Source of the DNA: Candidatus Mediterraneibacter avicola
Lineage (GTDB): Bacteria; Bacillota; Clostridia; Lachnospirales; Lachnospiraceae
Assembly: GCA_019115385.1 (NCBI GenBank)
Contig: DXDR01000031.1
Location: forward strand, 1 to 57,612
Reading direction: 5' to 3'
DNA length: 57,612 nucleotides
Position numbers and translations under genes: made by a program. Below the pieces are notes generated by a model. The model made no database searches. It was not told the DNA's origin and saw only the letters and a list, made by a program, of their open reading frames with translations. Positions 1-57,612 of this stretch are shown piece by piece. Each line of letters opens with the position of its first letter. Within the stretch, counting starts at the first letter, position 1.

Positions 1-40
1 AAGCATTCCTATAGAGAATGAAATTTGAACTTTGAAAAAA

Positions 41-107
41 TAAAATCTCCCCGTATGATGTATATGAGTTTAGCGACTTAATACATCTGAATACAAAGGA
101 GATTTTA
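41..107 (+). promoter_or_regulatory. Leader hairpin that buries the transposase ribosome site
   Basis: TAAAATCTCC at 41-50 is the exact reverse complement of GGAGATTTTA at 98-107. Inside it, GATGTAT at 57-63 pairs with ATACATC at 81-87. The 3' arm of the outer stem contains the Shine-Dalgarno sequence (AAAGGAG, 95-101) of the transposase that starts at 113. A transcript reading in from outside would fold and hide the ribosome site. Such control is known for other insertion sequences; here it is inferred from pairing only. Confidence 0.6.
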
Positions 108-112
108 TAGCA

Positions 113-1414
113 ATGAAAGTAAAGTATGAAGACCGCCTGAAACAAAAGTTGCTCGCCATCACACCAGATACCCTTGTGGTTGGCGTGGATATCGCCAAAA
201 ACTATCAGTGGGCAAGATTCGTCGATTTTCGGGGCATAGAACACAGCCGTGCCTTGAAATTAAAAAACAGGAAAGGCGGTTTCGAAATTATATTAGCAAG
301 AATCCGGGAAATCTGCAAGAAGGAAAATTTCGCAAAGGTTGTTGTCGGAATGGAGCCAACAGGACATTACTGGAAAGCCTTTGCCAACTGGTTGGAGAAA
401 CAGGACGGAATAACGGTTGTCCTTGTGAATCCCTATGCAACCAAACGGGCAAAAGAACTGGATGACAACAGCCAGACAAAATCGGATAAAAAAGACGCCC
501 TGACGATTGCCAAGCTGGTGAAAGACGGAAGATATTTTGAACTATATCTGCCACACGACATTTATGCGGAGCTGCGAGGGCTGTCCACAACGAGGACCGG
601 GTTAAACAAACGTAAGAACGCACTGAAAAACACGGTCACAGCGATACTGGATGAATTTTTCCCGGAGTATGAGGAAGTGTTCAAGTATCCCCTTATAGGA
701 AAAGCGTCCCGGCATATATTAAAGACCTGCCCGTTCCCCAAATTTATTATGGAACTGGGGGAGGAAGGCGTTACAGCAGAAATAAAAAAGGCAGTAAAGA
801 AAACGGTTGGCAGGAAGAAAGCAGGACAGCTTGTAGAGGCTGCGGAAGGGTCTGTAGGCGTGGACTACGGCGAGGAGGCAGCAAGGCTTAAGCTGCGGTT
901 GATGTTAGAGGAACTGGAGCTTCTGGAGAAGCAGACAGAGGAACTGGAGGACCAGATGAGAGCTGCATTAGAGAAGACAGACTACGCAGAGTTTCTGTTG
1001 AGCATAAAAGGGATCGGGGTCGTGACGCTGGCTGCATGTCTGGGAGAACTGGGAGACCCGACAAGGTTTGAGAGCCCGCGTCAGATGAGCCGGATGGCAG
1101 GCTATAACCTGGTAGAGGACAGTTCCGGGAAGAATAAAAGCGGGACTAAGATATCCAAACGCGGGAGAAAAAATCTGCGGAATGTGTTATATCAGATGGC
1201 GCTGACGATGGTTGCGACAAATGATGAGATGAAAGAGCTGTACCACTACCTGAAGACCAGGGGAAAAGCTCCCCTGCGAAAGATGCAGGCACTGATCGTA
1301 GTGAGTAAGAAGATATTGACGCTGATCCATACGCTTGCGAAGAAGAAAGAGAGCTACGATCCGGAGAAAGTCTTCGGGTCTGTCCGCAGGGAGCAGCTCA
1401 AAGCGGCTGCCTGA
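113..1414 (+). CDS. IS110-family transposase
   Basis: This 433-residue protein has the IS110 layout. An N-terminal RuvC-like DEDD domain begins with GVDIAKN around Asp26 and continues through VVGMEPTGHYW and the conserved KSDKKDALTIAKLV block. A C-terminal Transposase_20 domain carries SIKGIGVVTLAACLGELGD and a Ser/Gly-rich stretch (residues about 300-370) that supplies the catalytic serine in this family. Length is normal and the frame is intact, so it could be active. AAAGGAG lies 11 bases before the ATG, inside a hairpin. IS110 transposases recombine DNA under guidance of an element-encoded bridge RNA, for which the 3' flank is a candidate here. Confidence 0.93.
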   Translation: MKVKYEDRLKQKLLAITPDTLVVGVDIAKNYQWARFVDFRGIEHSRALKLKNRKGGFEIILARIREICKKENFAKVVVGMEPTGHYWKAFANWLEKQDGITVVLVNPYATKRAKELDDNSQTKSDKKDALTIAKLVKDGRYFELYLPHDIYAELRGLSTTRTGLNKRKNALKNTVTAILDEFFPEYEEVFKYPLIGKASRHILKTCPFPKFIMELGEEGVTAEIKKAVKKTVGRKKAGQLVEAAEGSVGVDYGEEAARLKLRLMLEELELLEKQTEELEDQMRAALEKTDYAEFLLSIKGIGVVTLAACLGELGDPTRFESPRQMSRMAGYNLVEDSSGKNKSGTKISKRGRKNLRNVLYQMALTMVATNDEMKELYHYLKTRGKAPLRKMQALIVVSKKILTLIHTLAKKKESYDPEKVFGSVRREQLKAAA

Positions 1415-1640
1415 CCATAAAGAGAGCCGGTAATGGCACGGGGACAAGGAGGTTTTCTCCATCAGCCCAAAGAGGCAGCATTAAAGCACAAGTCTGCCCC
1501 GTGCCTTTATCCATAAAGCAGAATGAAGGAATGTCAGGGCGTAGACCCAGTGAGAACTGATAGGGTAAGCGAATGGATATACATCGGCAGAAACACATTC
1601 ACCAATCATTCCATCCATTTATGGATGATGATGTAAAACA
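1415..1640 (+). ncRNA. Candidate bridge RNA region of the IS110 element
   Basis: The 226 bases after the transposase stop have no gene but several hairpins. GGCACGGGG (1435-1443) pairs perfectly with CCCCGTGCC (1497-1505), enclosing a 53-base loop region. CTTTAT (1505-1510) pairs with ATAAAG (1513-1518), and CATCCAT (1612-1618) with ATGGATG (1621-1627). CCATAAAG occurs directly at 1415-1422 and again at 1511-1518. In IS1111-type members the bridge RNA lies 3' of the transposase, so this location fits. The target- and donor-binding loops were not identified. Confidence 0.4.
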
Positions 1641-1703
1641 CTAAAAATATATCGGGAGATATATTGACAAATTTCAAATATTGAGATAGGAGAAAAAAGA
1701 GAT

Positions 1704-2009
1704 GTGATCGATCTTTTGGGATATGGCGAACTAACGGAGAATTACATATATAACAACATAACCTATAGAGATATTTTTCTACAAGAAGAGAATTTGGAGA
1801 CTTTTCTGGAAAAATTAAATCAGTATATGGACAGCACTTATCCAGAAATAGATTTTGAGGATATTAGTGTTGAGAGGCTGGAAAATGAACCCTATACAGA
1901 TAACAAGCAGCTTGTATATTACCAACTTAATGAGGTAAAGAAACAACTGGAAGCTGAAGGCGTGAGTTGGGAGATGATCGTGCAGCAGATACATACGCAG
2001 ATAGAGTGA
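1704..2009 (+). CDS. Hypothetical protein, 101 residues
   Basis: No family is recognised. The start is a GTG at 1704 with AGGAG about 12 bases upstream; the overlapping ATG at 1702 is in another frame and hits a stop at once. The protein is acidic, rich in Glu, Tyr and Asn, has no membrane segment, and looks mainly helical. A TTGACA hexamer lies at 1664-1669, but no good -10 follows at the right spacing. It sits just downstream of the insertion sequence, so the gene or its promoter may have been cut by the insertion. The product could be a C-terminal remnant of a longer gene. Confidence 0.55.
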   Translation: MIDLLGYGELTENYIYNNITYRDIFLQEENLETFLEKLNQYMDSTYPEIDFEDISVERLENEPYTDNKQLVYYQLNEVKKQLEAEGVSWEMIVQQIHTQIE

Positions 2010-2079
2010 TTTTCCGGGCGGAGAGTGAAACATGGAATGGGAACAGTATATTTTCAAAAATTTCAGGGAGGGATAAAGC

Positions 2080-2394
2080 ATGGCGGAGAACATAAATGTG
2101 AATCCGGCAGAGGTCGAGTCGGCATCAGAGAGAATGATGTATACACCTGTATTTTCAGAACCATTGTCTTTTGTTGATGAGACCAGCACTGTCAGCGCCC
2201 GCTGCGGTGCGTTATATCCTGAAGGGGCAGGATATATTGCCGACTGTCAAAATGCTTTAAATCATCAGAGGGTGTCAAGTGAAGAGTTCCTTGATGAGCT
2301 GAAAATATTTGTCAGAAAAAAGCATCAGGAACTGGATATGCAGGAAGAGGCTGTTTATCAGCAGCTCCTTGAGCTGCAGGGAAATAACAGCTGA
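2080..2394 (+). CDS. Small helical protein, possibly a type VII secretion partner
   Basis: This 104-residue protein has no signal peptide or membrane segment and is predicted helical. Size, acidic composition and the MAENINVNPAEVESAS opening resemble small alpha-helical WXG100-like proteins (TIGR04197 or LXG-associated types) that accompany type VII secreted toxins. No clear W-x-G motif is present and no toxin or EssC gene is in the window, so the assignment is weak. The ribosome site GGGAGGG lies upstream of the ATG. The gene follows the 1704-2009 gene by 70 bases in the same direction, so they may be cotranscribed. Confidence 0.5.
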   Translation: MAENINVNPAEVESASERMMYTPVFSEPLSFVDETSTVSARCGALYPEGAGYIADCQNALNHQRVSSEEFLDELKIFVRKKHQELDMQEEAVYQQLLELQGNNS

Positions 2395-2404
2395 AATTTA
2401 GGGC

Positions 2405-2461
2405 TTTCAAATCACAGAGACCTGTGCTATAATATTACGAGCATAACGTGCCCCAGGCACA
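2405..2461 (+). promoter_or_regulatory. Promoter and leader hairpin of the SCIFF locus
   Basis: TTTCAA (2405-2410) and a perfect TATAAT (2428-2433) are separated by 17 bases. A short hairpin, GTGCC with GGCAC around a CCA loop (2449-2461), follows in the leader. The Shine-Dalgarno GGAGG lies just before the scfA ATG at 2483. Confidence 0.65.
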
Positions 2462-2482
2462 AGAAGATCAGGAGGATAAGCC

Positions 2483-2626
2483 ATGAAACATATTAAAACA
2501 CTGAATACACAGACATTGAACAATACAGTAAAAAAAGGCGGATGCGGCGAGTGCCAGACTTCATGTCAGTCTGCATGCAAGACATCCTGCACAGTGGGAA
2601 ACCAGACATGCGAGAACCGGAAATAA
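2483..2626 (+). CDS. scfA: SCIFF ranthipeptide precursor
   Basis: This 47-residue peptide has six cysteines near its C-terminus (C21, C24, C28, C32, C36, C43) alternating with threonines and serines after a leader beginning MKHIKTLNTQTLNNTVKKGG. That is the hallmark of the 'six cysteines in forty-five residues' family, which is nearly universal in Clostridia. The partner radical SAM enzyme forms thioether bonds from cysteine sulfur to side-chain carbons of acceptor residues such as threonine. The gene has its own promoter and a strong GGAGG site, and is followed by a stable hairpin before the maturase gene. The biological role of mature SCIFF is not settled. Confidence 0.93.
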   Translation: MKHIKTLNTQTLNNTVKKGGCGECQTSCQSACKTSCTVGNQTCENRK

Positions 2627-2668
2627 TCCGGCTCTGATGTGAGAGAAAATACTCAGAAATATAAGGGG

Positions 2669-2701
2669 GTAAGGCAGCGGGCAGAAAGTCCGCTGCCTTA
2701 C
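2669..2701 (+). promoter_or_regulatory. Intergenic hairpin between scfA and scfB
   Basis: GTAAGGCAGCGG (2669-2680) pairs perfectly over 12 bp with CCGCTGCCTTAC (2690-2701). No T-run follows, so it is a weak terminator at best. It more likely stabilises the short scfA transcript or lets only part of transcription reach scfB, giving more peptide than enzyme. Confidence 0.6.
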
Positions 2702-2735
2702 GCTTGTACCAAGAGGAAGAAAGAGAGGAATCTTT

Positions 2736-4130
2736 GTGATACACCAGTATCAGAATAACGGATATAATATTGTCCTCGATGTAAACAGCGGAGCCGTGCA
2801 TGTGGTGGACCAGGCCGCGTATGATGTGATCAGGGAGCTGGAGCAGCAAAATGAATTCCACACCCCGGAGACGCTGAGATCAGAGGAGACGGCTGCTTTC
2901 CTGAGAGAGCGGCTGGGAGAGACATATACCCGGGAGGAATTGTCTGAGATCCTGGAGGCAGTGGCCGGACTTACGGAAGAGGGCCGCCTGTTTACCCGGG
3001 ATGTATATGAAAATTTTATAGATGAAGTAAAGCAGAGGAAGACGGTCGTCAAGGCGCTCTGCCTTCATATCGCCCACGACTGCAATCTGGCCTGTAAATA
3101 CTGCTTCGCGGAGGAAGGCGAGTATCACGGCCGCCGCGCGCTGATGTCCTTTGAGGTGGGGAAGAAAGCCCTGGATTTCCTGATCGCCAATTCGGGCGGC
3201 AGGAGAAACCTGGAGGTGGATTTCTTCGGCGGAGAGCCTCTTATGAACTGGCAGGTGGTCAAAGATCTGGTGGCTTACGGAAGAGAGCAGGAGAAGCTCC
3301 ACGACAAACATTTCCGTTTTACGCTCACCACGAACGGCGTGCTCTTAAATGATGAAGTTCAGGAATTTGTCAACCGGGAGATGGACAACGTGGTCCTCAG
3401 CCTTGACGGGCGAAAGGAAGTAAACGACAGGATGCGCCCCTTCCGGAACGGAAAGGGAAGCTATGACCTGATCGTGCCGAAATTTCAAAAGCTGGCGGAC
3501 AGCAGAGGCCAGGATAAATATTATGTGCGGGGCACCTTTACCCGAAATAACCTTGATTTTTCCGAGGACGTGCTCCACTTTGCAGAACTGGGATTCAAAC
3601 AGATATCCATCGAGCCTGTAGTAGGTGAAGAGACAGATCCCTATGCGATACGTGAGGAGGATCTTCCGGCTATCTTTAAAGAATATGATAAACTGGCAAA
3701 GATCATGGTGGACAGAGAGAAAGCTGGCGAAGGATTCAATTTCTTCCATTTCATGATCGATCTGGAAGGCGGGCCCTGCGTGTCTAAGCGTCTGTCAGGC
3801 TGCGGTTCCGGCACAGAATATCTTGCGGTTACGCCTTGGGGCGATCTCTACCCGTGCCACCAGTTTGTGGGGCAGGAAGAATTCCTTATGGGAAATGTGG
3901 ATGAGGGCATTGTAAATCCGCAGATCGCAGATGAGTTCAGAGGCTGCAGCGTGTACTCCAAAGACAGATGCAGGAAATGCTTTGCCAGATTTTACTGCAG
4001 CGGAGGATGCATGGCAAATGCATATAAGTTCCATGGCAGCATCAACGACACCTATGAGATCAGCTGTGAGATGGAGCGCAAACGTGTGGAATGCGCCATT
4101 ATGATAAAGGCCGCTCTGGCGGACGAGTGA
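2736..4130 (+). CDS. scfB: Radical SAM SCIFF maturase
   Basis: This 464-residue protein binds a [4Fe-4S] cluster through C116-x3-C120-x2-C123 (CNLACKYC). It has an N-terminal peptide-recognition region (residues 1-100, RRE-like) and a C-terminal SPASM domain with CGSGTEYLAVTPWGDLYPC and a final CxxC-x5-C-x3-C cluster (CRKCFARFYCSGGC). It installs thioether crosslinks in the ScfA peptide encoded immediately upstream. The start is GTG at 2736, preceded by GAGAGGA. Its stop lies 16 bases before the chosen secDF start, which suggests cotranscription and coupled translation. Confidence 0.92.
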   Translation: MIHQYQNNGYNIVLDVNSGAVHVVDQAAYDVIRELEQQNEFHTPETLRSEETAAFLRERLGETYTREELSEILEAVAGLTEEGRLFTRDVYENFIDEVKQRKTVVKALCLHIAHDCNLACKYCFAEEGEYHGRRALMSFEVGKKALDFLIANSGGRRNLEVDFFGGEPLMNWQVVKDLVAYGREQEKLHDKHFRFTLTTNGVLLNDEVQEFVNREMDNVVLSLDGRKEVNDRMRPFRNGKGSYDLIVPKFQKLADSRGQDKYYVRGTFTRNNLDFSEDVLHFAELGFKQISIEPVVGEETDPYAIREEDLPAIFKEYDKLAKIMVDREKAGEGFNFFHFMIDLEGGPCVSKRLSGCGSGTEYLAVTPWGDLYPCHQFVGQEEFLMGNVDEGIVNPQIADEFRGCSVYSKDRCRKCFARFYCSGGCMANAYKFHGSINDTYEISCEMERKRVECAIMIKAALADE

Positions 4131-4146
4131 GAAAGGAATGTGGGAC

Positions 4147-6549
4147 ATGAAGAAGAGCAGAGGAATAATCAGCCTGATCCTTGTGGCGGCAGTGATCGCT
4201 GCCCTGGGATTTATAACTGTCTGCGGGCTGGACGGAAAAGGAATGGGAGCCGCAAAAAACATTAATCTGGGGCTCGACCTGGAGGGCGGCGTAAGCATTA
4301 CCTATCAGGCAAAAGGCGACACACCGTCTGCTGAAGATATGAAAGACACTGTATATAAGATGCAGAGGCGTGTGGAGCAGTACAGTACAGAAGCCCAGGC
4401 GTACCAGGAGGGAGACAACCGTGTCAGCATCGAGATACCGGGAGTACAGGACGCAAACGAGATCCTGGAGGAACTGGGGCAGCCGGGTTCTTTGTACTTT
4501 ATCAGGCAGAACGGCAGTGACGGTACAGAAAATTACTCTTTGAACGCGGACGGCTCGGCTTATGAATTGAATAAAACCATAGAAGAGCTGGAGGCTGACG
4601 GCAGCATTGTGCTGACCGGAAGCGAGGTGGAAAATGCTTCTGCAGGGACATATTCTGACAGTACGACCGGGGCCAACCAGTATGTGGTAGAACTGGATCT
4701 GAACGATGACGGAACCGTAGCCTTTGCTGTAGCGACTCAGGAGGCGAAAACAAATGGAGAGACGATCGCGATTTACTATGACGGTGAACTGGTCAGCGTT
4801 CCCCAGGTAAATGACGCGATCACAGACGGAAAGGCTCAGATCACAGGTATGGCCGACTATGAAGAGGCGGAAGATCTGGCCTCTACTATCCGCATCGGCG
4901 GCCTGAATGTAGAACTCGAAGAAATCAGTTCCAATGTAGTAGGAGCGCAGCTTGGCGAAGATGCGATCCAGACCAGCCTTCTGGCCGGGGTGATCGGACT
5001 TGTGATCGTCTGTATCTTTATGTGCGTTGTATATCTGCTGCCGGGCTTTGCATCCAGTATTGCCCTGATCATCTACACAGGGCTGATCCTGCTTCTTTTG
5101 AATGCCTTTGACATTACGCTGACTCTGCCGGGGATCGCGGGTATTATCCTGGGCATCGGTATGGCGGTGGATGCAAACGTGATTATTTTTGCCCGTGTGC
5201 GGGAAGAACTCTCGGAAGGAAAAGCGGTACAGACATCTCTGCGGGCAGGTTTCCACAAGGCTATGTCCGCCATCGTTGATGGAAATGTGACCACGCTGAT
5301 CGCGGCTGCTGTGCTGTGGCTGCGGGGAAGCGGTACAGTGCGCGGGTTTGCACAGACCCTTGCCCTTGGCATTGTGGTTTCCATGTTTACTGCTCTTGTT
5401 ATAACCAGGCTGATCATTTATGCGTTCTATGCTGTCGGCATTCACAATCCGAAGCTATACGGCAAGGTGAGAAAAGCGAGAAAGCCGATGGATTTCCTTG
5501 GGAAGAGAAAAGTATTCTTTATCATTTCCCTGATCCTGTGCGTCAGCGGTTTTGTCGGAATGGGCATTAACCATGGAAGAGGCATCGGGGCAATGAACTA
5601 CAGCCTGGATTTCGCAGGCGGAAGTTCAACGACTGTTACATTTAATGAAGCGTATACGCTGGATGAGATTGACAATGAAATGATACCTGCCCTGGAAGAT
5701 ATCACCGGGGACAATAATATCCAGGTACAGACTGTAAAGGGCAGCAATGATGTCGTCTTCAAGACGCAGACGCTGGATCTGGAAACACGCCAGGAATTTG
5801 AAAATTATATGAATGAAAATTACGGTGTGGCGGCAGAGAGCATCAAGACGGAAAATATCAGTTCCACGGTAAGCTCTGAAATGAGAACAGACGCCGTGAC
5901 CGCAGTTGTGATCGCAACGCTGTGTATGCTTGTATATATCTGGTTCCGGTTTAAGGATATCCGTTTTGCGACCAGCGCGGTGCTGGCGCTGGTGCATGAC
6001 GTGCTTGTTGTGCTGGCGTTTTACGTGATCGCGAGAGTGCCTGTAGGCAATACATTTATTGCATGTATGCTGACGATCGTCGGTTATTCTATTAATGCGA
6101 CTATCGTAATCTTTGATCGTATCCGTGAGGAGATGAAAGAGAAGGGTGCGAATGTAGATCTGAAGGAGCTTGTAAACAAGTGTATCACGCAGACTCTGAC
6201 GAGAAGTATCTATACCAATCTGACAACATTTATCATGGTTGTGGCGCTGTTTGTGCTTGGTGTAAGTTCCATCCGCGAATTCGCCGCGCCTCTGATGGTA
6301 GGTATTGCCTGCGGCGCTTATACCTCTGTATGCATCACTGGAGCACTCTGGTATGTGATGAAGACCCGCGTGGGAGCAAAAGCCAGAGCAGCAGCACGGG
6401 CGATTCCTGTACAGGAGACGGCTGCCGCTTCAAAAGAGGCAGACGCCCCGCAGGGACAAGAAAACTCCGCAGAAGCTGCCGCTGGCAGCCAGAAGAACAA
6501 TAAAAAATCTGGAACATCGAAAAAGAAGAAAAAGAAACACAGAAGATAG
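4147..6549 (+). CDS. secDF: Fused protein translocase subunit SecDF
   Basis: The 800-residue product fuses SecD (first half, with NLGLDLEGGV and the P1 periplasmic domain) and SecF (second half, with NYSLDFAGGSSTTV). It has about twelve membrane helices and a lysine-rich tail. It uses the proton gradient to pull proteins out of SecYEG. ATG codons exist at 4138 and 4147. The second is preferred because AAAGGA ends directly at the first ATG but lies nine bases before the second. Conserved motifs GIAGIILGIGMAVDANVIIFAR and VGYSINATIVIFDRIRE are intact. Proximity of SCIFF and Sec genes is common in Clostridia. Confidence 0.93.
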   Translation: MKKSRGIISLILVAAVIAALGFITVCGLDGKGMGAAKNINLGLDLEGGVSITYQAKGDTPSAEDMKDTVYKMQRRVEQYSTEAQAYQEGDNRVSIEIPGVQDANEILEELGQPGSLYFIRQNGSDGTENYSLNADGSAYELNKTIEELEADGSIVLTGSEVENASAGTYSDSTTGANQYVVELDLNDDGTVAFAVATQEAKTNGETIAIYYDGELVSVPQVNDAITDGKAQITGMADYEEAEDLASTIRIGGLNVELEEISSNVVGAQLGEDAIQTSLLAGVIGLVIVCIFMCVVYLLPGFASSIALIIYTGLILLLLNAFDITLTLPGIAGIILGIGMAVDANVIIFARVREELSEGKAVQTSLRAGFHKAMSAIVDGNVTTLIAAAVLWLRGSGTVRGFAQTLALGIVVSMFTALVITRLIIYAFYAVGIHNPKLYGKVRKARKPMDFLGKRKVFFIISLILCVSGFVGMGINHGRGIGAMNYSLDFAGGSSTTVTFNEAYTLDEIDNEMIPALEDITGDNNIQVQTVKGSNDVVFKTQTLDLETRQEFENYMNENYGVAAESIKTENISSTVSSEMRTDAVTAVVIATLCMLVYIWFRFKDIRFATSAVLALVHDVLVVLAFYVIARVPVGNTFIACMLTIVGYSINATIVIFDRIREEMKEKGANVDLKELVNKCITQTLTRSIYTNLTTFIMVVALFVLGVSSIREFAAPLMVGIACGAYTSVCITGALWYVMKTRVGAKARAAARAIPVQETAAASKEADAPQGQENSAEAAAGSQKNNKKSGTSKKKKKKHRR

Positions 6550-6581
6550 CGTCAGGGTATATAAAAGACGAAAATAATTTG

Positions 6582-6618
6582 GAGTTGCCGCACTAAATCA
6601 GTGCGGCAGCTCTTTTTT
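6582..6618 (+). terminator. Rho-independent terminator after secDF
   Basis: GAGTTGCCGCACT (6582-6594) pairs with AGTGCGGCAGCTC with one G-T pair, followed by six T residues. It separates the SCIFF/secDF operon from the toxin-antitoxin remnant. Confidence 0.9.
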
Positions 6619-6666
6619 GACAGGGTGAAAGCGAAGATAATCGGGCGTATAATTTAGTGCACTTCC

Positions 6667-6693
6667 TGACATAATTATGCTATAATCATGTCA
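6667..6693 (+). promoter_or_regulatory. Promoter and likely operator of the antitoxin gene
   Basis: A perfect TATAAT lies at 6681-6686, flanked by the inverted half-sites TGACAT (6667-6672) and ATGTCA (6688-6693). Phd-type antitoxins repress their own promoter through such palindromes. The -35 (about 6658-6663, TGCACT) is poor. Confidence 0.5.
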
Positions 6694-6713
6694 AAAAGAA
6701 AGGGGCTGATAGT

Positions 6714-6977
6714 ATGCCGGTTATTATGCCGATCAAAGATCTCCGCAATACAAGTGAGATATCCGATATGGCTCACAAAATACAGGAACCGATTTTTATT
6801 ACCAAAAATGGGTACAGCGATTTGGTCGTAATGAGCAGTGAATTATATGATAGATTTATAAAAAACAACCGGATCGACCAGGCAATTTATGACTCCGAGA
6901 AAGAAACGGAAGAAGGCGGTGCTTCTATTGATCTCGATGAAGCATTTGAGAAACTGAATAAAAAATATTATGGATAA
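6714..6977 (+). CDS. Phd/YefM-family antitoxin
   Basis: This 87-residue protein has the Phd/YefM fold signature: MPVIMPIKDLRNTSEISDMAHK, then EPIFITKNGYSDLVVMSSELYDRF, which matches the usual 'P-I-x-I-T-K-N-G-x-x-x-x-V-L-M-S' core. The N-terminal half binds the operator. The C-terminal acidic tail (DSEKETEEGGASIDLDEAFEKL) would wrap the toxin. The gene is intact with a strong AAAGGGG site and a putative operator. Its stop overlaps the start of a RelE-type toxin gene whose middle is missing, so this antitoxin may be an orphan. Confidence 0.85.
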   Translation: MPVIMPIKDLRNTSEISDMAHKIQEPIFITKNGYSDLVVMSSELYDRFIKNNRIDQAIYDSEKETEEGGASIDLDEAFEKLNKKYYG

Positions 6978-7077
6978 ATATAAAATCAGATTAAACCAAC
7001 AGGCATTCCGGGAAATTGATGAATCAAGTAAAACCGTCCATGTTGTGACTGTACAGTATCAGGGACGAAATGTATAG
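6970..7077 (+). pseudogene. Internally deleted RelE/ParE toxin remnant
   Basis: A 35-codon frame starts with an ATG overlapping the antitoxin stop, the normal arrangement for such pairs. Its first 17 residues (MDKYKIRLNQQAFREID) match the N-terminus of RelE/ParE toxins. Its last 15 (KTVHVVTVQYQGRNV) match the family's C-terminal strand, where V-x-x-V-x-Y-x-x-R is typical. About 50 residues between them are gone, yet the frame is kept. It cannot be an active ribonuclease, but the kept ends might still touch the antitoxin. Confidence 0.75.
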
Positions 7078-7092
7078 GGAAGAGACAGAGAA

Positions 7093-8808
7093 ATGGAAAA
7101 AAAGTGGTTTGTGTCTATGAAAAAAGCTGATTTCAACAGGATCGCAGAGAAGTATCATATCTCTCCGATCACGGCGCGGCTGATCCGTAACCGGGATATC
7201 ACAGGGGATGATGAGATCGATCTTTATCTGAACGGTACGATCGCGGATCTCTGTGACGGGATGTTGATGCGGGATATGGATCGGGCGGTGGAGATCCTGG
7301 CTGAAAAGATCAGAGAGGAAAAGAAAATCCGTGTTATCGGGGATTATGATATCGACGGGGTAAACGCCACATATATTCTGCAGGAAGGCCTCGCCGGGCT
7401 GGGCGCCGATGTGGACACTGATATACCGGACCGCATCCGGGATGGATATGGGCTCAACAAAATGCTTATCGACCGGGCGCTGGATGACGGCATCGACACG
7501 ATCGTCACGTGTGACAACGGAATTGCAGCCGCAGAGGAGATCGCTTACGGAAAGGAGCAGGGGCTGACGGTGGTCGTTACGGATCATCACGAGGTACCGT
7601 ATATTGAAACAGACGGGGATAAGGAATATCTTCTTCCGCCTGCAGATGCGGTAGTGGATCCTCACCGCCCGGACTGCGGCTATCCTTTCAAGGGGCTGTG
7701 CGGCGCTGCGGTGGCATATAAGCTGGTCGAAGCCCTCTGTGACGTGATGCAGAGAGACCCGGAGGATATGGACTATCTCATGGAAAATGTGGCGATCGCT
7801 ACGGTCGGCGATGTGATGGATCTGACCGGAGAAAACCGCATTTTCGTCAAGCAGGGACTGGAGATGCTCAAGCGCACCCACAATCCGGGATTAAAGGCGC
7901 TGATCGAATGCACAGGCATAGACGTGGAGAGACTGAATGCTTACCATATCGGGTTTGTGATCGGTCCCTGTATCAATGCCAGCGGCAGGCTGGACACGGC
8001 AAAGCGGGCGCTGGAACTTTTAAACGCACGGACGAGACGGGAGGCGGTCATGCTGGCGGAGGATCTGAAAGCCCTTAATGACAGCCGCAAGGAGATGACG
8101 GAAAAAGGTGTGGAGGAAGCGGTGCGTCTGATCGAGCATACAGACCTCAGAGAGGACAAAGTGCTTGTGGTTTACCTGCCTGAATGCCATGAGAGCATTG
8201 CCGGGATCATTGCCGGGAGGCTGAAGGAGAGGTACTACCGACCGGTATTTGTGCTGACAAGGGCGGAAGAAGGGGTGAAAGGCTCGGGCCGTTCCATTGA
8301 GTCTTATGATATGTTTGGACAGATGTGCAGGTGCAGGGAACTTTTTACGAAGTTCGGAGGACATAAGCTGGCGGCCGGTCTGTCGCTGGCGGAGGAGAAC
8401 GTTGGACTTTTCCGGCGGACGATCAATGAGCTGGCGGAGCTGACAGAAGAGGATCTGATGGAGAAGGTTTCCATAGATATGCAGCTGCCGTTTCCGTATA
8501 TTACGGAAGCGCTGATCGGAGAATTGTCGCTTCTGGAGCCTTTTGGAAAGGGAAATCCAAAGCCGCTGTTCGCAGAGCGGAATATCCGGGTGCTCGGCCC
8601 GCGGATCCTGGGAAAGAACAGAAACGTCCTGAAATGCAGGCTGGAGGATCCTTCAGGGAACCAGATGGACGCTGTCTATTTTGGAGATGTGGAGGCCTGT
8701 CTTCGGAAAATGGAAGAAAAGCCGGTGATGTCCTTTACATATTATCCGTCCATAAATGAATATATGGGCAGAAAAACACTGCAAGTTACGATCGTAAATT
8801 ACCAGTAA
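7093..8808 (+). CDS. recJ: Single-stranded-DNA-specific exonuclease RecJ
   Basis: The 571-residue protein belongs to the DHH phosphoesterases. D84-Y-D86-I-D88-G and the DHH triad D164-H165-H166 bind the metal ions. A DHHA1 domain with KFGGHKLAAG lies near residue 420, followed by the OB-fold C-terminal region. RecJ degrades single-stranded DNA 5' to 3' in recombination and mismatch repair. Length is slightly short of the 580-700 usual range, but all key motifs are present. It begins 15 bases after the toxin remnant and may use the same transcript. Confidence 0.92.
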   Translation: MEKKWFVSMKKADFNRIAEKYHISPITARLIRNRDITGDDEIDLYLNGTIADLCDGMLMRDMDRAVEILAEKIREEKKIRVIGDYDIDGVNATYILQEGLAGLGADVDTDIPDRIRDGYGLNKMLIDRALDDGIDTIVTCDNGIAAAEEIAYGKEQGLTVVVTDHHEVPYIETDGDKEYLLPPADAVVDPHRPDCGYPFKGLCGAAVAYKLVEALCDVMQRDPEDMDYLMENVAIATVGDVMDLTGENRIFVKQGLEMLKRTHNPGLKALIECTGIDVERLNAYHIGFVIGPCINASGRLDTAKRALELLNARTRREAVMLAEDLKALNDSRKEMTEKGVEEAVRLIEHTDLREDKVLVVYLPECHESIAGIIAGRLKERYYRPVFVLTRAEEGVKGSGRSIESYDMFGQMCRCRELFTKFGGHKLAAGLSLAEENVGLFRRTINELAELTEEDLMEKVSIDMQLPFPYITEALIGELSLLEPFGKGNPKPLFAERNIRVLGPRILGKNRNVLKCRLEDPSGNQMDAVYFGDVEACLRKMEEKPVMSFTYYPSINEYMGRKTLQVTIVNYQ

Positions 8809-8952
8809 GATAAAAAATCGTAAAATATTGAAAAAAGTGAAGAGAAAATTGTATTTTTTCTTGTGAGTAAAGTGATAAACTGATAAAAACTGGAAAATTA
8901 TATACAAATTTTGCAGATTTTTTAAGAAATAAAAGGAGGGTCAAAAGCAAAT

Positions 8953-10110
8953 ATGAATGAGAAAAAAGCAGCGGGGAAAAAGGCGCTGGCGGCTTTTCTG
9001 GCATTTGCTATGGCCGGGGCGTACCTTCCGTCTGTACCCGCAGCGGCGGCGGAACCGGAGGCGAATCTTCTGTTGGATTTTAATTTTGATAATCTGACGG
9101 ACAGTAAGGAGATAGTGACTGACACGGCGAGAGCCACCGGCGGATATACTCTGCAGGGCAGCTATGAAGGTGCCGGGAAAGCGCTTCATCTGGACGGAAC
9201 GGCCTCTCAGTGGCTCCGTGTCACGGATAAACAGGGAGGAAGTCTTCTGGCCGGGCTGGAGGAGATGACAGTCTCTTACGATATTAAAAACGAAAGACCA
9301 GACACAAACTGGGCGCTCTATGCGGCGCCGAGCGATACCACCCAGGGAGATTCATATGGCGAACACTATGTCGGATTCCTGCATAAGGACGGCAACCTGA
9401 CGGTGGAGCGTTACAATCATATTGGAAGCAGTAACCGTCCTGCCAATCCGTCGGCTGCTGTCGGAACCGAGTGGACACATATTGACGCTGTGTTGAGCGA
9501 GACTGATACAGCAATCTATGTAAACGGGATCGAGCAGTCAAGAGTGGACAGTGCGTACTCTCTGACAGATATTCTGGGAGACAGCTGCATCCTTCAGATC
9601 GGAAAGGCGAACTGGGGAACTGGCGAGTATACGCAGGCGTCCATAGACAATCTGAAAATCTGGGACGCGGCGCTGACGGAAGAAGAAATCGTGCAGCAGG
9701 TCCCGGAGGTATTTCTGCGGCAGAGTATAGATGATATCAAAGCGCAGGTTTCTGCAAATTCCGGCATAACACTGGAAAACGGACAGTCCCTCCTGCCGGA
9801 TTATAATGGAACTGTTACATGGAAGTCTTCCCTGAGCCAGATCCAGATCGCAGAAGACGGAGTTACCGTGATCGCACAGGCTCCCGAGATTGGCGAGAAG
9901 GATCTGACAGGAACGCTGACTGCTGTTATCACACTGGGCAGCCTGTCTGCAACGGTCGAGAACATTCCCGTTACAGTGAAGGCACAGGTGGCGCCGGACG
10001 ATCCCTACGGTTATCTGATGGTTCATTTTGTAGAGGACGGCGCGGGATATGCAGAAAAGATCTATCTGGATATTTCCAGGGGGACAACCCGGAGCAGTGG
10101 GATCCGTTAA
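8953..10110 (+). CDS. Secreted family-43-like glycosidase, N-terminal part (frameshifted)
   Basis: The 385-codon frame has a signal peptide (residues 1-35, ending AAAAE). A LamG/concanavalin-like domain follows (about 40-240, FDNLTDSKE to DNLKIWDAALTEEEI), then a bacterial Ig-like segment (about 255-345) and the opening strand of a five-bladed propeller (YGYLMVHFVEDGAGYAEKIYLDISRG). It then runs out of frame at a GGGGG run (10079-10083) and stops 27 bases later. The sequence continues in the -1 frame as the next feature. The upstream site AAAAGGAGGG lies 12 bases from the ATG, a little far. Confidence 0.8.
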   Translation: MNEKKAAGKKALAAFLAFAMAGAYLPSVPAAAAEPEANLLLDFNFDNLTDSKEIVTDTARATGGYTLQGSYEGAGKALHLDGTASQWLRVTDKQGGSLLAGLEEMTVSYDIKNERPDTNWALYAAPSDTTQGDSYGEHYVGFLHKDGNLTVERYNHIGSSNRPANPSAAVGTEWTHIDAVLSETDTAIYVNGIEQSRVDSAYSLTDILGDSCILQIGKANWGTGEYTQASIDNLKIWDAALTEEEIVQQVPEVFLRQSIDDIKAQVSANSGITLENGQSLLPDYNGTVTWKSSLSQIQIAEDGVTVIAQAPEIGEKDLTGTLTAVITLGSLSATVENIPVTVKAQVAPDDPYGYLMVHFVEDGAGYAEKIYLDISRGTTRSSGIR

Positions 10111-11837
10111 ACGGCAGGCAGCCAATCCTGGCGTCCAATCTGGGAACGACAGGTACCAGAGACCCGTATATCACATACAACCCGGAGACGGAGACTTACT
10201 ATATCATCGCCACAGACCTGCGGGTGTTTGGCGGGGATAATGGCGGTTCTGCCTGGGCGAATAATGAATGGGGTTATTGGTCCACCTGGGGCAGCACAAA
10301 GATGAATGTGTGGGAGTCCAAAGATTTAATTCATTGGTCTGATGTGCGACAGTTTGATGTGGCGCTGAATACGAACGGCGAAAAAGTGGCAGAACTGGGT
10401 ATGATGTGGGCTCCGGAGGCTACATGGGTTCCGGACTATTACGGAGAAGGAAAAGGAGCATTCGTTGTATACTGGTCATCCAATGTATTTACTGACGCAT
10501 CTCATAGTTCTGTTGTCGGAGGCGGATCAGATATTATGTGGGGCGTGACGACAGACTTTACACAGGATACATGGGAATATGGCGGAGTTATGCTTGACGG
10601 CGGAAGCAAAGGCTGGATTGATACGAACATTATCCGTGACGGAGATAAAACATATCATGTAACCAAAAGCCACAACGACTACAATGGGAATAGTAGCATA
10701 GCAGAAGAGATTATTATGCAGGTTACAGAGGACAAGGAGTGGTGGCTCTCTGACAACTGGAAAACAGTTCAGATGCGGATCGGGGCGGACAGATACGGCG
10801 CTGTGGAAGGTCCTGCGACCTTTAAGGATCACAGCCAGGACAACAAATGGTACCTCTTTGTGGACGACCTGCCGGTGCCCGGATATCGGCCTATGGTTTC
10901 CACAGATCTGAGCAAAGGCTGGGAATACATGGATGAATCCAATTACTTCCTGACAACTTATACCAAGCACGGCGGCGTGATTTCCCTTACAAAGGCTCAG
11001 TATGACGCGATCCGCAGCGCGGACGCCACATCTGCGGTCAAGACGGAACTGGGAACCGTTGAGATTGAGGAGGGCGGCACAGAAGCGGCTCTGACAGAGA
11101 AGCTTCCGCAGACGGCGGAGGTAAATCTGGCATACGGCCGGGGAACTTCTGAACTTCCGGTTGAATGGGATCTTTCTTCCGTAAAACTGAATGAGCAGGG
11201 CGCCTATACTGTGACAGGCGTGGTACAGTCCATCAGCTCCAATACCGACGCATGGGTTGGGGACAATGGTTCCGAGCGCTATGATGCTCCGAATAAAGTG
11301 CTGTACAGCTCAAGGGCTATCGAGGTAACCGCACAGGTTAATGTGACGGAGAAGCAGGCGCCTGTCCTTACGGGCATTACGATCACATCAGGACCTGACA
11401 AGACAAAATATGAGCAGGGCGATCCGCTGGATCCGACAGGCCTTGTTGTTACGGCGCAGTACAGCGACGGAAGCAGCATGGTTCTTAAGGAAGGCAGCGG
11501 CGGCTATACAGTAACAGGCTATAATGCCCAGAAACCTGGAAAGCAGATGGTTACCGTGTCGTATAGTGGAATGACGGCTCAGTTTGAAGTTACAGTGACA
11601 GAAAAACAGGAGCCTGTAGACCCGGGTACAGATCCGGGCAAACCTGAGAATCCAAATAACCCGGATAATACCGGCGGTTCAGACAATACGAAGAACCCAG
11701 GCGGTTCGGATGCAAAGGGAGACGGCTCAGGGAAAGCTCCTCAGACAGGAGACACGACGAATGTGCTCCTTCCGGTCGCAGGAATGGGAGCTGCGGTCCT
11801 TTTACTTGCAGCGGCAAGAAAAAGACGGTACAGATAA
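10083..11837 (+). pseudogene. Family-43-like glycosidase, catalytic and cell-wall anchor part
   Basis: This frame resumes exactly where the upstream one is lost, reading DNPEQWDPLNG then LASNLGTTGTRDPYITYN, the propeller region holding the catalytic Asp of GH43/GH32-like enzymes. Further on come Big_4-like (about 11100-11340) and Big_3-like (about 11350-11610) Ig domains, a Pro/Gly/Asn/Asp-rich wall spacer, an APQTGD sortase signal, a hydrophobic segment and a KRRYR tail. With the frame restored the protein would be about 961 residues. It would act on plant or host glycans at the cell surface. No start codon or ribosome site suggests independent translation. Sequencing error, a true mutation or phase variation are all possible. 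Confidence 0.8.
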
Positions 11838-11871
11838 AAGGCCGATGCATAAAATAGAATATTAGAAACAG

Positions 11872-11920
11872 ACAAAGTTCTTTTATAATACATAAGATTA
11901 TAGAAGAACTTTGTTTTATT
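11872..11920 (+). terminator. Terminator after the glycosidase gene
   Basis: An 18-bp stem with one wobble (11872-11889 with 11897-11914, starting ACAAAGTTCTT) has a seven-base loop and is followed by TTTATT. Confidence 0.85.
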
Positions 11921-11983
11921 CCTGTAAGCAGCGGGGGATTCTTGTTTTCTGCACACAGCAGCGCGGTCTGGTAAACTTAATGT

Positions 11984-12011
11984 TTGAAATTATTGAAAAT
12001 AATGATATACT
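11984..12011 (+). promoter_or_regulatory. Promoter of the relA operon
   Basis: TTGAAA (11984-11989) and TATACT (12006-12011) are separated by 16 bases. The roughly 100-base leader contains a short GC-rich hairpin near 12031-12052. AAAAAGGGGG precedes the ATG at 12110. Confidence 0.6.
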
Positions 12012-12109
12012 AAGTAATATTGGTATATCAGGCTCCGCAGGAGCGGCGGCCTGTGTGGTACATTTACAGATGCCACAATGACAAAAGATAGGAAAAAGGG
12101 GGAATTGAT

Positions 12110-14413
12110 ATGGCAGGCACTCTGGAATATGAACAGCTTAATAAAAATCTGGAAATCGTAGACGGCCATGCTGTAAAGGCGCCTGAGGATTATCAGGATC
12201 CTGAGGAACTGTATCGCGCCCTGGTTGCCAGAGTGCGCAAATATCACCCCTCTGCCGATATTTCCATGATCGAGAAGGCCTACCGCCTGGGGCGGGATGT
12301 GCACAAAGACCAGGTGAGAAAGTCCGGTGAGCCATATATCATCCATCCTTTGTGGGTGGGGATCATCCTGGCTGACCTTGAGATGGATAAAGAGACGATC
12401 GTAGCCGGTATGCTCCACGACGCAGTGGAGGACACCGATATGACACTGGAAGATGTTGCCAGGGAGTTCGGCGAGGAGGTTGCCCTTCTTGTGGATGGAG
12501 TGACTAAGCTGGGACAGCTCAGCTACGCTCAGGATAAGCTGGAAGTGCAGGCGGAAAATCTGAGGAAGATGTTTCTCGCTATGGCGAAGGATATCCGCGT
12601 TATTATCATCAAGCTGGCAGACCGGCTTCACAATATGCGCACGCTTGAATTTATGACGCCGGCCAAGCAGCAGGAAAAGGCCAGGGAGACAATGGATATA
12701 TATGCCCCCATTGCCCAGAGACTGGGTATATCCAAGATCAAGACGGAATTGGATGATCTGTCGCTGAAATACTGGAAGCCGGATGTTTACTACAATCTGG
12801 TGAAAGATCTGAACGAGCGCAAGACCGAGAGGGAAGAGTTTGTCCAGCAGATCGTGGCCGAAGTATCCAGGCACATGAAAAACGCCCATATCAGAGCCAA
12901 GGTATACGGCAGGGTAAAACATTTTTTCAGCATATATAAGAAAATGGTTAACCAGAACAAGACACTGGATCAGGTATATGATCTGTTTGCAGTCCGTATC
13001 ATTGTCGATTCTGTGAAAGACTGCTACGCTGCGCTGGGCGTGATCCATGAGATGTATACGCCGATCCCGGGCCGGTTTAAAGACTATATCGCCATGCCGA
13101 AGGCCAATATGTATCAGTCTTTGCACACTACGCTGATCGGCCCCTCAGGGCAGCCTTTTGAGATTCAGATCCGAACGGAAGAAATGCACAAGACAGCGGA
13201 GTATGGTATTGCTGCTCACTGGAAGTACAAAGAGGGAGCCGACGCCGCAAAGAGCATGGAGGCTCAGGAAGCCAAGCTGAACTGGCTGCGCCAGATCCTG
13301 GAGTGGCAGCGGGATATGTCCGACAACAGGGAGTTCCTAAGCCTTCTTAAGGGCGACCTGGATCTGTTCGCAGAGGATGTGTACTGCTTTACTCCCAACG
13401 GAGATGTGAAAAACCTGCCGAACGGATCTACGCCGGTTGATTTTGCCTACGCCATCCACAGTGCTGTGGGCAATAAGATGGTGGGCGCCAGAGTAAACGG
13501 CAAGCTGGTCAATATTGACTATAAGATACAGAACGGCGACAGGATCGAGATCCTGACGTCGCAGAATTCCAAGGGGCCCAGCCGGGACTGGCTCAATATT
13601 GTCAAGAGCACCCAGGCTAAAAATAAGATCAACCAGTGGTTTAAGAAAGAATTTAAAGAAGAAAATATCGTGCGGGGCAAGGAACTGATCTCTTCTTACT
13701 GCAGAGGTAAGTCCATCAATCTGCCGGATATCCTGAAGCCGAAATACCAGCAGATCGTGCAGAAAAAATACGGGTTCCGGGACTGGGACGCTGTGCTGGC
13801 TGCGATCGGGCACGGAGGCCTGAAAGAGGGCCAGGTTGTGAACCGGCTTCTGGAAGAATACGAAAAAGAACATAAAAAAGAGATCACAGACGAGATCATT
13901 TTGGAGAAGATATCCGAGGCAAATGCCCAGAAGGTGCATATCGCCAAGTCAAAGAGCGGAATCGTAGTCAAGGGGATCGACGATATGGCAGTGCGCTTTT
14001 CCAAGTGCTGCAACCCGGTGCCCGGTGATGAGATCGTTGGCTTTGTCACCCGGGGAAGAGGGATGACGATCCACCGCACAGACTGCGTAAATATGCTGCA
14101 CCTGTCCGATGCGGAGCGGGAGAGGCTGATCGACGCCGAGTGGGAGGACACTGCAGAAAGCGGCGAAGGCGGACAGTATCTGGCGGAACTTACGATGTAT
14201 GCTGACGACAGACAGGGACTGCTCATGGATATTTCCAGAGTGTTCACCGAGGCAAAGATCGACGTGAAATCCATGAATATCCGTACAAGCAAAAAGGGAA
14301 CCGCTACCCTTGATATGGGATTTATTGTCCACGGGCGCGAGGAACTCAACAGTGTGATCGAGAAGCTGCGGCAGATTGAGAGTGTGATCGATATCGAGCG
14401 CACAGCGGGATAA
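12110..14413 (+). CDS. relA: Bifunctional (p)ppGpp synthetase/hydrolase
   Basis: This 767-residue RSH protein has all four family domains. The HD hydrolase has H103-D104-x2-E107-D108 (HDAVEDTD). The synthetase has RVKHFFSIYKKM and FKDYIAMPKANMYQSLHTT. A TGS domain starts near residue 420 (DVYCFTPNGDVKNLPNGSTP), and a C-terminal ACT domain starts near 690. The intact HD box means it can both make and degrade the alarmone, as the single long RSH of Firmicutes does. It starts an operon with the MBL hydrolase, hemZ, hisS and aspS. Confidence 0.93.
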   Translation: MAGTLEYEQLNKNLEIVDGHAVKAPEDYQDPEELYRALVARVRKYHPSADISMIEKAYRLGRDVHKDQVRKSGEPYIIHPLWVGIILADLEMDKETIVAGMLHDAVEDTDMTLEDVAREFGEEVALLVDGVTKLGQLSYAQDKLEVQAENLRKMFLAMAKDIRVIIIKLADRLHNMRTLEFMTPAKQQEKARETMDIYAPIAQRLGISKIKTELDDLSLKYWKPDVYYNLVKDLNERKTEREEFVQQIVAEVSRHMKNAHIRAKVYGRVKHFFSIYKKMVNQNKTLDQVYDLFAVRIIVDSVKDCYAALGVIHEMYTPIPGRFKDYIAMPKANMYQSLHTTLIGPSGQPFEIQIRTEEMHKTAEYGIAAHWKYKEGADAAKSMEAQEAKLNWLRQILEWQRDMSDNREFLSLLKGDLDLFAEDVYCFTPNGDVKNLPNGSTPVDFAYAIHSAVGNKMVGARVNGKLVNIDYKIQNGDRIEILTSQNSKGPSRDWLNIVKSTQAKNKINQWFKKEFKEENIVRGKELISSYCRGKSINLPDILKPKYQQIVQKKYGFRDWDAVLAAIGHGGLKEGQVVNRLLEEYEKEHKKEITDEIILEKISEANAQKVHIAKSKSGIVVKGIDDMAVRFSKCCNPVPGDEIVGFVTRGRGMTIHRTDCVNMLHLSDAERERLIDAEWEDTAESGEGGQYLAELTMYADDRQGLLMDISRVFTEAKIDVKSMNIRTSKKGTATLDMGFIVHGREELNSVIEKLRQIESVIDIERTAG

Positions 14414-14423
14414 GGAGCAGGGT

Positions 14424-15044
14424 ATGAAAATTGAAAAATTTGTGCTTAGTCCTATGAGCACCAACTGTTATATCGGCATAAATGAAGAGAGCAGGGAATG
14501 TTTCCTTGTAGACCCGGCTGCCTGGCCGCCGGAACTTTCCTCCCATATCCGTACGTCGGAGCTTAAGCCCCGGGCTGTGCTCCTGACTCACGGGCATTTT
14601 GACCATATTATGGGGCTGGAGCAGCTTCTGGAAGAGTACGACATTCCGGTTTATGCCTGCGGGGATGAAAAAGAAATTCTCGAGAGCGCCGGACTGAATC
14701 TGTCTACAATGATGGGAACGGGATATACATTTTCGGACGCCCGGTATGTAAAGGACGGCCAGGTGCTGGAGGCTGCCGGGATAGAGATTTGTGTTATCCA
14801 CACGCCCGGGCACACGGCGGGCGGATGCTGCTACTATATCGAAAAGGAAGGGGTATTATTCAGCGGAGACACGTTGTTCCACGCATCTATCGGCAGGACA
14901 GATTTCCCTACAGGGAGCAGCAGCCAGCTTGTGCGTTCTGTGAAGGAGCGGCTGTTTGTGCTTCCGGAAGAGACGAAAGTATATCCGGGACATATGGATG
15001 AGACAGTTATCGGGTATGAAAAGAAATACAATCCGTTTGTGTGA
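14424..15044 (+). CDS. Metallo-beta-lactamase-fold hydrolase (glyoxalase II-like)
   Basis: The 206-residue protein carries the metal site H56-G-H58-F-D60-H61, then IHTPGHTAGG and FSGDTLF. This gives the His/Asp set of the small GloB/YcbL branch, which binds two metal ions and hydrolyses thioesters. The exact substrate is not known. It starts ten bases after the relA stop with AAGGAG upstream, so translation is probably coupled. This neighbour order is conserved in Lachnospiraceae. Confidence 0.88.
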   Translation: MKIEKFVLSPMSTNCYIGINEESRECFLVDPAAWPPELSSHIRTSELKPRAVLLTHGHFDHIMGLEQLLEEYDIPVYACGDEKEILESAGLNLSTMMGTGYTFSDARYVKDGQVLEAAGIEICVIHTPGHTAGGCCYYIEKEGVLFSGDTLFHASIGRTDFPTGSSSQLVRSVKERLFVLPEETKVYPGHMDETVIGYEKKYNPFV

Positions 15045-15144
15045 TGAGGGCGGCATGTTTTGTGGAGCAGTATCCCGGCATGCCCGACAGATCCGGGTGA
15101 AGGACTCGGAAGTGATTGAAAGTAATCGGTAAGTAATAATAATT

Positions 15145-16695
15145 ATGATAGAGATTGAAGTAAAGAAAAATAAATATGCATATAATGTGTACCATCTTGT
15201 AAAGGCCTTCTTTCCGGGTGAAGAGGTGACACAGAAAGTAGACGGGAAGCAAGAATCTCCGGTGGTGATCCGGATGCCGGAGGGTTCTTGCTTTTGCGTT
15301 GCCGCGGAAGGGGCGGAGGATCCGGCTGCGGCAGACTCCGCCGGAAGAGGGAGAAATGCAGAGATATCTGCACAGAAAGACGACCGGGGGATACAGCAGG
15401 AAAAACGAGATGTGACCAGGAAGGTTTACCGTCTGCTTTCCGATTATACAGGAAGAAAGCTGACATGGGGAATGCTGACGGGCGTACGTCCGACAAAGCT
15501 CGCCATGCAGCGTCTGGAACAGGCGGGAAACGGAGGAGTTCCTGATAGTGAGAAAATGGGGGAGGTGGTTTCCTGGCTGGAAAAAGAGTATTTTGTCAGC
15601 CGGGAAAAGGCTGTTCTGGCAGCCCGGGTAGCGCACCGGGAAAAGGAACTTCTTTCCAGGCTTGACTGCAGAGACGGTTTCAGCCTGTATGTGGGGATTC
15701 CTTTCTGTCCCAGCGTGTGCTCCTACTGCTCTTTTAGTTCTTCCCCTCTGGAACAGTGGAAAGGACGGGTGGACAGCTATCTGGATGCGCTGGTCAAAGA
15801 AATCAGAGCCCTTTCTGAAATGGCGAAAGGACGGAGGCTGGATACGGTTTATATCGGAGGCGGGACTCCGACCACCCTGGAACCGGAACAGTTGAGACGT
15901 CTGCTGGCATGTATTTCCTCAGAATTTAACCTTGATGGAGCGCTGGAGTTTACCGTGGAGGCCGGGCGGCCGGATAGTATTACCGGGGAAAAACTGGCGG
16001 CGCTCAGGGAATATCCGGTCAGCCGTATTTCCATCAACCCTCAGACCATGCAGCAGAAGACGCTGGATCTGGTTGGAAGACGGCATACGGTGCAGCAGAC
16101 AGTGGAGGCATTTTATGCGGCGCGGGCAATGGGCTTTGATAATATCAACATGGACCTGATCGCCGGCCTGCCGGAAGAGACGGCGGAGGACATGAGAGAT
16201 ACTCTTGCAAGGATTGAAGAACTGCGGCCGGACAGCCTTACCGTACACGCTCTGGCGATCAAACGGGCGGCCAGAATGGGACAGGAGGGAAGAACGGCAC
16301 AGCTGCATGCAGAGATAACCCGGATGGTGGATGATGCGGCCAAAAGTGCGGCCGGGATGGGGCTTGAACCCTATTACCTGTACCGTCAGAAGAATATTGC
16401 CGGAAATTTTGAAAATGTAGGATATGCAGAGGTTGACAAAGCCGGAATATACAATATACTGATTATGGAAGAAAAACAGACCATCCTTGCGGCCGGGGCA
16501 GGCGCGTCCACGAAGTTTGTGCTCCCGGAAAAGGTGAGGACGGAGAAGGGAAAAGAGACCAATCTGATCCGCGTGGAGAATGTAAAAAATATAGAAGAAT
16601 ATATCGACCGGATTGATGAGATGATAGAGCGAAAGAAACGCATGGGTATACCATTCTGCTGTGAACAGAGCGGCGGGAAAGACGAAAGGAGATAG
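15145..16695 (+). CDS. hemZ: HemZ-type radical SAM coproporphyrinogen dehydrogenase
   Basis: This 516-residue protein has a long N-terminal region before the radical SAM core (B. subtilis HemZ layout). The cluster motif is C188-x3-C192-x2-C195 (CPSVCSYC), followed by VYIGGGTPTTLEPEQL and INMDLIAGLPEET. The family performs oxygen-independent oxidative decarboxylation of coproporphyrinogen III. Many Clostridia keep hemZ without full haem synthesis, so the true role may differ. The ribosome site is weak (GGTAAG, 15130-15135), unusual for this operon. A 100-base gap with an imperfect hairpin separates it from the MBL gene. Confidence 0.85.
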   Translation: MIEIEVKKNKYAYNVYHLVKAFFPGEEVTQKVDGKQESPVVIRMPEGSCFCVAAEGAEDPAAADSAGRGRNAEISAQKDDRGIQQEKRDVTRKVYRLLSDYTGRKLTWGMLTGVRPTKLAMQRLEQAGNGGVPDSEKMGEVVSWLEKEYFVSREKAVLAARVAHREKELLSRLDCRDGFSLYVGIPFCPSVCSYCSFSSSPLEQWKGRVDSYLDALVKEIRALSEMAKGRRLDTVYIGGGTPTTLEPEQLRRLLACISSEFNLDGALEFTVEAGRPDSITGEKLAALREYPVSRISINPQTMQQKTLDLVGRRHTVQQTVEAFYAARAMGFDNINMDLIAGLPEETAEDMRDTLARIEELRPDSLTVHALAIKRAARMGQEGRTAQLHAEITRMVDDAAKSAAGMGLEPYYLYRQKNIAGNFENVGYAEVDKAGIYNILIMEEKQTILAAGAGASTKFVLPEKVRTEKGKETNLIRVENVKNIEEYIDRIDEMIERKKRMGIPFCCEQSGGKDERR

Positions 16696-16698
16696 TTT

Positions 16699-17964
16699 AT
16701 GGCGCTGAAGAAAAAGGCAGTGACCGGGATGAAGGATATCATGCCCGGAGAAATGGAGATCAGGGACTATGTTATCGGACTGATTAAAGACACATACAGG
16801 ACATTTGGGTTTTCCTCCATTGAGACTCCGTGTGTGGAGCACATTGAGAATCTGTGCAGCAAGCAGGGCGGAGACAATGAGAAACTGATATTTAAGATTT
16901 TGAAAAGAGGAGAGAAACTGAAGCTTGACCAGGCGAAAGAAGAGGCAGATCTGGTAGATGGAGGACTGCGGTACGATCTGACGGTGCCTCTGTCCCGCTA
17001 CTATGCAAACCATGCTAATGAACTTCCTTCTCCGTTTAAAGCCCTTCAGATGGGGAACGTATGGAGAGCGGACCGGCCTCAGCGGGGAAGATTCCGCCAG
17101 TTTATGCAGTGTGATATAGATATTCTGGGAGAGCCGTCCAATCTGGCAGAGATCGAGTTGATCCTGGCTACTACGGCACTTCTGGGGAAACTGGATTTCA
17201 AAAATTTTACCATCCGCATCAATGACAGACGTTTTTTGAAAGCAATGGCTGCATACAGTGGATTTTCGGAGGAAGATTACGACAGTATTTTCATCACACT
17301 TGATAAGATGGACAAAATTGGCCTGGACGGAGTAGAAAAGGAACTTAAGGAGACCGGTTATGCAGAAGAGTCCGTGGAAAAGTATCTTCAGTTATTTAAA
17401 GAGATTACAAACGATGTGGCGGGTGTACGCGTGTGCAAAGAGAAACTACAGGGCTATCTTGCGCCTGAAGCGGCGGATTCACTGGAAATGATCATTACCA
17501 GTGTGGAGAGCCAGAAGGAAGCGGAGTTTCGGATGTTCTTCGATCCCACACTTGTAAGGGGAATGTCTTACTATACAGGCACCATTTTTGAGATTTCCAT
17601 GGATGAGTTTGGCGGTTCTGTCGGAGGCGGAGGAAGATATGACAAGATGATCGGCAAATTTACCGGACAGGACACGCCGGCAGTAGGATTTTCAATCGGT
17701 TTTGAGCGCATTATCATGCTCCTTCTTGAACGCGGCTACCAGGTGCCGGACAGCAGAGAGAAAAAGGCATTTCTCGTAGAGAAGAATATGCACCAGGAGG
17801 GGATGCTCAAAGTGCTCGAACTGGCCAGAAACGAACGTCAGGCAGGAAAACAGGTAATGATCGTAAATATGAAAAAGAACAAAAAATTCCAAAAAGAGCA
17901 ACTTGCGGAACAAGGTTATACAGATATCACAGAATGCTACCGCGATTCGGTAGAAAATCTGTAA
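16699..17964 (+). CDS. hisS: Histidyl-tRNA synthetase
   Basis: This 421-residue class II synthetase shows motif 2 (WRADRPQRGRFRQFMQCDID) and the histidine-specific LVRGMSYYTGTIFEI block. A glycine-rich motif 3 (VGFSIGFERI) and a C-terminal anticodon-binding domain follow. It charges tRNA-His. It begins three bases after the hemZ stop with AAAGGAG inside the end of hemZ. No T-box leader precedes it. Confidence 0.93.
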   Translation: MALKKKAVTGMKDIMPGEMEIRDYVIGLIKDTYRTFGFSSIETPCVEHIENLCSKQGGDNEKLIFKILKRGEKLKLDQAKEEADLVDGGLRYDLTVPLSRYYANHANELPSPFKALQMGNVWRADRPQRGRFRQFMQCDIDILGEPSNLAEIELILATTALLGKLDFKNFTIRINDRRFLKAMAAYSGFSEEDYDSIFITLDKMDKIGLDGVEKELKETGYAEESVEKYLQLFKEITNDVAGVRVCKEKLQGYLAPEAADSLEMIITSVESQKEAEFRMFFDPTLVRGMSYYTGTIFEISMDEFGGSVGGGGRYDKMIGKFTGQDTPAVGFSIGFERIIMLLLERGYQVPDSREKKAFLVEKNMHQEGMLKVLELARNERQAGKQVMIVNMKKNKKFQKEQLAEQGYTDITECYRDSVENL

Positions 17965-18001
17965 ATGAAATATAATAGATGAAGTTGTCAGAGAACTTCC
18001 T

Positions 18002-18024
18002 CAAAAGGGGTCAGGCCCCTTTTG
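18002..18024 (+). repeat. Perfect hairpin with TCAGG loop, copy 1
   Basis: CAAAAGGGG (18002-18010) pairs with CCCCTTTTG (18016-18024) around a TCAGG loop. The same stem and loop occur at 32318-32337. Here it lies between hisS and aspS, 29 bases before the aspS start, without a T-run beyond the stem. Confidence 0.7.
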
Positions 18025-18052
18025 GAGAAATTGTGAGATAAAGGAGAAAATT

Positions 18053-19837
18053 ATGGCTGAATCAATGCAGGGATTAAGGAGAACCCACCGCTGTGGTGAA
18101 TTATCCGCCGCAAATGTGGGCGAGACTGTAACTATCATGGGATGGGTACAGAAAAACAGAAATAAAGGCGGGCTTGTGTTTATTGATGTGCGCGACCGTT
18201 CGGGAATCGTCCAGGTTGTTTGTGAGGAGGGGAAAACCGATGCGGCGCTTCTTGAGAAGGCGGCTTCACTGCGGGCAGAATATGTGGTTGCCATTGTCGG
18301 AGAAGTGGCAAAACGTTCTGGCGCGGTTAATGAGAAGATCGCTACAGGTGAGATTGAGGTGCTGCCGTCAGAACTGCGGATCCTTTCCGAGTCTCTGACG
18401 CCTCCGTTCCAGGTGGAGGAGAACTGTAAGACAAAGGAAGAGGTGCGCCTGAAATACCGTTATCTTGACCTGCGCAGGCCGGATATCCAGAGAAATCTTA
18501 TGATGAAAAGCCAGGTTATGACGCTGACAAGACAGTTCTTCAGTGAGGAAGGTTTCCTTGAGATCGAGACTCCCATGCTGGGTAAGACAACCCCAGAGGG
18601 CGCGCGAGACTACCTTGTGCCCAGCCGTGTGCATCCGGGATGCTTCTACGGTCTGCCCCAGTCACCCCAGCTTTACAAGCAGCTTTTGATGTGCTCCGGG
18701 TTTGACCGCTACATCCAGATCGCAAGATGTTTCCGTGATGAAGACCTGCGCGCGGACAGACAGCCGGAGTTTACACAGATCGACATGGAGCTGTCTTTCG
18801 TAGATGTGGATGATGTGATTGATGTTAATGAAAGATACCTTGCGAAGCTGTTCAAAGAAGTGCTGGATGTAGAAGTTCCACTTCCGATCCAGAGGATGAC
18901 ATGGCAGGAAGCGATGGACCGCTTTGGTTCCGATAAACCGGATCTGCGCTTTGGCATGGAGCTTACGGACGTGACAGACGTGGTAAGAGGCTGTGGTTTT
19001 GGCGTATTCACAGGTGCAGTTGAAAATGGAGGAAGCGTGCGCGGCATCAACGCAAAAGGCCAGGGGGGAATGCCGAGAAAAAAGATCGACAAGCTGACTG
19101 CATTTGTAAAAGATTATGGTGCAAAAGGACTTGCATATATTGCGATCGCGGAAGATGGCGCAGTGAAATCTTCCTTTGCCAAGTTTATGAGCGAAGAGGA
19201 GATGGACGCGCTTATCAAAGCGATGGATGGACAGCCGGGCGACCTGCTTCTGTTCGCGGCTGACAAAAATAAAGTCGTGTGGGATTCTCTGGGAGCCCTT
19301 CGCGTAGAGCTGGCGCGTCAGCTTGAACTTCTGGATAAAAACGAATATCGCTTTGTATGGATCACTGAGTTCCCGCAGTTTGAGTGGAGTGATGAGCAGG
19401 GACGATATCTTGCCATGCATCATCCGTTTACTATGCCGATGGAAGAAGATCTGCCGCTTCTGGATAAAGGAGAACTTGGCAAAGTACGTGCGAAGGCTTA
19501 TGATATCGTTCTTAACGGGAATGAGATCGGTGGCGGAAGTGTGAGGATCCATCAGGATGACATTCAGGAGAAGATGTTCGAGGCCCTTGGGTTTACGAAA
19601 GAACAGGCGCACAGCCAGTTCGGTTTCCTGCTCGAAGCGTTTAAGTATGGGGTTCCGCCGCACGCAGGACTTGCATATGGCCTGGATCGTCTTGTCATGC
19701 TCATGGCAAAACAGGAGAGCATCCGCGACGTGATCGCGTTCCCCAAGATCAAAGATGCGTCCTGCCTGATGACAGAGGCGCCGACTCCGGCAGATGAAAA
19801 ACAGCTGGAGGAGCTGGGGCTCTCAATAGTAGAATAG
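18053..19837 (+). CDS. aspS: Aspartyl-tRNA synthetase
   Basis: The 594-residue protein is the long bacterial type. It has an N-terminal OB-fold anticodon domain (GWVQKNRNKGGLVFIDVRDRSG), motif 2 (RCFRDEDLRADRQPEFTQID), a GAD insertion (about 300-400) and motif 3 (AYGLDRLVMLMA). It charges tRNA-Asp, possibly also tRNA-Asn if the cell uses the amidotransferase route. AAAGGAG lies eight bases before the ATG. It is the last gene of the relA operon; a large palindromic element begins one base after its stop. Confidence 0.93.
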   Translation: MAESMQGLRRTHRCGELSAANVGETVTIMGWVQKNRNKGGLVFIDVRDRSGIVQVVCEEGKTDAALLEKAASLRAEYVVAIVGEVAKRSGAVNEKIATGEIEVLPSELRILSESLTPPFQVEENCKTKEEVRLKYRYLDLRRPDIQRNLMMKSQVMTLTRQFFSEEGFLEIETPMLGKTTPEGARDYLVPSRVHPGCFYGLPQSPQLYKQLLMCSGFDRYIQIARCFRDEDLRADRQPEFTQIDMELSFVDVDDVIDVNERYLAKLFKEVLDVEVPLPIQRMTWQEAMDRFGSDKPDLRFGMELTDVTDVVRGCGFGVFTGAVENGGSVRGINAKGQGGMPRKKIDKLTAFVKDYGAKGLAYIAIAEDGAVKSSFAKFMSEEEMDALIKAMDGQPGDLLLFAADKNKVVWDSLGALRVELARQLELLDKNEYRFVWITEFPQFEWSDEQGRYLAMHHPFTMPMEEDLPLLDKGELGKVRAKAYDIVLNGNEIGGGSVRIHQDDIQEKMFEALGFTKEQAHSQFGFLLEAFKYGVPPHAGLAYGLDRLVMLMAKQESIRDVIAFPKIKDASCLMTEAPTPADEKQLEELGLSIVE

Positions 19838-20299
19838 GTTCGGATTTGTCGAAGGGAACTTCTGGACAGAGAAAAAGGAAAACAGAGGACAAAGGAGTTC
19901 TTATAAGACGGATTCAGAAGAGGGGAACAGGAAATTCTGATTCCGTTCCATGAGTTAAGAAAAATAAAGGAACCTGAGGATCAGCTAAAAACAGGATTTG
20001 CAGCGGGCTAACTTGCATACGCCCGGACAGAACCCGCTGCAAATCCTAACGCTGATCCTCAGGTTCCTATTTTTCTAACCTCATTCCAAAGTCATCAGAA
20101 TTTCCTGTTCCCCTCTTCTGAAAGGCGCATCCAAAAACTTTCCGGCCTTCCGTTTTTCTGTTCCTCAGACCGGAAAATTCCTTCGTAATATCTTATAAGA
20201 CAAAAGCAAGGAGAACTTTAATGGAGAAAAAGACAGAGGATCCGGACAGGCAGTACTGACGTTCTGAATCCAGTCAGCAGCATCCCCGACAAATCCGAA
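19838..20299. repeat. Large structured palindromic element, copy A
   Basis: This gene-free stretch has outer inverted repeats TTCGGATTTGTCG (19839-19851) and CGACAAATCCGAA (20287-20299). A 210-base core contains three nested perfect stems: S1 19913-19941 with 20094-20122 (29 bp), S2 19968-19985 with 20051-20068 (18 bp), and S3 19993-20007 with 20033-20047 (15 bp). Between S1 and S2 the loops are TCCGTTCC (19942-19949) and TCCAAAGTC (20085-20093). Between S2 and S3 they are TAAAAAC and AAC. Copy B at 26900-27338 keeps the loops but has different stems. The element could be a structured RNA or a non-autonomous mobile element. Confidence 0.8.
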
Positions 20300-20346
20300 T
20301 TCCCATATAAATCCCGAATCTCCGGGCTTTTTAATTTTACATAGAT

Positions 20347-20421
20347 TTAACATACTTCTGATTTTACATTTAACATTTCCCTTTTATGATGAATACCGTG
20401 GTTGACACAGAATAATATAAT
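20347..20421 (+). promoter_or_regulatory. Candidate Pho-regulated promoter of pstS
   Basis: TTAACA (20347-20352), TTTACA (20363-20368) and TTAACA (20370-20375) resemble PhoP-box hexamers of Firmicutes. TATGAT (20385-20390) lies 16 bases after TTTACA, and a perfect TATAAT lies at 20416-20421. A TTGACA at 20402-20407 is only eight bases before that TATAAT, too close to act as its -35. The adjacent two-component system is the likely regulator. The exact start site cannot be chosen by eye. Confidence 0.45.
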
Positions 20422-20449
20422 CCAGATTTGAAAAAGGAGATTATGAACA

Positions 20450-21334
20450 ATGAAAATGAAAAAGTTTATTGCAGTTTTGACTATGGCAGGTATGATGACA
20501 GCGCTTGCTGCAGGATGCGGTTCTGACAACGGTTCTGACAGCGGTGATTCCGGTGAGTGGGATGCAGCAAAAGAAATCACAGTCGTATCCCGTGAGGAAG
20601 GTTCTGGAACAAGAGGAGCATTTACAGAACTGTTCGGTGTTGTAGATGAGGATGACAACGATATGACAACACTTGAGGCTCAGACAACAAATAACACATC
20701 TGTTATGATGACAACTGTATCTGAAAATGAGTATGCGATCGGGTACATATCACTGGGTTCTCTTGACGAGTCTCTTGTAAAAGCTGTGAAAATCGATGGA
20801 GCAGAGGCTACAGCAGAGAATATTGAAAACGGAACTTATAAAGTGTCCAGACCGTTTAATGTAGCAGTTAAGCCGGATCTTGACAATGCAGTTGCAACAG
20901 ATTTCCTTGCATTCATTATGAGCACAGAAGGCCAGGCAGTTGTTGAGGAAGAAGGTTATATCCCGGTATCTGACGTGCAGGCATATGCAGGAACACAGCC
21001 GGAAGGAAAAGCAGTTGTGGGCGGTTCTTCTTCTGTATCTCCGGTAATGGAGAAACTGATCGAGGCTTACGAAGCAGTTAACCCGAATGCAGAGATCGAG
21101 CTTCAGACAACAGACTCTACAACAGGTATGACCAATGCGATCGAAGGAAGCTATGATATCGGAATGGCATCCAGAGAGCTGAAAGAGGAAGAGGCTGCTG
21201 AACTTACAGGAACAGTTATCGCAACAGACGGTATCGCAGTAATTGTAAACCTGAACAACCCGACAGACGATATGACAGTTGACCAGGTTAAATCAATCTA
21301 TGTTGGCGACGTTACAACATGGGATGCAATCTAA
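20450..21334 (+). CDS. pstS: Phosphate ABC transporter substrate-binding lipoprotein (permuted order)
   Basis: The protein of 294 residues has a lipoprotein signal (LAAGC) and binds phosphate outside the membrane for PstCAB. The usual two halves are in reversed order. The first half begins EITVVSREEGSGTRGAF and runs through GYISLGSL and VSRPF, which normally form the C-terminal half. The second half begins VVGGSSSVSPVMEKLIEAY and runs through MASRELKEEE and DGIAVIVNLNNPT to VGDVTTWDAI, normally the N-terminal half. Both halves keep their phosphate-contact motifs (SGTR and GSSSVSP). Total length is normal. This suggests circular permutation, not damage. AAAGGAG precedes the ATG. Confidence 0.88.
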   Translation: MKMKKFIAVLTMAGMMTALAAGCGSDNGSDSGDSGEWDAAKEITVVSREEGSGTRGAFTELFGVVDEDDNDMTTLEAQTTNNTSVMMTTVSENEYAIGYISLGSLDESLVKAVKIDGAEATAENIENGTYKVSRPFNVAVKPDLDNAVATDFLAFIMSTEGQAVVEEEGYIPVSDVQAYAGTQPEGKAVVGGSSSVSPVMEKLIEAYEAVNPNAEIELQTTDSTTGMTNAIEGSYDIGMASRELKEEEAAELTGTVIATDGIAVIVNLNNPTDDMTVDQVKSIYVGDVTTWDAI

Positions 21335-21423
21335 GCAGACAATAGAAGAAGCTTAGGCGGCGAACAAACAGACAGGGCGGATCTGGAAAGTCCGACTGGC
21401 AGAAATTCCGCTTAAAGTTAAGT

Positions 21424-21453
21424 ATGAGCCGGGCAGACATCTACCCGGCTCAT
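21424..21453 (+). promoter_or_regulatory. Hairpin between pstS and pstC
   Basis: ATGAGCCGGG (21424-21433) pairs perfectly with CCCGGCTCAT (21444-21453). No T-run follows; AGGAGG of pstC comes right after. It probably keeps pstS transcripts more abundant than those of the permeases. Confidence 0.6.
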
Positions 21454-21465
21454 TAGGAGGCAAAA

Positions 21466-22359
21466 ATGAAATCGAAAGCATGGACTGAGAAATTCATGCA
21501 GGGAGTGTTCTTTGTTGCCGCGTGCGCGTCAGTGCTGGCGGTAGCGCTCATTTGTATCTTTCTGTTTGCAAATGGTATCCCTGCAATAAGAGAAATTGGA
21601 TTTGTGAAATTTATTACAGGGGACATCTGGCGCCCGGGCAGCGAACAGTTCGGCATCTTTCCAATGATCATCGGCAGCCTTTATGTGACCGCAGGCGCAG
21701 TTATCTTCGGAGTGCCGATCGGGATCCTGACCTCTGTATTTATGGCAATGTACTGCCCGAAAAAAATCTATAAACCGCTGAAAGCGGCGACAGAGCTGCT
21801 TGCCGGAATTCCGTCGGTTGTATACGGCTTTTTCGGTCTGGTGGTTGTTGTGCCGATCGTGCGCAGCTTTGGCGAGACACTGTATGATGCAGGGCTTGTA
21901 AAAAGTGCAGGAAACGGAAACAGTATTCTGACTGCTTCCCTGATTCTGGGAATGATGATCCTGCCAACGATTATCGGAACAACAGAAAGTGCAATGCGGG
22001 CTGTTCCCGTTCATTATTATGAAGGTTCCCTTGCGCTGGGTGCAACGAAAGAAAGAAGTATTTTCCGCGTGATCATCCCGGCTGCAAAATCCGGCGTGAT
22101 CGCAGGAATCGTACTTGGAATGGGCCGCGCGATCGGTGAGACAATGGCTGTCATAATGATCGTTGGAAACCAGGCGCGCCTTACGACCAGCATGCTGGAC
22201 GGTATCCGTACTCTGACCGGAAATATCGTAATTGAAATGGGATATGCGACAGGGATTCACAGAGAGGCGTTGATCGCCACAGGAGTTGTGCTGTTTGTGT
22301 TCATCCTGATCATCAATTTCAGCGTAGCGCTGTTAAAGAGGAGGGCGGATCATGAGTAA
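21466..22359 (+). CDS. pstC: Phosphate ABC transporter permease PstC
   Basis: This 297-residue integral membrane protein has about six helices. It carries the permease signature around GATKERSIFRVIIPAAKSGVIAGIVLGMGRAIGETMAV, including the EAA-like loop that contacts PstB. An N-terminal helix (VFFVAACASVLAVALICIFLF) and KFITGDIWRPGSEQFGIFPMI are typical of PstC. The gene overlaps pstA by eight bases, so the permeases are translationally coupled. Confidence 0.93.
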   Translation: MKSKAWTEKFMQGVFFVAACASVLAVALICIFLFANGIPAIREIGFVKFITGDIWRPGSEQFGIFPMIIGSLYVTAGAVIFGVPIGILTSVFMAMYCPKKIYKPLKAATELLAGIPSVVYGFFGLVVVVPIVRSFGETLYDAGLVKSAGNGNSILTASLILGMMILPTIIGTTESAMRAVPVHYYEGSLALGATKERSIFRVIIPAAKSGVIAGIVLGMGRAIGETMAVIMIVGNQARLTTSMLDGIRTLTGNIVIEMGYATGIHREALIATGVVLFVFILIINFSVALLKRRADHE

Positions 22360-23212
22360 TAAAACTACGATTGGCGATAAACTCAGGACTTATCTGAAAC
22401 ATCCGGGTTCGTTTATTATGATGCTGCTCGTAATGCTGGCGGCGATTCTCACTTTTGCCGTACTGATTTTCCTGATTGCATATATATTGATCAATGGTGT
22501 GCCGCACTTGACTCCGTCGCTTTTCTCATGGGAGTATTCATCAGAGAATGCGTCGGTTGTGCCTGCGCTGATCAATACAATTATCATGACACTTTTATCC
22601 CTGCTGATTGCAGTTCCCTTTGGTATTTTTTCTGCAATCTTCCTTGTGGAATATGCAGGAAGAGGAAATAAATTTGTGGAGGTTATCCGGCTGACAACAG
22701 AAACACTTTCCGGTATCCCGTCTATCGTGTATGGACTGTTCGGTATGCTGTTTTTTGTCAACACTCTGGGGTGGGGCTTCTCGCTTCTGGCGGGCGCTTT
22801 TACTCTGGCGATCATGATACTTCCTCTGATCATGAGAACTACTGAGGAGGCGCTGAAATCTGTTCCAGACTCCTACCGTGAAGGAAGCTTCGGGCTTGGG
22901 GCAGGAAAACTGCGGACAGTGTTCCGCATCGTCCTTCCCTCTGCGATTCCGGGCGTCCTGGCAGGCGTTATCCTGGCAATCGGACGTATTGTAGGAGAGA
23001 CGGCGGCTCTGATGTATACATCTGGTACAGTCGCACAGATTCCTTCAAGCATCATGGGTTCCGGCCGTACACTGGCGGTACACATGTACAATCTGTCCAG
23101 TGAAGGACTCTACATGGATCAGGCTTATGCGACAGCAGTTATCCTGCTTATCCTTGTAGTGGGGATCAATGCACTCTCAAGTGTGATTGCAAGAAAACTT
23201 ACGAAAGTATAA
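22352..23212 (+). CDS. pstA: Phosphate ABC transporter permease PstA
   Basis: The 286-residue membrane protein pairs with PstC. The EAA loop is GSFGLGAGKLRTVFRIVLPSAIPGVLAGVILAIGRIVGETAA. The earlier LTTETLSGIPSIVYGLFGMLFF block is typical of PstA. It has about six transmembrane helices and normal length. GGAGG lies inside the end of pstC. Confidence 0.93.
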   Translation: MSNKTTIGDKLRTYLKHPGSFIMMLLVMLAAILTFAVLIFLIAYILINGVPHLTPSLFSWEYSSENASVVPALINTIIMTLLSLLIAVPFGIFSAIFLVEYAGRGNKFVEVIRLTTETLSGIPSIVYGLFGMLFFVNTLGWGFSLLAGAFTLAIMILPLIMRTTEEALKSVPDSYREGSFGLGAGKLRTVFRIVLPSAIPGVLAGVILAIGRIVGETAALMYTSGTVAQIPSSIMGSGRTLAVHMYNLSSEGLYMDQAYATAVILLILVVGINALSSVIARKLTKV

Positions 23213-23232
23213 AATGTGAAAAAACTGTGAAC

Positions 23233-23267
23233 GGGGACGTAGTAAAATCCAAATTGACTACGTCCCC
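23233..23267 (+). promoter_or_regulatory. Hairpin between pstA and pstB
   Basis: GGGGACGTAGT (23233-23243) pairs over 11 bp with ACTACGTCCCC (23257-23267). No T-run follows, so it is a likely stabiliser or partial attenuator inside the pst operon. Confidence 0.55.
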
Positions 23268-23287
23268 AATCAAGAAAGGGTAAGGAA

Positions 23288-24037
23288 ATGTCAAAGATAA
23301 GTATTAAGAATCTTGATTTATATTACGGCGATTTTAAAGCTCTTAAAGATGTAAATCTTGAAATCGAAGCCAACAAGATCACCGCTTTTATCGGGCCTTC
23401 CGGATGCGGTAAATCTACTCTTTTAAAATCGATCAACCGTATGAATGACCTGGTCGAGGGCTGCCGCATTGAAGGGGAGATCCTTCTGGACGGACAGAAC
23501 ATTTTTAAAGGTATGGATGTAAATATGCTGAGAAAGCGTGTGGGTATGGTTTTCCAGAAACCGAATCCGTTCCCCATGAGCATCTATGATAATATTGCCT
23601 TTGGTCCCAGGACACATGGCGTCCATTCCAAATCAAAACTGGATGATATTGTAGAGAAATCTCTGCGCAACGCCGCCATCTGGGATGAGTGCAAAGATCG
23701 TCTCAAAACGAGTGCGCTGGGTATGTCCGGCGGACAGCAGCAGAGACTCTGTATTGCAAGAGCTCTGGCAGTAGAGCCGGAAGTGCTTCTGATGGATGAG
23801 CCTACATCGGCTCTGGACCCGATTTCTACATCCAAGATTGAAGACCTTGCGATGGAACTGAAAAAAGATTATACTATTGTCATGGTTACACATAATATGC
23901 AGCAGGCGGTGCGTGTATCTGACAATACCGCATTCTTCCTTCTCGGAGAGGTTGTAGAATACAACGACACAGAAAAATTATTCTCAATACCGGCTGATAA
24001 GAGAACAGAAGACTATATCACAGGGAGGTTTGGTTAA
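23288..24037 (+). CDS. pstB: Phosphate ABC transporter ATP-binding protein PstB
   Basis: The 249-residue ATPase has Walker [10 protein letters not shown], the PstB-type [20 protein letters not shown] segment, signature [13 protein letters not shown] and Walker [12 protein letters not shown], then the switch His in VTHNMQQA. It powers PstCA. AAAGGG precedes the ATG. PhoU starts three bases after its stop. Confidence 0.95.
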
Positions 24038-24040
24038 ACT

Positions 24041-24709
24041 ATGCGTAATAAATTTGACCAGCAGCTGCATCTTCTTGACGAGCAGCTCACACATATGGGA
24101 GAACTTTGCGAGATGGCCATTGCGAAAGCAACGCAGGCGCTGAAAGACGGAAGTATTGAGCAGGCGAAGATTATTATCGCAGAGGACGAGGAAATCGACC
24201 AGATTGAAAAAGATATTGAGAGACTTTGCCTCAAACTTCTTCTTCAGCAGCAGCCTGTGGCAAAGGATCTGAGAAGAATCTCAGCGGCTCTGAAAATGAT
24301 CACAGACATGGAGCGCATCGGAGACCAGACATCCGATATTGCTGAAATTATTATCTCTTCAAAGGGTGTTGCCGCCACAGATGAGATTCATGTAATCGGA
24401 ACAATGGCTTCCGAAGTGAGCAAAATGGTGCGCAACAGCGTGACCGCGTATGTAAACAGAGATCTTGAACTTGCACAGAGCGTTATGGCGGCCGATGATG
24501 AGATCGATCAGTATTTTGAAGAAGTCCGGGACGAGATGATCGACTTTATCAAGGAAGAAAAAGGTGAGAACGGAAAGCGGATATTTGACCTGATCATGGT
24601 GACAAAATATCTTGAAAGAATCGGTGATCATGCGACAAATATTGCTGAATGGGTAGAATTTTCCATCACAGGAGTTCACAAGGACAGCGCGATAATCCAC
24701 GAGAGCTGA
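24041..24709 (+). CDS. phoU: Phosphate signalling protein PhoU
   Basis: The 222-residue all-helical protein is made of two PhoU repeats of three helices. Each carries an E/D-x3-D metal cluster motif (EDEEIDQIEKDIE near residue 50, AADDEIDQYFEEVRDEM near 150). ERIGDQ and ERIGDHATNIAEW are the family's signature repeats. PhoU links the transporter's state to the sensor kinase and keeps it silent when phosphate is plentiful. Confidence 0.93.
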   Translation: MRNKFDQQLHLLDEQLTHMGELCEMAIAKATQALKDGSIEQAKIIIAEDEEIDQIEKDIERLCLKLLLQQQPVAKDLRRISAALKMITDMERIGDQTSDIAEIIISSKGVAATDEIHVIGTMASEVSKMVRNSVTAYVNRDLELAQSVMAADDEIDQYFEEVRDEMIDFIKEEKGENGKRIFDLIMVTKYLERIGDHATNIAEWVEFSITGVHKDSAIIHES

Positions 24710-24902
24710 TTGGTCTTGCGCGAAGTGTATAACAGTTTCAGACACCCTGCAGCAAGAGCAGGGTGTCTGGTAAAAGGACTGCCGGCCGTACATGGTACAG
24801 AACATATTCTGCGTCCGGCAATCCAGGAATGAAAAGCAGGAACGTGACGGTACAAAACCGTGCATACTGCGGAAACGAAAAGGATAATAAGGAGAAGTTT
24901 GA
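24710..24902 (+). promoter_or_regulatory. Hairpin-rich gap between phoU and the response regulator
   Basis: CAGACACCCTG (24739-24749) pairs perfectly with CAGGGTGTCTG (24759-24769), followed by GTAAAAGG, not a T-run. Smaller stems follow (a GCCGG/CCGGC pair near 24782-24819 and ACGGT/ACCGT near 24848-24862). This may attenuate readthrough from pst into the regulator genes. No convincing promoter was found. Confidence 0.45.
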
Positions 24903-25577
24903 ATGATATATTGCGTGGAAGATGACGACAACATCCGGGAACTTGTAATATATACATTGGAAACAACGGGACTCAAGGCAAGAGGGTTCGCAGATGGTTC
25001 TGCTTTCATGGAGGCTTTGGCGTTCGACACGCCAGAGCTTATTTTACTTGACATCATGCTCCCGGGCGACGACGGGCTTGAGCTTCTGAAGAAACTGAAA
25101 TCTTCACAGAAAACAAAAGGAATCCCGGTTATTATGGTGACCGCAAAAGGAACGGAATATGACAAGGTGATCGGGCTGGATTCCGGCGCCGATGATTATG
25201 TGACAAAGCCTTTTGGGATGATGGAGCTTGTCTCCAGGATCAAAGCAGTCCTGCGCCGCAGCGGAAAAGTAGAGGACCGTATGGATATGGACATTGCAGG
25301 CGTCCATGTAAATGTAAAAAAACATGAGGTGACCGTAGGGGGCAAAGAAATCTCGCTCACCCTGAAGGAGTTTGAACTTCTGGAAAAGCTGATGCGCAAT
25401 CAGGGAATCGTTCTCACAAGGGATCAGCTTCTCACGGAAATCTGGGGATATGATTTTGACGGAGAGACTCGTACCGTGGACGTACATATCCGTACTCTGC
25501 GGCAGAAACTGGGAGAGAAAGGCGAGATTATCCAGACTGTGCGCGGTGTGGGATATCGTGTCGGTGGAGATGCATGA
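24903..25577 (+). CDS. Response regulator, PhoB/PhoP type
   Basis: The 224-residue OmpR-family regulator has a receiver domain with acidic patch EDDD, phospho-acceptor D50 (LLDIMLPGDDG) and Lys in VTKPFG. Its winged-helix DNA-binding domain starts around residue 130 (LTLKEFELLEKLMRNQG to RTVDVHIRTLRQKLG). Position after phoU indicates control of the pst operon. It overlaps the kinase gene by four bases. AAGGAGA precedes the ATG. Confidence 0.9.
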   Translation: MIYCVEDDDNIRELVIYTLETTGLKARGFADGSAFMEALAFDTPELILLDIMLPGDDGLELLKKLKSSQKTKGIPVIMVTAKGTEYDKVIGLDSGADDYVTKPFGMMELVSRIKAVLRRSGKVEDRMDMDIAGVHVNVKKHEVTVGGKEISLTLKEFELLEKLMRNQGIVLTRDQLLTEIWGYDFDGETRTVDVHIRTLRQKLGEKGEIIQTVRGVGYRVGGDA

Positions 25578-26899
25578 GAAAACGAATACAAAGGAGCATG
25601 ATGCTGATCCTTGCTGTGACGCTAGTGCTCTTTTATGCTATCATATCTGTGATTTTATATAACAGAAATCTGGATCTGCTTAAAAGTGAAGTGAAACAGG
25701 AGGCAGAATATATCTGCACTGCAGTAAATATTTCAGGTCCTTCTTATCTGGAGCAGATGTCCCAGGTAGACGAGAGGACCCGTGTGACCCAGGTGGATGA
25801 CGAAGGAAACGTTCTGTATGATTCTTCCAGTGAAGAGGATGACATGGAAAATCACGGGACACGGGAGGAGATAGAGGAGGCGCTGTCCTCGGGAACCGGG
25901 GAAGCTGTGAGAATGTCAGATACACTGGGAAGGGAACTGTATTATTACGCAGTTCTGCTTGATGACGGGTCAGTGCTGCGGGTTGCAAAATCGATGGATA
26001 ACCTTGCCCTGACAGCGCTCAACGTACTTCCGGTGATGGGAATCCTGGCTGTTGTGACGATGGCTCTGGCGCTTCTCCTTGCCAAGTGGCAGACGAAGCG
26101 GCTGATTAAGCCGATCAATGAACTGGATCTGGAGCATCCCCTGGAAAATACACTCTATGAGGAACTGAATCCTCTTCTTGTGGCTATGGACAAACAGAAC
26201 AAGGAAAAAGAGGCTGTGTCTAATATGAGAAAAGAATTTTCCGCAAATGTCTCTCATGAGCTGAAGACTCCGCTCACGTCAATCTCGGGCTATGCGGAAA
26301 TTATGAAAAACGGCATGGTACGGCCGGCAGATATCCCGGTTTTTTCGGAAAGAATCTACAAAGAAGCCAGAAGACTGATCACTCTGGTGGAGGATATTAT
26401 CAAACTATCCAAATTGGATGAGGAATCGGTAGAACTGGAAAAAGAAGAAATAAATCTCTATGAACTGACCAGAGAAGTGGTGAGCCACCTGGCTCCTCTG
26501 GCATCTCAAAAACATATTCGGATCGAGATCACAGGAGAGCAGGTCCAATGTTTCGGTATTCGGCAGATTCTGGATGAAATGATCTATAACGTGTGTGAAA
26601 ACGCTATTAAGTACAACAACGAAGGCGGCCGGGTGTCTGTCTGGGTTGGAAATACACTTGAAGGGCCGAAAATCAGTGTCTCTGATACGGGGATCGGAAT
26701 CCCCCAGGAACATCAGGAACGCATTTTTGAGAGGTTTTACCGTGTAGATAAGAGCCATTCAAAAGAGCGTGGCGGCACGGGCCTGGGGCTTTCGATCGTA
26801 AAGCACGGAGCGCTGCTGCATGGGGCGAAGGTCAGCGTTGAAAGTACGCCCGGAAAAGGGACAAGAATGGAAATGTTGTTCCCGAGAGATAAGGGATGA
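25574..26899 (+). CDS. Sensor histidine kinase, PhoR type
   Basis: The 441-residue protein has an N-terminal helix (about 9-29), an external sensor region, and a second helix (about 153-173). HisKA follows with H228 (ANVSHELKTPLTSISGY), then a HATPase domain with N box (CENAIKYNNEGG), G1 (DTGIGIP) and G2 (GGTGLGLSIVKH). It phosphorylates the overlapping response regulator. It lacks an obvious PAS domain, making it shorter than many PhoR proteins. A large structured element starts one base after the stop. Confidence 0.9.
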   Translation: MRKRIQRSMMLILAVTLVLFYAIISVILYNRNLDLLKSEVKQEAEYICTAVNISGPSYLEQMSQVDERTRVTQVDDEGNVLYDSSSEEDDMENHGTREEIEEALSSGTGEAVRMSDTLGRELYYYAVLLDDGSVLRVAKSMDNLALTALNVLPVMGILAVVTMALALLLAKWQTKRLIKPINELDLEHPLENTLYEELNPLLVAMDKQNKEKEAVSNMRKEFSANVSHELKTPLTSISGYAEIMKNGMVRPADIPVFSERIYKEARRLITLVEDIIKLSKLDEESVELEKEEINLYELTREVVSHLAPLASQKHIRIEITGEQVQCFGIRQILDEMIYNVCENAIKYNNEGGRVSVWVGNTLEGPKISVSDTGIGIPQEHQERIFERFYRVDKSHSKERGGTGLGLSIVKHGALLHGAKVSVESTPGKGTRMEMLFPRDKG

Positions 26900-27338
26900 A
26901 ATTACGGATTTGTATGATTGAGAAGGGACACCAGTCTCTCCCGGCTGACTTCTCTCTCACACAGTTCCGAATTCCGACAGACAAAATGAAGACAGAACTT
27001 TCCCGGCTGTATTTAGCATGATATCCGTTAGTAAAATTTCCGCTTTGCTTCTTTCTGAAAATGAGGGGTGTGTCCTTTAGGTTCCGTTCCGCAGAAGAAA
27101 AACTGAAAAACCTGACGACAGGCTAAAAGCAAAATTTACAGCAGAAAACTCGCGTTCCGCTCACACAATTCTGCTGTAAATTTTAACGCCTGCCGCCAGG
27201 TTTTTCGTTTTTATAACATCTGCTTCAAAGTCACCAAAAGGACACACCCCTCATTTTCAGATACGCTTATCCAGCCTGCTGGTATCTAGGTGTTTTCGTA
27301 CGCCTCTTCACTCACAGTTCCCCGACAAATCCGGAATT
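26900..27338. repeat. Large structured palindromic element, copy B
   Basis: This gene-free stretch is bounded by CGGATTTGT (26905-26913) and CGACAAATCCG (27323-27333), the same outer repeats as copy A. Its core has S1 27054-27078 with 27237-27261 (25 bp, perfect), S2 27105-27123 with 27188-27206 (17 of 19 pairs), and S3 27131-27146 with 27169-27184 (16 bp, perfect). The internal loops TTCCGTTCC (27082-27090) and TTCAAAGTCA (27223-27232), and TAAAAGC and AAC, match copy A. The stem sequences do not. Both S2 mismatches are A-C on this strand, so they would be G-U pairs if the other strand is transcribed. Confidence 0.8.
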
Positions 27339-27341
27339 ATC

Positions 27342-27371
27342 TTGCAAGGTACAGGGACTCTGTGCTATTAT
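27342..27371 (+). promoter_or_regulatory. Promoter of gntR-clpC
   Basis: TTGCAA (27342-27347) and TATTAT (27366-27371) are spaced 18 bases. The -35 begins four bases after the right boundary of structured element B. This placement argues that the GntR start is 27406 and not the upstream ATG at 27370, which lies in the -10. Confidence 0.55.
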
Positions 27372-27405
27372 GTCTATAACACGCCAGAGAAAGGAGCCTG
27401 CTGTA

Positions 27406-27774
27406 ATGTTGATTGAAGTTGATTTTAACAGTGAAGAGGCAATATACATTCAGCTCTGCAACCAGATTATCATGGGGATTGCCACCTCTGTCATACAGGA
27501 AGGGGATTCGCTGCCTTCGGTGCGCCAGCTTGCCGACCGCATCGGGGTAAATATGCACACCGTCAACAAGGCGTACAGTGTACTGAAGAGAGAGGGGTAT
27601 ATCAGTTTGGACAAACGGCGTGGAGCCGTGATCGCTCTGGATATCGACAAGATGGAAGAACTGGAAGAGATGAGCCGGCAGCTTAAGATCGTCCTTGCAA
27701 GGGGACGCTGTAAAAATATTTCCCGTCAGGAAGTACATGAACTTGTGGATGAAATATTTGACGATTATGAATAG
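27406..27774 (+). CDS. GntR-family transcriptional regulator, YtrA subfamily
   Basis: The 122-residue protein has the GntR winged helix (EEAIYIQLCNQIIMGIATSVIQEGDSLPSVRQLADRIGVNMHTVNKAYSVLKREGYISLDKRRGAVI) and only a short C-terminal helical tail, as in YtrA-type repressors. The start at 27406 has AAAGGAG at 27390-27396. It lies directly before clpC in the place where CtsR often regulates this chaperone in other Firmicutes, so it may control clpC here. That is inference from position. Confidence 0.85.
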   Translation: MLIEVDFNSEEAIYIQLCNQIIMGIATSVIQEGDSLPSVRQLADRIGVNMHTVNKAYSVLKREGYISLDKRRGAVIALDIDKMEELEEMSRQLKIVLARGRCKNISRQEVHELVDEIFDDYE

Positions 27775-27801
27775 AATGAAAAAAGATTACAGGAGGAATT
27801 T

Positions 27802-30252
27802 ATGCGTTTACCATATACAAAACAGGCAGAAAATGCAATCCGGTCCGCAGTGAGGACAGCCAGGGAGATGAAGCATCCGCATGTAGGGACCGAACATCTG
27901 CTTTTGGGACTGCGCAGGGAATACAGCGGCGTAGCCGGGCAGATCCTCGCCAAGAATGGAGTGGAGGAAGAGAAAGTCCTGCATTTGATGGATGAACTGA
28001 TCGCTCCTGCGGGAGACGTCCTGGGAGGGGCAAAGCCGAAAGAAAGCCCGCGGTTTGAGGGGATTCTTGAAGAGAGCGGAGGTGAGGCCGCAAGACTCCA
28101 TTGTTCGGAAACAGGCACAGAGCATCTCCTTCTTGCCATAATCCGGGATGTGGACTGTGCGGCGGCCAGAATCCTGATCACGCTCAATATTAATCTGCAG
28201 AAGATTTTTGAGGATATTATGAACGCTTCCGGCATGGATCCAAAAGAGTACCAGGATGAACTCCAGGAGGGCGCAAAAGGCGGTTCTATGACTGAGCAGT
28301 TCTGCACGGATATGACCCGGCGGGCGGAGGAAGGAAAACTGGATCCTGTGATCGGACGTGAGAAGGAAATGTATCGCCTGATGCAGGTATTAAGCCGCCG
28401 GACGAAGAACAATCCCTGTCTTGTGGGCGAGCCGGGAGTTGGAAAGACTGCGGTGGTGGAGGGACTTGCACAGAGGATCGCATCGGGCGTCGTGCCGGAG
28501 ACGATGAAAGATAAAAGGATCCTTACGCTGGATCTTCCGGGACTGATCGCGGGCTCCAAGTACCGCGGGGAGTTCGAGGAACGCATGAAAGGGCTGATCT
28601 CCGAAGTGATCTCTGCAGGAAACATTATTCTCTTTCTGGATGAGATCCACACTATGATCGGTGCAGGCGGAGCGGAAGGCGCGATCGATGCGTCCAGTAT
28701 ATTAAAACCGGCCCTTGCCCGGGGGGAGATGCAGCTGATCGGAGCTACTACCATAGCGGAATACCGCAAATATATTGAGAAAGATGCCGCGTTGGAGCGG
28801 CGTTTTCAGCCGGTGTCTGTAGAGGAGCCGGGAAAAGAAGAGTGTCTTGATATTCTGAAAGGCCTGAAAGGGAAATACGAATCTCATCACAGGGTGGAAA
28901 TCGGGGAGGAGGCTCTTCGGGCGTCGGTGCAGATGTCAGAGAGGTATATTACGGACCGTAATCTGCCGGATAAAGCCATCGACGTGCTGGATGAGGCCTG
29001 CTCCGCCGTCAGCCTGAAAGGATATAAAGTTCCGGAGAATTTTACCGCTCAGGAAGAGGCGGTGAAAGATCTGATGCGGCAGAAGGAGGAGAGGATCCGG
29101 GAGGGAGACTTCGACCGCGCTTCCCTGATACAGAAGGAACAGGAAAAGGCAGAGGCAAAACTGGAATCCATGAGAAAAAGATTTCGGAAAAAGACCCAGG
29201 CGTCTTATCCTGCGGTGACGGAAGATGATGTTGCCTCTGTGGTTTCTGCCTGGACGAAGATCCCGGTGCAGAAACTGGCAGAAAGCGACACGGACAGACT
29301 GAAGAAACTGGAATCCGTCCTCCATAAAAGAGTGATCGGACAGGAGGAGGCTGTCAGCGCTGTGGCAAGAGCCGTGAAAAGAGGCCGCGTGGGTCTGAAG
29401 GATCCGAAGCGTCCCATTGGGTCTTTCCTTTTCCTTGGGCCTACCGGCGTAGGAAAAACCGAACTTTCAAAAGCGCTGGCTGAGGCGCTGTTCGGCAGTG
29501 AGGAATCCATGATCCGGGTAGATATGTCAGAATATATGGAGAAACATTCTGTATCAAAGATGATCGGATCGCCGCCGGGATATGTGGGACATGAAGAGGG
29601 CGGCCAGCTCAGCGATCAGGTGCGCACACACCCTTATTCGGTCGTTCTGTTTGACGAGATTGAAAAAGCACATCCCGATGTGTTCAATATCCTCCTGCAG
29701 GTGCTGGACGATGGTCATATCACGGATTCCCAGGGGAGGAAAGTTGATTTTTCCAACACCGTGATCATCATGACTTCCAATGCAGGGGCAAAGGCAATCG
29801 TAGATCCGAAGAAACTGGGATTTGGAGTCAAAGATAATGCGGCGGATGATTATAAGAGAATGAAACAGAATGTAATGGACGAAGTGAAGCTGATCTTCCG
29901 TCCGGAATTCCTGAACCGGATTGATGAAATTATTGTCTTCCATGCACTGGAAAAAGAACATATGAAGAAAATCGCTGTTCTGATGAGCAGGGAATTTTCA
30001 AACCGGCTGGCGGAGCAGATGAATATTCATCTGACTCTGCGGGAATCGGCAAAAAATCTGCTTGTGGAGAGAGGAACTGATGCAAAATATGGAGCAAGAC
30101 CCCTTCGCAGAGCCATGCAGACAGAACTGGAAGATAAGCTGGCAGACGCCATATTAAACGGAGAAGTCAAGCCTGGTGATACAGTGGAGGCAGGTGTGTC
30201 TCAAAAGAAGATACACTTTATTGTCCGGCAAAAATCAGTGGCAAATCAGTAA
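27802..30252 (+). CDS. clpC: ATP-dependent Clp protease ATP-binding subunit ClpC
   Basis: This 816-residue Hsp100 protein has two N-terminal Clp repeats (1-70 and about 85-145), AAA+ domain 1 with Walker A near G209 (GEPGVGKT), and a UVR-type middle coiled coil near 430 (EERIREGDFDRASLIQKEQE). AAA+ domain 2 has Walker A near G546 (GPTGVGKT). KKLGFG supplies the ClpP-docking loop. It unfolds proteins for ClpP. No mcsA, mcsB or ctsR accompanies it. AGGAGG precedes the ATG. Confidence 0.93.
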   Translation: MRLPYTKQAENAIRSAVRTAREMKHPHVGTEHLLLGLRREYSGVAGQILAKNGVEEEKVLHLMDELIAPAGDVLGGAKPKESPRFEGILEESGGEAARLHCSETGTEHLLLAIIRDVDCAAARILITLNINLQKIFEDIMNASGMDPKEYQDELQEGAKGGSMTEQFCTDMTRRAEEGKLDPVIGREKEMYRLMQVLSRRTKNNPCLVGEPGVGKTAVVEGLAQRIASGVVPETMKDKRILTLDLPGLIAGSKYRGEFEERMKGLISEVISAGNIILFLDEIHTMIGAGGAEGAIDASSILKPALARGEMQLIGATTIAEYRKYIEKDAALERRFQPVSVEEPGKEECLDILKGLKGKYESHHRVEIGEEALRASVQMSERYITDRNLPDKAIDVLDEACSAVSLKGYKVPENFTAQEEAVKDLMRQKEERIREGDFDRASLIQKEQEKAEAKLESMRKRFRKKTQASYPAVTEDDVASVVSAWTKIPVQKLAESDTDRLKKLESVLHKRVIGQEEAVSAVARAVKRGRVGLKDPKRPIGSFLFLGPTGVGKTELSKALAEALFGSEESMIRVDMSEYMEKHSVSKMIGSPPGYVGHEEGGQLSDQVRTHPYSVVLFDEIEKAHPDVFNILLQVLDDGHITDSQGRKVDFSNTVIIMTSNAGAKAIVDPKKLGFGVKDNAADDYKRMKQNVMDEVKLIFRPEFLNRIDEIIVFHALEKEHMKKIAVLMSREFSNRLAEQMNIHLTLRESAKNLLVERGTDAKYGARPLRRAMQTELEDKLADAILNGEVKPGDTVEAGVSQKKIHFIVRQKSVANQ

Positions 30253-30276
30253 CATTTATTATATAATAGCGATAGC

Positions 30277-30329
30277 ATCGATGTATAAGGGCCAATATGG
30301 TTTGGAGCATCTGCCCCTTGTACACCGAT
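30277..30329 (+). promoter_or_regulatory. Stable leader hairpin after clpC
   Basis: TGTATAAGGG (30282-30291) pairs with CCCTTGTACA (30315-30324) with one wobble. It is extended by ATCG (30277-30280) with CGAT (30326-30329) across one mismatch. A TATAAT is present at 30262-30267. The hairpin sits in the leader of the 30360 gene. No known riboswitch class was recognised. Confidence 0.4.
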
Positions 30330-30359
30330 ATCAGCAAGTACTTAGGAGGAAAATGAAAA

Positions 30360-30773
30360 ATGGCAGCTGTGAAAGAATTACTGCGTACAGAGAACGACGG
30401 AACACTTAGCTTTGGAGACTACACGCTTGCATCCAAGACAAAAAAAGATAATTGTGAATTTGCAGGAGATATTTATAAAGTAAAGACTTTTTCAGAGATA
30501 ACAAAGCTTGAGAAAAACGGTATGTTTGTCTACGAGTCTGTTCCCGGAAGTGCGGTGGAGAACTTTAAGGAGACAGACACAGAAGTGACATTTTCCGTAT
30601 CCGCGGGCGGAGACGTGCAGTTTACGCTGGAGCTGGAGCCGGAGAGTGAGTACGAGGTATTTATCGGCGGCGATTCAGCAGGCAGAATGACCACAAACCT
30701 CAGCGGAAAGCTCAGCGTCAGCGTGGAGCTGAGCGCGGATCAGAGCGTGGATGTCAGAGTTTCCAAGTGCTGA
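30360..30773 (+). CDS. Conserved small protein of unknown function
   Basis: The 137-residue acidic, beta-rich protein has no signal peptide or membrane helix. It opens MAAVKELLRTENDGTLSFGDYTLA and ends VDVRVSKC. No domain is recognised with confidence; a position between clpC and radA seems usual in Lachnospiraceae. The TTAGGAGG site precedes the start. It has its own leader hairpin upstream and a terminator downstream, so it is probably a single-gene unit. Some databases may label relatives as endosialidase-like, but nothing visible supports that activity. Confidence 0.75.
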   Translation: MAAVKELLRTENDGTLSFGDYTLASKTKKDNCEFAGDIYKVKTFSEITKLEKNGMFVYESVPGSAVENFKETDTEVTFSVSAGGDVQFTLELEPESEYEVFIGGDSAGRMTTNLSGKLSVSVELSADQSVDVRVSKC

Positions 30774-30858
30774 TATAATTTCGGGCAGGGCAGAGGCGGT
30801 GTTCAGGGGAAATCCCTCCGGCTGACTGATGCTTTCGTCTGAAAGAGCAGAATAACTG

Positions 30859-30887
30859 CAGGGTGGATGAGTGTCCACCCTGTTTTA
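30859..30887 (+). terminator. Terminator before radA
   Basis: CAGGGTGGA (30859-30867) pairs with TCCACCCTG (30874-30882), followed by TTTTACT. Confidence 0.8.
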
Positions 30888-30930
30888 CTGTCAGCTCAGG
30901 ATATAAAACGAGAGAAAGGATAAGGATGCT

Positions 30931-32307
30931 ATGGCAAAAGGAAAAAAAAGTGTCTTTTTCTGTCAGAGCTGCGGACATGAGGAGTCCAAGTGGCTGGGGC
31001 AGTGTCCGGCCTGCGGGGAGTGGAATACATTTGTGGAGGAACGGATAGACACCGGCATCACAAAGGGAACCGCGGCCGCTGCCAGAGCAGTCAGAGAGTC
31101 CGTACGCGGAGCGGCGGTTGTGTCTCTGACAGACGTTAAAGCAGACGATGAAGCGCGCAGCAGGACGGGGATCGGAGAGCTGGACCGGGTGCTCGGAGGC
31201 GGGATTGTCCCCGGCTCGCTTGTACTTGTGGGAGGAGATCCTGGTATCGGGAAGTCCACTCTTCTGCTTCAGGTGTGCCGGCAGATGGCGGAGATGAAGA
31301 AGATTCTTTATATATCGGGAGAAGAGTCTCAGACTCAGATTAAACTCAGAGCAAACCGGATGGGAAAGTTTTCTCCAAACCTTCTCCTCCTGTGCGAGAC
31401 AAATCTGGAAATCATCCGGGGTGTGATCGAAAAGGAGAAGCCGGAACTTGTGATCATTGACTCGATCCAGACCATGTACAGTGAGGAGGTGGCTTCAGCG
31501 CCGGGAAGCGTTTCTCAGGTGCGGGAGTCCACGAATGTTTTCATGCAGCTTGCAAAAGGAATGTGTATTTCCATTTTTATCGTAGGGCATGTGACAAAAG
31601 AGGGAACCGTAGCGGGCCCCCGCGTTCTGGAACATATGGTAGATACGGTCCTTTATTTTGAGGGTGACCGGCACGCGTCCTACCGCATTCTCCGGGCGGT
31701 CAAGAACCGCTTTGGCTCCACAAATGAGATCGGTGTTTTCGAGATGCGCCAGGACGGTCTTGCAGAAGTGGAAAATCCGTCTGAATATATGCTCAGCGGC
31801 AAGCCGGAAAATGCGTCGGGCTCTGTAGTGGCTTGTTCAATGGAGGGCACAAGGCCGATTCTGATCGAGATACAGGCGCTTGTCTGCCGCAGCAATTTCG
31901 GGATGCCCAGGAGAACAGCGGCAGGAACGGATTATAACAGGGTGAATCTGCTGATGGCCGTTCTGGAGAAACGCCAGGGAATGGCATTGTCAAACTGCGA
32001 TGCCTATATCAATATCGCAGGGGGCATCCGAATGAACGAACCGGCAATAGATCTGGGGATCGTTCTGGCAATCGCGTCCAGTTTCCGGAACCGCCCCATA
32101 GATGAGAAAACGATCGTATTCGGAGAAGTAGGCCTGAGCGGAGAAGTCCGGGCAGTGAGCATGCCTGAACAGCGGGTGGCAGAAGCAAAAAAACTCGGGT
32201 TTGAGACCTGTATCCTGCCCGAGGTATCCCTCAAAATGATAAAAGGGATGGAAGGGATCAAACTGATCGGTGTAAAAAATATCGGAGACGCCGTCGGAAT
32301 ATTCTGA
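30931..32307 (+). CDS. radA: DNA repair protein RadA
   Basis: This 458-residue protein has a C4 zinc finger at its start (C11, C14, C25, C28; CQSCGHEESKWLGQCPAC). A RecA-like ATPase follows with Walker A GGDPGIGKST and the RadA-specific KNRFG motif (VKNRFGSTNEIGVFEM), then a Lon-like C-terminal domain. It acts as a branch-migration helicase in recombination repair. AGAAAGGA precedes the ATG. All signature motifs are intact. Confidence 0.94.
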   Translation: MAKGKKSVFFCQSCGHEESKWLGQCPACGEWNTFVEERIDTGITKGTAAAARAVRESVRGAAVVSLTDVKADDEARSRTGIGELDRVLGGGIVPGSLVLVGGDPGIGKSTLLLQVCRQMAEMKKILYISGEESQTQIKLRANRMGKFSPNLLLLCETNLEIIRGVIEKEKPELVIIDSIQTMYSEEVASAPGSVSQVRESTNVFMQLAKGMCISIFIVGHVTKEGTVAGPRVLEHMVDTVLYFEGDRHASYRILRAVKNRFGSTNEIGVFEMRQDGLAEVENPSEYMLSGKPENASGSVVACSMEGTRPILIEIQALVCRSNFGMPRRTAAGTDYNRVNLLMAVLEKRQGMALSNCDAYINIAGGIRMNEPAIDLGIVLAIASSFRNRPIDEKTIVFGEVGLSGEVRAVSMPEQRVAEAKKLGFETCILPEVSLKMIKGMEGIKLIGVKNIGDAVGIF

Positions 32308-32317
32308 AAATATTGAT

Positions 32318-32337
32318 AAAAGGGGTCAGGCCCCTTT
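32318..32337 (+). repeat. Hairpin with TCAGG loop, copy 2
   Basis: AAAAGGGG (32318-32325) pairs with CCCCTTT (32331-32337) around TCAGG, nearly identical to 18002-18024. The Shine-Dalgarno GGGAGG of the next gene follows at once, so the stem may limit access to it. Confidence 0.7.
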
Positions 32338-32347
32338 GGGAGGAAAA

Positions 32348-32809
32348 ATGCGACAATTTATAAGAAAAGCGAAATATTATGAGACAGATCAGATGGGAAT
32401 CATTCATCATTCAAACTATATCCGTTGGATGGAGGAAGCGCGTATTGACATGCTGGATCAGCTGGGATATCCGTACCGCAGATTTGAGGAAATGGGATAT
32501 ATGAGTCCGGTGCTTCATGCGGAATGTGAGTATAAGAAGAGTGTGAAGTTTGATGATGAGGTTAAGATTGTTGTCAGCCTGCAGGAGTTCGGGCGGGTGA
32601 AGTTTACTCTGCGCTATGATATATATAATATGAGCGAAGGCGGGGAGCTGAGCGCTTATGGGACAACTTCGCACTGTTTTCTGAAAAAGAGCGGAAGGCC
32701 TGTTTTGATTGATAAAGAAATGCCAGAATTTACAGCAACGATGAGAACTCTGGAGAGGAAAAAAGAGAATCGGCAGACAGAAAAGACAGAGGCAAATTAT
32801 GGATTATGA
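32348..32809 (+). CDS. Acyl-CoA thioesterase, YbgC/FcbC type
   Basis: The 153-residue hotdog-fold protein shows the 4-hydroxybenzoyl-CoA thioesterase pattern: YYETDQMGIIHHSNYIRWMEEAR, with the catalytic Asp in the D-x-x-G-I-x-H-H-x-x-Y motif. It hydrolyses acyl-CoA esters in the cytoplasm. ATG 32348 is chosen, with GGGAGG just upstream, not the TTG at 32336 inside the hairpin. It overlaps the next thioesterase gene by 11 bases. Confidence 0.87.
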   Translation: MRQFIRKAKYYETDQMGIIHHSNYIRWMEEARIDMLDQLGYPYRRFEEMGYMSPVLHAECEYKKSVKFDDEVKIVVSLQEFGRVKFTLRYDIYNMSEGGELSAYGTTSHCFLKKSGRPVLIDKEMPEFTATMRTLERKKENRQTEKTEANYGL

Positions 32810-33209
32810 AAAACTGTGTGAATTGAGAAATAAACAGAACAGATTTGGTGATCTGGCAGGAGTCAGAATCGTGGAGATACGGGAGGGCTATGCCCGCACG
32901 GAACTTGAGGTGAGACCGGAACTTTTAAATCCCATCGGTTCTCTGCACGGCGGATGCCTGTTTACTATGGCTGATATCACAGGCGGTTCTGCTGCAGTAT
33001 CGCATGGAGAGCAGGTTACAACTGCAGACGCGGATATCCGCTATCTTCGGCCGGGAATCCATGTGAAAAAGCTGACTGCAGAATCCAGGGAAATCAAGAA
33101 AGGAAAAAATCTTCTTGTATATCAGGTGGAGATCCGGGATGAAAAGGAGACACTCCTTGCAGCAGCCACACTGTCGTACATGTCCCTGCATGAGAGGATA
33201 GAGCTATAA
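32799..33209 (+). CDS. PaaI-type hotdog thioesterase
   Basis: The 136-residue hotdog protein carries LLNPIGSLHGGCLFTMADITGGSAA, where the H-G-G turn and the following Asp form the active site of the PaaI/YiiD family. Its physiological acyl-CoA substrate is unknown. The start lies inside the end of the YbgC-type gene, so the two are translated together. Confidence 0.87.
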   Translation: MDYEKLCELRNKQNRFGDLAGVRIVEIREGYARTELEVRPELLNPIGSLHGGCLFTMADITGGSAAVSHGEQVTTADADIRYLRPGIHVKKLTAESREIKKGKNLLVYQVEIRDEKETLLAAATLSYMSLHERIEL

Positions 33210-33254
33210 AGAGTATCCTTCAGGGAAGCGGCATCTGCCCTGCCGGGAAATATT

Positions 33255-33464
33255 TTATTCAAAATAGAATAGTTCTTCAAATTTTTTGTCCAGTGCAATG
33301 CACAGTACAAGGGCCAGCTTAGCTGTGGGGTTAAACTGGCCCGTTTCTATAGAACTGATCGTGTTCCTTGAAACTCCCACCATTTCTGCCAGCTGGGCCT
33401 GGGACAGATCCTTTTCAGACCTCGCTTCTTTCAGATGGTTTTTCAGTATAAGTTCTTCTTTCAT
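33255..33464 (-). CDS. XRE-family helix-turn-helix regulator
   Basis: The 69-residue protein is one HTH_3 domain: NHLKEARSEKDLSQAQLAEMVGVSRNTISSIETGQFNPTAKLALVLCIALDKKFEELF. It is the Cro/CI type small repressor often paired with a membrane protein in Firmicutes. Start 33464 is chosen over 33500 because AAAGGGG lies upstream of it and the domain begins there. It follows the membrane protein gene in the same operon and probably represses their common promoter through paired sites. Confidence 0.88.
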   Translation of the reverse strand: MKEELILKNHLKEARSEKDLSQAQLAEMVGVSRNTISSIETGQFNPTAKLALVLCIALDKKFEELFYFE

Positions 33465-33480
33465 AATCCGGCAAACCCCT

Positions 33481-33819
33481 TTATAATTGATATCGTACAA
33501 AATAGGCTATAATTCCGGCAAGGAAAAGCAAAGTCAGAAGAAGCTGCCACCACTTGCGGGTGAAGTAGAACTTTGCTCCAAACTCACAGACCAGGCTCAA
33601 ACCAACTAAAAGAGTAATAAAATCTTCAAACATCATAGTAAGTGATCCGATACGCACTTCACCGCTGACCAGTTCGCTGCCCATTATCATTAAAATAAAC
33701 AGAACAAACATAACACTTCCATACCCGAACATTTCGGCGTTCTGTTTGTTCTGAACCTGCAGTTCATCGCCCTTGCGGTTGTCATTTTTGCTTTTCAGCA
33801 GAATATCTTCTTTTTTCAT
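33481..33819 (-). CDS. Small membrane protein of DUF6442 type
   Basis: The 112-residue protein has a charged N-terminus (KSKNDNRKGDELQVQNKQNAE) and three hydrophobic segments (about 35-50, 65-80 and 88-108). The E-D-I-L-x-K-S-x-x-x-N-x-x-x-D-E opening is typical of DUF6442 proteins. Function is unknown. It lies 16 bases upstream of the XRE regulator on the minus strand, a common pairing in which the regulator controls the membrane partner. Confidence 0.75.
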   Translation of the reverse strand: MKKEDILLKSKNDNRKGDELQVQNKQNAEMFGYGSVMFVLFILMIMGSELVSGEVRIGSLTMMFEDFITLLVGLSLVCEFGAKFYFTRKWWQLLLTLLFLAGIIAYFVRYQL

Positions 33820-33859
33820 GAAAAATCCCCCTTTCGGATGAAAAATAATTTATCATGTC

Positions 33860-33911
33860 ATGCCAAGTTTTCTTTGCATTAAATATAGCATATGCCAAGT
33901 ATACTTGTCAA
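33860..33911 (-). promoter_or_regulatory. Minus-strand promoter with two ACTTGGCAT operators
   Basis: On the minus strand, TTGACA (plus positions 33906-33911) and TATATT (33882-33887) are spaced 18 bases. The sequence ACTTGGCAT occurs at 33892-33900, between the two hexamers, and at 33860-33868, downstream of the -10. The copies are 32 bases apart in direct orientation, about three helical turns. They are likely sites for the XRE protein of this operon. Confidence 0.6.
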
Positions 33912-33956
33912 TGGGGCATTGGTATTTTTTAGATGAACATTTAACTTCCATTTAAC

Positions 33957-34012
33957 TTGAATATATCGAGTATCGATAATATAATGAAATCACAAATAGC
34001 GATACTCGATAT
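33957..34012 (+). promoter_or_regulatory. Promoter with palindromic operator upstream of DUF2812/padR
   Basis: TTGAAT (33957-33962) and TATAAT (33980-33985) are 17 bases apart. A 13-base inverted repeat, ATATCGAGTATCG (33963-33975) with CGATACTCGATAT (34000-34012), places one arm between the hexamers and one just past the start site. PadR encoded downstream (35360-35686) is the likely ligand. Confidence 0.65.
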
Positions 34013-34024
34013 TCAAATACCTTA

Positions 34025-34106
34025 ATGCAAGCATCGAGGTATTTGACCCTCGCGGCAGTCGCCAAATGGACATGCTTGCATGTCCGCTTGGCTCGTTGCT
34101 CGCGGG
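34025..34106 (+). repeat. Long imperfect hairpin in the DUF2812 leader
   Basis: GGACATGC (34068-34075) pairs with GCATGTCC (34078-34085) around TT. The stem continues outward as an imperfect palindrome from about 34048 to 34106. ATGCAAGCAT (34025-34034) is the reverse complement of ATGCTTGCAT (34072-34081). It looks like a dispersed palindromic repeat, but only this copy was seen in the window. Confidence 0.45.
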
Positions 34107-34132
34107 AATAAAGTTCCAGAAGGAGGACTCAC

Positions 34133-35323
34133 ATGCGTAATAAGGAAGGAAAGAAGGTTACTTACAGATTTGTGAACTTTTGCTATACAGAACGCGGCGC
34201 ATTTGCGGAGTATCTTCACAAAATGTCACTGAAAGGCTGGCATTTTGCCGGCTGGAAATGGGGAATGGTTTTTGAACAGGGAGAGCCGGAAGATATCGTT
34301 TATGATGTGGAAATATTTTCGGAGGCCGGAGAAAAAGATCTCCGACCGGAGGAAGAAACCGAAGAATATGCAGAATACTGCCGGGCAGCCGGGTGGGAAT
34401 TTGTTGACGCTAACAGAAAATTCTGTGTTTTCCGGAAAGTATCAGAGTATGCAGTTCCCATTGTGACTGAGACAGAGCGGGTGGAAGAGATATGGAAGGC
34501 AGAAGGGAAGAGGATGCTGATCCCGGCAATTATATTTGGAATATTTGCCGTGGATTATCTGGTTACTGCAGTAAAAACAGGAATTGAGAACTGGCTTTTT
34601 TCTGATCTGCATCTGTTTATTCTGTTTCTGCTTCCTGCTTATTTCCTGGGATATGTCCTGCAGTATATTTTCGCGCTGAAGTGGTATCTGACCGGAAAAA
34701 AGAGGATCTCTTCAGGAAAACCGGTGAAATACGGCCTGAGGATCGGATACCGGATCTGGAATGCATTTGTGAATATAGCGCTGGCTGTTTTAATTGTCTG
34801 GGTTTATTATCTCGGTCTGCACAAAATAGCGGTTATCGCACTGATCGCAGTTCTGTTTTTCGGCGGACTGCAGGCTGCTGAGAACTATTTCCGGCCGAGA
34901 AGAAAAAACGGAAGAAAGATCAGGAGAATCGGCTGGGGCAGTTACATTGTGCTCAGTCTGTTCCTTCTCATCCTTTTGCCGGAGAATACTTCTTATAACG
35001 AACCGGATCAGAGCATACTGGGCAGCATGGAGGAAGGCAGCTTTGTGCTGGCGGAAGAAACAGGGGATAAAGATGTGCAGTTTTCCTACTATTTGTACCA
35101 GACAGATCACCCATGGGTTGCGGATGTGGTGTGGTCCTCCCAGAAACGAGAAGATGCGGATATGGGCTGGTCGTCGGAAGGAAATCTTCGCATTTACCGG
35201 GCGGTTGGACAGCGAACCATCCGCTGTAAAGACGCGGTTCTGGTGCTGCAGTACAAATCCGATGAGCTGACCGATGAGCAGCTTCATGCAGCTTTAAGCA
35301 GACTGGGGCTGCAGGAAACCTGA
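34133..35323 (+). CDS. DUF2812 membrane protein
   Basis: The 396-residue protein begins with the DUF2812 domain (about 10-105; YRFVNFCYTERGAFAEYLHKMSLKGWHFAGWKWGMVFEQ). About four or five membrane helices follow (roughly 125-280) and then an external C-terminal domain. Its job is unknown; such proteins are often paired with a PadR regulator, as here (35360-35686). AGGAGG precedes the ATG, and a palindromic operator overlaps the promoter. Confidence 0.82.
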   Translation: MRNKEGKKVTYRFVNFCYTERGAFAEYLHKMSLKGWHFAGWKWGMVFEQGEPEDIVYDVEIFSEAGEKDLRPEEETEEYAEYCRAAGWEFVDANRKFCVFRKVSEYAVPIVTETERVEEIWKAEGKRMLIPAIIFGIFAVDYLVTAVKTGIENWLFSDLHLFILFLLPAYFLGYVLQYIFALKWYLTGKKRISSGKPVKYGLRIGYRIWNAFVNIALAVLIVWVYYLGLHKIAVIALIAVLFFGGLQAAENYFRPRRKNGRKIRRIGWGSYIVLSLFLLILLPENTSYNEPDQSILGSMEEGSFVLAEETGDKDVQFSYYLYQTDHPWVADVVWSSQKREDADMGWSSEGNLRIYRAVGQRTIRCKDAVLVLQYKSDELTDEQLHAALSRLGLQET

Positions 35324-35359
35324 ATAAGATCAAAATACGAAAAAGAAAGGAACGGACAG

Positions 35360-35686
35360 ATGGCAAGAGAACAGTTTCAGACATTGACGGAGCCAATGTA
35401 TTATATCCTTCTCGCACTGATGGAGGAATGCTGCGGCGTAGACATTATGGAAAAGGTCGCTGAGATTTCCGGGGGTCGTGTGACGGTGGGCCCGGGAACG
35501 CTTTATGCCATGCTGTCAAAGTTTGAAGCTACAGGAATTATACGGAGGACCGCCCAGGAAGGGCGGAAAAAGTCCTACATCATTACAAGCCACGGAAAGA
35601 AAATGTTAAGTGAGGAATATGACCGGCTGAAGCGGATGATACAGGATGGGGATGCGGTCTTTAGGTTGGGGAAAAGCGGGAGCTGA
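35360..35686 (+). CDS. PadR-family transcriptional regulator
   Basis: The 108-residue protein is a compact PadR winged helix: PMYYILLALMEECCGVDIMEKVAEISGGRVTVGPGTLYAMLSKFEATGIIRRTAQEGRKKSYIITSHGKKMLSEEYDRLKRM, with the family's GPGTLY turn and a short dimerisation helix. It is encoded 36 bases after the DUF2812 gene and probably represses the shared promoter at 33957-34012. AAAGGAA precedes the ATG. Confidence 0.9.
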   Translation: MAREQFQTLTEPMYYILLALMEECCGVDIMEKVAEISGGRVTVGPGTLYAMLSKFEATGIIRRTAQEGRKKSYIITSHGKKMLSEEYDRLKRMIQDGDAVFRLGKSGS

Positions 35687-35726
35687 ATCGGACCAGCCCG
35701 TTTTATTCATATTTAATAGGTTGTAA

Positions 35727-35769
35727 CAGTATATAACAGTTGACAACAGTTATATACTGTTATATACTG
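35727..35769 (+). promoter_or_regulatory. Promoter with repeated operator half-sites for the GntR/ABC operon
   Basis: A near-ideal promoter, TTGACA (35740-35745) and TATACT (35763-35768) with 17-base spacing, is embedded in a repeated half-site. CAGTATATAAC lies at 35727-35737, and its reverse complement GTTATATACTG at 35749-35759 and again at 35759-35769. Tandem and inverted copies covering the spacer and -10 strongly suggest autorepression by the GntR protein downstream. Confidence 0.75.
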
Positions 35770-35790
35770 CTTATCAAGAGGAGGACATTT

Positions 35791-36162
35791 ATGAAGATTA
35801 TAATCAACAGTTCATCAATGGTACCGATTTATGAACAGATCATGGATCAGATCAAGGCTCAGATCACAGCCGGTGATCTGAGAGAAAATGACATACTCCC
35901 CTCTGTCCGGACTCTTGCAAAAGAACTGAAGATCAGTGCACTGACTGTTAAAAAGGCATATGATAATCTGGAACAGGACGGCTTTACCGTTACTGTCCAC
36001 GGGAAAGGTACATATGTTGCCGCTGCAAATATGGAACGGATGCTGGAGGAGCAGCGCCGGGAAGTGGAAGAAGGCCTTGAAAAAGCAGTGGAAAAGGGCA
36101 GAAGATGCGGGATGAATGACGAAGAGATCAGGGAGCTATTTGAATTGATCATGGAGGACTAG
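35791..36162 (+). CDS. GntR-family regulator, YtrA subfamily
   Basis: The 123-residue protein has the GntR DNA-binding domain (SSMVPIYEQIMDQIKAQITAGDLRENDILPSVRTLAKELKISALTVKKAYDNLEQDGFTVTVHGKGTYVA). A short helical tail follows without a ligand-binding domain. ATG 35791 with GAGGAGG upstream is chosen; the reading frame open from 35740 starts in the -35 hexamer. It is the first gene of an operon with an ABC ATPase and permease, as in ytrA systems. Confidence 0.9.
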   Translation: MKIIINSSSMVPIYEQIMDQIKAQITAGDLRENDILPSVRTLAKELKISALTVKKAYDNLEQDGFTVTVHGKGTYVAAANMERMLEEQRREVEEGLEKAVEKGRRCGMNDEEIRELFELIMED

Positions 36163-36165
36163 AAA

Positions 36166-37017
36166 ATGTTGGAAATAAAGGGACTTGTAAAGGATTACGG
36201 AGATTTCAGGCTGAACTGTTCCATGAAAGTAGGAAAAGGGTGCATCACCGGGCTGGTGGGGCAGAACGGCGCGGGTAAAAGCACGACCTTTAAGGCTGCT
36301 CTCGGCTTGATTTCCTGTGACAGCGGAGAGGTTTCCATTCTGGGAAAACCCTCTTCTGAACTGACGGCCCGGGACCGTCAGAAAATGGGGGTTGCCCTGA
36401 ACAATTCCGGGTTCAGCGGTTATCTGCGTGTGAAAGACATTGTTCCGGTGCTACGGGCAATGTACCCGGAGTTTGATGAGGGAAAATTCAAAAATATCTG
36501 CAGAAAATTCAGTGTTCCAGAGAACAAGATGATCAAAGATTTCTCTACCGGAATGAAGGCAAAATTAAAGGTAATCGTGGCTGTGACCCACAATGCAGAG
36601 TTCCTTCTGCTGGATGAGCCTACGTCAGGGCTTGATGTGGTAACCCGCAGAGATGTGATGGATCTTCTCCGTGAATACATGGAAGAGAATGAAGACAGGA
36701 GCATACTGATCAGCTCCCATATTTCCACAGATCTGGAGGGGTTGTGTGATGATATTTATATGATCCACAACGGACAGATTGTTCTGCACGAGGATACCGA
36801 CGTCCTGCTGAATAATTACGCCCTGATCAAGGCGGACCGGGAGCAGTTTGCGCGGCTGGATAAGGAGCATATCCTGAAAGTGAGGCGGGAGCACTATGGG
36901 TATGACTGCCTGACCAACCAGAAACAGTATTACAGGGAAAATTATCCGGATGTGGTTGTGGAACGGGGAAATCTTGATGAAGTGATTGCAATGATGATCG
37001 GAGGCGAGGATTTATGA
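36166..37017 (+). CDS. ABC transporter ATP-binding protein
   Basis: The 283-residue ATPase has Walker A GQNGAGKSTT, a signature-like FSTGMKAKLKV (in place of LSGGQ, as in YtrB-like proteins), Walker B FLLLDEPTSGLD and a C-terminal extension. It starts three bases after gntR and overlaps the permease gene by four bases. It probably exports or detoxifies a membrane-active compound, which is inference from the subfamily. Confidence 0.9.
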   Translation: MLEIKGLVKDYGDFRLNCSMKVGKGCITGLVGQNGAGKSTTFKAALGLISCDSGEVSILGKPSSELTARDRQKMGVALNNSGFSGYLRVKDIVPVLRAMYPEFDEGKFKNICRKFSVPENKMIKDFSTGMKAKLKVIVAVTHNAEFLLLDEPTSGLDVVTRRDVMDLLREYMEENEDRSILISSHISTDLEGLCDDIYMIHNGQIVLHEDTDVLLNNYALIKADREQFARLDKEHILKVRREHYGYDCLTNQKQYYRENYPDVVVERGNLDEVIAMMIGGEDL

Positions 37018-37676
37018 AAGGACTGCTGATGAAAGATTTTCAACTGATGAAAAACCAGGGGAAGATAGGGATTGCCATACTTGTGGTGATCGCTGCATTT
37101 GGAATTTTTGCAGATGGGAATTCTTCTTTCCTGACAGCATATTTTACAATTTTTCTGGCGCTTTTTGCTACCAGCACGATCAGTTATGATGAGTACGACA
37201 GTGGATATCTTTTTCTCTTTACCCTTCCGGTAAGCAGAAAAGGCTATGTGACGGAAAAATATGTGTTCGGATTTCTCAGTATCCTGCTTGCCTGGTGCTT
37301 CGGCATGGCAGTGGGGACAGCTGATTTTCTGCGGACAACTCCTCACGACAGCCTGACAGATTGGTTTATAGGCGGAACGCTCTATATAGCAGTTGCGGTT
37401 ATCTTTCTCAGTTTTACGATTCCGGTGAGGCTGAAGTTTGAGGCAGAGATGGCCAGGTATGCCAACCTGATCGCGATTATAGCAATGCTGGTGATCTATA
37501 CCCTCATTATGGGCGGCATAGAATATCTGCCGGAATCCTGGACGGCAAATGTGGCGGCATTTTTCAACGGACTGGGCGATATGGGAATCTGGATGTGCGC
37601 TATGACAGCGGCCCTTGTTATTCTGATTATTTCTTATCTGTGCAGCAGGAGGATCATCCTGCATAAGGAGTTCTGA
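37014..37676 (+). CDS. ABC-2 type permease
   Basis: The 220-residue protein has six hydrophobic helices and the ABC2_membrane_5-like SYDEYDSGYLFLFTLPVSRKGYVTEKYVFG segment. It is the membrane partner of the ATPase encoded immediately upstream. It is convergent with the minus-strand permease gene that ends at 37718. The 41 bases between them show no clear terminator. Confidence 0.87.
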   Translation: MKGLLMKDFQLMKNQGKIGIAILVVIAAFGIFADGNSSFLTAYFTIFLALFATSTISYDEYDSGYLFLFTLPVSRKGYVTEKYVFGFLSILLAWCFGMAVGTADFLRTTPHDSLTDWFIGGTLYIAVAVIFLSFTIPVRLKFEAEMARYANLIAIIAMLVIYTLIMGGIEYLPESWTANVAAFFNGLGDMGIWMCAMTAALVILIISYLCSRRIILHKEF

Positions 37677-37717
37677 TACATAAGATGAAGTCGGATATAA
37701 AGACGGGCGGGCTGTCC

Positions 37718-38503
37718 TCACAGGATATCTTTCCGGGTATATACAGTAAATGCCGCTGCGATTCCGGCAGCTCCCATGCAGCATCCGATCGTGGCAGAAA
37801 CAGGATCTATGGTGCACTCTGTTATGATATCTGCCGCCTCTGCATATCCAAAAGGAGTGATATATTTCAGCCACTTGGCCTGATCTGTCAGATTGGCAAT
37901 GATATTCAGAAAATACAGGACTGCCGCCAGGCCCAGACCAATCCCGATCCCGTTTCTTCTCAGGCACGCCGAGATGCCGAAGCAGACGGCGGCGACTTCA
38001 ATCTGAAGAAGAAGATAAGCCCCATGAAGAAGAAAGAACTCTTTGATCTGAAGTTCCTCGCCGATAATGCCGGTCATTGCAAGAGCAGTCAGAATCACGG
38101 CGGCGTTGAGGATCACGACCTGCAGGAGAATGCGCAATAGTTTTTCCAGGACGATTCTGCCGCGGCTGACGGGATGCATCAGCAGAAATTCTGCCGTCCG
38201 GTTCCTTTCTTCATCGGCCAGAGCAGTGACGCCCAGATAGGCGGCGAAGAAGGCTCCCCCTATACCCAGAATATTGCCGCATTCCAGTCCGTAAAATCCC
38301 ATCAGCTCTCCGAAATTCAGACGGTCCATGCCGAAAGCCTGGGTAAAATTTCCCATAGAGGAAAAAGCGGCATTCAGTTCGTTCACCTGTTTTTTCATAT
38401 CCGGAAAGATCGCCAGGCAGACGATCAGCAGAAGCGCAATGGCTGCTGTCCAAACAGCCAGCGCGATCCGGCTCTTTTTCATTTCAAATTTCAGCAAGGT
38501 CAT
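37718..38503 (-). CDS. ABC-2 type permease
   Basis: The 261-residue membrane protein starts with an N-terminal helix (IALAVWTAAIALLLIVCLAIF). The usual ABC-2 segment GVTALADEERNRTAEFLLMHPVSRGRIVLEKLLRILLQVVIL precedes four more helices. It overlaps the ATPase gene by four bases (ATGA), so translation is coupled. The substrate is unknown. Confidence 0.88.
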   Translation of the reverse strand: MTLLKFEMKKSRIALAVWTAAIALLLIVCLAIFPDMKKQVNELNAAFSSMGNFTQAFGMDRLNFGELMGFYGLECGNILGIGGAFFAAYLGVTALADEERNRTAEFLLMHPVSRGRIVLEKLLRILLQVVILNAAVILTALAMTGIIGEELQIKEFFLLHGAYLLLQIEVAAVCFGISACLRRNGIGIGLGLAAVLYFLNIIANLTDQAKWLKYITPFGYAEAADIITECTIDPVSATIGCCMGAAGIAAAFTVYTRKDIL

Positions 38504-39459
38504 GTCAGATCCTCTCCTTTCGCTTCTGTATCCGGGGAATCAGATCCGGTTTCGTAGTAGTGCATAAAGATTTCGTTCAGATCCGGTTCCGTGATCATGA
38601 TATCGGTAAAAGGCAGCGGAGAGAGCAGGGCGAGCATATCCTTTACATTGCCCTGACAGAGAAATGATGCAGATTCTCCGCCTGCCTGATAATCTCTGAC
38701 AGATATGTGGGAAAATTCAGGCTGGTTCTTTTTCATGTGTTTTAATATGCGTTCCAGTGTATTTATATCTGTCCCTGCCAGAGATATCCGTTTCGCATTT
38801 GTCTTTGCCAGTGTTGAAATATCTCCGCATGCCGCGATCCGGCCTTCCCGGATGACGGCTGCACGGCTGCAGTACCTCTGCACCTCGGAAAGGATGTGGG
38901 AGGAAAAAAAGATGGTAGCTCCCTGTGAGCGCCGTTCGGAGAGTATTTCAAAAAATTCTTTCTGAATAAGCGGATCGAGCCCGCTTGTGGGCTCATCAAA
39001 TATATACAGATCTGGTCTGTGCTGAAGGGCACATACAATGGCAAGCTTTTTCCGGTTCCCGAGAGAAAGCGCCTCTGTTTTCTGATGGGGATTGAGCTGA
39101 AACCTTTCGCAGAGGGTTCGGGCATCTTTTGAGCAGTCTTTGTGCCTTAAGTCTGCGCAGAGACGCAGTATCTCTGATACAGTTGTACCTGCATAAAACA
39201 TAGCATCCGATGGAATATATCCAATATTTTCAAGGATTTCTTTTGATTTATAAACAACATTCTTTCCAAAAACCGACACGGTTCCCGATGAGGGACGGAT
39301 CAGTCCGAGCAGGATACGGATAGTTGTACTTTTTCCGGCTCCGTTTGGCCCGATGAATCCGAAGAATTCGCCCGGGCCGACGGAAAGATGAAGATCTATG
39401 ATCCCCCTTGCTTTTCCATAATATTTTGTGAGATGGGATGCCTCAATGACAGACTGCAT
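38500..39459 (-). CDS. ABC transporter ATP-binding protein
   Basis: The 319-residue ATPase has Walker A GPNGAGKSTT, Walker B LYIFDEPTSGLD and the switch His in SSHILSEVQRYC. The signature loop region reads LSLGNRKKL in place of LSGGQ. A C-terminal domain of about 100 residues follows. AAAGGAG lies before the ATG at 39459. A GTTTATAAAC palindrome (39486-39495) in the upstream region may be an operator. It works with the permease encoded next to it. Confidence 0.9.
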   Translation of the reverse strand: MQSVIEASHLTKYYGKARGIIDLHLSVGPGEFFGFIGPNGAGKSTTIRILLGLIRPSSGTVSVFGKNVVYKSKEILENIGYIPSDAMFYAGTTVSEILRLCADLRHKDCSKDARTLCERFQLNPHQKTEALSLGNRKKLAIVCALQHRPDLYIFDEPTSGLDPLIQKEFFEILSERRSQGATIFFSSHILSEVQRYCSRAAVIREGRIAACGDISTLAKTNAKRISLAGTDINTLERILKHMKKNQPEFSHISVRDYQAGGESASFLCQGNVKDMLALLSPLPFTDIMITEPDLNEIFMHYYETGSDSPDTEAKGEDLT

Positions 39460-39779
39460 GCGAGAGAACTCCTTTCAATCATATAGTTTATAAACACACA
39501 GATTCCTGTATGTTTCCAGTTTATATCGGCGTCCGGTATCTGGCAATCTTTTTTCGGCAGATGATAAAAAATCTTGAAAAAGTGACATGTTTCTGAAAAA
39601 AGTGTTATTGCTCCAGAAATGAACAGTAAATATACTGGATTAAATGATGGATTCTGTGTGAAAGGAGGAGGCGGAAAAACAGAAGAGCAGGACTCTAGGG
39701 AGACTGACTCTCAATAAGCAGGGCAATATGCAATACATATTGCAGAATATACAAAATAAGAGTGGAAAAGGAGAGAAAA
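39460..39779. other. Intergenic region between divergent genes
   Basis: The 320 bases hold the minus-strand ribosome site and palindrome near 39486-39495, and a plus-strand 26-base motif at 39571-39596 that is shared with 41890-41915. A hairpin GCAATATG/CATATTGC lies at 39723-39743. AAGGAG precedes the ruined gene at 39780. No gene was seen. Confidence 0.6.
39571..39596 (+). promoter_or_regulatory. Shared 26-base upstream motif, copy 1
   Basis: The segment beginning ATCTTGAAAAAGTGA and ending TTTCTGA is identical at 22 of 26 positions to 41890-41915, upstream of the sugar binding protein gene. It lies about 180 bases before the ruined GH13 gene. Confidence 0.55.
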
Positions 39780-40478
39780 ATGAGAAAACGGAGTGCAAGA
39801 ATCAGCGCCTGCTGCCTTGCCTTTGCGCTGGCAGCAGGCGCTCTGCCTGATGTGCCGGTGCGGAGTGTAAAGGCGGAAGGCGCAAAACGGGCAGACGACC
39901 TGCTGGAGATCAGAGGCGACGGCGGGGAAAGCGCAGCCATGAAGCTTTACGCCAACGGCGTATATGAGGCAAGTCAACCATGTGGCGGATGACTCGGTAT
40001 ATTTTGACCGCTACTACAAGTTTGTAGGGCAGGACGGAAAAGTGGGCGCTTATCCGTACTGGGCGTATGTATTTGATTATATGGCGGAACATGAAGAGGC
40101 GTCTCAGGACGAGGCCGAGACCGAGGCAAGGAAATATTTTGAGGGAAAAGGTGTTACTGATTTTACATACACCCAATGGTTTGACTTTACCGGCGGTTAT
40201 CTGACAGATGATGCGGGAGAGATCGTACAGGATACCATCGGCGACCGTGCGGGGCAGAACGTATACGCTTACGACTGCTGGTGGGCTACGACTCCATGCC
40301 GGTTATCATTTCCACGGACGGATCGGAGTATCAGACTCCGGGATGGGCGGATGAGATCATCGACGGAGAGGAAAGCGTGGCGAAGTACTGGCTTACGCAG
40401 GGTTCTGACGGCTGGAGACTCGACGTTGCCAACGAGGTATCCGATGAGACCTGGCAGAAGTTCCGGGACCTCCTCTGA
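39780..40478 (+). pseudogene. GH13 alpha-amylase/pullulanase-like enzyme, broken
   Basis: Pieces of one secreted GH13 enzyme lie in order but in different frames. A signal peptide comes first (39780-39899; MRKRSARISACCLAFALAAG). After a frame change near 39965 a segment follows (VNHVADDSVYFDRYYKF to FTYTQWFDFTGG). After loss of one G at a GGG run (40283-40285) the catalytic-core fragment continues: [13 protein letters not shown], then [18 protein letters not shown], which holds the nucleophile Asp of GH13. Much of the normal 500-residue core is absent, so internal deletions are large. AAGGAG before 39780 is intact. Confidence 0.75.
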
Positions 40479-40884
40479 GACAGGGGAAGCGACCGCAACA
40501 GTAAATGGTGATGTTGTTACCATGACAAATGATGAACTGAATGTAGACAGCGCAACGGCAAAAGTCCCGCTGAATGTTGTTAACAGCAAGGGATTTGACC
40601 TTCCGCAGACAGGCGCTGCAGGAACAGCCATTTTTGCCATCGCCGGTATCGTGATCGTGGCAGTGGCAGGGATCGGAATACTTTCCTACCCTTTCGTCAG
40701 CAATATGCTCCACGACAGGAAGCAGGACGAGATCATAACGGAATATGACGAACAAATGGCACATCTCGGAGATGAAGAAAAGGAACAGATGCTTGAGGCG
40801 GCTCGCGAGTACAACGAGGACCTGATCGGCAATGTGGTCTTAAGCGACCCCCTTCGATCCGGCGGCTCTGGAGCGGATCAATGA
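40463..40884 (+). pseudogene. Pilin C-terminus fused to class C sortase N-terminus
   Basis: The frame 39964-40884 ends with a chimera. Residues from GEATATVNGDVVTM to VPLNVVNSKGFDLPQTGAAGTAIFAIAGIVIVAVAG are the last domain, LPQTG signal and membrane helix of a SpaA-like pilin. They run straight into ILSYPFVSNMLHDRKQDEIITEYDEQ, the post-helix start of a class C sortase. A deletion has joined the two genes within their membrane helices. One extra C in CCCCC (40848-40852) then breaks the frame and stops it at 40884. Confidence 0.72.
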
Positions 40885-41001
40885 GAATTATGATGACCTT
40901 CTGAACTATGAGGGGAACGGCATCATGGGGTATGTAGAGATCCCCAGAATTGATGTATATGAGGCGGTCTATCACGGCACCTCAGATGAAGTGCTGTCCC
41001 G
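40853..41001 (+). pseudogene. Class C sortase 1, remaining middle fragment
   Basis: In the frame restored after the extra C at 40848-40852, the sequence reads FDPAALERINENYDDLLNY then GIMGYVEIPRIDVYEAVYHGTSDEVL, a class C sortase segment before the catalytic histidine. The catalytic half is missing. The sequence jumps near 41000 into the second sortase. Confidence 0.7.
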
Positions 41002-41883
41002 GATCTGTATCATCTGGCAAATAAACTGGAAAACCGCAAGGTGTACAGGGAATTTGAAGAAAATGCCCGGAAGGCATCCGAAGAGAATGGCGGAACCGGT
41101 GTGTCAGCTGAAGACTCGTCTGATACAGATGGAGAAAAATTTACGCGGCTGTATGAACAGATGACCGCATACAATGAAAATATTTTTGCGAATCACCAGG
41201 CGGAGCTGTCCGATCCCTGGTCCTATGAGCAGAGCAGCTTTGACCTGACGGAGTACGGCATGGAGGACAATGTCGCGGCCGTCATAGAGATCCCCCGGAT
41301 GGATGTGGAACTGCCCGTATATCTGGGAGCCACCCGGGAAAATATGGAGCGGGGAGCGGTGCAGCTGGGACAGACTTCGCTGCCTATAGGAGGCGCGGAC
41401 ACAAACTGTGTGATCGCCGCCCACAGGGGGTACCGTGGGATTCCCATGTTCCGCGATATCGAAGCGCTCCGTCCCGGAGATGAAGTGATCGTCCACAATT
41501 TCTGGGAGACGCTGACCTATGAAGTGTCAGAAATTCAGGTCATCTATCCGTCGGATATAGACAAAGTGCTGATCCGTCCCGGCGAGGATATGGTCACGCT
41601 GCTGACCTGCCATCCGTATACGCAGCATACAAGGAGGTATGCCGTTTTCTGTACCCGGACAACAGGAAAAGAGGCGGTATCCGGCGCGGAGACCCCAAAT
41701 GACGAAAAGGCGGAAGTGTCGCTGGAGACGGCAGAAGAGGCGACGTCAGAGGACGGTGATATCCTGCGCAGGGAAAAACTTTTAAGAACTGCCGGATATG
41801 GGTTCCTGGCAGTGATCGGCGCGGCGATCGCCGGGAAGGCGATATGGAACCGGGCCGGCCGGAGGCGCCGGTTTCGGAAATAG
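41002..41883 (+). pseudogene. Class C sortase 2, lacking its N-terminal anchor
   Basis: From DLYHLANKLENRKVYREFEENAR to the end, about 290 residues of a pilus-type sortase are intact. The catalytic His is near 41422 (AAHRGYRGIPMF) and the Cys at 41608-41610 (TLLTCHPYTQHTRRYAVF), with the following Arg, then a C-terminal membrane helix and RRRRFRK tail. The N-terminal membrane helix and start codon are lost through fusion to sortase 1. A GTG at 41041 could start a soluble form, but no ribosome site supports it. Confidence 0.78.
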
Positions 41884-41889
41884 GAAAAT

Positions 41890-41915
41890 ATCTTGGAAAA
41901 GTGAAACATTTCTGA
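41890..41915 (+). promoter_or_regulatory. Shared 26-base upstream motif, copy 2
   Basis: The segment begins ATCTTGGAAAAGTGA and ends TTTCTGA, 75 bases before the binding-protein start at 41991. It is followed by TATTATATAC, a possible -10. It may be an operator for YesN, encoded at 45275, or for another regulator. Confidence 0.55.
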
Positions 41916-41990
41916 GATTTTTATTATATACAGTTTTGGTCAATTTCCTTACAATTTAATTATCACATGAAACGAAAAGGAGGAAATGTA

Positions 41991-43325
41991 ATGAAAAAGA
42001 AAAGGATTCTTGCACTTATGCTGGCAGCTGCAATGACTGCGGGGCTTGTGACAGGGTGCGGCTCAGACAGCTCAGACAGTAAAGGCGGATCCGGCGGAAG
42101 CGGCGGAAAAGTCTACTATCTGAACTTCAAGCCGGAACAGGCAGACCAGTGGGTAGAACTGGCGAATCAGTACACGGATGAGACGGGCGTTCAGGTAGAT
42201 GTGCAGACGGCAGCGTCCGGTACATATGAGTCTCAGCTGAAATCGGAGATGGCAAAGGACGAGGCTCCCACACTGTTCCAGGTAAACGGCCCGGTAGGCC
42301 TTGCTACTTGGAAAGATTACTGCTATGACCTGTCAGGAAGCGATGTTTACAAAGATGTGCAGAGCGACGACTATGTGCTGAAAGACGGAGATCAGGTGCT
42401 GGGTATCGCATACGTTATCGAGACATATGGGATCATTTACAACAAAGCGCTGCTCAACGACTATTTCGAGGCGGATTACTCCAGCATCAAATCTATTGAT
42501 GACCTGAACAATTTCGAGGCGCTGAAGACTGTGGCGGAAGAGATCCAGGCGCACAAGGATGATCTGGGAGTTGCAGGAGCATTTACTTCTGCGGGTATGG
42601 ATTCATCTTCTGACTGGAGATTTAAGACTCACCTGGCTAACCTGCCGATCTACTATGAATACAAAGACAAAGGCATTACATCCACAGACGCGATTGAAGG
42701 TACATACCTTGACAACTACAAAGAAATCTGGGATCTGTATATTAACAATTCCACATGTGAGCCTTCCATGATTTCTTCCAAGACAGGCGAGGATGCGACA
42801 GCAGAATTTGCTCTTGGCGAGGCGGTGTTCTATCAGAACGGAACATGGGCTTACAACGAAGTGAAAGACATGGAAGTGGCGGACGAAGACATGGGTATGC
42901 TTCCGATCTACATCGGAGTGGACGGAGAGGAAGAACAGGGTCTTTGCACCGGCTCTGAAAACTACTGGTGCGTAAACAAGAACGCATCTGAAGAGGATAT
43001 CCAGGCTACGCTCGATTTTATGAAATGGGTTGTTGAGAGCGACGAAGGACGCGACATGCTGGCGAACCAGATGGGATTTGTAACCCCGTTTACAACATTT
43101 GAGGATTACCTGCCGTCCAATCCGCTGGTACAGGCCAATGACGAGTATACGCAGGCAGGAAAGATTCCGGTAAGCTGGAACTTCACCACAATGCCGTCTG
43201 AGAACTGGAAGAACAACGTAGGAAGCGCGCTGCTTGAGTACGCACAGGGAACAGGCGAGTGGAGCGCAGTGGAGACAGCGTTTGTTGACGGCTGGGCTAC
43301 AGAGTACGCGGCTGCAAACCAGTAA
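41991..43325 (+). CDS. Sugar ABC transporter substrate-binding lipoprotein
   Basis: The 444-residue type 1 solute-binding lipoprotein has a signal peptide ending LVTGC and a Ser/Gly-rich linker (SDSSDSKGGSGGSGG). The body has the family's YLNFKPEQADQWVELANQYTDETGVQV opening and GEAVFYQNGTWAYNEVKD segment. It captures a carbohydrate for the two permeases downstream. ATG 41991 with AAGGAGG upstream is chosen over 41967. No ATPase gene is nearby, so a shared MsmK-like ATPase is likely. Confidence 0.9.
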   Translation: MKKKRILALMLAAAMTAGLVTGCGSDSSDSKGGSGGSGGKVYYLNFKPEQADQWVELANQYTDETGVQVDVQTAASGTYESQLKSEMAKDEAPTLFQVNGPVGLATWKDYCYDLSGSDVYKDVQSDDYVLKDGDQVLGIAYVIETYGIIYNKALLNDYFEADYSSIKSIDDLNNFEALKTVAEEIQAHKDDLGVAGAFTSAGMDSSSDWRFKTHLANLPIYYEYKDKGITSTDAIEGTYLDNYKEIWDLYINNSTCEPSMISSKTGEDATAEFALGEAVFYQNGTWAYNEVKDMEVADEDMGMLPIYIGVDGEEEQGLCTGSENYWCVNKNASEEDIQATLDFMKWVVESDEGRDMLANQMGFVTPFTTFEDYLPSNPLVQANDEYTQAGKIPVSWNFTTMPSENWKNNVGSALLEYAQGTGEWSAVETAFVDGWATEYAAANQ

Positions 43326-43374
43326 TAAATAAAAAAACACGTTAAATTAATAATACTTACCTTTTCTAATGTTA

Positions 43375-43404
43375 AAGAGCTCCGGCAGTTATGGCGGAGC
43401 TCTT
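43375..43404 (+). promoter_or_regulatory. Hairpin between binding protein and permease genes
   Basis: AAGAGCTCCG (43375-43384) pairs with CGGAGCTCTT (43395-43404). No T-run follows; it probably reduces expression of the permeases relative to the binding protein. Confidence 0.6.
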
Positions 43405-43423
43405 GGCAGGAAGGAGAAAGAAA

Positions 43424-44266
43424 ATGCAGAAAGCGATTAAGAAATATTTTCCGATTTTCGTACTCCCCACAATGATAGCTTTTACCATCGGGTTTATTGC
43501 GCCGTTTCTTCTTGGAATCTATCTGTCGTTCTGTAAGTTTACCACTGTGATCGACGCGGAGTTTATCGGAATCGACAATTATATCAAAGCGGTTCAGGAC
43601 CCTGAATTTATCCATGCGCTCTGGTTTACAGCGCTGTTTACAGTTGTGACGGTGCTGGTGATCAATGTTCTGGCATTTGCGGTAGCACTGCTGCTGACAA
43701 AAGGCATCCGGGGCACCAATATCTTCCGTACTGTATTTTTTATGCCGAACCTGATCGGAGGTATTGTGCTTGGATACGTGTGGCAGCTTTTGCTAAACGG
43801 TGTTCTGGCTCACTTCAGCAGGACGCTGACTTTCTCGGAGGTATACGGATTCTGGGGACTGGTCATCCTGATGTGCTGGCAGCAGGTCGGCTATATGATG
43901 ATCATCTATATTTCCGGAATCCAGAATATCCCGGGAGAACTGATCGAAGCGGCGAAGATCGACGGCGCCAGCCCGAGGCAGATCCTCCGGCATGTGACGA
44001 TACCAATGGTCATGCCCTCGATCACAATATGTACATTTTTGACTCTGACAAACGGCTTCAAGCTGTTTGACCAGAACCTTGCGCTGACCAACGGAGCTCC
44101 GTCCAATATGTCGGAACTGCTTGCCCTGAACATTTACAGGACATTCTACGGAAGGACAGGATGGGAAGGTGTCGGACAGGCGAAAGCAGTTCTGTTCTTT
44201 ATCCTTGTGGGCGTCATTGCGCTTGTGCAGAATAAACTGACCAGGTCGAAGGAGGTGCAGCAGTAA
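43424..44266 (+). CDS. Sugar ABC transporter permease (MalF/UgpA type)
   Basis: The 280-residue protein has about six membrane helices. It carries the EAA loop (ELIEAAKIDGASPRQILRHVTIPMVMPSI) typical of MalF-like permeases. ATG 43424 is preceded by AAGGAG. It pairs with the next gene, whose start overlaps its stop by one base. Confidence 0.92.
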   Translation: MQKAIKKYFPIFVLPTMIAFTIGFIAPFLLGIYLSFCKFTTVIDAEFIGIDNYIKAVQDPEFIHALWFTALFTVVTVLVINVLAFAVALLLTKGIRGTNIFRTVFFMPNLIGGIVLGYVWQLLLNGVLAHFSRTLTFSEVYGFWGLVILMCWQQVGYMMIIYISGIQNIPGELIEAAKIDGASPRQILRHVTIPMVMPSITICTFLTLTNGFKLFDQNLALTNGAPSNMSELLALNIYRTFYGRTGWEGVGQAKAVLFFILVGVIALVQNKLTRSKEVQQ

Positions 44267-45105
44267 TGGGTGCGAGAAAAGCAAAACACGGGTGGATCCT
44301 GACAATCTTTTTTACGGTCGTCAGCCTGCTGTACGTCTATCCGATCGTGCTGGTAGTGATCAACTCATTTAAGAAAAAGGCATATATCAGCAGGATGCCC
44401 TTTGAGCTTCCCAAAGACAATATGTTTGTAGGCCTTGAGAACTACATACGGGGAATCGAGCAGACGGATCTGATCTCTGCTTTTGGCTGGAGTCTTTTTA
44501 TTACCGTGTTTTCCGTGGCGGCGATCATCCTGTGCTGTTCCATGTGCGCGTGGTATATCAGCAGGGTGAAGACGAAGGTAACGAAAGCAATTTATATCCT
44601 GTGCCTGTTCGCAATGGTAGTGCCGTTTCAGATGGAGATGTATACATTGTCAAAAATTGCGAATATGCTGAAACTGGGAAATCCCTGGGGGATCGTAGTC
44701 ATTTACCTCGGATTTGGCGCGGGACTTTCCGTTTTCATGTTCACAGGATTTATGAAAGCTATTCCCTTGGAAATAGAAGAGGCTGCGATGATAGACGGAT
44801 GTACGCCGCTTCAGACATTTTTTAAAGTGGTGATGCCCATATCCAAGCCTACGTGCGTGACAGTGATCATCTTGCAGGCTATGTGGATATGGAACGACTA
44901 CCTTCTGCCATCCCTGGTGCTGGACCAGAGAAAATATAAGACGATACCGATGGCGGTACAGTATCTGAAGGGAGGCTATGGCGCGGTCGATATGGGCGCT
45001 ATGATGGGAACCCTTGTACTGGCGATCGTGCCGATCATTATATTCTATCTTTTCTGTCAGAAATACATCATCGAGGGTGTCGTGGCAGGAGCCGTGAAAG
45101 GCTGA
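44266..45105 (+). CDS. Sugar ABC transporter permease (MalG/UgpE type)
   Basis: The 279-residue protein has six helices and the EAA loop EIEEAAMIDGCTPLQTFFKVVMPISKPT. It is the second permease half, translationally coupled to the first by TAATG. A strong terminator follows at 45127-45168. Confidence 0.93.
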   Translation: MGARKAKHGWILTIFFTVVSLLYVYPIVLVVINSFKKKAYISRMPFELPKDNMFVGLENYIRGIEQTDLISAFGWSLFITVFSVAAIILCCSMCAWYISRVKTKVTKAIYILCLFAMVVPFQMEMYTLSKIANMLKLGNPWGIVVIYLGFGAGLSVFMFTGFMKAIPLEIEEAAMIDGCTPLQTFFKVVMPISKPTCVTVIILQAMWIWNDYLLPSLVLDQRKYKTIPMAVQYLKGGYGAVDMGAMMGTLVLAIVPIIIFYLFCQKYIIEGVVAGAVKG

Positions 45106-45126
45106 TATAACTGAAAAAATTTCTGT

Positions 45127-45168
45127 ATTACCCGGGCATTTTTCTGCCCGGGTAATGCGGGTTTTTTT
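45127..45168 (+). terminator. Terminator after the sugar transporter operon
   Basis: ATTACCCGGGCA (45127-45138) pairs perfectly with TGCCCGGGTAAT (45145-45156), followed by GCGGG and seven T residues. Confidence 0.9.
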
Positions 45169-45195
45169 GATTTTTGTCCCTGTATATATTATAAT
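45167..45195 (+). promoter_or_regulatory. Promoter of the yesN operon
   Basis: TTGATT (45167-45172) and TATAAT (45190-45195) are spaced 17 bases. The -35 overlaps the T-tract of the preceding terminator, so the regulators have their own promoter. Confidence 0.65.
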
Positions 45196-45274
45196 TATAG
45201 AAGGGATTTTTCGGACAGGAACAGCAGCGTCCCGCGGGAGAGACAGAAATACACTGTTGAAAGGAATGGAGACT

Positions 45275-46819
45275 ATGTTTACGATACTGATAGTAGATGA
45301 TGAAAAGCTGGAGCGGAATGGGATTAAGTTCCTGCTGAAGAAAGAGGAAGAAGAGTTCTGCGTACTGGAAGCAGGAAATGGAAAAGACGCGTTGGGAGTA
45401 TTGGCCGCCAATCCTGTGGATATTCTCTTTTCAGATGTGAAGATGCCGTATATGAACGGGCTGGAACTGACCAGACAGGCCAGGGAGATGTACCCGGATA
45501 TGGAGATTGTCATATTCAGCGGATATAATGACTTCTCCTACGCGCGGGAAGCTCTCCGGTATGGTGTGGTGGATTACGTTTTAAAACCTGTGGATCCGGA
45601 AGAGTTCGGCAAAACACTTTCCCGTGTGTGCAGCCATATCGTGGAACGGCGCGAGCAGGAAGATACAAGAAACCGCCAGACAGATTATCTGATGAAATAT
45701 TTCCTCGTAGACTATCTCTATACCGGGAATACAGAAAATGAAAAGAAACTGGAAAAATTGACAGGAGACCAGAACACCATGCTCTACAGTGTCTCGAGAA
45801 TGATCCTTGTTGGAGCCTCCAACGGACTGTTTGAGACAGATGAGGAGCACTTTATTGAAAATCTGAAAGAGCAGATCGGAAGAGAGTTTTACTATGTAAA
45901 TTTGAATTCCAATGAATCTGTTTTCCTTTTTAAGGAGAAATATACGGATTATCGGGCTCTGGCGGAAACTATGCATCAGTTCTTTCTTCAGCAGTATGAA
46001 AGCGACTGCTATTTTGCAGTGAGCGGCGAACTGGAATCATGGAAGGATATGCCGGGACAGTTCCGGGCTCTGGAAAAACTTCTGGAGGAACAGTTTTACC
46101 AGCCGGGACAGCATGTGTTTATAAGCGGAGCAGTCCGGGAGGCCGGCCAGGACAGCGCGGCGGAAGACTCCGAGATCATGGAACAGATATCAAAGGATAT
46201 TAAGTATAAAGACATTGTACATCTGAAACAGAATTTTGAGCGGCTGGAACTGAAATACAGAGTGGACAAACAGTTTTCGGAAATGTATGTCAAATTTGTT
46301 TTTTCAAGCATACTCAAAGAAATTTACGAGCAGCTGTCCACACTGGACGAGAAAACTCTGTCCAAAAAGGTGGATCGTCTGTATCGCTGCCGGAAGATAC
46401 AGGATGTGCTTGATATTGTATCGGAAGCAGTGGAAGAGTTTGAAAAATGCATGATGGAGCAGGAGGATGGATTCAGGAAGGAAATAACAGATGTAAAAAA
46501 CTATATTCACCATCATTACAGCGAAAAAAACATCGGGCCGGAAACACTGGCTTCTATTGTATATCTGTCCCAGGGATATCTGAGTGCTGTGTTCAAGGAA
46601 GAAACCGGAGTTACAATAAACCGATATATCCGCCAGGTACGCATGGAGAAAGCAAAAGAGCTTCTTGAGAATACGAACAAAAAGATCGGACAGATCGCAA
46701 AAGAAGTAGGATTTTCGAACAGCTCTTATTTCTGCCGCAGCTTTAAAGAATATTTCGGCACTTCGCCGGAGTCATGCAGGAAAGGAAAATCAGATGAAGA
46801 AACTGCTGAGAAAATTTAG
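45275..46819 (+). CDS. YesN-type response regulator with AraC DNA-binding domain
   Basis: The 514-residue protein has a receiver domain with D54 (LFSDVKMPYMNGLEL) and Lys in DYVLKPVDPEEF. A long helical linker follows, then a C-terminal AraC pair of helix-turn-helix motifs (ETLASIVYLSQGYLSAVFKEETGVTINRYIRQVRMEKAKELL and IGQIAKEVGFSNSSYFCRSFKEYFGTSPESCRK). ATG 45275 has AAAGGA nine bases upstream. It overlaps the kinase gene. Genes of this type usually activate neighbouring sugar transporters. Confidence 0.93.
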   Translation: MFTILIVDDEKLERNGIKFLLKKEEEEFCVLEAGNGKDALGVLAANPVDILFSDVKMPYMNGLELTRQAREMYPDMEIVIFSGYNDFSYAREALRYGVVDYVLKPVDPEEFGKTLSRVCSHIVERREQEDTRNRQTDYLMKYFLVDYLYTGNTENEKKLEKLTGDQNTMLYSVSRMILVGASNGLFETDEEHFIENLKEQIGREFYYVNLNSNESVFLFKEKYTDYRALAETMHQFFLQQYESDCYFAVSGELESWKDMPGQFRALEKLLEEQFYQPGQHVFISGAVREAGQDSAAEDSEIMEQISKDIKYKDIVHLKQNFERLELKYRVDKQFSEMYVKFVFSSILKEIYEQLSTLDEKTLSKKVDRLYRCRKIQDVLDIVSEAVEEFEKCMMEQEDGFRKEITDVKNYIHHHYSEKNIGPETLASIVYLSQGYLSAVFKEETGVTINRYIRQVRMEKAKELLENTNKKIGQIAKEVGFSNSSYFCRSFKEYFGTSPESCRKGKSDEETAEKI

Positions 46820-48491
46820 AAATCTCAAATTCCGGTATAAGCTGACGCTTCTGATCCTTGCGTCAGGATTGATTCCTGTTGCGATCATTGTGGTATATAT
46901 GCAGTATGGGATGATGAACCTGCTGCATGGAAATGAGATTGACAATATGGAGAAGATGCTCGAGCAGTCTGTTGAGTCCATAGAGAATCAGGCAAGAATC
47001 TATGAGAACCTGGTAGATTATCTGTCCTATTCCCAGGATCTGAGGACGATTCTTACAAGCAGCCCGGAATCGGACTATGCCACATATCTGGAATACGTGG
47101 ATGTGGCGGATCCTCTTCTTCAAATGCCCCAGGTGTATCACCAGGAAATTGAGGGGATCACGCTGTATTCGGAGAGCATTACGGTTCCGCACGGAGATAC
47201 GCTGATGCCGCTTGACAGGGCCAGGGAACAGAAGTGGTATCCGAGTCTGAATGACGGAACTCTTATGCAGTGGACGGTCACGAGGGGGGCGGGACAGGAA
47301 ATTACCGCTTCCAGAAAGTTTTACGATGATGAAACAATTACGGCTGTGCTTGCAATAAGGCTTGATTACGGCTCTGTGCTGGAACCTTTTTCCAGCCAGC
47401 TCAGAGATAATACCGGAGGGATTATACTTGACGACAGTGGCGAGGTGGTGTATTCCGGGTTTTCTATGGAGGAAAAGTACCGCCCGGATGAACCGGAATC
47501 GCTGGATTATATTCAGTCCCATTATAGCTGTTCTGTCAGGGACATGGAAGGAACCGGCTGGAAATTTTGTGTGTACCGTCCCACAGAGATCATAACAGAG
47601 TCTGCGGCCGGCCTGATGATGAGGAATATCCCGATCGTGTGCGTGTGCATTGTCCTTATGGTCATCGTAGGGTATCTTTTTTCCAGGAGAATGGTTTCCT
47701 GTCTGGAGCTCCTTACAGAAAATATGAATCAGATCCATATGGGATTTCGAAAGGTAACGGTAAGCAGCAGCTCAAATGATGAAGTTGGCGTGCTGATCCG
47801 TTCTTTCAGGAGGATGATGGATCAGATGAATCATCTGATCTCGGAAGTGTACGAGGGGGAGATCAAGCTTAAAAACAGTGAGATGAAAGCGCTGCAGGCG
47901 CAGATCAATCCTCATTTCCTGTACAACTCTCTTTCTATTATAAACTGGAAAGCCCTTGAGGCTGGGGAGGAAGATATCAGCAGGGTGACGCTGGCGCTTT
48001 CGACCTATTACCGGACCAGCCTGAACCGGGGTGAAACTATGACTACTGTGGAAAATGAAATCAGTAATATCCGCGCATATCTGAAAATACAGCTTATTAT
48101 GCACGACGACAGTTTCTCCGTACAGGAAAATATAAATGAAGATACATTGACATATGAAATCCCGAAGCTGATCCTTCAGCCGCTGGTGGAAAACGCCATT
48201 GATCATGGACTGGATCTCTCAGAAAAGGAAGAAAAGAATCTGCAGATTACAGTTGAACAGGATGAGGACTATCTTATTTTTGCGGTTGCTGATGACGGTA
48301 TCGGGATGGAACAGGAAAAAGCGGAACAGATCCTTACTTATCAGTCTCCGGGCTATGGTGTGAGAAATGTCTGCGAGAGGATTCAGGTACTTTATGGAAA
48401 AGAAGGGCTGATGGCTGTGGAGAGCAGTCCTGGACAGGGAACAAAGGTGACGATCAGAATTCCAAAGAAAGCAGGGAAAAAGGTACAATGA
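46794..48491 (+). CDS. YesM-type sensor histidine kinase
   Basis: The 565-residue protein has an N-terminal helix (about 17-38), a dCache-like external domain, a second helix (about 280-302), HAMP, the His_kinase domain with H374 (QAQINPHFLYNSLSIINWKALE) and HATPase (ENAIDHGLDL, DDGIGM). It overlaps yesN by 26 bases. It probably senses a sugar, perhaps through the anchored binding protein encoded next. Confidence 0.92.
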   Translation: MKKLLRKFRNLKFRYKLTLLILASGLIPVAIIVVYMQYGMMNLLHGNEIDNMEKMLEQSVESIENQARIYENLVDYLSYSQDLRTILTSSPESDYATYLEYVDVADPLLQMPQVYHQEIEGITLYSESITVPHGDTLMPLDRAREQKWYPSLNDGTLMQWTVTRGAGQEITASRKFYDDETITAVLAIRLDYGSVLEPFSSQLRDNTGGIILDDSGEVVYSGFSMEEKYRPDEPESLDYIQSHYSCSVRDMEGTGWKFCVYRPTEIITESAAGLMMRNIPIVCVCIVLMVIVGYLFSRRMVSCLELLTENMNQIHMGFRKVTVSSSSNDEVGVLIRSFRRMMDQMNHLISEVYEGEIKLKNSEMKALQAQINPHFLYNSLSIINWKALEAGEEDISRVTLALSTYYRTSLNRGETMTTVENEISNIRAYLKIQLIMHDDSFSVQENINEDTLTYEIPKLILQPLVENAIDHGLDLSEKEEKNLQITVEQDEDYLIFAVADDGIGMEQEKAEQILTYQSPGYGVRNVCERIQVLYGKEGLMAVESSPGQGTKVTIRIPKKAGKKVQ

Positions 48492-50194
48492 AAATACGGA
48501 AATCAGTGCTGGCAGCCGTGGTGATCGCAGGACTTTTGCTGTGCATAGGACTGGCCGTTTATTGGCGGGACTTCACTGTGGTAAAAATAGGAAACGCAGG
48601 AAAAGAGACAGAGAACAAAAAAAGTACCAGCGCACAATGGGAAGAAGCCGCACACACACCGCTTGGAAAGTATCCGGAAACGGTGGAGTACACTTTGGGA
48701 AAGATTGCCGGTGCGAACAATGCAAATATGCCGGTCGGCGATACTTATGAGGATAATGCCTACACAAGATATCTCAGAGAGATACTGAATATTCAGAATG
48801 TAGATGTTTTTGAACTGGAGGCGGGAGGCTCGTACGAGGAGGCTCTTGAGATGGCCATTGCAGATAAAGATATACCAGATGTCCTTGTGGTGAACGGCAG
48901 AGACAATTTAATACGTCTTGCAGAAGATGGCCTCATAGAGGATCTGACAGAAGTATATGAAGAGTGTACGACAGATACGATCAAGGAGATGTATGACAGC
49001 TACGGGGAAGATCTGCTTGATTCTGCCACATTTAACGGCAGGCTGTACGCATTTCCGAATGTAGCCATTGACGACGGAGAGATGCTTCTCTGGCTTCGGG
49101 CCGACTGGATCGAACAGCTGGGTCTGGAGGAACCGAAATCCATGGAAGAGGCTATGGAGATTGTGAAAGCTTTTGTGGAGAACGATATTGCCGGAGGCGG
49201 GCAGACAATAGGTCTGGCCTGCAGCACCGGACTGATCGCAGGATCCAGTGAAACCTACGGAGTCGACGGAATCTTTACGAAATATGGTTCCGCCCCGGAA
49301 AAATGGATCCTTGACGATGACGGACAGGTGGTATACGGTTCTCTGACAGATGAGACAAAGGAAGCGCTCGGATACCTGAATGAACTTTACGAGGAGGGAA
49401 TCCTGGATTCCAGGTTCCTGCTCCGTAAAACGGAGAATATTGACGAACTTGTGGCGGAAGGGCAATGCGGTGCGGTTTTCGGCCGCTGGTGGGCCCCGAA
49501 TAATCCGCTGAATCTGTCGTACAGTGAAGATAATACAGCAGACTGGAAACCTTATTTATTTAAAGAAGATGTTCAGAATCAGGTGCAGACTTTTGAGTCG
49601 TATGACGAGTGGATGTATGTTGTTGTCAGGAAAGGCTATGAACACCCGGAGATCGTAGGGAAATATGTGAGCGCGATCTTTGACTATTCCCGCTACGAGG
49701 ATGACCAGTACGCAAGAGAAGTCAATGAGTATTTTTCAATCAACGTGGACCCTACGGCAAGGCCTATGAATATTAATGTGGATTACATAGACGCTCTGTA
49801 CCGGTGCGGGGATAATCTCCAGAAAGCCCTGAATGGAGAGATAAGTATAACGCAGCTTTCGGGGCTGGAAAAATCTTATTATGACACATGCCGGTCATTT
49901 ATAAGCGGGAATCTGACTACGGCAAACGGCTGGTCGGCTTATGCGTCGAGGATACAGGCCGTGGGTGTGCTTAACAGCACGGGCGTGAGAAAAAAGCCTG
50001 CGATTTCTATGGGAAGAGCAGACGGAGAGATACCGCAGACTCTGCAGGAACTGGAGCAGCAGACATTTCTTCAGATTATTGCAGGTGAAAAACCTCTTGA
50101 TTATTTCGATACTTTTGTGGAAGAATGGTATGAAAACGGCGGCGCGGACCTGACGGAGTCGGTCAGAAAATCTTATGCCGAAACGCTGGAATAG
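48488..50194 (+). CDS. Membrane-anchored extracellular solute-binding protein
   Basis: The 568-residue protein has the fold and motifs of large oligosaccharide-binding proteins (LplA/YtcQ type): DVFELEAGGSYEEALEMAIADKDIPDVLVV, RLYAFPNVAIDDGEMLLWLRADWIEQLGLEEPKSMEE. Instead of a lipoprotein signal it has an uncleaved-looking helix (about 6-27) without a lipobox, GLLLC having Leu before Cys. It overlaps the kinase stop by ATGA. That coupling suggests it is a co-sensor for YesM more than a transport protein; this is inference. Confidence 0.85.
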   Translation: MKIRKSVLAAVVIAGLLLCIGLAVYWRDFTVVKIGNAGKETENKKSTSAQWEEAAHTPLGKYPETVEYTLGKIAGANNANMPVGDTYEDNAYTRYLREILNIQNVDVFELEAGGSYEEALEMAIADKDIPDVLVVNGRDNLIRLAEDGLIEDLTEVYEECTTDTIKEMYDSYGEDLLDSATFNGRLYAFPNVAIDDGEMLLWLRADWIEQLGLEEPKSMEEAMEIVKAFVENDIAGGGQTIGLACSTGLIAGSSETYGVDGIFTKYGSAPEKWILDDDGQVVYGSLTDETKEALGYLNELYEEGILDSRFLLRKTENIDELVAEGQCGAVFGRWWAPNNPLNLSYSEDNTADWKPYLFKEDVQNQVQTFESYDEWMYVVVRKGYEHPEIVGKYVSAIFDYSRYEDDQYAREVNEYFSINVDPTARPMNINVDYIDALYRCGDNLQKALNGEISITQLSGLEKSYYDTCRSFISGNLTTANGWSAYASRIQAVGVLNSTGVRKKPAISMGRADGEIPQTLQELEQQTFLQIIAGEKPLDYFDTFVEEWYENGGADLTESVRKSYAETLE

Positions 50195-50228
50195 CGGGAC
50201 TGTCAGTTTGAACAGATGTGGAGGTATT

Positions 50229-50393
50229 ATGGGATATTTTTATTTTGCCCGTCACGGGCAGACGGTGTGGAATGTAGAGAATAAAATCTGCGGCGCCACG
50301 GACATTGCGCTGACGGAAAAAGGGCATGAACAGGCAAAGGAGCTTGGAAGAAAAATCCTTGATGAAGGAATACACATTGATGAGATTATCTGT
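50229..50393 (+). pseudogene. Histidine phosphatase gene, N-terminal fragment
   Basis: The frame begins with the phosphoglycerate-mutase-family motif: MGYFYFARHGQTVWNVENKICGATDIALTEKGHEQAKELGRKILDEGIHIDEIIC, with RHG holding the catalytic His. It loses similarity abruptly at 50393. Its continuation, starting RAADTAGHISDITGVPMRVEPELKEQNFGKYESTP, lies 4.6 kb away at 55029. GGAGG precedes the ATG, so a truncated peptide of 101 residues may still be made to the stop near 50480. Confidence 0.85.
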
Positions 50394-50491
50394 GTTCATC
50401 AGATCACGGAGTTCTTCATACTCCAGCTTGGCCTGCAGTTGTTCCAGCATACGATCATTTGCTTCGCCTTCATAGCCTGATTCAATCAGGG
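50394..50491 (-). other. Antisense gene fragment at the insertion edge
   Basis: On the minus strand this stretch reads NDRMLEQLQAKLEYEELRDLMNT, a charged helical segment with no start of its own and no recognised family. A CTGATTCAATCAG palindrome follows at 50477-50489. It appears to be a scrap of another mobile gene. Confidence 0.3.
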
Positions 50492-50911
50492 TGCAATGCC
50501 AAGTTCAAAGAGAAGAAGCACTGCAGCACGCCCCATCTGACCGAGGATGAAATCAAAGCCGCTTTTGTCCGGGCGGCAAACAAGCTGGTCACAGACAGGA
50601 ATCTCGTGCTGAAGGAACTGCGGGAAATCCAGAGGACGCTTACCGGTACAGATGAGCTGGAGGCGGAGCAGAAACAGCTGGCGGAGCAGATGAATGCTGA
50701 CGCAGATGCGGTGCAGGAACTGATTGCCCAGAATGCACGGGTGGCGCAGGATCAGACCGAGTACAATCTCCGGTACGATGCCCTGGTTTCCCGTTTTGAC
50801 AAAACCAAAGCACGGTACGAGCAGGTAACTGCGGAGATTGCCCTGAAGGGGGTCCGCAGGCGGGAGTTCGGACGCTTCACTTTTTTGGGGTGGGGCGTCT
50901 TTTTTGTATAA
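50492..50911 (+). pseudogene. Large serine recombinase, C-terminal fragment
   Basis: The frame reads CNAKFKEKKHCSTPHLTEDEIKAAFVRAANKLV, the end of the recombinase zinc ribbon. A long coiled coil follows (LRE to LVSRFDKTKARYEQVTAEIALKG), then ARRREFGRF-like sequence before it runs into a terminator. The catalytic N-terminal half and DNA-binding domain are absent. Such recombinases lie at an edge of the elements they move, which fits an integrated element here. Confidence 0.8.
50871..50905 (+). terminator. Terminator after the recombinase fragment
   Basis: GACGCTTCAC (50871-50880) pairs fully, with two wobbles, with GTGGGGCGTC (50890-50899), followed by six T residues. Confidence 0.65.
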
Positions 50912-50986
50912 TTTTTACCAATCTTATGTTATAATACCTTATCTGATTAGTGAAACAAGTGAACGCATTTTCGGGAGAAAGAGAAT

Positions 50987-51199
50987 ATGCTAAGAAACAA
51001 TATCGAATTAGACGTAAAGATAAAATGTATCGAGCAGAATAAGCCGCAGTCTAAGATTGCGGAAGAAATCGGAACGTCTGCTCCCTATGTGAGCCGGATT
51101 GTGAACAGCGGGGATAAGGTGCTGAATAAAACTTTTGTTCAGATCATGGAGTCGCTGGGGTATGATGTGGAATTGTCTTATGTGAAGAGGGAGGAATAG
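50987..51199 (+). CDS. Small XRE-like helix-turn-helix protein
   Basis: The 70-residue protein is a single helix-turn-helix: NNIELDVKIKCIEQNKPQSKIAEEIGTSAPYVSRIVNSGDKVLNKTFVQIMESLGYDVELSYVKREE. It resembles small phage or mobile-element regulators. GGGAGAAAGAG precedes the ATG and TATAAT lies near 50930. It ends three bases before the AAC(3) gene, so the two share a transcript and it may control the cargo genes. Confidence 0.8.
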   Translation: MLRNNIELDVKIKCIEQNKPQSKIAEEIGTSAPYVSRIVNSGDKVLNKTFVQIMESLGYDVELSYVKREE

Positions 51200-51202
51200 G
51201 AG

Positions 51203-52024
51203 ATGGCATATGACTACAAAAAGCAATATAACGAACTGGAACGAAAAATCGTATTAAAGAAGGATATTCTGAAAGCTTTATCCTATGTTGGGGTCTGTAA
51301 AGGTCAGACGCTCATGGTGCATACCTCTCTGAGCAGTCTTGGCTTTGTCTGCGGCGGCGCACAGGTGATGATAGAGGCGCTTTTGGAAGCAGTTGACGAT
51401 GAAGGAACAATTATGATGCCCGCACAGTCATGGAAAAACCTTGATCCTGCAGCAGGCGTACATTGGGAGGAGCCGGAAGAGTGGTGGCCGCTGATCAGGG
51501 AAAACTGGCCAGCATATAACAAAGATATTACGCCAACGAATACGATGGGAGCGGTGGCAGAAATGTTCCGAAACTGGCCGGGTACATTGCGAAGCGATCA
51601 TCCGGCACGTTCTGTCGCAGCAAAAGGAAGATACGCTTCGTATTTGACTTCTGACCACGACCTTTCCAATATTTTTGGAGAGGGATCTCCCATCGGAAAA
51701 CTATACGAGTTGGATGGATTTGTCCTGCTCATCGGTGTAGGCTATGATAAAAACACCTCCCTGCACCTGGCAGATGTCAGAGCAGATTATCCGGGTAAGC
51801 ATAACAGCACGGAATTCAGCGCAGTCATGGAAAACGGCAGGCGGGTGTGGAAACAGTATGAAACGCTCTATGTGAACGGCGAAGATTTTAATGAGATCGG
51901 CAGGGCTTTTGAACGTGAGTGCCATGTTAAAAAAGCAGATCTTGGAAACGGTACGATCACATTGATGAAGCAACGGGAGCTGGTTGATTTTGCTGTAAGA
52001 TGGATAGAAGAAAACCGAAAATGA
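51203..52024 (+). CDS. AAC(3)-family aminoglycoside N-acetyltransferase homologue
   Basis: The 273-residue protein has the family's MVHTSLSSLGFVCGGAQVMIEALLEAV start. TNTMGAVAEMFRNWPGTLRSDHPARSVAAKG follows, with the catalytic His133 in the S-x-H-P-x-x-S motif, then LLIGVGYDKNTSLHLAD. Members transfer acetyl from acetyl-CoA to the 3-amino group of aminoglycosides. Chromosomal YokD-like members may have other substrates, so resistance is not proven. It lies in the mobile island directly after the HTH gene. AGGAG precedes the ATG. Confidence 0.9.
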   Translation: MAYDYKKQYNELERKIVLKKDILKALSYVGVCKGQTLMVHTSLSSLGFVCGGAQVMIEALLEAVDDEGTIMMPAQSWKNLDPAAGVHWEEPEEWWPLIRENWPAYNKDITPTNTMGAVAEMFRNWPGTLRSDHPARSVAAKGRYASYLTSDHDLSNIFGEGSPIGKLYELDGFVLLIGVGYDKNTSLHLADVRADYPGKHNSTEFSAVMENGRRVWKQYETLYVNGEDFNEIGRAFERECHVKKADLGNGTITLMKQRELVDFAVRWIEENRK

Positions 52025-52127
52025 GTCAGGGAGAATTTATGAATTCCAGGTACAGGACATGGAATAAACAAATGTGCGCCGGAGGCCATAGCAAAGATGC
52101 TGAAGAACTGATCTGGAGAGGGCAACC

Positions 52128-52619
52128 ATGGTAACTGATAATGACAGAGCATATGCAATCCGTGAAATCCGCAAAGATGAGGTTGAGCTGCTAAAAGATT
52201 TTCTGTATGAAGCGATTTTTATTCCGGAGGGTGTAACTCCGCCACCGAGGAGTATCCTCGACCAGCCGGAGCTGCGAGTATACATAGATGATTTCGGTTC
52301 CCGAAAAGGGGATCATTGCCTGGTGGCTGACTGCGGTGGAAAAGTGGTGGGCGCTGTATGGACAAGGATCATGGACGATTACGGTCATGTGGATGATGAC
52401 ACGCCATCCTTTGCGATTTCCCTGTATAAGGAGTACCGTGGAAAAGGCATTGGCACACAGATGATGGTAAAAATGCTGGAGTTGCTGAAAAAGCAGGGGT
52501 TTAGGCGGGCTTCTCTGGCGGTGCAGAAAGCCAACTATGCTGTAAAAATGTACGGGCGGGTAGGATTTCAGACTGTGGACGAGAATGAGCAAGAATATAT
52601 TATGGTGTGTGAGTTATAG
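52128..52619 (+). CDS. GNAT-family N-acetyltransferase
   Basis: The 163-residue protein shows the GNAT acetyl-CoA loop (ISLYKEYRGKGIGTQMMVKMLELL) and the strand-helix ending NYAVKMYGRVGFQTVDEN. The acceptor is unknown. GGAGAGG precedes the ATG. It lies in the island cargo operon, about 100 bases after the AAC(3) gene. Those bases hold no convincing gene. Confidence 0.88.
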   Translation: MVTDNDRAYAIREIRKDEVELLKDFLYEAIFIPEGVTPPPRSILDQPELRVYIDDFGSRKGDHCLVADCGGKVVGAVWTRIMDDYGHVDDDTPSFAISLYKEYRGKGIGTQMMVKMLELLKKQGFRRASLAVQKANYAVKMYGRVGFQTVDENEQEYIMVCEL

Positions 52620-52655
52620 TGATGATTTATAGCGTATCTATGGAGGCATTAGGAT

Positions 52656-53057
52656 ATGGCAACTTCAAATATAAAGGCTGTTTTTTCGTGTGATATACAA
52701 AAAGTGTGGGACGTTGTGACTTCTCTTTCTAATTATTGGTGGCGCAGCGATCTGAGTAAAGTTAAAATCTTGAGTGAGAAGGAGTTCATTGAACATACAA
52801 AAGATGGATATCCAACTAAATTTACCGTTACCTGTACTGAAATCTGTAAGCGCTGGGAATTTGATATGGAAAACAGTAATATGAAGGGACATTGGACGGG
52901 TGTTTTTAACAAAAAGGGTGATTGCACTGAGATTGACTTTACGGAGGAAGTAACGGCGAAAAAAATCATTATGAGACCTTTTGTTAAAATATACTTAAAA
53001 AAACAGCAGGAATTATATGTTAAGGATTTGAAAAAAGCATTGGAGGAATTGAGATGA
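52656..53057 (+). CDS. SRPBCC (START-like) domain protein
   Basis: The 133-residue protein has the Bet v 1/SRPBCC pattern: MATSNIKAVFSCDIQKVWDVVTSLSNYWWRSDLSKVKIL at the start and a long C-terminal helix (FVKIYLKKQQELYVKDLKKALEEL). It binds hydrophobic ligands in a pocket; the ligand is unknown. Its stop overlaps the next gene by four bases. The local sequence is more AT-rich than the core chromosome, consistent with transfer. Confidence 0.85.
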   Translation: MATSNIKAVFSCDIQKVWDVVTSLSNYWWRSDLSKVKILSEKEFIEHTKDGYPTKFTVTCTEICKRWEFDMENSNMKGHWTGVFNKKGDCTEIDFTEEVTAKKIIMRPFVKIYLKKQQELYVKDLKKALEELR

Positions 53058-53701
53058 AGATTGAAATTGGCTCAGATTTCCCTAAATATTTTAAGCCTTC
53101 TTATCCGGAGGAATTTGAACTGTTTCATCATTTTGAAGTGACAGCAGGAATACCTACAGTGTTGTTTGCCGTGACTACCTGGAAAGAAAATGGGAAGCCT
53201 AATGTATGCTTTCATTCCTGGAGCTGTTTTCATGGGGATAAGACAGCGTTTTTTGCGGTCATGGGAAATTTGTACCAGCATACGCATTCCTACAAAAATA
53301 TTCAGAGAGAGAAATGTTTTGGCATCAATTTCCTCCCTATAAGCAGCTATGATAGGCTGGTGGATACGATCCATCATAATGAATTAGATGATAATGAGTT
53401 TGATGTTGGTGGATTTACACTTTATGATGGGAAAAAGATTCATGCACCTATGATTCGAGAGGCTTTTGTCAATATGGAATGTACACTGAAGGACATTCAG
53501 GATTTAAGCGGCTCAGGAATTACCGCTATGATTATAGGACAGGTGATGCATGTTTTGGTGGAAAAGGAGTACGCGCAGGGATATGATAAGCGTTATGGGA
53601 AAGATGGATTTATGATGTTGGTGCCAGCCCCTCAGAATCTTGTTACCGGAGATCCAAATCAATCTGCCATAGCCACACTGAATATAGAAAAGTATGATTG
53701 A
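53054..53701 (+). CDS. Flavin reductase-like protein
   Basis: The 215-residue protein resembles the FMN-binding split-barrel of the flavin-reductase family (VTAGIPTVLFAVTTWKENGKPNVCFHSWSCFHGD, then KCFGINFLPISSYDRLVDTIHHNELDDNEFDVGGFTL, and GQVMHVLVEKEY). It probably binds FMN. It is translationally coupled to the SRPBCC gene upstream. Confidence 0.83.
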   Translation: MKIEIGSDFPKYFKPSYPEEFELFHHFEVTAGIPTVLFAVTTWKENGKPNVCFHSWSCFHGDKTAFFAVMGNLYQHTHSYKNIQREKCFGINFLPISSYDRLVDTIHHNELDDNEFDVGGFTLYDGKKIHAPMIREAFVNMECTLKDIQDLSGSGITAMIIGQVMHVLVEKEYAQGYDKRYGKDGFMMLVPAPQNLVTGDPNQSAIATLNIEKYD

Positions 53702-53738
53702 TAGTTAACAGCATATGTAATCAGGAAGGATGGTAATC

Positions 53739-54842
53739 ATGACCAGTCTTATGAAAACCGATGAAAGATATAAAAAATGGATATCAGATGTATCAAAACG
53801 CTTCCGGCAGAGTCAAATTAAAGCGGCAGTTAAAGTTAATAGTGAAATGCTCCGCTTCTACTGGAGTATGGGTAGGGATATAGCATTTCTGAGTGAGAAT
53901 GCTGGTTATGGTTCTAATTTTTATAAAACTATCAGCACTGACCTGCGGGATATATTTCCAGACATCAAATCCTTTTCGCCGACAAATTTAAAATATATGA
54001 GATACTTTTATGAAATGTATCCTGACGCAGATGAAATTCGTCAACAGCTTGTTGACGAATCTGGAAGTAAGGGAATCGGTCAACAGGCAGTTGACCAATT
54101 GGAAGTAATCTTTCATATTCCTTGGGGACATCATATTCAGATACTTGGTAAATGCAGGGGAAATTCCGAGAAAGCATTATTTTATGTTAAGAAAACAATA
54201 GAGAACAATTGGTCAAGAGCGGTACTCATGAATTTTCTTGATACTGACTTGTATGAACGGCAGGGAAAAGCCGTTACAAATTTTGCTTTAACACTTCCAA
54301 AGGATCAGAGCGACCTGGCCCAGGCAATGACGAAGGATCCTTATAATTTTGATTTTTTGACATTGCGTGAGCAGTATAATGAGAAGGAACTTAAAGATGC
54401 ACTGATTAGCAAGGTGGAAAATTTCCTGATGGAGCTGGGAACTGGCTTTGCCTATATGGGCAGAGAGGTTATGGTAAAAATTGGCGATACAGAAAAATTT
54501 TTGGATTTGCTGTTCTATAATGCCAGAAGGCATTGCTACGTGGTAGTAGAGGTAAAAACTGGAAAATTTGATTCATCTTATGCCGGGCAGCTGGGTACCT
54601 ATGTGGTGGCGGTAAATCATCAGATCAAAATGGATGAGGATAAACCTACTGTTGGTCTTTTGGTATGCAAAGATATGGATAAAGTAGAGGCGCAGTATGC
54701 ATTGGAATCCAGCAGTCAACCTCTTGGAGTATCAAGCTATGTATTATCTAAGCTTATTCCGGAAGAATTTAAAGGGAGTTTGCCTACAATAGAGGAAATA
54801 GAAGCAGAACTAACTGAAAACGAGGGCGATAATTCCGATTAA
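53739..54842 (+). CDS. YhcG/DUF1016-type PDDEXK nuclease family protein
   Basis: The 367-residue protein has the DUF1016 N-terminal helical domain (ISDVSKRFRQSQIKAAVKVNSEMLRFYWSMGRDI, SFSPTNLKYMRYFYEMYP). A C-terminal PDDEXK nuclease-like domain follows (DTEKFLDLLFYNARRHCYVVVEVKTGKFDSSYAGQLGTY), with D, E-x-K and Q in place. Members occur on mobile elements and near defence genes; the role is not settled. ATG 53739 is chosen over 53730 because AGGAAGG touches the first but is well spaced from the second. Confidence 0.9.
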   Translation: MTSLMKTDERYKKWISDVSKRFRQSQIKAAVKVNSEMLRFYWSMGRDIAFLSENAGYGSNFYKTISTDLRDIFPDIKSFSPTNLKYMRYFYEMYPDADEIRQQLVDESGSKGIGQQAVDQLEVIFHIPWGHHIQILGKCRGNSEKALFYVKKTIENNWSRAVLMNFLDTDLYERQGKAVTNFALTLPKDQSDLAQAMTKDPYNFDFLTLREQYNEKELKDALISKVENFLMELGTGFAYMGREVMVKIGDTEKFLDLLFYNARRHCYVVVEVKTGKFDSSYAGQLGTYVVAVNHQIKMDEDKPTVGLLVCKDMDKVEAQYALESSSQPLGVSSYVLSKLIPEEFKGSLPTIEEIEAELTENEGDNSD

Positions 54843-55028
54843 ATTGTTTCTAATGAATGGCATTTTGCTGCGGCATTATACTTTGATTGCTGCATCGCTT
54901 TTAGTTGGTGTATGTCATTTGATGATTGTTCGGGAAAATCAGAATTGAATATCCCCGCAGGGGGTGTTCAAAGGTGTTCATTTCTAAAATAAGAAAATGT
55001 GATTGTATCAAACACCTGAAATTAGTAG
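54843..55028 (+). other. AT-rich end of the island
   Basis: No gene is seen in these 186 bases. GGTGTT is repeated (54963-54968 and 54973-54978) and faces an AACACC at about 55011-55016, giving a loose stem. The right boundary of the inserted DNA is taken as about 55028, where the phosphatase sequence resumes. Confidence 0.4.
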
Positions 55029-55256
55029 ATGCGTGCGGCGGATACGGCCGGGCACATCTCAGATATCACCGGAGTGCCCATGCGGGTGGAACCGGAGCTG
55101 AAGGAGCAGAACTTCGGGAAATATGAGTCAACCCCGCGGGACGGAGAGGAGTTCCGCCGGGCAAAAATGTGCTTTGCCCAGAGCTATGAAGGGGGAGAGC
55201 CCATGATCCGTTTGCTTACAATTTGTAAGCAACTGATCCGCCCCTTCTTCCTTTAG
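55029..55256 (+). pseudogene. Histidine phosphatase gene, middle fragment
   Basis: MRAADTAGHISDITGVPMRVEPELKEQNFGKYESTPRDGEEFRRAKMCFAQSYEGGEPMIRL continues the phosphatase begun at 50229. Only about three or four residues are missing between the pieces. Similarity stops near 55211, where an inverted piece of a Bro-N gene begins. The C-terminal third of the phosphatase, including its second catalytic His, is not found. Confidence 0.82.
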
Positions 55257-55424
55257 ACGTTTTTTCAGAACCGCCCAATAGGTACTTGCGCTACGGGGCG
55301 TTTTCTGTTCTGTCAAAACAGCCACGACATCAACTATCGAAAAATACCATTCTTCCTGCTCTTCATCCCATGCGGTACGAATGGCCTGATCTTCAAACAA
55401 CTGGATTTTATTATTTTCATCCAT
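55128..55424 (-). pseudogene. Bro-N domain protein, truncated
   Basis: From 55424 downward the product reads MDENNKIQLFEDQAIRTAWDEEQEEWYFSIVDVVAVLTEQKTPRSASTYWAVLKKRLKEEGADQLLTNCKQ. This is a phage antirepressor/DinD-like Bro-N domain with an AAAGGAG site. At about 55211 it runs into the antisense of the phosphatase fragment, so the last 28 residues are unrelated. The rest of the gene is missing. Confidence 0.78.
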
Positions 55425-55698
55425 ATACGAATCACTCCTTTGTTCGCCTTGGTTCCATTATAACAATAGCTGCATTATAAATCCATCTGTTTTCAGCGCA
55501 TCTGGTTTTTTAACGGTAGCTTCATAGAGAATCAATTCTTTTCGCTTTACTGTTCATGTTGATTCCTCCACATAAAAAATGCACCTGAAAGAGATGCCTT
55601 CCAATGCTCTTTTGCTGGAATGTGCTGATTATAGCATTCCGGCTGTAGAAGAACAATGCACAGGACAAAATTCGGAAACAATTCGAAAATTGTCCGGC
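55425..55698. other. Gap with a gene remnant
   Basis: On the minus strand GGAGG and an ATG near 55560 begin a short frame (MNSKAKRIDSL) that stops almost at once. It is probably a cut gene start. On the plus strand nothing coding was supported. A tail of inverted short repeats near 55605-55640 could act as a terminator. Confidence 0.35.
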
Positions 55699-55977
55699 TT
55701 ATTTCAGCAGATGAGAGTACTCAGGATGTTTCTCAAACCATCCTGCTGCATAGGAGCAGGTGGGCACTGCTTTCAGATTTCTGCTTTCCAGCTCATTTAC
55801 AACTTCCTTCATAAGCTTTCCGGCGATTCCCTGGCCGCGGAGGGATGTGTCAACAAAAGTGTGGTCGATCTCCACTGCTTTTTTGTCTTCTCCCGTATAG
55901 GGAAATGTGATCTGAGCCAGCAGACTGCCTTTTTCTGAAAGAAGAACAATTTCATTTTCTTTGCGTATAAAATCCAT
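55699..55977 (-). CDS. Small GNAT-like acetyltransferase, YjdJ/NATD1 type
   Basis: The 92-residue protein matches the short GNAT branch: MDFIRKENEIVLLSEKGSLLAQITFPYTGEDKKAVEIDHTFVDTSLRGQGIAGKLMKEVVNELESRNLKAVPTCSYAAGWFEKHPEY, with the R-G-Q-G-I-A-G-K-L acetyl-CoA loop. ATG 55977 with AAAGGA upstream is chosen; the longer frame from 56148 adds unrelated residues. It appears whole. Confidence 0.87.
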   Translation of the reverse strand: MDFIRKENEIVLLSEKGSLLAQITFPYTGEDKKAVEIDHTFVDTSLRGQGIAGKLMKEVVNELESRNLKAVPTCSYAAGWFEKHPEYSHLLK

Positions 55978-55981
55978 TTTA

Positions 55982-56236
55982 TCAATCCTTTCCGTGAAAA
56001 ATTTTGTACATGCTGTTATTGTATCGTATATGGGACGAATAGCAAGGACAAATCTTCCGGTATGGTCCGCCTTCCTGATACCAGAGCCCTTCCGGAGGCG
56101 GTACCACATAAGGAAAATATCCTTGTTTGATACGATGGAATGTATCAATCTCTTTCCATTTTCTATCGCTTATTAATTGCTGTATATTGACGGTTGAAAA
56201 ATCTAACATTGGTGTTTCTCTCAAATATTCTTCCAT
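55982..56236 (-). pseudogene. Chimera of transglutaminase-like and GyrI-like fragments
   Basis: The first half (MEEYLRETPMLDFSTVNIQQLISDRKWKEIDTFHRIK) resembles the start of a transglutaminase-like protein. The second (QGYFPYVVPPPEGLWYQEGG) resembles the GyrI-like ligand-binding family. Neither is complete. The joining point lies near 56120. This is one more fusion of gene scraps in this part of the window. Confidence 0.55.
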
Positions 56237-56261
56237 GTAATCTACCTGCTAACAATTTTTT

Positions 56262-56909
56262 TCATAAACGATAACAATTTGAAGCATTCATTGAATAATA
56301 TTCTGTTAATATATTTGCTAAAATTTTCGGATTTTCTTCATTTACAACATGGCCTGTCCCCTCAATAATTTTTAATTCTGCACCTTTAATGTTTTGTGAC
56401 AAAAAATGCGCTGACTTTATGTTTGCACTGTCTTTCTTCCCGCAAAGGATTAGAGTTGGGCACTTAATATTTTTCACCTTATCACTGAAATCTAAGCTTT
56501 TCATGGTGTTTCCTAAAGCAAAAGTGTCCTTTTTATCAAATGCCATAGTTTCAAAAATAGATTTTGGTAAAAATCTGAAGATTATATTTTGAAAACTAAA
56601 TGCAACCTTTGGGACTTTATATGGCGTTCCGATTAAAACTAATGTTTTCACTTTTTGCGGGAAATCCAAAGCAAAATTCAAAGCCAAAATACCACCTAAC
56701 GAAAGGCCGCATAAATGGATTTGTCCATCAATTTCGTTGCAATATTTTACAAATGAAGAATATAAATTTTCGTAACTTGCCTCTTTCCCTTCGAGGATGG
56801 AGGATAAATTTGGACATACAATATCTTCGTTGTCAGTCATGTATGAAATTGTTTTATTCCAACTTGTTGATTTGTGTCCTGAGCCGTGAACAAAAATTTT
56901 TGCTGCCAT
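56262..56909 (-). CDS. Alpha/beta-fold hydrolase
   Basis: The 215-residue protein has the alpha/beta hydrolase plan: an oxyanion-hole motif KIFVHGSGHKSTSWNK, nucleophile elbow CGLSLGG, Asp region CPTLILCGKKDSANI and final His in EGTGHVVNEE. It probably hydrolyses a small ester or amide. GGAGAT precedes the ATG at 56909. It is intact although its neighbours are fragments. Its codons are AT-rich. Confidence 0.88.
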   Translation of the reverse strand: MAAKIFVHGSGHKSTSWNKTISYMTDNEDIVCPNLSSILEGKEASYENLYSSFVKYCNEIDGQIHLCGLSLGGILALNFALDFPQKVKTLVLIGTPYKVPKVAFSFQNIIFRFLPKSIFETMAFDKKDTFALGNTMKSLDFSDKVKNIKCPTLILCGKKDSANIKSAHFLSQNIKGAELKIIEGTGHVVNEENPKILANILTEYYSMNASNCYRL

Positions 56910-56944
56910 AAGTATCTCCTTTGAATTTTATGTTTTATTTTCCT

Positions 56945-57130
56945 GTCTGCGCTTTTACGGACGTTCGCGGTAGACAAACTCAGTATATAGTCTGTCGATA
57001 CCTTAAATTCCTTTGCCATACCTATGAGAATATCACTGCTGACCTTCTCGTTTCGCCGTTGACAATGCAGCTCAACTGGGAAGCGGAAACGCCTATCTTC
57101 TCCGTATACTTCTATTATACAGGATGATTG
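56945..57130 (-). pseudogene. Fragment of an XRE-type regulator
   Basis: On the minus strand a stretch reads ELHCQRRNEKVSSDILIGMAKEFKVSTDYILSLSTANVRKS, the second half of a helix-turn-helix domain in which K-x-F-x-V-S-T-D-Y-I-L-x-L-S is typical. The first recognition helix and a proper start are missing. Confidence 0.5.
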
Positions 57131-57233
57131 CAAAAATGTAATTTCCAAAGTGTAAACTTCATCAAAATGCAATTCTCGCAAAATTCCGGGAATCAGCATA
57201 AATAACACCAGTTGGCCGCACATTATAAAATGT

Positions 57234-57401
57234 ATGAGATACTTGCTGGCGGTCATCCTTGTAACATTTCCGGCAGTCAAATTTGCAGAGATACTGATAA
57301 TCGTAGGTACAGACAAAGAAGGTGTGCTGGCAACAGTGGTTAAGGATGTGTATGCCGCGGGACTGCTTCTTTCAATATATATTTCCGCTAAAAAATACTG
57401 A
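57234..57401 (+). CDS. Possible small membrane protein or gene fragment
   Basis: A 55-codon frame encodes MRYLLAVILVTFPAVKFAEILIIVGTDKEGV and a second hydrophobic stretch (VYAAGLLLSIYISAKKY). No ribosome site precedes it. It may be the tail of a lost membrane-protein gene. Confidence 0.25.
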   Translation: MRYLLAVILVTFPAVKFAEILIIVGTDKEGVLATVVKDVYAAGLLLSIYISAKKY

Positions 57402-57524
57402 ACCGGACGATTTTGAAATCCCGTATAGAGGAGGATTCGAATACTGACGGAATAGAGGATAAATATAGAAGGATCTGGCATAATTGTGTGAATTGTCTGA
57501 AATAAATAAAAAAGAGAAAAAACA

Positions 57525-57553
57525 TTGACAATTACTGGGCGGGGTGATAAGAT
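57525..57553 (+). promoter_or_regulatory. Strong promoter at the window end
   Basis: TTGACA (57525-57530) and TAAGAT (57548-57553) are spaced 17 bases. The transcript would start near 57560 and leave the window; its first bases contain a CTGTC/GACAG stem (57560-57575). Target gene unseen. Confidence 0.6.
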
Positions 57554-57612
57554 AGCATCTGTCGCTGATGACAGGAACACAGCAACAGAGCAGACCATCT
57601 CAGCCGGAGACG

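Follow-up and report, generated by a model that had tools for sequence, protein, structure and literature searches.

Nested-hairpin elements with conserved loops behind stop codons in Mediterraneibacter: a probable family of small mobile elements

Two nested-hairpin elements downstream of aspS and a phoR-type gene

The window, that is the whole stretch of DNA that was analysed (57,612 nucleotides of contig DXDR01000031.1, Candidatus Mediterraneibacter avicola), contains two elements, A and B, which consist of terminal inverted repeats around a core of nested hairpins. Both start immediately 3' of a stop codon, A behind aspS and B behind a phoR-type gene, a position that is absent from an earlier, sequence-only reading of the window. 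The features are as follows (all on the plus strand unless stated):

18053..19837: aspS (aspartate-tRNA ligase), upstream of A; stop codon 19835-19837, with A directly after it
19838..20299: element A, complete, with terminal inverted repeats and nested-hairpin core; longest inner ORF 42 aa
19839..19851: left terminal repeat of A, TTCGGATTTGTCG; 13/13 complementary to 20287-20299
20287..20299, minus strand: right terminal repeat of A, partner of 19839-19851
19926..20115: conserved core of A; covariance-model match of 154 bits, A being among the model's 24 sequences
19913..19941: outer core stem of A, 5' arm; 29 bp with 20094-20122
19942..19949: loop TCCGTTCC of A, facing CAAAGTC at 20087-20093; fixed in alignment A1, but used as search pattern
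19968..19985: middle stem of A, 5' arm; 18 bp with 20051-20068
19993..20007: inner stem of A, 5' arm; 15 bp with 20033-20047
20008..20032: apical region of A, with the conserved apical motif in variant form (CTAACTTGC..GGACA)
25574..26899: PhoR/PnpS-type sensor kinase gene, upstream of B; stop codon 26897-26899; best NCBIfam scores below the curated cut-offs
26900..27338: element B, complete, with terminal inverted repeats, a longer left arm and nested-hairpin core; longest inner ORF 35 aa
26905..26913: left terminal repeat of B, CGGATTTGT; partner 27325-27333
27067..27254: conserved core of B; covariance-model match of 165 bits, B being among the model's 24 sequences
27054..27082: outer core stem of B, 5' arm; 28/29 with 27233-27261
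27083..27090: loop TCCGTTCC of B, facing CAAAGTC at 27226-27232
27099..27123: middle stem of B, 5' arm; 21/25 with 27188-27212
27131..27146: inner stem of B, 5' arm; 16/16 with 27169-27184
27147..27168: apical region of B, AACTCGC..GCTCACACA

The outer inverted repeats described in the sequence-only reading are present in both copies (13 nt, 100% in A; 14 nt, 93% in B), and so are the nested stems and, at the positions given there, the loops TCCGTTCC, TAAAARC, AAC and CAAAGTCA. The core of A folds with -94.6 kcal/mol (z -13.9) and the core of B with -100.2 kcal/mol (z -15.3), in both cases with 0/200 dinucleotide shuffles as low. Pairing is less complete than the five perfect stems of six that had been reported: four are perfect (ungapped, 29/29, 18/18 and 15/15 in A; 16/16, 28/29 and 21/25 in B). 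The helices had been called almost completely different between the copies; this holds for the outer core stem, which does not align, but the inner helices do align and the two cores share 120 of 183 aligned bases (66%), which is not the near-identity that had been named as the refuting case. The outer end CGGATTTGT is present, yet it is not diagnostic alone: its 50 genome matches are mostly unrelated sequence, judged by the flanks. It was discarded as a family tag; of 47 loci fetched around these matches, few contain the loop pair. The apex carries a conserved motif of its own, AACTCGC..GCTCARACA, that had been missed.

That no named RNA family is recognisable was borne out: Rfam 15 has no family at gathering threshold in the window. 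The best sub-threshold score at A is 57.8 bits, with 211 needed, and sub-threshold matches are mostly to microRNA-type hairpin models. A group IIC intron was also considered, and the window has no match to an intron-ribozyme family of Rfam.

A multi-copy family with covarying stems and fixed loops

For alignment, 178 distinct pattern matches (among those listed, with matches from Deltaproteobacteria kept apart) were reduced to 118 by a folding-energy filter and to 33 clusters, nine of which were dropped by eye as chance matches. The 24 remaining representative cores, A and B included, were used to build a covariance model, and searches with this model (Infernal), as the sequence-only reading had proposed, found many homologues: within the genus, 48 of 58 genomes gave matches, and the source genome of A and B gave 19 (no more than 44 candidates were scored in any genome). 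In a draw from the family, 19 of 250 had matches, its own genus included and thus 18 other genera, ten of which score at least 45 bits (at most ten candidates were scored in each genome). Since true hairpins read on the wrong strand reach 20-34 bits, a match under roughly 35 bits could be a different long hairpin, and this applies to some of the genus counts. Across the phylum, 12 of 299 genomes, from eight families, contain the exact apical motif, and the controls gave no match.

Nine stretches in viral contigs have the full loop pattern and, by reading, none has the nested fold; lone matches to the loop pattern in other phyla (Flagellimonas, Pontixanthobacter, Zixiibacteriota and others, among the matches listed) are mutually unlike and fit chance. 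BLAST found no match for the B core in plasmids, for one element of the G045 type in phages, or for a hairpin of viral contig L203 in plasmids and phages. Searches of open-licence papers gave no description of the element, and the motif strings appeared in just three papers, all unrelated; the triplex motif of PMC4666352 is a different one.

A sequence alignment of the 24 divergent cores gives a covariation score of 0.771 versus 0.261 in shuffles (0/500 reach it), although the structure was derived from the same alignment and the energy filter is biased toward well-paired sequences. Of all cells in paired columns, 86.3% are paired, in comparison to 58.5% in shuffles (0/500 reach it) and 38-47% when slid; cells with changes on both sides number 222 versus 69.6 in shuffles, again reached by 0/500. 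All 31 pairs have two-sided changes, a weak result alone, as 5/500 shuffles reach it (mean 27.3). Loops behave in the opposite way: 27 of 44 unpaired columns are at least 95% identical, in contrast to 6 of 97 paired ones. For TCCRTTCC and CAAAGTC, which were search patterns, this fixity in alignment A1 is partly built in; the remaining motifs lie outside the first loop pattern, with the apex part of the second pattern, the one that found the copies in Deltaproteobacteria. Covarying stems with fixed loops are thus the observed state of the family, and the earlier suggestion of selection acting on a folded RNA or a protein-bound hairpin is supported.

Stems could also be kept mainly by mutation, if arms are corrected via template switching during replication and loops are alike by descent, with little selection. 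The 222 two-sided versus 28 one-sided cells (the latter summed from the table) and long perfect stems (36 bp in one locus, L017) agree with this. However, the copies whose stems turn over keep their loops fixed, arm correction leaves the fixed internal loops unexplained, and the exact apical motif is found in eight families while control matches are absent. We regard this explanation as improbable; arm correction by mutation may still explain part of the pairing.

Placement behind stop codons and patchy occupancy

Elements of Mediterraneibacter often lie directly past stop codons and mostly run sense to the gene. Of 25 elements from six genomes, 21 have a sense-oriented core with a stop codon 79-92 nt upstream of it. 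Any of the three stop codons is used upstream of these 21, and a single element of the 25 (L395) has a stop solely on its other side. In genome G028, a stop is found at -2 to +6 of 31 of 46 repeat ends (at most one mismatch). Single-core elements are the commoner form (19/25); the cores of all 12 two-core elements point toward each other, overlapping opposite-strand matches of one hairpin being uncounted.

Occupancy of the same gene ends is patchy. Read from the sequence, and with the source genome included, an element-like start follows aspS directly in 11 of 29 readable loci (one locus, L301, left out) and phoR in 10 of 30. The model confirmed cores in 8 of 15 aspS loci scanned (a contig end truncates one of them) and in 8 of 30 phoR loci, with one further weak match. 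At the phoR locus, the cores of the source genome and of genome G023 are 66% identical even though the 199-aa query is 90% identical, and each core is nearer to elements at other loci. Element-free aspS genes (L293, L296-L298) have, by eye, a hairpin and T tract 5-12 nt past the stop.

Such placement would suit a cis-acting RNA of mRNA 3' ends: co-transcribed with the upstream gene and folded in the 3' untranslated region, it would act on that message by stabilisation, termination or regulation, and mobility would do no more than spread it. Sense orientation in the 79-92 nt band, two-core elements with each core sense to its adjoining gene, and the T-tract hairpin of aspS genes that lack the element are all on its side. 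Cores behind aspS are antisense in three loci (L290, L291, L302), though, and in a second set orientation to tandem genes is just 9 to 6; copies in Deltaproteobacteria stand at widely varying distances from gene ends. Stem mismatches bear on this reading too. Isolated mismatches on the given strand are A.C 30 times and G.T 4 times (23 of the 24 representatives), and 99 versus 24 times in a wider set (81 of 83 cores); this excess of A.C suits the complementary strand, and the scarcity of G.T on the sense strand is unlike the expectation from selection on the sense RNA. The bias is absent from 21 model-found cores, 16 of them from other genera (A.C 16, G.T 14). Folding energy was dropped as a strand criterion: the complementary strand is more stable in 24/24 cores but also in 240/240 mononucleotide shuffles, a composition effect. 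Altogether we hold the cis-acting RNA to be possible but tentative. The folded molecule may be RNA or single-stranded DNA, neither of which is favoured by the data here.

Mobility, interpretation and likeness to known systems

Genome G028 has repeat-bounded units of 244-865 bp, some with a core and some without; their longest ORFs measure 49-169 aa, and none of 21 units has an exact target duplication of at least 4 bp. Metagenome-assembled genomes (MAGs) of Deltaproteobacteria, in contrast, contain transposons with the same loops and apex and with 8-bp target duplications: among the matches listed, 13 of 29 copies have a duplication of 8/8 and 20 of 29 of at least 7/8. These copies start with GTAAC. 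With the model they score 18-27 bits, not above the wrong strand of true copies, and the link to them therefore rests on loops and apex, which are also the pattern that found them. From these shared motifs, a common origin with the Mediterraneibacter elements is likely. Should the terminal repeats drive the movement of the Deltaproteobacteria copies, mobility there would not need the core, and another role would be favoured.

Transposase-driven MITEs of the ordinary kind, whose palindromic interior would be idle, would also show the terminal repeats and these 8-bp duplications. Covarying stems and fixed loops are unexpected in an idle interior, and the G028 units lack duplications; we consider this reading very unlikely.

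Our preferred reading, with a probability of roughly 55%, is that a non-autonomous mobile element is present here in two copies, A and B, and that a putative trans-acting factor reads the fixed loops on the folded strand. The heart of such an element would be the core of about 190 bases with its nested stems and unpaired parts of fixed sequence, acting as one folded strand; the stems would be scaffold, loop reading would keep or copy the element, and its settling place would be the short gap between a stop codon and its terminator. That A and B belong to a mobile family (mobility had been left open by the sequence-only reading) with conserved fold is highly probable; the loop recognition step is held less strongly. 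Results that count against the preferred reading include the missing duplications in G028, the ORFs of up to 169 aa in the G028 units and the failure to find a partner enzyme when Y1 transposase matches were compared across 12 genomes. Ten of the 12 have a match, but its presence is inconsistent with that of the element (G023 has none despite 42 element matches, while G017 has one and no element match). IS66 transposase matches are present in 4 of 5 genomes searched.

More broadly, and doubtfully, the elements might belong to a cross-phylum superfamily of mobile nucleic acids that is defined by fold and loops instead of an encoded protein, and that is steered in Mediterraneibacter to the end of translation, at any stop codon, via a mechanism reading the translated state of the gene or the nascent 3' end. 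The A/B elements themselves apparently form a large family of small mobile elements that was undescribed before. Matches to this single covarying fold number in the hundreds within a common gut genus, and many of them lie right past genes. A protein that reads the loops, if there is one, may lead to a new recombinase or RNA-binding system; should the RNA act in 3' untranslated regions, it would supply many genes together with a regulatory end that is mobile. The placement at stop codons poses a sharply defined question that can be tested.

REP and REPIN elements are non-autonomous, intergenic and palindromic, with many copies and two units inverted. The A/B family is alike in all of this, its two-core units being inverted in 12 of 12. 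REPs are however 20-40 bp long (PMC3733652), whereas the nested-stem core here has about 190 bases, and the system is known with RAYT (Y1) transposases (PMC3116915, PMC3733652), while the Y1 gene is inconsistently present here. Structured RNAs of Rfam share covarying stems with fixed loops, but none matches in the window at gathering score. MITEs of the IS66 type have GTAA ends and 8-bp duplications. Terminal inverted repeats, the lack of a transposase gene in A and B (inner ORFs of at most 42 aa) and, in Deltaproteobacteria, GTAAC starts with 8-bp duplications are similar; the structurally constrained interior and the G028 copies, without duplications and at stop codons, are not. BOX and RUP are small interspersed intergenic repeats, modular and with RNA-like folds. 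The A/B family resembles these pneumococcal repeats (PMC3049150) by description. A/B-type elements are much longer than integron attC sites and lie beside housekeeping genes. In attC sites the fold is kept more than the sequence, one strand is active and the position is just past a stop codon; the A/B elements are like them both in keeping fold over sequence and in lying next to stop codons.

Layout and conserved fold of the elements

The presence of two elements, each with terminal inverted repeats around a nested-stem core, had been proposed from the sequence alone and was borne out by inspection of the window, with cores of about 190 bases:

18053..19837, plus strand, aspS (aspartate-tRNA ligase)
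19838-20299, element A
25574..26899, plus strand, phoR (PhoR/PnpS-type sensor kinase)
26900-27338, element B

A follows directly on the stop codon of aspS and B starts immediately 3' of the stop codon of phoR; the distance from stop codon to core is 88 nt for A and 167 nt for B, and the left arm is longer in B. Both cores fold 14-15 standard deviations under dinucleotide shuffles. The sequence-only reading had overstated the difference between the helix sequences as almost complete: the cores of A and B are 66% identical and their inner helices align. It had also counted five perfect stems of six, while the main stems with perfect pairing are four. Just 3' of A, a T-tract hairpin is visible by eye (20313-20335; called by a consensus scan on the minus strand only) and is possibly the original aspS terminator.

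Twenty-four divergent cores were aligned with MAFFT on sequence alone. RNAalifold predicted 32 pairs, of which 31 were tested, leaving out one invariant pair between two search-pattern loops; the innermost stem was excluded because of a one-base misalignment between groups. The expected covariation was found, with a score of 0.771 versus 0.261 in shuffles for a structure derived from the same alignment. Paired cells amounted to 86.3%, a percentage inflated by prefiltering of the cores by folding energy, versus 58.5% in shuffles and 38-47% with partners slid by 1-3 columns, and 222 cells were two-sided, versus 69.6 in shuffles; none of 500 shuffles reached any of these three values. Two-sided change occurred in all 31 pairs, which was equalled by 5 of 500 shuffles. 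As anticipated, loops are conserved while stems vary (mean identity 0.86 in columns unpaired in the folds versus 0.62 in paired columns). Template switching may account for part of the stem perfection.

Extent of the family

The covariance model built from the 24 cores identified the homologues that the sequence-only reading had proposed to search for: 48 of 58 genus genomes have matches, with 19 in this genome, the best ten at 106 bits or more. Within the window, the only high-scoring matches are A and B; a 21.6-bit match is the wrong strand (reverse complement) of A, and an 11.8-bit match at 3377-3468 is not credible. Forty-three of the 58 genomes contain the loop pattern TCCRTTCC-N(120-150)-CAAAGTC, G045 with 97 matches; some matches are chance occurrences in coding sequence, and the reversed control gave at most one match per genome and strand. 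Of 250 Lachnospiraceae genomes drawn, 19 have model matches, including this genome; the others comprise ten at 45 bits or more and eight weaker ones, the lowest at 26 bits. All 19 matches inspected, at 18 loci in 15 of the other genomes, have the apex AACTCG..CTC(A/G)(A/G)ACA, which is part of the model. In other genera the order of parts is conserved and the loops are related (e.g. CCGGTTTCGG, CTAAG, GCTAAAAGCA, AACTCGCTTCGCTCAGACA, TAACRCAAAT, CTAAG, CTGCAAAGTC).

The exact apical motif AACTCGCTNCGCTCARACA, the conserved sequence at the hairpin tip, occurs in 12 of 299 phylum genomes from eight families, up to 36 times per genome (G660), and its reversed control has no match among the 299. 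This genome has no exact AACTCGCTNCGCTCARACA, because its apices are variants. In 13 of 15 loci read, the motif was placed at the tip of a nested hairpin or close to it; L451 and L447 are doubtful. The exceptionally large copy numbers of G045 and G660 suggest recent expansion. Viral contigs contain the motif in 87 stretches; among 81 occurrences that were inspected, a closing helix of at least 6 pairs is present in 23, and another 36 belong to two AT-rich contexts that lack it, so that the apical motif by itself does not define the element. These 36 (L476, L497 and relatives) have AACTCGCTTCGCTCAAACA in conserved AT-rich contexts of many proviral contigs, with no closing hairpin. Four loci (L474, L487, L495, L541) are hairpins with the same apex that have the TTAACG-/TTCACGG-like and CTAAAAA strands of the internal loop on swapped sides relative to A and B.

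Placement at gene ends and element units

Of 25 elements in six genomes (this one, G023, G046, G007, G053 and G057), 21 are preceded, 79-92 nt upstream of the core, by the stop codon of an ORF that spans at least 90 codons and reads towards the element; all three stop codons are used. The exceptions are L238 (115 nt), L237 (101 nt), L413 (400 and 120 nt) and L395, where a stop codon is present only on the opposite side. In another 28, mostly from G045, 15 of the 19 genes in sense orientation have their stop 80-121 nt ahead of the core pattern, but the preference in orientation relative to tandem genes is weak (9 to 6). In two-core elements the cores face each other in 12 of 12 cases. In G028, pairs of the repeat AAATCTGAGTTTG delimit units of 244-865 bp, some coreless, with recurring additional modules and ORFs of 49-169 aa; in all 21 units checked, exact duplications of 4 bp or longer are absent from the flanks. 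Of 46 G028 repeat ends with at most one mismatch, 31 have a stop codon between -2 and +6. At seventeen G028 ends the stop codon is formed by a T joined to the AA of the repeat itself, and at five the stop lies at -8, within the repeat, the position that random entry in this frame would favour.

A second nested-hairpin module (GCAGC..CGCCGGCACTT..GCGCG..TTTGCGC..CGAAAG) occurs, in either orientation, in L237 (G000:C31, 3' part), L234 and L272-L275 (G028), and without other parts behind phoR in two genomes (L419, L420). Two minus-strand stretches of about 90 bp at CGGATTTGT sites of this genome (L010, L032) have a CGGATTTGT end, an opposite end resembling ACGAATCCG or CTAAATCC and a common TTTCGGACGGTTTACC interior; they are possible smaller relatives of the element.

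The same gene ends carry different elements. An element-like end is present 3' of aspS in 11 of 29 readable loci, the remainder having a plain hairpin or neither, and an element-like start 3' of phoR in 10 of 30. At phoR, the cores of this genome and G023 are 66% identical and the 199-aa query 90%; the nearest relatives of B are G023 elements at other sites. A is closest (88-91%) to G023 elements at non-aspS loci, but the aspS copy of G023, which ends at the contig edge, resembles A as far as readable. Behind aspS, the core is antisense in L290, L291 and L302; the cores of L290, L291 and the sense-oriented L287 are near-identical (96-97%), which would suit descent with inversion. From these comparisons at the two loci, both persistence and renewed insertion or replacement therefore seem to occur.

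Strand, distant copies and mobility

The main rival reading is a function of the element as 3' untranslated RNA. Where stems have isolated mismatches, these are, on the given strand, more often A.C/C.A than G.T/T.G: 30 to 4 in 23 of 24 representatives, 99 to 24 in 81 of the 83 distinct cores and 3 to 2 in 11 copies from Deltaproteobacteria. The excess favours the complementary strand. Among 21 cores found with the model (16 of them from other genera, five from this genus) the ratio is 16 to 14; folding energy is uninformative on which strand is folded.

At least two Deltaproteobacteria MAGs have many such copies, transposons about 225 bp long with ends GTAACTGTTCAGCG / CGCTGAATAGATAC that contain TCCGTTCC and CAAAGTCAC as well as the apical motif. 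Among the 29 with both ends recognised by pattern, 8-bp duplications are identical in 13 and agree in at least 7 of 8 bases in 20. Their distance to gene ends varies widely, and this served as the contrast for stop-codon placement in place of a formal null model. Since they were found through the loop pattern and score only 18-27 bits, not above wrong-strand matches, a common origin with the Mediterraneibacter elements is likely but not proved.

Consistent with the earlier failure to recognise a named RNA family, no Rfam family reached threshold in the window, and sub-threshold matches were mostly to microRNA models. Literature searches by term returned no description of the element in the material they covered, and those by motif string only unrelated papers. 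The data show that A and B belong to a family that is mobile and whose fold is conserved; its fixed loops would be read by a factor on a folded single strand.
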